In this document: positions 1-32,399 of the stretch, one piece after another
How positions within the stretch are numbered: position 1 is the stretch's first letter
How the letters are laid out: every line of letters begins with the position of its first letter
From: Flavobacteriaceae bacterium
Lineage (GTDB): Bacteria; Bacteroidota; Bacteroidia; Flavobacteriales; Flavobacteriaceae
Assembly (NCBI GenBank): GCA_002719315.1
Contig: PBHD01000001.1
Location: 355,909-388,307, forward strand
Direction: 5' to 3'
Length of the DNA stretch: 32,399 nucleotides
Position numbers and translations under genes: made by a program
The notes under the pieces: generated by a model
Databases searched by the model: none
Seen by the model: only the letters and a program-made list of their open reading frames with translations
What the model was told of the DNA's origin: nothing

Positions 1-1232
1 TCAAAAGAAGCTTGAAAAAAACGGTAACCCTTATAATCTAATATATTATTCATATAAATATCATAATCAAAATCAGGATCATCTTGAACAGTTACTTTAC
101 TCATAAATGAAGAATAACTTTTTTCAGTTCCAGGATATTTTTCAGCAATAAAATCATTTAATTTAATTGAAAAAGGAAGGCTCAAAGATTTTGATCCAAA
201 TGAAATATTTAGGTCTAAATTATTTATTGATAAATTTTTCGATTCATTAATAAACCCTTTACCTCCAATTAGATTAACAATCTTATCCTCACTATCTTGT
301 GACACTTTAAGCTTTAATAAATTTTGAACATTTTTATTATCAGGATCTCCCTTTACATAATCAAATTTACCTCTTAATGCAGGTTCGGGTATAACAAATT
401 GAAAATTTGAAATACTATAAAGAGATCTAAATTGAAGAGAACTTTCTATGTTAGGATTTACTTCGCCTGAAAACTGATCTGCCATCCTCATGAAGCTACC
501 TTTAAAGGGCATTTCAATAAAATAAACTCCTTTGTCAACTCTAATATTTATAGCTCCATCTTGTTTTTTATTTAATGTAAACAAAATGTTTTGAATACTA
601 GTAATCTCACCTTCCTTAATATAATGTTCACGACGATTTCCATCGCTAGCTTCAACTATTTTTAAATATCTATCTCCTGTATCATCAAGAACTAAATCTT
701 CATACACGTTTTCAACAAAATCAAAATACTCAAAACTTATCTTTTCATCATTAAAATCAGTATTCCATTTAAAATAATTGTTTGCATACTCAGAAAACAA
801 AACCTCGCTTTCTAATTTCTTTCTTCTTGGTTCTCCATTTATCTCACCATCTATAAGAATTGTTAAATATGTTTTTTCAGATATGAAAACATTTTTTGAA
901 TCACCTTCTCGAATTGGCATTACACCCTCAAACCCATAATACCTTGTTATAAAAGCTCCAAAAATTATTATAATAAAAGATAGGTGTAACAATAAAACTG
1001 CCCATTTTTCTTTTCTTAACAATTTGTATTTAAAAATGTTACCTGTAAAATTAATTACAAAGAAAAGAAGTATCAATTCAAACCACCAAGCGTTATATAT
1101 TATTATTTTAGCAGCTTCTATTCCGTACCAACTCTCAATAAAAGTCCCAAAGGCCATTGCTGTTGGAAATATTATAAATAGAATTGCAGTAAATTTGTTA
1201 GAAAAAATTAATGAGTATATTTTATCTTTCAT
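1..1232 (-). CDS. CcsBA-type cytochrome c biogenesis protein (ResB domain), 3' end missing
   Basis: Reverse-strand frame open from an ATG at 1232-1230 to the left edge: about 410 residues without a stop, so the gene is cut. The N-terminus has membrane helices around residues 15-35, 45-62 and 75-95, then a long extracytoplasmic domain. The visible C-terminal segment reads YKGYRFFQASFD, a motif seen in ResB/Ccs1 proteins. In Flavobacteriia this protein is usually a fusion of about 1000 residues with a C-terminal CcsA haem-handling half, which would lie outside the window. Its role is delivery of haem to apocytochrome c on the outer face of the inner membrane. A Bacteroidota -7 box sits about 17 bases before the ATG. 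The gene diverges from the DUF2520 gene. The ResB assignment is firm; the fusion with CcsA is inferred from the family. Confidence 0.85.
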   Translation of the reverse strand, partial: MKDKIYSLIFSNKFTAILFIIFPTAMAFGTFIESWYGIEAAKIIIYNAWWFELILLFFVINFTGNIFKYKLLRKEKWAVLLLHLSFIIIIFGAFITRYYGFEGVMPIREGDSKNVFISEKTYLTILIDGEINGEPRRKKLESEVLFSEYANNYFKWNTDFNDEKISFEYFDFVENVYEDLVLDDTGDRYLKIVEASDGNRREHYIKEGEITSIQNILFTLNKKQDGAINIRVDKGVYFIEMPFKGSFMRMADQFSGEVNPNIESSLQFRSLYSISNFQFVIPEPALRGKFDYVKGDPDNKNVQNLLKLKVSQDSEDKIVNLIGGKGFINESKNLSINNLDLNISFGSKSLSLPFSIKLNDFIAEKYPGTEKSYSSFMSKVTVQDDPDFDYDIYMNNILDYKGYRFFQASF

Positions 1233-1248
1233 TTATATTTTAAAAATG

Positions 1249-1256
1249 CAAAGATA
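1249..1256 (-). promoter_or_regulatory. -7 promoter box (TATCTTTG) for the ccsBA-like gene
   Basis: The reverse strand reads TATCTTTG, an exact match to the Bacteroidota -7 consensus TAnnTTTG, ending 16 bases before the ATG at 1232. No TTTG -33 box is visible at 17-20 bases upstream, so the call rests on the -7 element and its position. Confidence 0.45.
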
Positions 1257-1313
1257 ATACATGCTCTAATAATTATTGTTAAATTAATTATTCAAAAAAA
1301 GTTTTTTTAAATT

Positions 1314-2063
1314 ATGAAAATTAATATAATTGGAAGAGGAAATGTAGCTTCACAATTTGTGAAAAAATTTAATAAAATTCCAAAATTGAAAATTTTACAT
1401 TGGTATTCACGCTCATTTGAAAAAACACTAGATAGCAATGGCATTAAAAGAACTAATAATCTAAAAGATTTAAAAAATGCCGACATAAACTTTTTAATGG
1501 TTTCAGATGATGTAGTTAAAAAAATATCTAAAAAAATTACAAACAAAACTTTTACTGTTCATTTATCAGGAATTCATAATTTAGAGGAACTAAATAATAA
1601 AGGTGGAAAAGGTGTTTTTTATCCTATACAAACATTTTCAAAAAAAAAAGATGTTGAGTTTAAAAACCTGCCAATTTGTATTGAGTCGGACACCAAGTCA
1701 AACTTTTTAAAATTAAAAAACTTAATTAAATTACTTGAAGCAAAACCAGTTTTAATGAATTCTAATAATAGAAAATATCTTCATCTATCAGCTACTATTG
1801 TTAATAATTTTACAAATCATTTATATACTAATGCTAAAGATATATGTATTAAAAATAATATACCATTTGTTTTATTTGAAAATCTAATTAATGAAACTAC
1901 ATCAAACGCCTTAAGTCTTAGCCCAAGAAAAAGCCAAACAGGTCCTGCAAAAAGAAATGATAGAGAAACTATTAATAAGCATCTTGAATTACTAGAAAAC
2001 AACTCTTTCAAAAAAGTTTATAAGACTCTTACAGAATCAATTATTAAATACTATGAAAATTAA
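1314..2063 (+). CDS. DUF2520 / Rossmann-like NADP-binding oxidoreductase family protein
   Basis: 249 residues. The N-terminus MKINIIGRGNVASQF carries a GxGxxx dinucleotide-binding loop of the F420/NADP oxidoreductase-like Rossmann fold, and the segment VFYPIQTFSK near residues 100-110 plus the following helical half are typical of the DUF2520 family. The substrate is unknown; related folds include pyrroline-5-carboxylate reductase and ketopantoate reductase. The next gene starts 10 bases before this stop (ATG at 2053), so the two are translationally coupled. DUF2520, a KdsC-like phosphatase and Maf in this order is a recurring Bacteroidota gene group. Family assignment is confident; biochemical role is open. 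Confidence 0.85.
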   Translation: MKINIIGRGNVASQFVKKFNKIPKLKILHWYSRSFEKTLDSNGIKRTNNLKDLKNADINFLMVSDDVVKKISKKITNKTFTVHLSGIHNLEELNNKGGKGVFYPIQTFSKKKDVEFKNLPICIESDTKSNFLKLKNLIKLLEAKPVLMNSNNRKYLHLSATIVNNFTNHLYTNAKDICIKNNIPFVLFENLINETTSNALSLSPRKSQTGPAKRNDRETINKHLELLENNSFKKVYKTLTESIIKYYEN

Positions 2064-2571
2064 AAATTACAAAGAAAAGTTATTAGACATAAACACCTTT
2101 ATATTTGATGTAGACGGTGTTCTTACAGATGGTAAAGTATTGGTTACAACTGATGGCGAAATGTATAGATCTGTTAACACAAAAGATGGATATGCGATTA
2201 AATTAGCAATTGAGAATGGATTTAAGATTATTATTATTTCAGGAGGTCTTAATGAAGGGGTAAAGAAAAGATTTAAAAGTCTTGGTGTTATTGATATTTA
2301 TTTAGGTGCTGAAAATAAAATTAAGATTTTCAATCAAATAATTAAGCATAACAAAATAGATATTAATAGAATTGTTTATATGGGAGATGATATTCCCGAT
2401 TTAGAAGTAATGAAAAATGTAGGGCTTTCATGTTGTCCCTCAGATGCAGTTCCTGAAATTAAAGATATTTCCGGTTATATTTCATACAAAAAAGGAGGTA
2501 AAGGTTGTGTTAGGGATATTATTGAACAAACTTTAAGGGTTCAAAATAAATGGAATAATAAGTTTAATTAA
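2053..2571 (+). CDS. kdsC: KdsC-like HAD phosphatase (3-deoxy-D-manno-octulosonate 8-phosphate phosphatase)
   Basis: 172 residues, the normal size of the single-domain KdsC/YrbI group. HAD motif I is FDVDGVLTDG with the nucleophile and acid/base aspartates D19 and D21; motif II is IISGG near residues 61-65; the metal-binding motif IV is GDDIPD at 111-116. There is no large cap domain, consistent with a tetrameric C0-type HAD enzyme. The expected reaction is removal of phosphate from KDO-8-phosphate in lipopolysaccharide core synthesis in the cytoplasm. It overlaps the DUF2520 gene by 11 bases and is followed 11 bases later by maf. A related sugar-phosphate phosphatase role cannot be excluded from sequence alone. 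Confidence 0.85.
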   Translation: MKIKNYKEKLLDINTFIFDVDGVLTDGKVLVTTDGEMYRSVNTKDGYAIKLAIENGFKIIIISGGLNEGVKKRFKSLGVIDIYLGAENKIKIFNQIIKHNKIDINRIVYMGDDIPDLEVMKNVGLSCCPSDAVPEIKDISGYISYKKGGKGCVRDIIEQTLRVQNKWNNKFN

Positions 2572-2582
2572 AGGTTTTTTTA

Positions 2583-3167
2583 ATGAATTTAAATGGTTAT
2601 AAAATTATTTTAGCTTCTAAATCTCCCAGAAGAATAGAATATTTAAAAAAAATGAACATTCCCTTTACAACAAAAAAGAGTAAATACAATGAGAATTTTG
2701 ACACAAATCTTAAAGGTCATTTAATTCCAAGATTTATTGTCAAAAAAAAAGCTAAAATATTTATAAATAAAGTAAAAGATAAAGAAATTATAATAACTGC
2801 TGACACAATTGTTTGGCATAAAAATAAATGTTTAGGAAAACCTAAAAACAATGAAGAAGCATTAAGTATGTTAAATGAATTATCAAATAATGTTCATCAA
2901 GTTATTACAGCAGTTGGGTTTTTAACAAAAAAAAATTTGGAAATAATTCATAAAACAACAAAAGTAAAATTTGGAAAAGTTTCTAAAGAGGATTTAATTA
3001 ATTATACAGTAAAGGACAAACCCTTTGATAAAGCTGGCAGTTATGGAATCCAAGATTGGTTTGGATTAGTTGCAGTAGAGTCTCTAAATGGTAGTTATTC
3101 AAATATTGTTGGACTACCAACTTACGAAGTTTACAATAAATTAAAAGAAATAACTTCAAAAAATTAA
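2583..3167 (+). CDS. maf: Maf family nucleotide pyrophosphatase
   Basis: 194 residues, normal length. The N-terminus ILASKSPRRIEYLKKM holds the Maf signature (S-x-S-P-R-R at residues 12-17), and TADTIVW near residue 75 gives the conserved acidic site. GSYGIQDWFG and the C-terminal GLPTYEVYNKL are also family hallmarks. Maf proteins hydrolyse non-canonical or methylated nucleoside triphosphates to monophosphates; YhdE-type (dTTP/UTP) and YceF-type (m7GTP) groups exist, and the QDWFG segment fits the YhdE side. It is third in the DUF2520-kdsC-maf operon. The gene ends 29 bases before the PIG-L gene, so read-through into that gene is possible. Confidence 0.9.
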   Translation: MNLNGYKIILASKSPRRIEYLKKMNIPFTTKKSKYNENFDTNLKGHLIPRFIVKKKAKIFINKVKDKEIIITADTIVWHKNKCLGKPKNNEEALSMLNELSNNVHQVITAVGFLTKKNLEIIHKTTKVKFGKVSKEDLINYTVKDKPFDKAGSYGIQDWFGLVAVESLNGSYSNIVGLPTYEVYNKLKEITSKN

Positions 3168-3196
3168 TTTTGTTTAACAATAAAAAACTATAAATA

Positions 3197-5656
3197 TTGA
3201 AATCTACTTATATTTTCTTCTTAATACTTATTTCGATAAATACAGTTTTATCACAAAGCTCTACTGAGATTTATAAAAAAATAAAAAAACTAAATTTTTT
3301 AGGTTCTGTTTTATATGTAGCAGCTCACCCTGATGATGAAAACACAAAATTAATCTCATATTTTTCAAATCATCTAAACGCAAGAACAGGATACTTATCT
3401 TTAACTAGAGGAGATGGTGGTCAAAACCTAATTGGAAACGATTTAAGAGAAAAATTAGGTGTAATAAGGACACAGGAATTAATAAATGCAAGGAAAATTG
3501 ATGGAGGTGAACAGTTTTTTACCACAGCTAATGATTTTGGATATTCTAAACATCCAAAAGAAACACTAGAAATATGGGATAAAGAAGACATCTTATCTCA
3601 AGTAGTTTTTTTAATTAGAAAATTTAAACCAGATGTAATTATAAATAGATTTAATGAAAAAACTCCAGGCTCTTCACATGGTCATCATGCCAGTTCAGCA
3701 CTATTAAGTTTAGAAGCAAATAATAAGTCAAATAATCCCGCTTTTTTTTCAAATCAATTAAACGTTGTAAAACCATGGAAAGCAAAAAGGATATTTTATA
3801 ACACTTCCTGGTGGGCTTATGGTAGTAGAGAAAATTATCAAAAAATCGATAAATCTGAAATGGTTTCAATTAACACAAACTTATTTGATCCAATCTCTGG
3901 ATACTATAATTCAAAAATTGCATCAAAAAGTCGAAGTCAACATAAGTCTCAGGGTTTTGGAAGTTCTCCTTCTTTTAATAGAAACATAGAGTATTTAGAA
4001 CTAATTAGTGGAAAAGAAATAAATTCAAATAATATTTTTGAAGACATTGACACTTCCTGGAAAAGAGTAAATGGTGGACGTGAAATTGAAATCTTAATCA
4101 ATGAAGTTTTAGAAAACTTTAATTTTAATAAACCTTATAATAGCATAAGTAATCTTTTGAAAATTTACCAAAAAATTAAAGAACTTGAAAACACTCATAT
4201 TAAAAACACAAAAATTAAAGAGCTTTCTGAAATAATTATAAATTGCTTAGGTCTAGAAATTCAATTTAATTCAAAGAAAAATTATGGAATCCCTGAGTCT
4301 TATATTGATGTTGAATTTAAATTATATAATCCAAGCCCAATAAATGTTAGTATTAAAAAAATTGAATTAAATAATTTTTACATAAATGATATTTCATTAA
4401 AAAACAAAAAAGTTCTTTCTGTAGAAAAGAAAATTAAAATTCCAAATAAATTTACTGCACCCTTTTGGCTTCTTGGAAAAAAAACTGATGGAAATTATTT
4501 TGTGGAAGATTTCAAAATAAAAGGAAATCCAGAAACTACTCACCCTCTTAAATCTATTTTTAGTATTAAAGTTGATGATGTTTTAATTGAAATTGAAAGA
4601 GAACTAAAATATAGATACAATGATCCGGTGAAAGGAGAGGTAATTGAAAAATTTGAAATTTATCCAAAAGCAAATGTTAAACTAGAAAAGGATGTTTATG
4701 CCTTTATTAACTCTGATAATAAAGAAATAAATGCAATTATTACTAATAATGATGACAAACTTAAAGGCTTTGTGGAATTAAAATTACCTAAAAACTGGAT
4801 TAGCATTCCTAAAAGATATGAAGTGTCAATTAATAATAAAGGTGAATCTAAATCTTACAAATTTTCTGTAAGAAGTTCTCCAAATGAATCATTAAATGAA
4901 ATTTCTGCTAATTTTTATTCTGAAATGAAAATTTACAATTATAATTTGATTAATCTTAATTACAAACATATAGCAAAAAGTAATATTCTTCTTCCCAACA
5001 AATCAATTGCTTTTAAAATTAACCTTAAAAGTAATGTAAAAGAAATAGGCTATATAAAAGGGGCAGGTGATAAAATACCTGAATCTTTAGAATCCATTGG
5101 CATTTCTGTTACAGAATTAGATCTTTCAAAACTTGAAACATATAATTTAGAAAAATTTCCATCTATAATTATGGGAATTAGAGCATATAACACAAATTCT
5201 CTTTTAAAAATTAAAAACAATATTCTTTGGAATTATGTTAAAAATGGTGGAAACCTTATAATACAATACAACACTTCAAGAAGATTAAAAAACAATAAAA
5301 TCACCCCATATAAAATAAATATATCGAGAGATCGTGTAACAAATGAAAAATCAATTGTTAAGTTTTTAAATCCAAATCATAAAATCCTTAACTACCCGAA
5401 CAAAATAAGTCTTAATGACTTTAATAATTGGGTACAAGAAAGAGGATTGTATTTTCCAAATGAATGGGGTAAAGAATTTAGTCCAGTTCTCTCAATGAAC
5501 GATATTAATGAAGATGAAAAGAAAGGATCTTTGCTGGTTGCGTATTATGGAAAAGGAACCTTTATTTATACAGGATTAAGTTTTTTTAGACAACTTCCAA
5601 ATGGAATACCTGGAGCATACAAACTGTTTGTAAACTTAATATCACATAAGAGATGA
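3197..5656 (+). CDS. Secreted PIG-L family deacetylase with C-terminal amidotransferase-like domain
   Basis: 819 residues, read from a TTG codon at 3197; this start is chosen because it gives a clean signal peptide (KSTYIFFLILISINTVLSQ) and no ATG fits. The PIG-L/LmbE catalytic domain spans about residues 35-290: metal and catalytic motif AAHPDDE (H44, D46, D47, E48) and the second metal motif HGHH at 161-164. The middle (about 350-600) looks like beta-rich immunoglobulin-type domains. The last 200 residues, from about 615, resemble a class I glutamine amidotransferase-like fold used for binding, ending FIYTGLSFFRQLP. PIG-L enzymes remove N-acetyl groups from sugars. The target here is unknown. 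Its stop overlaps the micro-ORF ATG, tying it to the downstream symporter. Confidence 0.85.
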   Translation: MKSTYIFFLILISINTVLSQSSTEIYKKIKKLNFLGSVLYVAAHPDDENTKLISYFSNHLNARTGYLSLTRGDGGQNLIGNDLREKLGVIRTQELINARKIDGGEQFFTTANDFGYSKHPKETLEIWDKEDILSQVVFLIRKFKPDVIINRFNEKTPGSSHGHHASSALLSLEANNKSNNPAFFSNQLNVVKPWKAKRIFYNTSWWAYGSRENYQKIDKSEMVSINTNLFDPISGYYNSKIASKSRSQHKSQGFGSSPSFNRNIEYLELISGKEINSNNIFEDIDTSWKRVNGGREIEILINEVLENFNFNKPYNSISNLLKIYQKIKELENTHIKNTKIKELSEIIINCLGLEIQFNSKKNYGIPESYIDVEFKLYNPSPINVSIKKIELNNFYINDISLKNKKVLSVEKKIKIPNKFTAPFWLLGKKTDGNYFVEDFKIKGNPETTHPLKSIFSIKVDDVLIEIERELKYRYNDPVKGEVIEKFEIYPKANVKLEKDVYAFINSDNKEINAIITNNDDKLKGFVELKLPKNWISIPKRYEVSINNKGESKSYKFSVRSSPNESLNEISANFYSEMKIYNYNLINLNYKHIAKSNILLPNKSIAFKINLKSNVKEIGYIKGAGDKIPESLESIGISVTELDLSKLETYNLEKFPSIIMGIRAYNTNSLLKIKNNILWNYVKNGGNLIIQYNTSRRLKNNKITPYKINISRDRVTNEKSIVKFLNPNHKILNYPNKISLNDFNNWVQERGLYFPNEWGKEFSPVLSMNDINEDEKKGSLLVAYYGKGTFIYTGLSFFRQLPNGIPGAYKLFVNLISHKR

Positions 5657-5739
5657 AATATTCAATTTATATTCTTTTAGCCACAGTAAATATCTTTTAT
5701 TGGATCCTTTTCTATTTGTTAATGAAATCAATGTATTAA
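5653..5739 (+). CDS. 28-residue single-helix membrane micropeptide between deacetylase and symporter
   Basis: ATG at 5653 overlaps the PIG-L stop codon as ATGA (5653-5656), and its own TAA (5737-5739) overlaps the symporter ATG as TAATG (5737-5741). The product begins MKYSIYILLATVNIFYW, continues with ILFYLL, and ends KSMY. It is almost entirely one hydrophobic helix with a single lysine at each end, so it should sit in the inner membrane. No family is recognised. The exact coupling at both ends is the main evidence that it is translated. An accessory subunit of the symporter is a plausible but untested role; small membrane partners are known for some other SSS-family transporters. The alternative is that it serves only as a coupling leader. 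Confidence 0.55.
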   Translation: MKYSIYILLATVNIFYWILFYLLMKSMY

Positions 5740-7403
5740 TGTCTACAATAGATTGGTTTATTTTAACTTCAACTATTTCTTTCATTGTCATATATGGTAT
5801 CTGGCAAAACAAAAAACACAAAAATTTAAATGAATATATAAAGGGGTCGAATACAGCAAGATGGTGGACTGTAGGTCTATCAGTTATGGCTACACAGGCA
5901 AGTGCTGTAACCTTTTTATCAACACCTGGGCAAGCTTTTCATGATGGTATGGGGTTTGTTCAGTTTTATTTTGGGCTTCCTTTTGCAATGATTATAATTT
6001 GTATCTTTTTTATTCCTATTTACAATAAATTAAAAGTATTTACAGCTTATCAGTTTCTTGAGGATCGCTTTGACAAAAAAACTAGAAAATTAACTGCAAT
6101 ATTATTTCTCATTCAAAGGGGTTTAGCAGCTGGAATTACAATTTATGCCCCTGCCATTATATTAAGTATTATTCTTGATTGGGACTTAGATTTATTAATA
6201 ATTATTATAGGGGTTATTGTAACTACCTACACTCTTATTGGGGGAACAAAATTGGTAAATGTAACCCAGAAACAACAAATGATTGTCATTTTTACTGGAT
6301 TGATAATAACATTTTTTTATGTTACAAATAGTTTTCCTAATAATATAAACTTTGTTGAGTCACTTAAAATTGCAAAATCTTTTAACAAACTAGATATTAT
6401 TGATTTTAGTTTTGATCTTAATAATAGATACACTTTTTGGAGTGGAATAACAGGTGGCCTTTTTCTTGCTTTATCATATTTTGGTGCAGACCAAAGCCAA
6501 GTTCAAAGATATTTATCTGCTAAGTCACTCAAAGAAAGTCAAATAGGTTTAATAATGAATGGTTTTTTAAAAGTTCCTATGCAGTTTTTTATTTTATTAA
6601 TTGGTGTTATGATATTTATTTTTTATCAATTTGAAACTGCTCCAATAAATTTTAACCCAAAAGTCATAGAAAGTCTAGAAATGAGTTCTAAAAGTGAATC
6701 TTTTAAAAAATTAGAAAAAGAAAATATTACAACTCAAACAAAAATTAAAGAATACTTTCTAAAAAAATATAACACAAAAGATAAAGATGAAAATGAAATT
6801 GACTCTCTCTATAATTTAGAAAAATCTCAAAGAGAAATGGTCAAAATTATGTCAAGCTCAATTAATCCTAAAATAGAAACAAACGATAAAGATTATGTTT
6901 TTATTTCTTACATAATAAAATATTTCCCAAAAGGTTTAATTGGTCTATTAATTGCCGTTATTATATGTGCGTCAATGAGTTCAACAGCTTCTGAACTTAA
7001 TGCTCTTGCAGCTACAAGTGTTATTGATATATACAAAAATGATAACCAAAAAACTGATCTACACTATGTTAAAGCTACTCAAATATTCACATTAATTTGG
7101 GGGATAATAGCTATATTTTATGCTTCAATTGGAACATTATTTGAAAATTTAATTCAATTAGTAAATATAATTGGGTCAATATTTTATGGAACAATTCTTG
7201 GAATTTTTATATGTGCAATTTTTATAAAAAAAATAAAATCAAAATCGATTTTTTACTCTGCTATATTCTCTGAGATAATAATAATTATTGTTTATTTTTT
7301 AAATATTATAAGTTTTTTATGGTTAAATTTTTTAGGTGCTATTATTACAATTCTATTAGCTTATTTAATTCAATTACTTATAAAAGAATCAATAAAAAAA
7401 TAG
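5739..7403 (+). CDS. Sodium:solute symporter (SSS family)
   Basis: 554 residues from the ATG at 5739. A TTG at 5700 would add 13 residues (MDPFLFVNEINVL), but those codons lie over the micro-ORF in another frame, so the ATG is preferred. About 13 membrane helices are visible. SSS features include the unwound first-helix region ATQASAVTFLSTPG and the segment ADQSQVQRYLSAKS, both standard in this family. Between two helices, about residues 310-400, is a charged insert of some 90 residues, expected to be extramembranous. SSS proteins use the sodium gradient to import sugars, amino acids or sialic acid. With an upstream secreted deacetylase, the cargo may be an amino-sugar-like deacetylation product; that is inference. 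The gene ends 12 bases before the convergent tRNA-Met. Confidence 0.85.
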   Translation: MSTIDWFILTSTISFIVIYGIWQNKKHKNLNEYIKGSNTARWWTVGLSVMATQASAVTFLSTPGQAFHDGMGFVQFYFGLPFAMIIICIFFIPIYNKLKVFTAYQFLEDRFDKKTRKLTAILFLIQRGLAAGITIYAPAIILSIILDWDLDLLIIIIGVIVTTYTLIGGTKLVNVTQKQQMIVIFTGLIITFFYVTNSFPNNINFVESLKIAKSFNKLDIIDFSFDLNNRYTFWSGITGGLFLALSYFGADQSQVQRYLSAKSLKESQIGLIMNGFLKVPMQFFILLIGVMIFIFYQFETAPINFNPKVIESLEMSSKSESFKKLEKENITTQTKIKEYFLKKYNTKDKDENEIDSLYNLEKSQREMVKIMSSSINPKIETNDKDYVFISYIIKYFPKGLIGLLIAVIICASMSSTASELNALAATSVIDIYKNDNQKTDLHYVKATQIFTLIWGIIAIFYASIGTLFENLIQLVNIIGSIFYGTILGIFICAIFIKKIKSKSIFYSAIFSEIIIIIVYFLNIISFLWLNFLGAIITILLAYLIQLLIKESIKK

Positions 7404-7414
7404 GAGCTTATTAG

Positions 7415-7488
7415 TAGCGAGGGGGAGACTTGAACTCCCGACCTCCGGGTTATGAATCCGACGCTCTGACCACCTGAGCTACCTCGCC
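7415..7488 (-). tRNA. tRNA-Met (anticodon CAT)
   Basis: On the reverse strand 74 bases fold as a full cloverleaf: acceptor GGCGAGG pairs with CCTCGCT (one G-U at the end), D-arm GCTC/GAGC, anticodon arm with loop TTCATAA, and T-arm GGGAG-TTCAAGT-CTCCC. The anticodon CAT lies at 7454-7452. The discriminator base is A and no CCA is encoded, so CCA must be added by nucleotidyltransferase, as is common in Bacteroidota. G1-T72 is a wobble pair rather than the mismatch usual for initiators, and the anticodon stem lacks three G-C pairs, favouring elongator Met. A lysidine-modified tRNA-Ile(CAT) is the alternative. Confidence 0.93.
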
Positions 7489-7496
7489 ATTAATTA

Positions 7497-7525
7497 TTTG
7501 TCGCAAATATAATCACATAATTTTG
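7497..7525 (+). promoter_or_regulatory. Promoter of the START-like/aminotransferase pair
   Basis: TTTG at 7497-7500, a 17-base spacer, and TAATTTTG at 7518-7525 match both boxes of the Bacteroidota promoter. Transcription would start near 7532, leaving a leader of about 80 bases before the ATG at 7613. It is interleaved with the tRNA promoter on the other strand. Confidence 0.5.
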
Positions 7526-7534
7526 GGGTACAAT
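7504..7534 (-). promoter_or_regulatory. Promoter of tRNA-Met
   Basis: The reverse strand has TATATTTG at 7511-7504, matching the -7 consensus TAnnTTTG. ATTG at 7534-7531, with a 19-base spacer, matches three of four bases of the TTTG -33 box. The predicted transcription start, about 7 bases on, falls just before the tRNA 5' end at 7488. Confidence 0.6.
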
Positions 7535-7612
7535 TAATTTAGATTATAAAATTTCTTAAAATTAATATGGTCAATTAAGTTTTTTCAATATATTGTCGAC
7601 AGAAAAAAAATA

Positions 7613-8005
7613 ATGAATAAAAAAATTCCTTTTTCAATTGAATATAACATACATGCATCGCCTCAGCTGTTATATCAGTATTTATCAACACCTTCAGGTC
7701 TTTCTGAATGGTTTGCAGACAATGTAAACTCCAGGGGAGAAATTTATACTTTTATATGGGATGGATCAGAAGAAGTTGCAAAATTAATTCAAACAAAAAC
7801 AAATGAGAAAGTTAAGTTTCAATGGCAAACTGGTGATAAAGATGATGATAAATATTTTTTTGAATTTCTCCTCCAAGTTGATGAAATCACTAAGGATGTC
7901 TCTCTAATTGTATCTGACTTTTCTGATGAGGATGAATTGGAAGAATCCAAAATGCTTTGGAATAATCTCATTCAAGATTTAAAACATGTTCTAGGGTCCA
8001 GTTAA
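7613..8005 (+). CDS. START-like (SRPBCC fold) domain protein
   Basis: 130 residues. The opening PFSIEYNIHASPQLLYQYLS and then PSGLSEWFADNV resemble the helix-grip AHSA1/START-like superfamily, in which an antiparallel sheet wraps a long C-terminal helix to form a ligand pocket. The C-terminal helix SKMLWNNLIQDLKHVLGSS is visible. This short single-domain form is common in Flavobacteriia; its ligand is unknown. The class IV aminotransferase-fold gene follows after 6 bases, so the two share a transcript, probably from the promoter at 7497-7525. The product is acidic and probably cytoplasmic, with no signal peptide. Family is confident and function unknown. Confidence 0.85.
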   Translation: MNKKIPFSIEYNIHASPQLLYQYLSTPSGLSEWFADNVNSRGEIYTFIWDGSEEVAKLIQTKTNEKVKFQWQTGDKDDDKYFFEFLLQVDEITKDVSLIVSDFSDEDELEESKMLWNNLIQDLKHVLGSS

Positions 8006-8011
8006 TATTAT

Positions 8012-8824
8012 ATGATTAATATAAATGGAAATCTTTATTCCAATATAGATTCAAAAAATATCGTTAACCTAAATTTTATAGTTAATAGTCACAATTTATG
8101 TGAAGAAATTCATTTTGAAAATAATGTATTGTTTTTTTGGGAAGATCATTTTTTTAGAATAATGGCATCTCTAAGAAGACTTAGGTTTAATATACCTTTA
8201 TCTTTCAACAATGAGTTTTTAAAAAATGAATTAATTAAAACTATAAAAGCGAACAAACTTGAAAAAAAAAGTGGAAATATTAAATTCCATTTTTTTTCAA
8301 AAATTAATGAAGATAAAATTAATTATTTAATTTTTTTAAATGTTTCGGATTCATACAGTAAATTAAATTTTAAACACTCAATTAATTGTGATGTTTTTAG
8401 TGAAGAATTTATTAAATCAGGATTATTTTCAAACTTATCAGTTACAAATATAAATTTGAGAAGAATAGCCCATATTTATTCTATTGAAAATGGTTTTGAT
8501 ACTTGTATCATGTTAAACGAAAAAAAAAATATAGTTGAAAGTACTTTTGGTAACATATATTTAATTAAAGAAAATAAAATCATTACACCAAGTTTGTATT
8601 CTGGATGTCAAAACACAGCTATTAGATCTTCATTTAATAGATGGGTTATTAAAAATTTTAAATTAGAACAAATTGATATTAACATTTATGAACTTCAACA
8701 ATGTGATGAAATATTTTTTTTATCAGTTAATAAAGGTTTAAGGTATTTGAATAATTATAGAAAAAGAATATACAAATCTAGTTTAGGGAGAAAACTTTTC
8801 TCAAAGTTTATTTCATCAATTTAG
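8012..8824 (+). CDS. Class IV aminotransferase-fold protein, apparently lacking the PLP lysine
   Basis: 270 residues, typical length for the branched-chain aminotransferase/aminodeoxychorismate lyase fold. Family landmarks are WEDHFFRIMASLRRL (residues 43-57), GFDTCIML, the conserved glutamate E176 in IVESTFGNIYLI, ITPSL, and GCQNTAIR near 198-205. By eye alignment, the Schiff-base lysine should lie 10 residues before the alanine of RRIA (A153). That position is S143 (codon 8438-8440) in LSVTNINLRRIA, and the nearest upstream lysine is K135. If correct, the protein is a catalytically altered or non-transaminase member. It pairs with the START-like gene and overlaps the convergent yqgE end by 9 bases. 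The fold is confident; the missing lysine needs a structural alignment. Confidence 0.75.
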   Translation: MININGNLYSNIDSKNIVNLNFIVNSHNLCEEIHFENNVLFFWEDHFFRIMASLRRLRFNIPLSFNNEFLKNELIKTIKANKLEKKSGNIKFHFFSKINEDKINYLIFLNVSDSYSKLNFKHSINCDVFSEEFIKSGLFSNLSVTNINLRRIAHIYSIENGFDTCIMLNEKKNIVESTFGNIYLIKENKIITPSLYSGCQNTAIRSSFNRWVIKNFKLEQIDINIYELQQCDEIFFLSVNKGLRYLNNYRKRIYKSSLGRKLFSKFISSI

Positions 8825-9361
8825 ATAAGGATTATCTGGAGAATTTGCCCATATTAAATGATCGCCGCCAAAAGAAATCATAAAGTCCTTCCATAAATAT
8901 TTTTTTCTTCTTTTTATAATTTTGCTTTTAAAAGAATTCTCTTTTATAACCCACAAATTATTTTTAATTTCATGTTCTAACTGACTTGATGACCAACCAG
9001 TATAGCCTTGATAAAAACATATGTTTTTATTATTGATCTTTTTATCATTTATTAATTTAATAGCTTTCTTAAAATCACCTCCCCAAAACAAATTTTCATT
9101 TATTAATTCACCATTTGGAATTAAATTGTTACAATTATGTATAAAAAATAAGTTGTCTTGTTCTACTGGACCCCCTAAGTAAATCGGAAAAGGAGTTTTA
9201 GCCTCGTTTACAATGTCCGACAATGAATACTTTAATTTTTTATTTATTACAAAACCTAAACTACCGGAATCTTTATTTTCAACAACTAAAACTATCGCTT
9301 TATTAAAAAAAATATCACCAATCAAAATCTTAGGTGATATTAAAAGTTTTCCTTTAAGCAT
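8816..9361 (-). CDS. yqgE: YqgE/AlgH family protein
   Basis: 181 residues, normal length. The N-terminus GKLLISPKILIGDIFFNKAI followed by LVVEN and GSLGFVINK is the standard opening of the UPF0301/YqgE family. Later landmarks are YLGGPVEQDNLFFIH, LFWGGDF, and FYQGYTGWSSSQLEHEI. The molecular function is not established for the family; AlgH was first linked to alginate regulation in Pseudomonas. It lies downstream of HU but is separated from it by a strong two-sided hairpin (9371-9398), so it probably has its own promoter or depends on read-through. Its 3' end overlaps the convergent aminotransferase-fold gene by 9 bases. Confidence 0.9.
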   Translation of the reverse strand: MLKGKLLISPKILIGDIFFNKAIVLVVENKDSGSLGFVINKKLKYSLSDIVNEAKTPFPIYLGGPVEQDNLFFIHNCNNLIPNGELINENLFWGGDFKKAIKLINDKKINNKNICFYQGYTGWSSSQLEHEIKNNLWVIKENSFKSKIIKRRKKYLWKDFMISFGGDHLIWANSPDNPYLN

Positions 9362-9370
9362 TTTTTATTA

Positions 9371-9398
9371 AAAAAAGCTCCACACTGGGAGCTTTTTT
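9371..9398. terminator. Bidirectional intrinsic terminator between HU and yqgE
   Basis: GCTCC (9377-9381) pairs with GGAGC (9388-9392) around a 6-base loop. It is flanked by six A on the left and six T on the right, which extend the stem and give a T-tract on either strand. It lies 20 bases after the HU stop and just before the yqgE ATG. It is the most GC-rich hairpin in any intergenic space here, and the best terminator in the window. Confidence 0.8.
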
Positions 9399-9417
9399 AA
9401 AATATTAAATTAAAATA

Positions 9418-9690
9418 TTAATTTACTGAACTTGATAGTTCAGCACCTGCCTTGAATTTAACAACATTTTTAGCAGCTATCTTAATAGTAGCACCAGTTT
9501 GAGGATTTCTTCCATCTCTTGCAGCCCTTCTTGTTACTGACCAAGAGCCAAATCCAACTAAAGAAACTCTTTTTCCTCCCTTAAGAGCACCACCAACACT
9601 TCCTAATAATGATTCTAATGCTTTTTTTGCTGCAGCTTTAGATATTCCTGCGCCAGCTGCCATTGCGTCTATTAATTCTGATTTATTCAT
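9418..9690 (-). CDS. HU family histone-like DNA-binding protein
   Basis: 90 residues, the standard size. It starts MNKSELIDAMA, with the helical dimerisation region AGISKAAAKKALESLL, then GGKRVSLVGFGSWSV and the DNA-arm segment RRAARDGRNPQTGATIKI. The arm contains the conserved R-N-P with proline that intercalates in bent DNA. The end is NVVKFKAGAELSS. HU dimers compact the chromosome and assist replication and repair. It is the most GC-rich gene in this stretch, as expected for a highly expressed protein. A -7 box lies about 30 bases before the ATG, a 10-bp direct repeat lies further upstream, and a strong terminator lies downstream, so it appears to be a single-gene transcript. Confidence 0.95.
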   Translation of the reverse strand: MNKSELIDAMAAGAGISKAAAKKALESLLGSVGGALKGGKRVSLVGFGSWSVTRRAARDGRNPQTGATIKIAAKNVVKFKAGAELSSSVN

Positions 9691-9720
9691 AATTTATGTA
9701 TTATTTTGTTATACAGTAAA

Positions 9721-9728
9721 CAAATTTA
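9721..9728 (-). promoter_or_regulatory. -7 promoter box (TAAATTTG) of the HU gene
   Basis: The reverse strand reads TAAATTTG, an exact TAnnTTTG match, 30 bases before the HU ATG. No TTTG is found at 17-20 bases upstream; a TTTG at 9742-9739 is too close (10 bases). The call rests on the -7 box and position. Confidence 0.4.
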
Positions 9729-9775
9729 GATGGTTTATCAAAAAAGAAAAGAAAATATTGAGGAAATCACTGTAA

Positions 9776-9805
9776 TTGTTGATAAATAGGTCCTTTTGTT
9801 GATAA
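9776..9805. repeat. 10-bp direct repeat, 20-base period, upstream of HU
   Basis: TTGTTGATAA occurs at 9776-9785 and again at 9796-9805, exactly 20 bases apart, which is close to two helical turns. On the HU-coding strand each copy reads TTATCAACAA, whose first nine bases differ by one from the DnaA box TTATCCACA. It lies 48-84 bases upstream of the HU -7 box and just after the fmt stop. It could be a protein-binding site controlling HU. Confidence 0.5.
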
Positions 9806-9817
9806 TCATCTTTAAAA

Positions 9818-10771
9818 CTATGGTAAAACAAATGAATTTTTTGAAAATTTATAACCATTTAACAAAGATTTTGCATCCATTTTCTTTTTATTTTCTAATT
9901 GGATCTCCTCACATTTTAAATATCCTTCCTTGTGTGAAATAAGTATATTACCATCCTTTTCCATTATTCTATATCTTTTATCACTATGGTTTGAATAAAT
10001 TACTGATGATTGAATAATTTTCATTCTGCTTTTATTGTTATCATTTATAAAAAAAGTCCAGGCTCCTGGAAAAGGGCTTAAGCCTCTTATTTTTTTTTCA
10101 ATTAAATCTAATGAGCTATGCCAGTCAATTTTTATATTATTAGTTGTCAATTTTGGTGCATATTTTTCACCTCCAATAAGAATCTGTCTTTTAGGATTTA
10201 ATCTTCCAGATAAATGATATTTTATAGTTTTTTTTATTAATGGCCCTGCTTTATTTAAGAGTTTATTATATAATGTTAAAGCTGAATCAAAAGAAGATAT
10301 TTTAACTTCTTCTTTCAACAAAATAAGTCCAGTGTCAATATGATCATCAATTATAAAAGTAGTTAATCCTGTCTTTTTTTCTCCATTAATAATAGCCCAA
10401 TTAATTGGAGCAGCTCCCCTATAATTTGGCAAAAGAGAGGCATGTAAATTAAATGTAAAATCTTTTGCTATGGACCACACTTCTCTAGGAAGCATTCTAA
10501 AAGCGACAACAATTTGAATATCAGGAGCTATTTTTTTTATCAAACTAAGAAATAATTTATCTTTTAAATTTTCTGGTTGAAAAATCTTAATATTTTTTTT
10601 TAAACAAAATTCTTTAACAGATGAAAAGCTTATTTTCCTTCCTCTTCCTGAATATTTATCAGGAGCAGTTACAACAGCAGAAATATTAACACCTTCATTA
10701 ATTAGATGTTTTAAACAATATCTAGCAAAATCTGGAGTTCCGTAAAAAATGACTTTATTTTGTTCTTTCAA
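9818..10771 (-). CDS. fmt: Methionyl-tRNA formyltransferase
   Basis: 317 residues, the usual length. The N-terminal formyltransferase domain starts VIFYGTPDFA, and the catalytic motif FNLHASLLPNYRGAAPI gives N108 and H110, with D146 in DHIDTGLIL; these match the canonical catalytic triad. The C-terminal OB-like tRNA-binding domain includes IRGLSPFPGAWTF near residue 230. The enzyme transfers a formyl group from 10-formyltetrahydrofolate to Met-tRNA(fMet), allowing initiation. HU follows on the same strand after a 127-base spacer that contains the direct repeat and the HU promoter. The start at 10771 gives the expected MKEQNKVIFYG N-terminus. Confidence 0.95.
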   Translation of the reverse strand: MKEQNKVIFYGTPDFARYCLKHLINEGVNISAVVTAPDKYSGRGRKISFSSVKEFCLKKNIKIFQPENLKDKLFLSLIKKIAPDIQIVVAFRMLPREVWSIAKDFTFNLHASLLPNYRGAAPINWAIINGEKKTGLTTFIIDDHIDTGLILLKEEVKISSFDSALTLYNKLLNKAGPLIKKTIKYHLSGRLNPKRQILIGGEKYAPKLTTNNIKIDWHSSLDLIEKKIRGLSPFPGAWTFFINDNNKSRMKIIQSSVIYSNHSDKRYRIMEKDGNILISHKEGYLKCEEIQLENKKKMDAKSLLNGYKFSKNSFVLP

Positions 10772-10818
10772 GATTTTTTTTTAAAATAACATATTTTATA
10801 TCTATAAATATATCTGTT

Positions 10819-11367
10819 TTATTGAATATGATTTAAATAATTAATTATATAATCAACTCTGTTTTCTACTGAATCATTCAAAATTATTTTAGATTTAATT
10901 TTAGCCTCTGAATAAATTAGTTTTATTGAATTAAATAATTTTCTAGAATCACTAAAAGACTCCATCCTTTCATTATCATTTACATAAATTTTTTTCCAAG
11001 GATTAAGCAAAAAAACAAAATCATATGAAAAAGAAAAAATGATGTTTTTATAATTATAATTTTTCTTTAAAAAATTTAAATAAGCAAAAGTATCATGAAT
11101 ACCTCTATCAAAAAAAATATAAGGTTTTTCAATATTATAATTTATTTTTGAACTAGAATCAAATTGATTTATCCTATACTCCAGTAATTTTTCACTAAAT
11201 TCAAATGGATCTTTCTTAAAAGCATTAACTCCTTTTTTTTTACCCTTTTTATAGAGAATCCTAACAATTTCATGCTTTACGTAATATCCCCTATTCTCTA
11301 ATTCTTTAATTATCTCTGTTTTCCCTGATCCTGGACCACCAGTAATAACAATTTTTTTATTTCTCAA
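10819..11367 (-). CDS. NadR/Ttd14-like P-loop ATPase
   Basis: About 183 residues from the preferred TTG start at 11367 (RNKKIVITGGPGSGKTEI). An ATG at 11451 would add 28 mostly hydrophobic residues, and would run 37 bases into the divergent DUF493 gene, so it is less likely. Walker A is GGPGSGKT close to the N-terminus. FFDRGIHDTFAYL in the middle resembles the acidic motif of the NadR/deoxynucleoside-kinase-like AAA_28 family, and FLLNPW comes after it. Single-domain members are common next to DUF493 in Flavobacteriia. The substrate is unknown; a nucleotide or nucleoside kinase role is possible. The product is basic and cytoplasmic. Confidence 0.75.
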   Translation of the reverse strand: MRNKKIVITGGPGSGKTEIIKELENRGYYVKHEIVRILYKKGKKKGVNAFKKDPFEFSEKLLEYRINQFDSSSKINYNIEKPYIFFDRGIHDTFAYLNFLKKNYNYKNIIFSFSYDFVFLLNPWKKIYVNDNERMESFSDSRKLFNSIKLIYSEAKIKSKIILNDSVENRVDYIINYLNHIQ

Positions 11368-11414
11368 TTTATTTAAAAGTTTAAATTTATTGCTTTCTTT
11401 TATAAATTTACTTA

Positions 11415-11705
11415 ATGAAATTAAAAAATAGTAGTAAAGAATTCTATTCAAATTTTAAAGAAAATCTAATTATATCTCAAAAATGGCCTGGAATATACAT
11501 GTTTAAATTTATATTAAAATCTAATAAAATTAAACCTGATTTTTTTAAAAAATATTTTAAAAAACATAGATATCGTATGATTATAAAAGAATCATCAAAA
11601 AAAAATTATAAAAGTGTAACGATAAAGTCTAAAATGGATTCCCCTGATGAAATAATTAACATTTATAAAGATTTAAGTGGGGTTGATGATATAATAGTTT
11701 TATGA
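11415..11705 (+). CDS. DUF493 (YbeD-like) family protein
   Basis: 96 residues. The segment KWPGIYMFKFILKSN (about 24-38) and the C-terminal SDEIINIYKDLS-like pattern (read here as SPDEIINIYKDLSGVDDIIVL across the end) match the DUF493/YbeD family, which has an ACT-like ferredoxin fold. YbeD sits beside the lipoate ligase gene in E. coli and has been proposed as regulatory, but no activity is proven. It diverges from the ATPase gene, with only about 47 bases between the likely starts. DUF4290 and murA follow on the same strand after an 82-base gap. Codon use and length are ordinary. Confidence 0.8.
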   Translation: MKLKNSSKEFYSNFKENLIISQKWPGIYMFKFILKSNKIKPDFFKKYFKKHRYRMIIKESSKKNYKSVTIKSKMDSPDEIINIYKDLSGVDDIIVL

Positions 11706-11787
11706 TTTTTTTTCTAATTTATTGATTGATTATCTATATTTTAATTAATTTGCATTTTATACTTAGCAAAAATTAATCCTTTTTTTT

Positions 11788-12426
11788 ATGAATATATTAC
11801 AATATAACACAAATCGTAAACAACTAATTATTCCTGAATACGGCAGACACATCCATCTTATGGTTGAACAAATTATGGAAAAAAAAGATAAGAGTGAAAG
11901 AAACAAATTAGCTAAAGCTGTTATTGGCGTAATGGGAAATCTAAATCCTCACTTAAGAGATGTTCCTGATTTTCAACATAAATTATGGGACCAATTGTTT
12001 ATTATGTCAAATTTCAAATTAGATGTTGACTCCCCTTTTGAAAAACCTGAAGCTGAAAAATTATCTGCAAAACCAGAAAAACTTCCATACCCTCAAAATT
12101 ACCCTAAGTATAGGTTTTATGGAAATAATATTAAAAGAATGATTGATATTGCTATCGAATGGGAAGAAGGAGAATTAAAAAATGCATTGGTCTACAATAT
12201 AGCTAATCATATGAAAAAATGTTTTTTGAATTGGAATAAAGATACTGTTGAGGATAGCGTTATTCATTCTCACCTTGAAGAACTTTCTGAAGGAAAACTT
12301 AAAGTGAGTTCTGACCAATTACCTCTATCAATTTCAAGTGATTTATTAAAACTTAAATCTAAAAATGGTAATGGTCCAAAAAGTAATCATAAAAACAGAA
12401 AAAGAAATAATAGAAAAAGGTATTAA
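11788..12426 (+). CDS. DUF4290 family protein
   Basis: 212 residues. The N-terminus MNILQYNTNRKQLIIPEYGRH is highly characteristic of DUF4290, found in Bacteroidota and typically directly upstream of murA. The body is helical, with no signal peptide or membrane segment. It ends in a very basic tail (about residues 190-212, KNRKRNNRKRY at the end) that could bind nucleic acid or acidic membrane. The gene lies 11 bases before murA, so it is co-transcribed with it. A near-consensus -7 box, TTAATTTG, is at 11745-11752. No function is established; the constant linkage to murA suggests a role in peptidoglycan precursor supply or its control. Confidence 0.88.
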   Translation: MNILQYNTNRKQLIIPEYGRHIHLMVEQIMEKKDKSERNKLAKAVIGVMGNLNPHLRDVPDFQHKLWDQLFIMSNFKLDVDSPFEKPEAEKLSAKPEKLPYPQNYPKYRFYGNNIKRMIDIAIEWEEGELKNALVYNIANHMKKCFLNWNKDTVEDSVIHSHLEELSEGKLKVSSDQLPLSISSDLLKLKSKNGNGPKSNHKNRKRNNRKRY

Positions 12427-12437
12427 TATAATTTTTA

Positions 12438-13745
12438 ATGAATAGTTTAGAAATTGATGGAGGTTATAGTTTAAAAGGTGTAATTAATCCTCAAGGTGCA
12501 AAAAATGAAGCTTTACAGGTAATTTGTTCTGTTTTATTAACTAATGAAAAGGTTGTAATTGAAAATATTCCAGATATTCTTGACGTAAACAAACTTATCA
12601 ATTTATTAGAAATTTTAGGGGTAAAAACAAATAAAATAAAGCATAATAAATTTTCTTTTCAATCAGATAATATCAATTTAAATAAGATTAAATCTGATGA
12701 ATTTATTAAAAAAGCAACATCTTTAAGAGGATCAGTTATGATTGTTGGACCTTTACTTACAAGGTTTGGAAAAGCTAGTATTCCGAGACCTGGAGGAGAT
12801 AAAATTGGAAGAAGAAGATTAGACACTCATTTTGATGGATTGATTAAGTTGGGAGCTAAATTCAATTATGATAGTGACAACTATTTTTATAATGTTAGTT
12901 CTAAAAAATTAAAAGGAAATAATATTCTTTTAGAGGAGGCTTCTGTAACTGGAACAGCAAATATTTTAATGGCTGCTGTTCTTGCTTCAGGAAAAACAGA
13001 ATTGTATAATTCTGCATGTGAGCCTTATATTCAACAATTATGTCTTTTATTGAATAAAATGGGTGCAAAAATTAGTGGTATTGGTTCTAATTTACTAGTT
13101 ATAGAAGGTGTAAATAAATTAAAAGGAGCTAATCATAAAATACTTCCCGATATGATAGAAATAGGAAGTTGGATTGGTCTTGCTGCCATGACTAAAAGTG
13201 AAATAACTATTAAAAATGTAAATTGGAATTTTCTTGGAAATATTCCCTCAATTTTTGAAAAACTTGGTATAAATTTAAAGAGAATTGGTGATGATATATT
13301 TATACCCTCACACCAAAATGGATATACCATAAAGAATCATATAGACGATTCAATTTTAACTATATCTGATGCTCCTTGGCCAGGATTTACTCCAGATTTA
13401 TTGAGTATAATTTTGGTAATTGCTACTCAAGCTAATGGTAGCGTATTAATTCATCAAAAAATGTTTGAAAGTAGACTTTTTTTTGTTGACAAGCTAATTG
13501 ATATGGGTGCAAAAATTATTTTATGCGATCCACACAGAGCAACGGTAATAGGTCATAATTTTAAATCTAAATTAAAAGGTACCGTTTTAACCTCTCCCGA
13601 TATAAGAGCTGGTATATCTCTTCTTATTGCTGCATTGTCAGCTAAAGGTAAGAGTGTTATACATAACATAGAACAAATAGATAGAGGGTATGAAAGAATT
13701 GTTGAAAAATTAACCTCTATTGGAGCAAAAATTAATAGAGTTTAA
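12438..13745 (+). CDS. murA: UDP-N-acetylglucosamine 1-carboxyvinyltransferase with Asp in place of the loop Cys
   Basis: 435 residues. MurA/EPSP synthase fold with K22 and N23 in NPQGAKNEALQ (UDP-GlcNAc and PEP site), RGSVMIVGPLL, WPGFTPDLLS carrying the catalytic Asp, and DIRAGISLLIAAL with the PEP-binding Arg. It adds enolpyruvate to UDP-GlcNAc, the first committed step of peptidoglycan synthesis in the cytoplasm. In the mobile loop, where E. coli has Cys115 in GGCTIG, this protein has GGDKIG with D121 (GAT at 12798-12800). Cys-to-Asp at this site is known in Mycobacterium and Chlamydia and makes MurA insensitive to fosfomycin while leaving it active. It follows DUF4290 and converges on the photolyase gene with 2 bases between stops. 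Confidence 0.95.
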   Translation: MNSLEIDGGYSLKGVINPQGAKNEALQVICSVLLTNEKVVIENIPDILDVNKLINLLEILGVKTNKIKHNKFSFQSDNINLNKIKSDEFIKKATSLRGSVMIVGPLLTRFGKASIPRPGGDKIGRRRLDTHFDGLIKLGAKFNYDSDNYFYNVSSKKLKGNNILLEEASVTGTANILMAAVLASGKTELYNSACEPYIQQLCLLLNKMGAKISGIGSNLLVIEGVNKLKGANHKILPDMIEIGSWIGLAAMTKSEITIKNVNWNFLGNIPSIFEKLGINLKRIGDDIFIPSHQNGYTIKNHIDDSILTISDAPWPGFTPDLLSIILVIATQANGSVLIHQKMFESRLFFVDKLIDMGAKIILCDPHRATVIGHNFKSKLKGTVLTSPDIRAGISLLIAALSAKGKSVIHNIEQIDRGYERIVEKLTSIGAKINRV

Positions 13746-13747
13746 AT

Positions 13748-15046
13748 TTAACGGTTTAATGCATCTTTATAAGTTTTTAAACAAAGCTCCCTAGCATTTT
13801 TATGTTCAACTATAGGTTTAATATAGTTTTTTGGATTATAATTTGGTATCCACTTTTTAATATACTTGAGGTCTTTGTCAAACTTCTTTATTTGTTCACT
13901 AGGATTAAAAATCCTAAAATAAGGGGCCGCATCTACGCCACATCCGGCTACCCATTGCCAATTACCAATATTACTCGCTGATTCATAATCTAATAATTTT
14001 TTGGAAAAATAATCTTCACCCCATCTCCAATCTATTAATAGATGTTTGCACAAAAAACTACCTACTAACATTCTTACTCTATTATGCATAAACCCCGAAC
14101 TATTTAACTCAATCATTCCCGCGTCTACAAGTGGAAATCCTGTTTTGCCTTGACACCAAAGCTCAAATTTTTTTCTATCATTAAGCCATTTAATTGAATC
14201 ATATTTTGGCTTAAAACTTTTATTTATGGTATTAGGAAAATGCCATAAAATTTGAATAAAAAACTCTCTCCATATTAACTCTTTTAAAAATGTATAGTTC
14301 TTACTTTTAGATGCAAGTAAAACAAGATCTCTAATCCCTAATATTCCAAAACGAAGATATAACCCTATTTTCGAGGTTTTGAAAATTGGAAAATTTCTTG
14401 TTTGTTCATAATTATCAATAAAGTTTAAATCTATTTTATATTTAGGAATTTTAATTAAACTCTTTTTAAAACCTAAATCTTCAAAAGAAATTCTATCTTG
14501 ATTTTTAAAATTTACTAAATTTTTTAGATAATTCTCGGATTTAAACTTTTCAATTCCTTCTGATAAAAATTTACTTAACCATAATTTGGAATACGGAGTA
14601 TATACTCTGTAAGGGGATCCATCTGTTTTAATAATTTCATTTTTTTCATAAATCACATGATCTTTAAAATCAAAAACATCTATTTTTTTTGAGTTTAAAA
14701 ATTTTTTGATTTTTTCATCTCTTTCTATAGCGTATGGTTCATAATCCCTGTTAAAAAAAACATTCTTTATATTGTAATCAGTTAAAAGTTGACTGAAAAT
14801 TTTTTCTGGTTCCCCTTTAAATATTTTAATTGAAGATTGATTCTTTTTAAATGTATCATCTAATAATTTTAAAGAATTATATATAAATTCGATTCTGGGA
14901 TCATCATCAGAAAAATTTTTTAAAATATTTAGATCATAAATAAAAATTGGAAGAACATTTTTATTTTCTTTAAGTGCATGAAATAAACCACAATTGTCTT
15001 CTATTCTTAAATCTCTTCGAAACCAAAAAATTGTAATTGATTTCAC
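13748..15046 (-). CDS. phrB: Class I deoxyribodipyrimidine photolyase
   Basis: 432 residues, normal length. The N-terminal antenna-binding Rossmann half begins ITIFWFRRDLRIEDN. The C-terminal helical FAD domain holds TSKIGLYLRFG, ELIWREFF, GFPLVDAGM and HNRVRM. By spacing to the E. coli enzyme the electron-transfer tryptophans are W287, W340 and W363, and N359 corresponds to the flavin-N5 asparagine of photolyases; all are present, so it should be a functional repair enzyme rather than a signalling cryptochrome. It uses blue light to split cyclobutane pyrimidine dimers. The product is last in a three-gene operon with an SDR and an SRPBCC protein, a recurring group in marine flavobacteria. Confidence 0.93.
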   Translation of the reverse strand: MKSITIFWFRRDLRIEDNCGLFHALKENKNVLPIFIYDLNILKNFSDDDPRIEFIYNSLKLLDDTFKKNQSSIKIFKGEPEKIFSQLLTDYNIKNVFFNRDYEPYAIERDEKIKKFLNSKKIDVFDFKDHVIYEKNEIIKTDGSPYRVYTPYSKLWLSKFLSEGIEKFKSENYLKNLVNFKNQDRISFEDLGFKKSLIKIPKYKIDLNFIDNYEQTRNFPIFKTSKIGLYLRFGILGIRDLVLLASKSKNYTFLKELIWREFFIQILWHFPNTINKSFKPKYDSIKWLNDRKKFELWCQGKTGFPLVDAGMIELNSSGFMHNRVRMLVGSFLCKHLLIDWRWGEDYFSKKLLDYESASNIGNWQWVAGCGVDAAPYFRIFNPSEQIKKFDKDLKYIKKWIPNYNPKNYIKPIVEHKNARELCLKTYKDALNR

Positions 15047-15052
15047 TAAACT

Positions 15053-15757
15053 TTATTTTCTAATTGAACCAATTCCCCCGTCTATATTTATTACTTGTCC
15101 AGTGACCCATCTACTGTCATCACTAAGTAAATAAGCAGCTAATTTCGAAATTTCTTCAACTTTGCCGATTCTTCCTAAAGGATGTCTTTCACTTGCTTTT
15201 TCAATCTTTAAATCACTATTTAAAAACTTTTCTGAAAGATTTGTTTTAACAATTGAAGGGGCAATTGAGTTCACACGAATATTTGGAGCAAATTCAGCGG
15301 CTAAAGATCTTGTTAATCCTTCAATAGCTCCTTTTGAAGAGGAAATTGAACTATGAAATGGCATACCTGTAGATACAGCAACGGTGCTAAAAAAAACAAT
15401 ACTGGAATTATCTGATTTTTGCATTAAAGGAAGAATAATCTTTAAAGACTTTATTGCTCCTAAAAAATTAATTTTATAATCTTCTAGAAATGACTCTATT
15501 TTTAAGGAGTTAAAAGGTCTAAGATTAATGCTTCCAGGACAATAAACAAATCCATCAATTTTCTCTGGCAAAATTGAAGTGTCCATTTCCAGATCATTAA
15601 CTGAATCATATTTAATATGCTTCACATTGTATTCATTAAGGTTATTGTCATTTCTAGAGGCTGAATAAATATTGTTTTTACTAGAAATTTGTTTGATTAA
15701 GGAAAGGCCTATACCACTCGAGCCTCCAACTATAAAAATGTTTTTGTTCTCTATCAT
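15053..15757 (-). CDS. SDR-family protein lacking the catalytic tyrosine, photolyase operon
   Basis: 234 residues. The NAD(P) loop GGSSGIG is at 11-17, and S124 in FFSTVA marks the serine region. The C-terminal half has KGAIEGLTRSLAAEFAPNIR, VNSIAPSIVKT and VTGQVINIDGG, all typical of classical SDRs. In the YxxxK motif the lysine is K142 but the tyrosine position is I138 (FHSSISSSK). With the general acid gone, normal carbonyl/hydroxyl oxidoreduction is doubtful, so it may bind cofactor for another purpose or use a substitute residue. The gene is 6 bases from photolyase and 7 from the SRPBCC gene, so it is co-transcribed with both. Confidence 0.88.
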   Translation of the reverse strand: MIENKNIFIVGGSSGIGLSLIKQISSKNNIYSASRNDNNLNEYNVKHIKYDSVNDLEMDTSILPEKIDGFVYCPGSINLRPFNSLKIESFLEDYKINFLGAIKSLKIILPLMQKSDNSSIVFFSTVAVSTGMPFHSSISSSKGAIEGLTRSLAAEFAPNIRVNSIAPSIVKTNLSEKFLNSDLKIEKASERHPLGRIGKVEEISKLAAYLLSDDSRWVTGQVINIDGGIGSIRK

Positions 15758-15764
15758 TATTTTA

Positions 15765-16232
15765 TTAATTTTTTATTATTCCAAATTTTTTTTTAAGAGT
15801 TTCAGTCCTGTAATTAAATATTTCTTTCAATTTAGGATAGACAATTATAGGATGAACTAATTGTCCTAATATTCCAAAAGGAATTTTATAATGAATTATA
15901 TCTTTCATTTCAACCCCTCCTTTAATTGGTCTCAAGTAATGCTTGTGATGCCAAAAATTATAGGGTCCAAATCTCTGTTCATCAACAAAAAACTTATTTT
16001 TTTCAACATGAGTTATTTCCGTGACCCATTTGATAGGTATTCCAAAAAGAGGCTTAACTATGTATTCAATAATCTGACCTGCATACATTTCTTTTTCACA
16101 ACCGGAAATAATGTTAAAACCCATATAATCAGGTGTTATTTCCTTTAAATTATTTGGATCAGATAAAAAATCCCACGCAACCTCAGGAGAGATTGGAAAA
16201 TTCTGCTTTGTTTCTAAACTATATAATTTCAT
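15765..16232 (-). CDS. SRPBCC (START/polyketide cyclase-like) protein, first gene of the photolyase operon
   Basis: 155 residues from the ATG at 16232. A longer start at 16247 is rejected because it lies inside the -7 promoter box (16245-16252). The product opens MKLYSLETKQNFPISPEVAW, then FLSDPNNLKEITP, the classic first half of the SRPBCC ligand-binding fold. Later RFGPYNFWHHKHYLRP and a C-terminal helix are visible, ending RTETLKKKFG. Members beside photolyases are often labelled cell-division inhibitor-like (SulA-type by old homology naming), but the ligand is unknown. With the SDR it forms a light-stress operon; transport or modification of a pigment or lipid is possible but unproven. 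Confidence 0.88.
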   Translation of the reverse strand: MKLYSLETKQNFPISPEVAWDFLSDPNNLKEITPDYMGFNIISGCEKEMYAGQIIEYIVKPLFGIPIKWVTEITHVEKNKFFVDEQRFGPYNFWHHKHYLRPIKGGVEMKDIIHYKIPFGILGQLVHPIIVYPKLKEIFNYRTETLKKKFGIIKN

Positions 16233-16244
16233 TTTAATAGTTTG

Positions 16245-16252
16245 CAAAAATA
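16245..16252 (-). promoter_or_regulatory. -7 promoter box (TATTTTTG) of the photolyase operon
   Basis: The reverse strand reads TATTTTTG, an exact TAnnTTTG match, 12 bases before the ATG at 16232. It fixes the start of the SRPBCC gene, since transcription must begin after it. No convincing -33 box is seen. Confidence 0.5.
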
Positions 16253-16320
16253 TAAAATTAGGACAATAAAATTTATGTTATTAATACCAAAAATGATTTG
16301 TAAATTGCAAAAAAAAAAAA

Positions 16321-17181
16321 ATGAGACTTTTAAATTTATTTTTCCTATTATCTTTTTTTGTTTCTTTTTCTCAAGTAAAAACACCTCAAGCTAGTCCAAA
16401 ATCGAAATTAATTCAAAATGTAGGTCTAATTGAGATTACCATAGAGTACTCTCGACCATCAATCAAGGGTAGAGATATTATGGGAGATCTTGTAGCTTAT
16501 GGAGAAATTTGGAGAACTGGAGCTAATAATATTTCAACTATTAAATTTAGTGATCAGGTGTCAATAAATAATAAACTTATTCCTAAAGGAAAATATTCGC
16601 TGCTTACTAAACCTAATAAAAAATCCTGGAATGTATATTTATTAGAATACAATGAAGACGAAAGAGTTTTAAATATCATTAAAAATTGGGATGATCAAAT
16701 AATTATTTCTGAATTAAATGTTCCTGTTATTTACAAAGACAAAAAAACTGAAACATTTACAATTGATATAAACAATATATCAAATAATGGAGCAGATATA
16801 AATTTAACTTGGGAAAACACTTTAATTCAAATCCCTGTTAATGTTCTTTCAAAACAAAAAGTATTGGCATCAATTAAAGAAACTATATACAATAAACCCA
16901 GTGCATATGATTTATATAATTCTGCTTCTTATTATCTGCAAGAAGGTGAAGATTTAAATTTAGCTAAAAAATGGATTAACAAAGCGATCGAAATAGATTC
17001 AACTAAATACTGGATGTTCAGATTACAGGCTGTTATTCATAATAAACTTAATTTAAATAAAGAAGCTATTATTGCTGCAAAAAAAGGATTAGAATTGGCA
17101 AAAAAAGCTGGAAACAATGATCATATAAGAATGAATTTAAAATCAATTCAAGATTGGGGGAAATTAGTCTCTTCAAATTAA
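16321..17181 (+). CDS. Secreted DUF2911 family protein with a C-terminal TPR-like region
   Basis: 286 residues. The signal peptide is LLNLFFLLSFFVSFSQ (about 3-18). DUF2911 follows, with ITIEYSRPSIKGRDIMGDL, YGEIWRTGANN and KGKYSLLTKP, all family landmarks. The C-terminal 90 residues are helical and look like two or three tetratricopeptide-type repeats (AYDLYNSASYYLQEG, AIEIDSTKYW). The function is unknown; the protein should be periplasmic or surface-attached. The ATG directly follows a run of A (16309-16321 is 13 A including the ATG), an A-rich leader typical of this phylum. It diverges from the photolyase operon. Confidence 0.85.
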   Translation: MRLLNLFFLLSFFVSFSQVKTPQASPKSKLIQNVGLIEITIEYSRPSIKGRDIMGDLVAYGEIWRTGANNISTIKFSDQVSINNKLIPKGKYSLLTKPNKKSWNVYLLEYNEDERVLNIIKNWDDQIIISELNVPVIYKDKKTETFTIDINNISNNGADINLTWENTLIQIPVNVLSKQKVLASIKETIYNKPSAYDLYNSASYYLQEGEDLNLAKKWINKAIEIDSTKYWMFRLQAVIHNKLNLNKEAIIAAKKGLELAKKAGNNDHIRMNLKSIQDWGKLVSSN

Positions 17182-17223
17182 TTTTTCAATTTTTAATTTG
17201 CATAAAATTAAATCTATAAATTA

Positions 17224-17973
17224 ATGCCTTTAGATTTAAACTTTTTAAGCTATTCATTTCTAATAGGTGCACTTTCCTCATTTTTATTAGGAATAGCTAA
17301 AGCCGGAGTAAAAGGAATTGCAGCACTAATAGTAGCTGGGCTTGCCCTTGCTTATGGTGCTAAAGAATCTACAGGCATACTAATGCCATTACTTATATGT
17401 GGAGATATTTTTGCTGTTTTATATTACAAAAGATACGTAAAATGGAAATATATTTTAATGTTAATCCCTTGGATGATTTTAGGTGTTTTATTTGGGGTCG
17501 TAACAGGAAATTATATATCTGAAAAGTTATTTCAATATGGAATGGCTCTTATAATTATACTTAGTGTATCCCTAATGTTTTACTGGGATATAAGAAAAAA
17601 AAATACAATTCCAAAAAATATCATTTTTGGACCATCTATGGGGCTTCTTGCAGGATTTACAACGATGATAGGTAATCTAGCTGGAGCTTTTTCAAATATA
17701 TATTTCCTTGCAATGAGACTTCCAAAAAATGAATTCATTGGAACCTCTGCTTGGCTTTTTTTTATAATTAATATCTTTAAAATACCTTTTCATGTTCTTT
17801 TCTGGAAAACTATTACAATTGAATCTTTAATTATTAGTTCTAGACTAATTCCTTTTGTAATTATTGGATTAATTATTGGTGTCTTTATTGTAAAGAAAAT
17901 CGAAAATAAAAACTACAGAAAACTAATTTTAATACTAACTGCTATTGGCGGAGTTGGAATACTTTTTAAGTAA
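17224..17973 (+). CDS. TauE/SafE family membrane permease (putative sulfite/anion exporter)
   Basis: 249 residues with about eight membrane helices. The N-terminal repeat ALSSFLLGIAKAGVKGIAAL and the mirrored GLLAGFTTMIGNLAGAF around residues 139-155 are the two halves of the TauE/SafE (DUF81) family. Members move sulfite, sulfoacetate or other small organic anions outwards; the substrate here cannot be told from sequence. A near-consensus -7 box, TTAATTTG, lies at 17193-17200, so it may have its own promoter despite being only 42 bases after the DUF2911 gene. It converges on cutC with 3 bases between stops. Confidence 0.85.
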   Translation: MPLDLNFLSYSFLIGALSSFLLGIAKAGVKGIAALIVAGLALAYGAKESTGILMPLLICGDIFAVLYYKRYVKWKYILMLIPWMILGVLFGVVTGNYISEKLFQYGMALIIILSVSLMFYWDIRKKNTIPKNIIFGPSMGLLAGFTTMIGNLAGAFSNIYFLAMRLPKNEFIGTSAWLFFIINIFKIPFHVLFWKTITIESLIISSRLIPFVIIGLIIGVFIVKKIENKNYRKLILILTAIGGVGILFK

Positions 17974-17976
17974 AAA

Positions 17977-18690
17977 TTACTTTTTAACTTTTAAGATAAT
18001 TTCTTCAATTTTATTTCTGTCAGAATGACCAATTACAGCATCAAAAGTTTTAATTTTTTCATTTAAAACATAATTTCTTAACAAAGGTTTCCATGCCGAA
18101 AAGTGTATAGCTTCAAATTTTTCATTCTTAAAAAGCAAACAATTTTTTATATTTATTCCTTCTCCAGGCATAATGGTAATTTGTCCAATACTTTCATTTT
18201 TTAATTCTTTAAGTAATTCAATACCTAGTTCAGCATTATTTTTTTGACCTGATGACAATATTCTGTTAAAACCTAATTTTATTAATTCATTCATAGCTTG
18301 AAAAGGTTCTTTAACAAGATCAAACGCTCTGTGAAACGTAATTTCCATTGGATAGGCTAAATCAACAAAATTTTGTAATGTTTTTAAATCTAAACTATAA
18401 TCATTATTTAAGCATCCTACCACTACTCCACTGCAACCTAATTCTTTAGCTACAATAATATCATTACTAATTATATTAATCTCATTTGAATCGTAAAAAA
18501 AATCACCCTCTCTAGGCCTTATTAAGCAGTGAATTGGAATTTTATCTAATTTAACGGCTTCTTCGATCAAACCTTTAGATGGAGTTATTCCTCCCAATTG
18601 AAATGCAGAACACAACTCTACTCTATCAGCTCCTGCAAAAATAGAATTCTTAACTGATAACAATGATGAGGCACAAATTTCAACCTTCAT
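17977..18690 (-). CDS. cutC: CutC family protein (TIM-barrel)
   Basis: 237 residues. The opening MKVEICASSLLSVKNSIFAG and then GADRVELCSAFQLGGITPS are signature CutC sequence. IHCLIRPREGDFFYD, MEITFHRAFD, GFNRILSSGQ and IMPGEGIN follow in the canonical order of a TIM-barrel. The family was named from an E. coli copper-tolerance locus, but the link of CutC itself to copper has been questioned and the reaction is unknown. It is a single gene, divergent from the GMC dehydrogenase with a 133-base AT-rich gap. It is typical in length and intact. Confidence 0.92.
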   Translation of the reverse strand: MKVEICASSLLSVKNSIFAGADRVELCSAFQLGGITPSKGLIEEAVKLDKIPIHCLIRPREGDFFYDSNEINIISNDIIVAKELGCSGVVVGCLNNDYSLDLKTLQNFVDLAYPMEITFHRAFDLVKEPFQAMNELIKLGFNRILSSGQKNNAELGIELLKELKNESIGQITIMPGEGINIKNCLLFKNEKFEAIHFSAWKPLLRNYVLNEKIKTFDAVIGHSDRNKIEEIILKVKK

Positions 18691-18778
18691 TTTATTGATT
18701 TTATTTTAGATTGATTATAAACTAAAACAATAATAAAATTTTTATTTTATAAAATGTAAATTATAATATTAAATGGTA

Positions 18779-18786
18779 TAATTTTG
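18779..18786 (+). promoter_or_regulatory. -7 promoter box (TAATTTTG) of the GMC-glp operon
   Basis: TAATTTTG is an exact TAnnTTTG match 37 bases before the ATG at 18824, implying a leader of about 30 bases. No clear -33 box is seen. It would drive all five genes from 18824 to 25021. Confidence 0.4.
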
Positions 18787-18823
18787 TTCTTTTCTTAATA
18801 AATTTTGAAAAATTATTAAATAA

Positions 18824-20545
18824 ATGGAGATAATAGAAAATAAGAAAAGTTATGACGTTGTAATTGTAGGATCAGGAGCAGGTGGTGGTATGGCAACTAA
18901 AATTTTGACTAATAATGGTCTAAATGTTGCTCTTATGGAAGCTGGCCCTTTTTTTGATCCTGCCAACCCTGAACAAAGACTTCATCTAAAATGGCCCTAT
19001 GAATCACCCAGAAGAGGAAGAGGTACTACTAGGGCATTTGGAGAATTCCATGCATCTTATGGTGATTGGAAACTTGACGGCGAACCATATAAAATGAAAA
19101 ATGATACGAAATTTTATTGGTGGAGAAGTAGGATGCTTGGTGGAAGAACAAATCATTGGGGTAGAATTTCTCTAAGATTTGGTCCTAATGATTTTAAAAG
19201 AAAAAGTATTGATGGTTTAGGAGATAACTGGCCTATTGGTTATGAAGATATAAAGCCTTATTATGATAAAGTAGATAAATTAATTGGTGTTACGGGATCT
19301 AAGGAGAATATTTATAACGAACCAGACGGATTTTTCTTACCTCCAGTTAAACCAAGGTTACATGAGCTCTATTATAAAAAAGGAGCTGAAAAAGCTGGAG
19401 TTAAAGTTATTCCTTCAAGACTTTCAATGTTAACAAAAAGAATAAATAATGAAAGAGGTGTGTGTTACTACTGTGGGCAATGTGGAAGATCATGTGGTAT
19501 TTATGCTGACTTTTCTGCCAGCTCATGCCTTGTTTTCCCTGCTCAAAGATCTTCTCAAGGAAGATTAGATCTTTATGTTAATAGTATGGTTAGAGAAGTT
19601 AAAGTAAATAAACAAGGGAAACCTACTGGGATTATTTATATAAATAAAGATGATAATAAAGAATATAGCATTACTGCAAAAGTAGTTGTTCTTGCTGCTT
19701 CTGCATGTGAAAGTGCACGTATATTATTAAATTCTAAAAGTACTCATCATCCAAATGGATTGGGAAATAGTAGCAATATGGTTGGAAAATATTTACATGA
19801 TTCAACTGGAGCAGATAGAATGGGTTTTATCCCTGATCTTATGAATAGAAAAACTTATAATGAAGATGGTTTAGGTGGTATGCATCTATATTCTCCTTGG
19901 TGGTTAGATAATAAAAAATTGGATTTTCCAAGAGGCTATCATATTGAAATTGGAGGGGGTTTAGGTGTTCCTATGTATGGATTTGGATTTAATTTTAATT
20001 CTTTAAACAAATATCTTGGTCTTGAGACCGGTGGATACGGAGAAAATATTAGAAAAGATATTAAAAAGTTTTATGGATCAACCATTTATTTAGCTGGAAG
20101 AGGTGAATCAATTGCCAGAATTGACAATTATTGTGAAATTGATCCAAATACTAAGGACAAGTATGGAATTCCTGTACTAAGATTTAATTATAAATGGTCT
20201 GATCATGAAAGAAAACAGGCCAAACATATGAATGAAACATTTGAAGAAATAATAAATAATATTGGTGGACACATGATGTGGTCTGCACCAGGAAAAGATC
20301 AAGACTATGGTTTGAAAACACCTGGAGAAATAATTCATGAAGTTGGAACAACAAGAATGGGAAACGATCCAAAAAAATCTGTAGTCAATAAATATGAACA
20401 ACTTCATGATGCTGATAATGTTTTTATTGTTGATGGTGGGCCATTCGTTTCTCAAGCAGATAAAAATCCTACATGGACAATTATGGCGCTATCATGGAGA
20501 ACCTCAGAATATATTATTGAAGAATTGAAAAAACAAAATATATAA
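18824..20545 (+). CDS. GMC family FAD-dependent dehydrogenase with a four-cysteine cluster
   Basis: 573 residues. FAD loop VVIVGSGAGGGMA at about 12-24; GGRTNHWGR near 106-114; C-terminal catalytic region VGTTRMG and then FIVDGGPFVSQADKNPTWTI. A cysteine group C214-x2-C217-x2-C220-x3-C224 (CYYCGQCGRSC) lies mid-protein; in bacterial GMC glucose and fructose dehydrogenases a comparable cluster binds a 3Fe-4S centre, so electron transfer out of FAD is likely. There is no signal peptide; in such complexes the small subunit carries the Tat signal and both cross together. The substrate is probably a sugar or polyol. The small subunit follows 12 bases later and glpK, glpD and glpF after it. Confidence 0.9.
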   Translation: MEIIENKKSYDVVIVGSGAGGGMATKILTNNGLNVALMEAGPFFDPANPEQRLHLKWPYESPRRGRGTTRAFGEFHASYGDWKLDGEPYKMKNDTKFYWWRSRMLGGRTNHWGRISLRFGPNDFKRKSIDGLGDNWPIGYEDIKPYYDKVDKLIGVTGSKENIYNEPDGFFLPPVKPRLHELYYKKGAEKAGVKVIPSRLSMLTKRINNERGVCYYCGQCGRSCGIYADFSASSCLVFPAQRSSQGRLDLYVNSMVREVKVNKQGKPTGIIYINKDDNKEYSITAKVVVLAASACESARILLNSKSTHHPNGLGNSSNMVGKYLHDSTGADRMGFIPDLMNRKTYNEDGLGGMHLYSPWWLDNKKLDFPRGYHIEIGGGLGVPMYGFGFNFNSLNKYLGLETGGYGENIRKDIKKFYGSTIYLAGRGESIARIDNYCEIDPNTKDKYGIPVLRFNYKWSDHERKQAKHMNETFEEIINNIGGHMMWSAPGKDQDYGLKTPGEIIHEVGTTRMGNDPKKSVVNKYEQLHDADNVFIVDGGPFVSQADKNPTWTIMALSWRTSEYIIEELKKQNI

Positions 20546-20557
20546 ATTATATAAATA

Positions 20558-21247
20558 ATGAAAAGAAGAGATAGTATTAAGACTCTAATAGTCACTTCAT
20601 TGGCAAGTAGTTTAGTTTTAGAAGGTTGTCTTCCTAAAGAAAAAGAAATCATTTATGAAAAAATCTGGAAATATCAATACGGTAGAACTCCCGAAGAAAA
20701 GAAAAGAGATTTAGAATTATTAAACAAAACTTTTTTTACTAATGATGAAATGATAAAGATCAAAAAACTTGCTAATTTAATTCTGCCTCCTAGTCCCATT
20801 GGGAACATTGAAAAAGCTGAAGTTCCAGAATTTATTGAATTTATAGTAAAAGATGTTCCATCATTTCAAAAAAAAATAAGAGATGGGCTAAATTGGATTG
20901 ATGATTATAGTAAAAAAAGTTTTAATAAATCTTTTATAGGGTCAACTATAAATGAACAAAAGCAAATCTTAAATTCAGTTGCTTATCCAAAAAATAACAA
21001 ATCAAAAGAGGAAGAATTTTTCTCAACTTTTAGAGATTTAGTTGTAACTGGCTACTTTACTTCTGAAGTGGGAATAAAAGATTTAGAGTATAAAGGAAAT
21101 CAACCTAATGTTTGGGATGGGGTCCCAAAAGAAATTTTAAAAGAACATGGACTGTCTTATGACAAATCATGGGAGTCTAAATTCATTGACCAATCAAAAA
21201 GAAATGATATTGCAGTATGGGACGATGAAGGAAATTTAATTTCATAA
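20558..21247 (+). CDS. Gluconate 2-dehydrogenase subunit 3-like Tat lipoprotein
   Basis: 229 residues. The N-terminus MKRRDSIKTLIVTSLASS carries twin arginines R3-R4 and a hydrophobic stretch, followed by a lipobox LEGC with C24, so it is a probable Tat-exported lipoprotein. LANLILPPSPIGNIEKAEVPEFIEFI (seen in parts around residues 70-95) and VVTGYFTSEVG near 170 are subunit-3 family landmarks. It is the helper subunit of the GMC enzyme, needed for export and stability in characterised relatives. It lies 12 bases after the GMC gene and 1 base before glpK. No cytochrome c subunit is encoded nearby, so the electron acceptor must be supplied elsewhere. Confidence 0.88.
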   Translation: MKRRDSIKTLIVTSLASSLVLEGCLPKEKEIIYEKIWKYQYGRTPEEKKRDLELLNKTFFTNDEMIKIKKLANLILPPSPIGNIEKAEVPEFIEFIVKDVPSFQKKIRDGLNWIDDYSKKSFNKSFIGSTINEQKQILNSVAYPKNNKSKEEEFFSTFRDLVVTGYFTSEVGIKDLEYKGNQPNVWDGVPKEILKEHGLSYDKSWESKFIDQSKRNDIAVWDDEGNLIS

Positions 21248-21248
21248 T

Positions 21249-22721
21249 ATGGAAAAATTCATACTAGCTCTCGATGCAGGTACTACAAGTTCAAGGTCTA
21301 TACTTTTTAATACTAAAGGTAAAATAACTGCTATTTCTCAGTATGAATTTACTCAATATTTTCCCTATAAAGGCTGGGTCGAACATGATCCAATTGAAAT
21401 ATGGAATACACAATTGAAATCAATTAAGGAAGTAATAAATAAGGCTAAAATTAAAATTGAACAAATACATTCAATTGGAATAACTAATCAAAGAGAGACC
21501 ACTGTAATTTGGGATAGGAAAACTGGAAAACCAGTTTATAATGCTATTGTTTGGCAAGATAGAAGAACCTCTGATTTTTGTTTAGAATTAGAAAAAAAAG
21601 GGACAAAAGAAATTTTTTATAAAAAAACTGGATTGGTTTTAGACTCTTATTTTTCTGGAACTAAAATAAAATGGATTTTAGATCAAAATGGAATAAAATC
21701 AAAAGCTAACAATGGTGAACTCGCATTTGGCACAATAGACAGTTGGTTAATTTGGAATCTAACAAAAGGGAAGTATCACATAACAGATATTACAAATGCA
21801 AGCAGAACATTAATTTATAATATCCATGATTTAAACTGGGATACAGAGCTTTTAAACATTCTTGAAATTCCAGAATCATTACTTCCTAAAGTTGTTTCAT
21901 GTTCTGAGTTAATAGGAAATACCGACTCTAGTCTATTAGGGAAATCAATTCCAATTTCTGGAATTGCTGGAGATCAACAGGCTTCATTATTTGGTCAAAT
22001 GTGCACTAACCCAGGAGACATAAAAAATACTTATGGAACTGGATGTTTCTGTATAATGAATACTGGAAGTAAACCCGTTTCATCTAAAAACAAAATGTTA
22101 ACTACAATTGGATATCAATTGAATAATAAGGTGACTTATGCTCTAGAGGGAAGTGTCTTTATCGCTGGAGCTTTAATTCAATGGATTAGAGATCAAATTA
22201 ATCTTGTTAATGAATCTCCAGAAATTGAAGATTTAGCCTTATCAGTTGATGATAACGGGGGAATAACATTTATTCCTGCCCTATCTGGTCTAGGAGCTCC
22301 TTATTGGAATCCAAATGCTACGGGAGCTATATTTGGGATTACAAGAGGTACAAAAAAAGGTCACATTGCCAGGGCTGCACTTGAAGCAATCGCTTTAAGA
22401 AGTAGAGATATTATATTAGAAATGCAAAAAGATGCAAATACAAACTTTAATTCTCTTAAAGTTGATGGAGGGGCAAGTAATAATAACTTGCTCATGCAAA
22501 TTCAATCTAATCTTTTAAACAAAAAAGTAATAAGGCCAAAAACTACTGAAACAACTGCCCTAGGAGCTGCTTTTTTTTCAGGACTGGCAACTGGTTTTTG
22601 GAAAGACATTGATTCTATAAAAAACATTTGGGAAGTTGATAAAGAATTTAACCCTTCAAATGATGTTAATAATGATTCAATTATCAATTTGTGGGAAAAA
22701 AGAATTACTAAAGTTTTATAG
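21249..22721 (+). CDS. glpK: Glycerol kinase
   Basis: 490 residues, normal length. FGGY-kinase features run in order: ATP/phosphate loop LALDAGTTSSRSILF, then GITNQRETTVIWDRKTG and NAIVWQDRRT (glycerol-binding Arg and Glu in the QRE segment), DSWLIWNLT, GIAGDQQASLFGQ with the catalytic aspartate, NTYGTGCF, GAPYWNP, and VDGGASNNNLLMQ. It phosphorylates glycerol to sn-glycerol 3-phosphate using ATP in the cytoplasm. It begins 1 base after the subunit-3 gene and ends 9 bases before glpD. The order kinase, dehydrogenase, facilitator makes the assignment secure over xylulokinase or other FGGY relatives. Confidence 0.96.
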   Translation: MEKFILALDAGTTSSRSILFNTKGKITAISQYEFTQYFPYKGWVEHDPIEIWNTQLKSIKEVINKAKIKIEQIHSIGITNQRETTVIWDRKTGKPVYNAIVWQDRRTSDFCLELEKKGTKEIFYKKTGLVLDSYFSGTKIKWILDQNGIKSKANNGELAFGTIDSWLIWNLTKGKYHITDITNASRTLIYNIHDLNWDTELLNILEIPESLLPKVVSCSELIGNTDSSLLGKSIPISGIAGDQQASLFGQMCTNPGDIKNTYGTGCFCIMNTGSKPVSSKNKMLTTIGYQLNNKVTYALEGSVFIAGALIQWIRDQINLVNESPEIEDLALSVDDNGGITFIPALSGLGAPYWNPNATGAIFGITRGTKKGHIARAALEAIALRSRDIILEMQKDANTNFNSLKVDGGASNNNLLMQIQSNLLNKKVIRPKTTETTALGAAFFSGLATGFWKDIDSIKNIWEVDKEFNPSNDVNNDSIINLWEKRITKVL

Positions 22722-22730
22722 CCTTTAAAT

Positions 22731-24284
22731 TTGAATCGAAACTTAAACATAAAAAAGCTTTCGAATAAGGAAACTCATTGGGATATAATCATAATTGGTG
22801 GAGGTGCCTCTGGATTAGGTGCAGCTGTTGATTCAGCAAGCAGAGGTTTTAAAACACTTTTGGTTGAAAAAAGTGACTTTTCTAAAGGTACATCTTCAAG
22901 AAGCACAAAACTGGTTCATGGTGGTGTAAGATATATGCAAAATGGAGACATCTCACTTGTAATCGAAGCATTAAAAGAAAGAGGAATTCTAAAAAAAAAT
23001 GCGCCTCATCTAGTAAAAAACATGAGTTTTGTTATTCCATCATATAATTGGTGGAGTAACCCCTTTTATGGTATCGGATTAAAAATATATGACATGATGG
23101 CTGGTAAACTAGGTTTAGGAAAGTCAACTATACTTAGTAAGGAAGAAACTATTAAATTAATTCCAAATGTTAAAAAAAAGGATTTAGTTGGGGGTGTTAT
23201 ATATCATGACGGTCAGTTTGATGATTCAAGAATGGCAATAAGTCTTGCTATTACAGCGGAAAAAAATGGAGCGACACTTTTAAATTATTTTAAAGTAAAA
23301 AATTTAACAAAAACAAATAATATTGTTGACGGGATAATTGTAAAAGATCAAATCACGAATAAAGTTTACGAGATAAAAGGTAAAGTTATAATAAATGCTA
23401 CAGGAGTCTTTTCTGATAAAATAATGAAAATGGATTATCCTCAAAAGAAAAAAATGATTAAACCAAGTCAAGGAGTGCACATTGTATTAGATCAAAAATT
23501 TTTAAATAGTCATCATGCAATCCTAATTCCTCATACTTCAGATGGTAGAGTTCTTTTTGCCGTACCATGGAACAATTATGCTATTTTAGGTACAACAGAT
23601 ACCCCACTAAATGAAATAAAAGATGAGCCTGTTCCGCTAAAAGAAGAAATTAAATTTATTTTAAAAAATGCTCAAACCTTTATGAAGAAAAAGCCAAATT
23701 TTAGTGATATTAAAAGTGTATTTGCTGGCTTAAGACCCCTTGCGGCCGAAAGTAATCAAAAGAACACCAAAGAAATTTCTAGACATCATAAAATTTCTGT
23801 GAGCGAGTCAGGGTTATTAAGTATTTTAGGTGGAAAATGGACTACATACAGAAAAATTGCAGAGGACGCAATCAATACATCCATATCCATTGGAGGATTT
23901 AATGAAAGAAAATGTATAACAGAAAATCTTCAAATTCATGGATATCAAGAAAATCCTAACTGGAAAGACCCTTTACATGTATATGGTAGTGATGCAAACT
24001 TGATAAAAGAATTAAAAATGGGTAAGGGCAACATTTCATTATCTGAAAAATTTTATATAACTCCTAATCAAATCATATGGAGTTTAAAAAATGAAATGGC
24101 TATTAAACTTGATGATATTTTAGCTAGAAGAACTAGATGCCTATTCTTAGATGCTAAAGAAACTGTTAAAATTGCTCCTAAAGTATTAAGAATAATGAAA
24201 GTTTTTTTAAAGAAAAATATTGAATGGGAAAAAAAAGAATTTTCTAACTTTATAGAAATATCTAAAAATTATATTTTAACATAA
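22731..24284 (+). CDS. glpD: Aerobic glycerol-3-phosphate dehydrogenase
   Basis: 517 residues from TTG at 22731; no ATG or GTG lies between it and the FAD loop at residues 20-30, so the TTG is taken as start. The FAD-binding region IIIGGGASGLGAAVDSASRG is followed by GTSSRSTKLVHGGVRYMQ, the defining motif of GlpD. AAESNQK and LLSILGGKWTTYRKIAEDA are further landmarks, and the helical C-terminal domain has DDILARRTRCLFLD. It oxidises glycerol-3-phosphate to dihydroxyacetone phosphate at the inner membrane, passing electrons to quinone. Its TAA overlaps the glpF start as TAATG (24282-24286), showing coupling. Confidence 0.96.
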   Translation: MNRNLNIKKLSNKETHWDIIIIGGGASGLGAAVDSASRGFKTLLVEKSDFSKGTSSRSTKLVHGGVRYMQNGDISLVIEALKERGILKKNAPHLVKNMSFVIPSYNWWSNPFYGIGLKIYDMMAGKLGLGKSTILSKEETIKLIPNVKKKDLVGGVIYHDGQFDDSRMAISLAITAEKNGATLLNYFKVKNLTKTNNIVDGIIVKDQITNKVYEIKGKVIINATGVFSDKIMKMDYPQKKKMIKPSQGVHIVLDQKFLNSHHAILIPHTSDGRVLFAVPWNNYAILGTTDTPLNEIKDEPVPLKEEIKFILKNAQTFMKKKPNFSDIKSVFAGLRPLAAESNQKNTKEISRHHKISVSESGLLSILGGKWTTYRKIAEDAINTSISIGGFNERKCITENLQIHGYQENPNWKDPLHVYGSDANLIKELKMGKGNISLSEKFYITPNQIIWSLKNEMAIKLDDILARRTRCLFLDAKETVKIAPKVLRIMKVFLKKNIEWEKKEFSNFIEISKNYILT

Positions 24285-25021
24285 TGCATCCTTACCTTGC
24301 TGAATTTATTGGAACATCAATTTTATTATTATTAGGTGCTGGTGTTGTTGCAAATGTGAGTTTAAAAAAAACTAATGCCGAAAATCAAGATTCTTGGATA
24401 TTAATTACGTCTGCTTGGGGTTTTGCTGTTTTTGTTGCAGTATTTATTTCAACTCAATATAGTGGCGCTCATTTAAATCCTGCAGTTACAATTGGGCTTG
24501 CAGTTGCAAAGAAATTTTCATGGTCACTTGTCCCTCAATATCTTATTGCACAATTAACAGGAGCAATGTTTGGCAGTTGGTTAGCATATTTAACATATAT
24601 TGATCACTATAGAGAAACTAAAGATGAAGATACTGTAAGATCAACATTCTGTACTGGACCAGCAATTAAAAATTATAAAAACAATCTCTTTAGTGAAATT
24701 ATAGGAACTTTTGTATTAGTATTTGGCGTTTTATTTATTGTCGGGCCAAATATCAATATTGATGGCTATAATGTTGAAAATTTTGGATTAGGTTCTATTG
24801 ACGCACTTCCAGTAGGAATTCTAGTTTGGGTTATTGGTCTTGCATTAGGAGGAACAACTGGTTATGCCATTAACCCTGCAAGAGATTTAGGGCCTAGAAT
24901 AATTCACCAATTAATTCCTAGAAAAAATAAAAAAACCGAATGGGGTTATAGTTGGATTCCAGTTATTGGGCCTTCGATTGGAGGGATTATAGCTGGACTA
25001 ATTTATATTATCATAATATAA
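24284..25021 (+). CDS. glpF: Glycerol facilitator (aquaglyceroporin)
   Basis: 245 residues with six membrane helices and two half-helices. The first NPA is in GAHLNPAVTIG (65-67) and the second in GYAINPARDLGPR (197-199). The aspartate after the second motif (NPARD) is a mark of glycerol-conducting GlpF over water-only aquaporins. It lets glycerol and similar small polyols diffuse across the inner membrane. It is the last gene of the five-gene operon and overlaps glpD by one base. Its last codons and stop lie within a 27-base perfect palindrome (24999-25025), next to the convergent small RNA. Confidence 0.95.
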   Translation: MHPYLAEFIGTSILLLLGAGVVANVSLKKTNAENQDSWILITSAWGFAVFVAVFISTQYSGAHLNPAVTIGLAVAKKFSWSLVPQYLIAQLTGAMFGSWLAYLTYIDHYRETKDEDTVRSTFCTGPAIKNYKNNLFSEIIGTFVLVFGVLFIVGPNINIDGYNVENFGLGSIDALPVGILVWVIGLALGGTTGYAINPARDLGPRIIHQLIPRKNKKTEWGYSWIPVIGPSIGGIIAGLIYIIII

Positions 25022-25025
25022 ATTA
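24999..25025. repeat. 27-base perfect palindrome at the glpF stop
   Basis: TAATTTATATTAT, a central C at 25012, and ATAATATAAATTA form 13-bp arms with perfect complementarity, all A/T except the centre. It covers the last codons and stop of glpF and touches the 3' end of the opposite-strand RNA. It has no T-tract on either side, so it is not a standard terminator, but could still form a hairpin in either transcript. Confidence 0.6.
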
Positions 25026-25187
25026 AACCTGTACTGGAAATAAATTGTATAAACTTCTAAAAATCATTTATAAGGCTACACAACTGGTCAAGGGTCTATA
25101 ATTTATATAGCATGCTTTTACAATTGAAACTCACCTTTCATAATTAAAAGCTTGATAAGTTTATCAAAAAAAAACCAATACAGGTTT
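25025..25187 (-). ncRNA. ssrS: Probable 6S RNA
   Basis: 163 bases on the reverse strand. The 5' end AAACCTGTATTGG (25187-25175) pairs with the 3' end CCAGTACAGGTTT (25037-25025) as a 13-bp closing helix with one G-U; on the other strand that pair would be C-A, which favours this orientation. Inside, ATAAACTT and AAGTTTAT form an 8-bp inner helix, and CTATA-TAAAT-TATAG a hairpin. The long imperfect rod with a central open region is the shape of 6S RNA, which mimics an open promoter and holds RNA polymerase. Position directly downstream of zapA on the same strand matches known 6S gene placement. No primary-sequence search was possible. Confidence 0.72.
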
Positions 25188-25205
25188 ATTAAATCATAAT
25201 TAAAT

Positions 25206-25502
25206 TCAATATGCGTTTAAATGAACATCAATAATATTTATCAATTCTGAAACTTTTTCATCATTTTGATCTTTTGATGAATTAATATTATTATTATTTT
25301 GTTCTAATTTGGCAGCATATTGAAGTGCACACATTGCCAAAACATCTTGTTTATCTCGTACAGCATAATTTTGTTCCAATTTTTTAATTGTAGAGTTAAT
25401 TTTTGATGCTGACGATCTCAATGATAATTCTTGGTTAGCTGATATAGACATTGGATAAACTCTATCAGCTATAGTTACTTTTATTTTTAACAAATCATCC
25501 AT
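25206..25502 (-). CDS. zapA: Cell division protein ZapA
   Basis: 98 residues. LKIKVTIADRVYPMSISANQE is the N-terminal beta region of ZapA, followed by a long helix with LRSSASKINSTIKKLEQNY and DVLAMCALQYAAKLEQ (the CALQ-A-like segment is conserved in the family). It forms tetramers that bundle FtsZ filaments at midcell. The start is 2 bases after the upstream coiled-coil gene's stop, so the two are co-translated. The probable 6S RNA lies 18 bases downstream. A run of asparagines (NNNNINSS) in the linker is low complexity and typical of this AT-rich genome. Confidence 0.9.
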   Translation of the reverse strand: MDDLLKIKVTIADRVYPMSISANQELSLRSSASKINSTIKKLEQNYAVRDKQDVLAMCALQYAAKLEQNNNNINSSKDQNDEKVSELINIIDVHLNAY

Positions 25503-25504
25503 TT

Positions 25505-25801
25505 TTAATTTATATCTGTTATTAGATTAATACACGAATCTACTTCTTTAATAATACTTTTAATTTTATTCTTAGTAATTAAATTACCTTCTTTACTTCC
25601 AAGTAAATTATTTGCAATTTTTAAGGATTTATTTTCTTCTTTTAATAAAATTATATCATTGTCTAATTCTTTTTTAATTAATGATAATTCTTCTAATTCA
25701 TCAGATAGATTTTTCATATCTAAATAATTTTGTTTTAATCTATTTATTAAAAGAATTACTTTTTCCTCTAAAACAATTAAATTTTGATTTTTATCTGACA
25801 T
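25505..25801 (-). CDS. Small coiled-coil protein, ZapA operon partner
   Basis: 98 residues, nearly all helical. About residues 8-65 show heptad-like spacing of leucine and isoleucine (VLEEKVILLINRLKQNY, LSDELEELSLIKKEL, ILLKEENKSLKIANNLL), predicting a long coiled coil, then a short C-terminal helix KIKSIIKEVDSCINLI. No signal peptide or membrane segment. It is a member of the small uncharacterised proteins that sit upstream of zapA in Flavobacteriia. The shape and position suggest a functional counterpart of the coiled-coil division protein ZapB, which bridges ZapA and chromosome factors in E. coli. That is inference from context; no direct sequence similarity is claimed. Confidence 0.75.
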   Translation of the reverse strand: MSDKNQNLIVLEEKVILLINRLKQNYLDMKNLSDELEELSLIKKELDNDIILLKEENKSLKIANNLLGSKEGNLITKNKIKSIIKEVDSCINLITDIN

Positions 25802-25913
25802 TAAAAAAATAATTTATTTGAAAATATAGGTAAATTTAATTATTCAAAATCAAAAACTTCATAACTAATAATATTGTTTTAAAAAAATTAACGAATTTTG
25901 TTATATAAATAAT

Positions 25914-27602
25914 TTGATAAAAAGTTTTTTGAAAAACAAATTTTTAATTTTATTAACGTTATTTTTTATTAGTTTCGATTCTTATTGCCAAACTAATTCT
26001 TTTAAAAACTCTTCTCCTTTAAACATACCTCTAATTATTTCTGGAACATTTGGTGAACTAAGAGCAAATCATTTCCATGCTGGCATTGACATTAAGACTA
26101 ATGGGAAAGAAGGTTACCAAGTCATAAGTTTAGATGAAGGATATGTCGATAGAATAAGAGTTGGAACAACTGGTTATGGGAAGGCATTATATATAAAACA
26201 CCCTAATGGTCTTACAACAGTTTATGCTCATCTAATGAAGTTTTCACCAAAAATTGAATCTTTTGTTAAATCAGCTCAGTACAAAAAAGAAACCTATGAA
26301 ATTCAATTATTTCCAAAAGACCTTGAAATAAAAGTTAACGCTGGAGAAATAATTGGTTTATCTGGAAATACAGGAGGGTCCTCAGGCCCTCATTTACATT
26401 TTGAAATAAGAAATTCAAAAAATCAAAAAACAATTAATCCTTTATATTATTTAGATGACATTAAAGATGACAGAAAACCATCAATTAGATCATTCTATAT
26501 TTTTAATAATAATGACATACATCCTGAAAAAATGTCAAAACATCAAATTAAAAAAATAAATGATAGTGTCTATAGATCTGAAAATGTTTATACCATTGGT
26601 AAAATAAGTTTTGGTTTAAATATGTTTGACAGACAATCTCTAAGTTATAACAGAAATGGAGTATATAAAACAGCTATATATAAAAATGACACATTAAAAT
26701 TTGAATATAATTTTAATGAATTAGATTTTGAAGACTCAAAATTCATAAACCTTTTAAGGGATTATAAAACTAAAAAAGAAAAAGGAATTACAATTCAAAG
26801 AATAATTAAACACCCTGAATCAAAAAAATCATTTCTTAGTAATGAATATAATAACGGTTTTTTTAATATAAAAAATAATAAGGAATATTTTTTTACTTTA
26901 AAAATTTCAGATCATAAAGGAAATAATTCATATGTTGAAATAAAAATAACTGGTAAAAAAATAATAGATAATTTTATAAAAACAGAGGGTAAACTAATAA
27001 AAACAGATCAGGATTATTCAATTAAATTAAAAGATAAAGAAGTTGTTTTTAAAAAAAATACATTATTCGAAAATGCTTATTTAAACATAAAAGAAAGAAA
27101 TGACACTCTTTATATTGATAAGGATATTTATCCCTTAAGAAATCCCATGGAAATATCGTATGAAATCAATAATGATGATTCTTTGTTAATACGTCAGTCT
27201 TTTATCTCAAGATTAAATTCAAAAGGAAAACCAACATATATATTCACTAAAAAGAAAGATGACAAATTTCACATTAAATCAAGTTCATTAGGAATCTTTT
27301 TTATCGCAAAAGACACATTATCACCTGAAATTAAACCCTTAAACTTCTATAAAGGACAATGGATTTCTAAATTAAAATATTTAAAAATTAAAATCAGTGA
27401 TGATTTCTCAGGAATTAAGAAATATAGAGGCTATCTAAATGATAAATGGATTTTATTTGAATATGAACCTAAAAGAAATACTTTAACATATGATTTTTCT
27501 GATATTATATTCAAAAAAACTAAACATAATCTTAAAATATATCTTGAAGATAATGTTGGAAATAAAAAAGTTTTAAAAACAATGTTTTATAGGAAATATT
27601 AA
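25914..27602 (+). CDS. M23 family metallopeptidase (LytM-type), secreted
   Basis: 562 residues from TTG at 25914 (another TTG at 25929 would shorten it by five residues). The signal peptide is FLILLTLFFISFDSYCQ. The LytM/peptidase M23 domain is at the N-terminal end: HAGID with zinc ligands H55 and D59, YAH with H105, and GPHLHFE with H159 and H161; all zinc and catalytic residues are present, so it is probably active. It would cleave peptide crosslinks of peptidoglycan in the periplasm. The remaining 390 residues are beta-rich with no recognised domain, probably Ig-like. The segment YFTLKISDHKGN fits such a domain. It converges on the cysteine desulfurase gene with 1 base between stops. Confidence 0.9.
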   Translation: MIKSFLKNKFLILLTLFFISFDSYCQTNSFKNSSPLNIPLIISGTFGELRANHFHAGIDIKTNGKEGYQVISLDEGYVDRIRVGTTGYGKALYIKHPNGLTTVYAHLMKFSPKIESFVKSAQYKKETYEIQLFPKDLEIKVNAGEIIGLSGNTGGSSGPHLHFEIRNSKNQKTINPLYYLDDIKDDRKPSIRSFYIFNNNDIHPEKMSKHQIKKINDSVYRSENVYTIGKISFGLNMFDRQSLSYNRNGVYKTAIYKNDTLKFEYNFNELDFEDSKFINLLRDYKTKKEKGITIQRIIKHPESKKSFLSNEYNNGFFNIKNNKEYFFTLKISDHKGNNSYVEIKITGKKIIDNFIKTEGKLIKTDQDYSIKLKDKEVVFKKNTLFENAYLNIKERNDTLYIDKDIYPLRNPMEISYEINNDDSLLIRQSFISRLNSKGKPTYIFTKKKDDKFHIKSSSLGIFFIAKDTLSPEIKPLNFYKGQWISKLKYLKIKISDDFSGIKKYRGYLNDKWILFEYEPKRNTLTYDFSDIIFKKTKHNLKIYLEDNVGNKKVLKTMFYRKY

Positions 27603-27603
27603 A

Positions 27604-28737
27604 TTAAACTTTAAATTTCTTCAACACATCAACAACATAATCAACTTCTTTTTTTGTATTATCTCTACAAAAAGAAAATCTTATAGATGGCTTATCTTTT
27701 ATAGATTCTGAATGAACACAACTTAATACGTGCGAACCAACAGAACTACCAGCTTGACATGCACTTCCTTTTGAACAAGCTATCCCGTGTAAATCAAGGT
27801 GAAATTCAAAAAGTTTAGACTTTTCTTTATCAAAAGGAAATGTAACATTAATTAAAGTATATGTACTTAAATCATAAGAACCCGAAAGACCATTTGTAAC
27901 TATATCTGGAAATAGTTCTTTAAGCTTAACGAGAAAATATTTTTTTAAATTAAGAATTTTGGCTCGTTCTTTTGCTAAGTTTTTATAAGATAATTCCATA
28001 GCTAATTGCATGCCAACAATATTATGAACAGATTCAGTTCCTGCTCTTAATCCTCTCTCTTGATCACCTCCATGAATTAACCCTTTTAAACCAGAGTTTT
28101 TTCTTATAAATGAAAACCCAACACCTTTTGGCCCATGGAACTTATGAGCTGCAGCAGATAAAAAATCTATTGAAAGTTCTTTTAAATCAATTTCAAAATG
28201 TCCAATACCTTGAACAGCATCTGTATGAAAATATGCATTGTTATTTTTACATAATTCCCCTACTTTTTTCAAATCTAATATATTCCCAATTTCATTATTT
28301 ACATGCATTAATGAAACTAGTTTTAAATCACTATTTTCAATTAGTAATTTTTCTAAATGCTCTAAATCGACTGATCCGTCTTTAGTTAACAAAACATTAT
28401 TGTATTTTATATTATCTAAATTTTCAATAGCGTGAATGACTGCATGATGTTCAATTGGAGAAGAAATTATAGTTTTAATATTTAAATCCAAAACAGCCCT
28501 TTGGATTATCATATTATCTGACTCTGTTCCTCCTGATGTGAAAATAATTTCCTTAGGCTCTGCATTTAAAATAGAAGCAATACTTTTTCTAGCATTTTCA
28601 AGATAAGATTTAGATTTTCTTCCATAAGAATGAGTGGATGAGGGATTACCATAAGCCTCTTTCATTACAAAGCTCATTTTATCTATTACTTCTTTTCTTA
28701 TAGATGTTGTCGCAGCATTATCAAAATATACATTCAT
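27604..28737 (-). CDS. Cysteine desulfurase (IscS/NifS group)
   Basis: 377 residues. Class V PLP fold with NAATT near the start, FTSGGTESDN (67-75), and K199 in AAAHKFHGPKG as the Schiff-base lysine. The catalytic cysteine is C327 in ACSKGSACQAGS, within the extended loop of group I enzymes (SxxSACxxG pattern), unlike SufS, which has a shorter loop. It takes sulfur from L-cysteine as persulfide for iron-sulfur clusters and tRNA thiolation. The gene lies 14 bases after the ornithine aminotransferase gene on the same strand, so it may be co-transcribed. No isc scaffold genes adjoin, which is usual in Flavobacteriia. Confidence 0.92.
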   Translation of the reverse strand: MNVYFDNAATTSIRKEVIDKMSFVMKEAYGNPSSTHSYGRKSKSYLENARKSIASILNAEPKEIIFTSGGTESDNMIIQRAVLDLNIKTIISSPIEHHAVIHAIENLDNIKYNNVLLTKDGSVDLEHLEKLLIENSDLKLVSLMHVNNEIGNILDLKKVGELCKNNNAYFHTDAVQGIGHFEIDLKELSIDFLSAAAHKFHGPKGVGFSFIRKNSGLKGLIHGGDQERGLRAGTESVHNIVGMQLAMELSYKNLAKERAKILNLKKYFLVKLKELFPDIVTNGLSGSYDLSTYTLINVTFPFDKEKSKLFEFHLDLHGIACSKGSACQAGSSVGSHVLSCVHSESIKDKPSIRFSFCRDNTKKEVDYVVDVLKKFKV

Positions 28738-28751
28738 TTACTTTAAATTAA

Positions 28752-30032
28752 TTAATCAAATTCTTTCAAAGTTTTTAATATTATACCAATACACTCCTCT
28801 AATTGAGCTTCAGTAATAACAAGAGGTGGTGCAAAACGAATAATATTTCCATGAGTTGGTTTCGCAAGCAAACCCTTATCTTTTAATCTTAAACATATAT
28901 TCCATGCTGTTTGACTATCCTTTTTATCATTAATTAAAATTGCATTTAATAGTCCTTTACCTCTAACTAATTTAACTATATTACTTTCAGAAATATATTC
29001 TCTTAATTTTTTGCGAAAAATTTTTCCTAGTCTGTATGCATTTTTAGATAAATTTTCTTCTAAAATTATTTTAAGAGCCTCTATAGCAATTCGCGAAGCA
29101 AAAGGGTTTCCTCCAAAAGTGCTTCCATGTTGTCCTGGTTTTATTACATTCATAATATCACTATTACATAAAACAGCTGAAACAGGATATGTCCCTCCAC
29201 TTAATGCTTTTCCCAAAATCAAAATATCAGGTTTAATATAAAAATCTGTCTTTCTTTCACAAAAAAGATTACAATCACAATTTCTACATACTGAAAGTAA
29301 GGACCCTGTTCTTCCAATTCCAGTTTGAATTTCATCAATCATTAAAAGAACATTATACTTATCACACAACTTTCTCACTTTACTTAAATAATCATCATTA
29401 GGCACTACAACTCCAGCCTCACCTTGAATTGGTTCAACCAAAAAGCCTGCAACATCTGGATTGTTTTTTAATGTTTGTTCAAGCGATTCAATATCATTAA
29501 ATGGAACTGAAATAAATCCTGGAGTGTGAGGTCCAAAAGAATCCTTTGATTCATTATGAGATGAAAAAGAAATAATCGTAGTAGTTCTTCCATGAAAATT
29601 ATTATCACATACGATAATCTTGGAAGAATTATTTTTTATGCCTTTTATTTTATGACCCCATTTTCTTGCAATTTTTATTGAAGTTTCAACACCTTCAGCT
29701 CCAGTATTCATGGGAAGAAGCTTTTCAAAACCAAATAGTTTTGTAGCAAACTCCATATAATCCCCTAAAATATTATTATGAAAAGCTCTGGAAGTTAAAG
29801 TTAACTTAGAAGATTGTTCCTGTATAACTTTTACCAATCTTGGATGACAATGACCTTGGTTTACAGCGGAATAAGAGGAAAGAAAATCATAATATTTTTT
29901 TCCATCTGTATCCCATAAAAAAACTCCTCTGCCCTTCTCTAATACAATTGGAAGAGGATTGTAGTCATTTGCACCATAAATTTTTTCTTTATTTATAAAC
30001 TTTTCTTGAGAAGTTTTTTTATTTGACAACAT
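28752..30032 (-). CDS. rocD: Ornithine--oxo-acid transaminase with a cysteine-rich insert
   Basis: About 426 residues from the ATG at 30032; a longer start at 30113 would add a 27-residue hydrophobic stretch unlike other family members and reach within 14 bases of the divergent gene. Class III aminotransferase features include YGANDYNPLPIVLEKG, HCHPRL, MNTGAEGVE, FHGRT, MIDEIQTGIGRTG, and LGKALSGGTYPVSAV with the PLP lysine (K302 in long numbering). It converts ornithine and 2-oxoglutarate to glutamate semialdehyde and glutamate. Between GIGRTG and KPDILIL is an extra segment with CRNCDCNLFC (C276, C279, C281, C285 in long numbering), resembling a metal-binding knuckle. Confidence 0.9.
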   Translation of the reverse strand: MLSNKKTSQEKFINKEKIYGANDYNPLPIVLEKGRGVFLWDTDGKKYYDFLSSYSAVNQGHCHPRLVKVIQEQSSKLTLTSRAFHNNILGDYMEFATKLFGFEKLLPMNTGAEGVETSIKIARKWGHKIKGIKNNSSKIIVCDNNFHGRTTTIISFSSHNESKDSFGPHTPGFISVPFNDIESLEQTLKNNPDVAGFLVEPIQGEAGVVVPNDDYLSKVRKLCDKYNVLLMIDEIQTGIGRTGSLLSVCRNCDCNLFCERKTDFYIKPDILILGKALSGGTYPVSAVLCNSDIMNVIKPGQHGSTFGGNPFASRIAIEALKIILEENLSKNAYRLGKIFRKKLREYISESNIVKLVRGKGLLNAILINDKKDSQTAWNICLRLKDKGLLAKPTHGNIIRFAPPLVITEAQLEECIGIILKTLKEFD

Positions 30033-30115
30033 ACTATTATTAATAATATAAGTAAAAGTAATAAATAAGTATCTTAATAAATCTCTATTTATATCATTTA
30101 TATTAGTATTCAATA

Positions 30116-30123
30116 TATTTTTG
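30116..30123 (+). promoter_or_regulatory. -7 promoter box (TATTTTTG), possibly leaderless rlmD
   Basis: TATTTTTG matches TAnnTTTG and ends only four bases before the ATG at 30128. Transcription starting 5-7 bases after the box would begin at or just after the ATG, so the mRNA may be leaderless. No -33 box is visible, so this is tentative. Confidence 0.35.
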
Positions 30124-30127
30124 CTCT

Positions 30128-31540
30128 ATGTCTAAAAAAATTGAAATAATTAAAGATATAAGAGTTATTAATATAAATAACAATGGCTTTGGTATAGCTA
30201 AAAACGATGAAGGAAAAGTTTATTTCATAAAAGAAGGTGTTCCAGGAGATTTATTAGAAATTAAAGTTCTTAAAAAACACAGAAATTATTACAATGCTAA
30301 AATTGAAAAAATAATTGAAAAATCTATTTATAGAATAGATCCTCAATGTAAACACTTTTATGATTGTGGTGGATGTAAATTGCAACACATAGACTACAAT
30401 TATCAAATTCAATTTAAACAAGAAAATATCGCAAATAACTTAAAAAAAATAGGTAAAATTTCAATAGATAAATTCTCAAAAATAATACCTGCAAAAAAGA
30501 ATTATAATTATAGAAATAAAATGGAATTTGGTTTTACAAATAATAGATGGTTAAATAATAATGAGATATTATCCAAAAAAAAATTAAATAAAAACGGAGT
30601 TGGACTTCATGTAGAAAAAATGTGGGATAAAATTCTAGACTTAGATAAATGTTTATTACAAGATGAACCTTCAAATGAAATAAGAAATAGTTTGAAAGAA
30701 TTTGCCATTAAAAATAAAATTTCATTTTATGATTTAAAAAAGAATAAAGGTATTTTGAGAACAATGATGATTAGAAGCTCTTCTCTAAATGAATTAATGG
30801 TGCTAATTCAATTTTATGAAAATGATAAACCAATTATTAAAAATATTCTTAAATTTTTAAAATCAAACTTTCCAGAAATAAGTTCTTTACTATATTGTGT
30901 CAACAGAAAAGCAAATGATTCAATCTATGATCAAGAAATAATTTGTTATTCAGGAAAACCATATATAAAAGAAGAAATAAAAAATTTAAAATTTAAAATT
31001 TCCGCAAAGTCTTTTTTTCAGACCAATATTGAACAAACAAAAAAACTTTATAAAATTATTGAAACATTTTGTGATTTAAATGGAAATGAAATTATTTATG
31101 ATCTTTATTCAGGAACTGGAAGTATTGGGCTTTATCTTTCAAATAAATGCAAAAAAATTATTGGTATTGAATCCGTCCCTGAAGCAATTAAATCAGCAAT
31201 TGAAAATTCAAAACTGAATAAAATAAATAACTCTGAGTTTATATTAGGTGAGATAAAAAATATACTTAATAAAAGCTTTGTAATGGCAAAAGGAGAACCA
31301 GATATTGTTGTAACTGATCCTCCAAGAAATGGGATGAATCCCAAAGTAATAAATCAACTTCTTCAAATATCACCCATTAAAATAGTTTATGTTAGTTGTA
31401 ATAGCGCAACTCAAGCTAGAGACTTGTCTTTATTAAAAAATGATTATAAATTTATAAACAGTCAAGCTATAGACATGTTTCCTCACACAAATCATGTAGA
31501 AAATGTCGTACTTTTAAAAAGAAAAAAAATTAATGATTAA
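30128..31540 (+). CDS. rlmD: 23S rRNA (uracil-C5)-methyltransferase RlmD-type
   Basis: 470 residues. The N-terminal TRAM RNA-binding domain spans about 10-65 (NNNGFGIAK and VPGDLLEIKV). Four cysteines C74, C80, C83 and C175 (CKHFYDCGGCKLQH and KCLLQ) match the [4Fe-4S] site of this family. The SAM-dependent domain has FQTN (298-301), DLYSGTGSIG (325-334), DPPRNGMNPK and the catalytic nucleophile C424 in YVSCNSAT. It methylates a 23S rRNA uridine (U1939 in E. coli numbering); RlmC-like specificity cannot be excluded. Overlaps the DUF6452 gene by 8 bases (ATG at 31533), so it is coupled to it. Confidence 0.92.
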   Translation: MSKKIEIIKDIRVININNNGFGIAKNDEGKVYFIKEGVPGDLLEIKVLKKHRNYYNAKIEKIIEKSIYRIDPQCKHFYDCGGCKLQHIDYNYQIQFKQENIANNLKKIGKISIDKFSKIIPAKKNYNYRNKMEFGFTNNRWLNNNEILSKKKLNKNGVGLHVEKMWDKILDLDKCLLQDEPSNEIRNSLKEFAIKNKISFYDLKKNKGILRTMMIRSSSLNELMVLIQFYENDKPIIKNILKFLKSNFPEISSLLYCVNRKANDSIYDQEIICYSGKPYIKEEIKNLKFKISAKSFFQTNIEQTKKLYKIIETFCDLNGNEIIYDLYSGTGSIGLYLSNKCKKIIGIESVPEAIKSAIENSKLNKINNSEFILGEIKNILNKSFVMAKGEPDIVVTDPPRNGMNPKVINQLLQISPIKIVYVSCNSATQARDLSLLKNDYKFINSQAIDMFPHTNHVENVVLLKRKKIND

Positions 31541-32027
31541 AAAAAAGTTTCATTTAATAATTTTTAGTTTAATATTTTTTTTATTCTATAATTCATGTGA
31601 AAAAGATGACATATGTTTAGCCGATACTCCGCGATCTCCTAAATTAATTATTAAAATGGTTAACAAAGATGATCCCGCTTCATACAAGTCAGTTAATGAT
31701 TTTCTTATAAAAGTAATAGACAATGATTCAATTAATATTCAATCTTCTGATTCTACTGGATTAAATTTAAATCCATACAAAAATTTCACCCAATTTGAAT
31801 TCATTTTGAATCACGGCAGCGAAAATGAAAATATTGACACACTTCAAATTAACTATGATTTAAACAATATATATATTGATAGAGCATGTGGCTTCAAAAC
31901 ATCATTTATTTTTGATTCAAATGCTCTAACTTTTTTTGATAAAAAAAATAATTGGATAGAAGGTTACTTAATTTTAAAAGATACTATAATAAATGAAGAA
32001 CAAGCACATTTGGCTATTTTACATTAG
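31533..32027 (+). CDS. DUF6452 family lipoprotein
   Basis: 164 residues. The signal is KKKFHLIIFSLIFFLFYNSC with C22 as the probable lipidated cysteine (a relaxed Bacteroidota lipobox). The following CEKDDICLADTPRSPKLII is the hallmark of DUF6452. A further cysteine is in RACGFKTSF near 136. The protein is expected to be anchored in the membrane facing the periplasm; its function is unknown. It overlaps rlmD by 8 bases and the next gene by 35 bases. The pair DUF6452-DUF6048 after rlmD is a repeated arrangement in Flavobacteriia, and the two products probably work together in the envelope. Confidence 0.82.
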   Translation: MIKKKFHLIIFSLIFFLFYNSCEKDDICLADTPRSPKLIIKMVNKDDPASYKSVNDFLIKVIDNDSINIQSSDSTGLNLNPYKNFTQFEFILNHGSENENIDTLQINYDLNNIYIDRACGFKTSFIFDSNALTFFDKKNNWIEGYLILKDTIINEEQAHLAILH

Positions 32028-32399
32028 TTTTTTAGTAATACACTTTTCAAGTAAAGCTCACAATAAAAATGAATTAGTTTACAATGATACTATAGTTAAT
32101 ATTTCTGACAGTTTAAAGAAAAAAAATTATGCCTTAAGATTTGGATTTGATCCTCTTAAAATAGCTTTATCTCAAACCGATAAAAATTATAGTGGTTTTG
32201 AAGTCATTGGTGATCTAAATTTTTTTGAAAATTTATTTTTATCAATAGAGTTTGGAAGAGAAGATAAAACTAAACAATCAGAAAAAATCAATTTTACAAC
32301 TACTGGATCATATATAAAACTAGGAGCAGATTATAATATGTATAAAAATTGGAAAGGAATGAATAACCATATATATATAGGTATTAGGTTTGCCAATAG
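31993..32399 (+). CDS. DUF6048 family outer-membrane-type protein, 3' end missing
   Basis: Open from the ATG at 31993 to the right edge (about 135 codons, no stop in frame; the final TAG of the window is out of frame). The signal peptide IWLFYISFLVIHFSSKAH is clear from about residues 6-23, which supports this start although it lies 35 bases inside the DUF6452 gene. LRFGFDPLKIALSQTDKNY, then GFEVIGDLNFF, FLSIEFGRE and YIKLGADYNMYKNW alternate polar and hydrophobic residues, as in a small outer-membrane beta-barrel. These match the DUF6048 family. Function unknown; linked to DUF6452. Confidence 0.8.
   Translation, partial: MKNKHIWLFYISFLVIHFSSKAHNKNELVYNDTIVNISDSLKKKNYALRFGFDPLKIALSQTDKNYSGFEVIGDLNFFENLFLSIEFGREDKTKQSEKINFTTTGSYIKLGADYNMYKNWKGMNNHIYIGIRFAN

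Follow-up and report, generated by a model that had tools for sequence, protein, structure and literature searches.

A micro-ORF between a PIG-L gene and an SSS symporter gene

The window analysed here comprises 32,399 nucleotides from a Flavobacteriaceae bacterium (assembly GCA_002719315.1, contig PBHD01000001.1), and three genes follow one another on its plus strand. The first (positions 3197-5656) encodes a large PIG-L family protein (PF02585, E 1.6e-13) of 819 aa when read from TTG 3197, a putative start from which the N-terminus looks, by eye, like a signal peptide. The last (5739-7403) encodes a sodium:solute symporter of 554 aa beginning at ATG 5739, whose assignment to the SSS family (TC 2.A.21) is based on matches above cut-off to both TIGR00813 and PF00474 (E 9e-41 for the latter) and on a predicted SiaT-like fold. 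Between them lies a micro-ORF of 28 codons (5653-5739), with its ATG at 5653-5655 and its TAA stop at 5737-5739, the product of which, MKYSIYILLATVNIFYWILFYLLMKSMY, is a predicted single-helix microprotein that sequence and alignments place in a phylum-wide family. A tRNA-Met (CAT) gene occupies 7414-7488 on the minus strand, 10 nt past the symporter stop. Other symporter-like places in the same genome are distant paralogues, the top-scoring one being 33% identical.

The micro-ORF overlaps both neighbours, in agreement with the initial annotation: its start forms an ATGA (5653-5656) with the PIG-L stop TGA at 5654-5656, and its stop forms a TAATG (5737-5741) with the symporter start, the two having one base in common. 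This double overlap had been judged unlikely to arise by chance. In a simulation, 2.6% of random 82-nt gaps with the base composition of the window held an ORF starting with ATG, 20 codons or longer, whose ends loosely matched, which makes the overlap alone weak evidence and leaves the decision to conservation; the comparative data presented below go far beyond chance.

The mechanical ORF list begins the symporter at TTG 5700, and the initial annotation had moved this start to ATG 5739. An ATG was found exactly at the aligned position, without adjustment, in 25 of 27 loci (own included), which bears out the move. The M1 column was also invariant in 18 hand-picked symporters, an invariance that is partly there by construction because the script let each start move to the closest start codon up to 4 codons away. 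From these alignments, the symporter very probably starts at ATG 5739 and not at TTG 5700, and the 13 extra residues of the TTG 5700 reading are best regarded as an artefact of choosing the longest ORF.

Conservation of the microprotein and its place before the symporter

We searched 60 relatives (own genome included) with a symporter threshold of E <= 1e-100. The symporter was held by 40 of them, and an ORF of the same pattern stood directly upstream of it in 39 of these, own genome included in both counts, with lengths of 28-41 codons among those translated. Genome G055 (L103) gave no micro-ORF by profile and no PIG-L match in the stretch examined. Two alignments were built, A1 from the first 30 members and A3 from 45 members. 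In A1, Y6 and F20 are invariant and a W, N13 and Y16 nearly so, the W being missing from the window microprotein and from L011. Whole-genome profile searches matched the window micro-ORF itself at E 7.3e-7 and 5.2e-5; its own row is present in both profile alignments, therefore the other members, and not this match, count as evidence.

To select loci by the transporter, public genomes were scanned using the symporter alignment alone, and the best 80 of 576 loci are referred to here as named loci (L266 among them is identical in sequence to the earlier L028). The micro-ORF lies directly upstream of the symporter in all 80, with a weakest profile E of 2e-4; in L262 its frame has no ATG start. 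PIG-L is adjacent in 72 of the 80 and absent from that position in 8, 6 of which are labelled Tenacibaculum. Where PIG-L is adjacent (72 named loci), the 4-nt overlap with it seen in the window recurs in 10; the 1-nt overlap with the symporter recurs in 6 of the 80. To judge from these loci, the microprotein is widespread in the phylum Bacteroidota, many Flavobacteriaceae included. No annotated plasmid copies of the symporter were found at E <= 1e-60. In L012 (G005, oriented positions 818-1501) no PIG-L is found between Maf and the micro-ORF, the micro-ORF and symporter are kept, and the Maf ORF overlaps the start of the micro-ORF by one base.

Of 395 class genomes searched, 150 were matched by the microprotein profile (E <= 1e-3), 208 by the symporter profile (E <= 1e-80) and 219 by the PIG-L profile (E <= 1e-60), and some of the genomes searched also contribute rows to the profile alignments; an order-wide microprotein search with 262 of 395 genomes at E <= 1 was too loose and is excluded as a tally. 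Among the matches listed, the symporter could be scored as a neighbour for 118 of the 150 micro-positive genomes and PIG-L likewise for 118. The micro-ORF lies -2 to 193 nt upstream of the symporter in 115 of the 118 genomes scored for it, and at 75 of these 115 loci the profile match ends no more than 2 nt from the projected symporter start, too close for a separate stop codon to fit between them. Of the 118 genomes scored for PIG-L, 92 have it as the adjacent gene. By hand count, 98 genomes have both neighbours listed; 76 have both adjacent, 19 the symporter only and 3 PIG-L only, and 5 of the 19 have PIG-L further off, on the same strand at 471-1796 nt upstream. A search of the phylum matched 107 of 335 genomes, 35 of them outside the class, and a symporter without obvious break comes next in 21 of the 23 of these 35 that were examined; 10 of those 21 loci have no adjacent PIG-L. 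The micro-ORF thus stays linked to the symporter where PIG-L is missing. It stands almost always immediately in front of symporters of a single SSS clade, and with 115 of 118 class genomes and all 80 named loci it shows the gene adjacency looked for in small accessory subunits of this family.

Homologous loci lacking the ORF, which the initial annotation had held to speak against it, do exist: 16 of 29 profile-negative class loci and 1 of the 40 nearer relatives, mostly in distant lineages. The 29 were examined out of 61 class genomes (hand count) that have the symporter without a profile match; 13 of them contain a diverged micro-ORF in the right place, weak in L136, L139 and L143, and 16 contain no micro-ORF, one of these (L140) with only 92 nt of upstream sequence. 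In L153, L154, L157 and L170, no micro-ORF occupies the 41-183 nt between PIG-L and symporter. Some lineages have therefore lost or replaced the microprotein, or never acquired it, and because these have the same symporter without the micro-ORF it is accessory, not universal.

Detached copies were also seen. The micro-ORF sits behind PIG-L with the symporter elsewhere in L160, L162 and L165 (genomes G531, G620 and G626), where the ORF lists place opposite-strand genes beyond it. In L162, one same-strand frame of 142 aa lies 1.3 kb further on, within an opposite-strand ORF, and a converging transporter-like ORF nearby had no match to a Pfam family. L200 (G826, 1501-1961) has the PIG-L end and the microprotein intact and the symporter in fragments, possibly through an assembly error, and L216 (2823-2930) holds an apparently orphan microprotein with no symporter or PIG-L match within 5.6 kb.

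A comparison of synonymous and nonsynonymous change, proposed with the initial annotation, came out as expected for a coding sequence. Among loci with profile E <= 1e-4, pN was below pS in 47 of 48 disjoint pairs 60-97% identical (mean pN 0.169, mean pS 0.554), in a set that contains a few genomes twice as loci and that is biased to conserved proteins because it was chosen by profile match. Close pairs differ by 0 or 1 amino-acid change versus 6-11 silent changes, an excess that is hard to explain otherwise, despite the selection of the set. On this comparative evidence purifying selection acts on the amino-acid sequence, and we take the micro-ORF to be a genuine, selected gene.

The members are about 26-54 aa long and have one helix, their lengths being approximate since a fixed rule chose an ATG close to the profile match as start. 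In a set of 95 (79 named-locus peptides and 16 A3 rows), the best 19-residue mean hydropathy exceeds 1.6 in 92, in line with the earlier description of the product as one hydrophobic helix. Selection and hydropathy together (47 of 48 pairs, 92 of 95 members) describe a small hydrophobic protein under purifying selection. Lysine plus arginine is higher on the N-side than on the C-side in 90 of the 95, the window copy being neutral at 1 versus 1. Following the positive-inside rule, this excess suggests an N-in, C-out orientation, i.e., the N-terminus is likely cytoplasmic and the C-terminus periplasmic.

Proposed role of the microprotein

The predicted model of the symporter (pLDDT 81.3, pTM 0.80) has its nearest structural match in SiaT, a sialic acid symporter (5nva; TM 0.76/0.88, 22% identity), and also resembles SGLT2 chains; the best PDB sequence match is 5nv9 (E 8.1e-71). 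A long helical insert at residues 307-375 (window 6657-6863), between modelled helices 264-298 and 384-432, contains many fast-varying aligned columns. When microprotein and symporter were folded as one chain, the mean pLDDT was 65.6 and that of the helix about 57, and given this low confidence the model was used for no more than a helix at residues 11-33. Of the 34 loci with microprotein and symporter in frame, 31 were aligned and L255, L262 and L279 left out. Covariation over 163 pairs (Neff 127) placed 192 of 14595 inter-protein pairs above the intra-symporter 99.5% level versus 73 expected, an excess confounded by clade; the top signals involve fast columns (the 307-375 insert and the tails) or the N13/Y16 clade split and are spread over many helices.

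As for the substrate, the microprotein-symporter pair of L207 is divergent to genes (1002-2676) for a NagB-like deaminase (TIGR00502 just above cut-off; PF01182) and a short PIG-L protein (PF02585). NagB was seen in 1 of 310 loci, most of which have short flanks. This neighbourhood is a single hint that the symporter may transport an amino sugar.

Considering all the comparative data, the microprotein is probably an accessory subunit of one helix whose role is to stabilise or activate the SSS symporter, much as MAP17 acts on SGLT2. Translational coupling would yield it in roughly the amounts of the symporter, and it would insert with its N-terminus in the cytoplasm and its C-terminus in the periplasm and pack with its helix on the outer face of the symporter; once packed, it may help the symporter to fold, to remain stable or to gain full transport activity. 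The initial annotation had offered a stoichiometric subunit or a coupling leader. Of its claims, a selected single-helix coding sequence tied mainly to the transporter is supported, as is the moved symporter start; the leader as sole role is disfavoured.

A coupling leader would be an ORF whose reading merely delivers ribosomes to the symporter start, its peptide being functionless. The overlap in the window, and the 75 of 115 class loci where stop and projected start must overlap, are what such a leader would produce. It fits poorly with the amino-acid conservation, with pN well below pS and residues common to diverse members, as well as with gaps to the symporter that reach 193 nt and with five genomes that retain the micro-ORF where no intact symporter adjoins it. 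Because of this selection on the peptide, the long gaps and the survival away from the symporter, we disfavour the leader as sole role and regard it as very unlikely. That the micro-ORF arose by chance in AT-rich intergenic sequence can be practically dismissed: a tiling ORF does appear in 2.6% of simulated gaps, but chance would hardly explain its presence in 80 of 80 named loci, the profile matches in 150 of 395 class genomes and the purifying selection.

The other two alternatives accept a functional peptide. It could be a turnover or regulatory peptide in the manner of MgtR, MgtU or MgtS, sending the symporter to a membrane protease or shielding it from one. Such peptides, alike in size and shape, act on other bacterial transporters, according to the accessible part of PMC10710835; however, the fixed place before the symporter, with frames often overlapping, suggests constant co-production, and nothing in this analysis speaks positively for proteolysis, so that we find this role improbable. 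Alternatively, the helix might tie the periplasmic deacetylase to the symporter in a PIG-L/microprotein/symporter complex, from which the deacetylated product is passed on for import. PIG-L adjoins the micro-ORF in 92 of 118 micro-positive genomes of the class (among the matches listed) and in 72 of the 80 named loci, which is consistent with this, as are the three genomes that keep the micro-ORF with PIG-L and not with the symporter, and the NagB-like deaminase and short PIG-L adjoining the pair in L207. On the other hand, PIG-L is missing beside symporter-linked micro-ORFs in 8 of 80 named loci, in L012, L014 and L036, and in 10 of the 23 loci examined outside the class, and the short C-terminal tail of the microprotein leaves no space for an obvious docking domain. 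We consider such a complex unlikely; since the micro-ORF persists without adjacent PIG-L, a PIG-L scaffold is possible, not the sole role. It is tempting to speculate that the microprotein is an ancient, phylum-wide scaffold joining periplasmic PIG-L to the symporter and, where PIG-L is absent, a MAP17-like activating subunit. In this combination, which we hold to be doubtful, deacetylation of the substrate would take place at the membrane and be followed directly by import.

Comparison with known small membrane subunits

Searches with A1 and A3 gave no credible microprotein match in Pfam, NCBIfam or PDB sequences. Membership of a known Pfam family was rejected, the matches at E <= 10 being scattered, weak and unrelated (lowest 0.006 and 0.0049, DUF2976 and DUF6480, 5 members each), and a known NCBIfam family was rejected for the same reason (A1 and A3, E <= 10; lowest 0.012 and 0.0085). 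A3 against PDB sequences gave five unrelated chains at E 1.4-2.6 and no MAP17, in a search that can miss short helices and in a file that possibly holds no MAP17 chain. The family is thus new relative to the libraries searched, a statement whose scope is family libraries and not single genome annotations. Among the literature matches listed (titles and abstract starts, most subscription papers lying outside the scope) we found nothing on the micro-ORF; within the same scope, the phrase 'symporter small accessory protein' had no match and related wording gave a single mention. In the available text of a review of prokaryotic SSS symporters (PMC7918813) the terms 'subunit', 'accessory', 'YjcH' and 'small protein' do not occur, the available main text of the Pro-SMP finder paper (PMC10903887) does not contain 'symporter', and in the table accessible in PMC10710835 a single entry is labelled SSS, namely SbtA with the PII protein SbtB. 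The gene described here is therefore one that lies outside all family libraries searched, yet is widely conserved directly before a symporter gene.

Small accessory proteins of SSS transporters are nevertheless a known kind, because NCBIfam contains NF045580 and TIGR03647. NF045580 (symport_access, a short name for symporter accessory protein) is a model of 33 positions, about the length of the microprotein; we take its full wording to be 'symporter small accessory protein' and its product to be a single helix. No member of A1 or A3 matched it (cut-off 35 bits) among the matches listed at E <= 10, where HMMER filters drop most weak matches (NCBIfam families listed at this level were 6 of 6 for A1 and 25 of 29 for A3). 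It had no match in the own genome, and in a control of 14 genomes it matched in Methanosarcina acetivorans only. In our reading the microprotein is of the same kind as NF045580, but of another family. TIGR03647 (Na_symport_sm), presumably the DUF4212 type, is like the microprotein a small membrane partner encoded beside an SSS symporter, and differs in having 77 positions and, by eye, two helices. This 77-position model was not among the families listed for A1 or A3. A W-K motif of its first helix is similar by eye, and we considered whether the microprotein is a halved TIGR03647; profile-profile comparison (hhalign, nine TIGR03647 members) gave a probability of 1.2% with A3 and 7.9% with A1, and the idea was rejected. 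The own genome does encode a TIGR03647-type subunit (L175, G000:C13:7869-8099), just before another SSS-like place (G000:C13:8168 onward), which gives an example of such a pair of genes within this genome.

Further afield, AcrZ, KdpF, CydX and MgtS are, like the microprotein, small membrane peptides on larger membrane proteins, and differ from it in that their partners belong to other families, as far as the accessible parts of PMC10710835 and PMC10903887 describe them.

Symporters that are expressed or annotated without the microprotein may be incomplete transporters. A known parallel is MAP17 (PDZK1IP1) with human SGLT2; MAP17 is longer than the microprotein and, like it, has one transmembrane helix. 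The accessible text of PMC10803289 describes this single helix as contacting TM13 of SGLT2 and MAP17 as an auxiliary subunit required for transport, and argues that its effect is on localisation and folding of SGLT2 rather than on activity directly. The question of what a single-helix helper does for its transporter, a subject of work on human SGLT2, would with the microprotein open to bacteria, with deletion and suppressor genetics.
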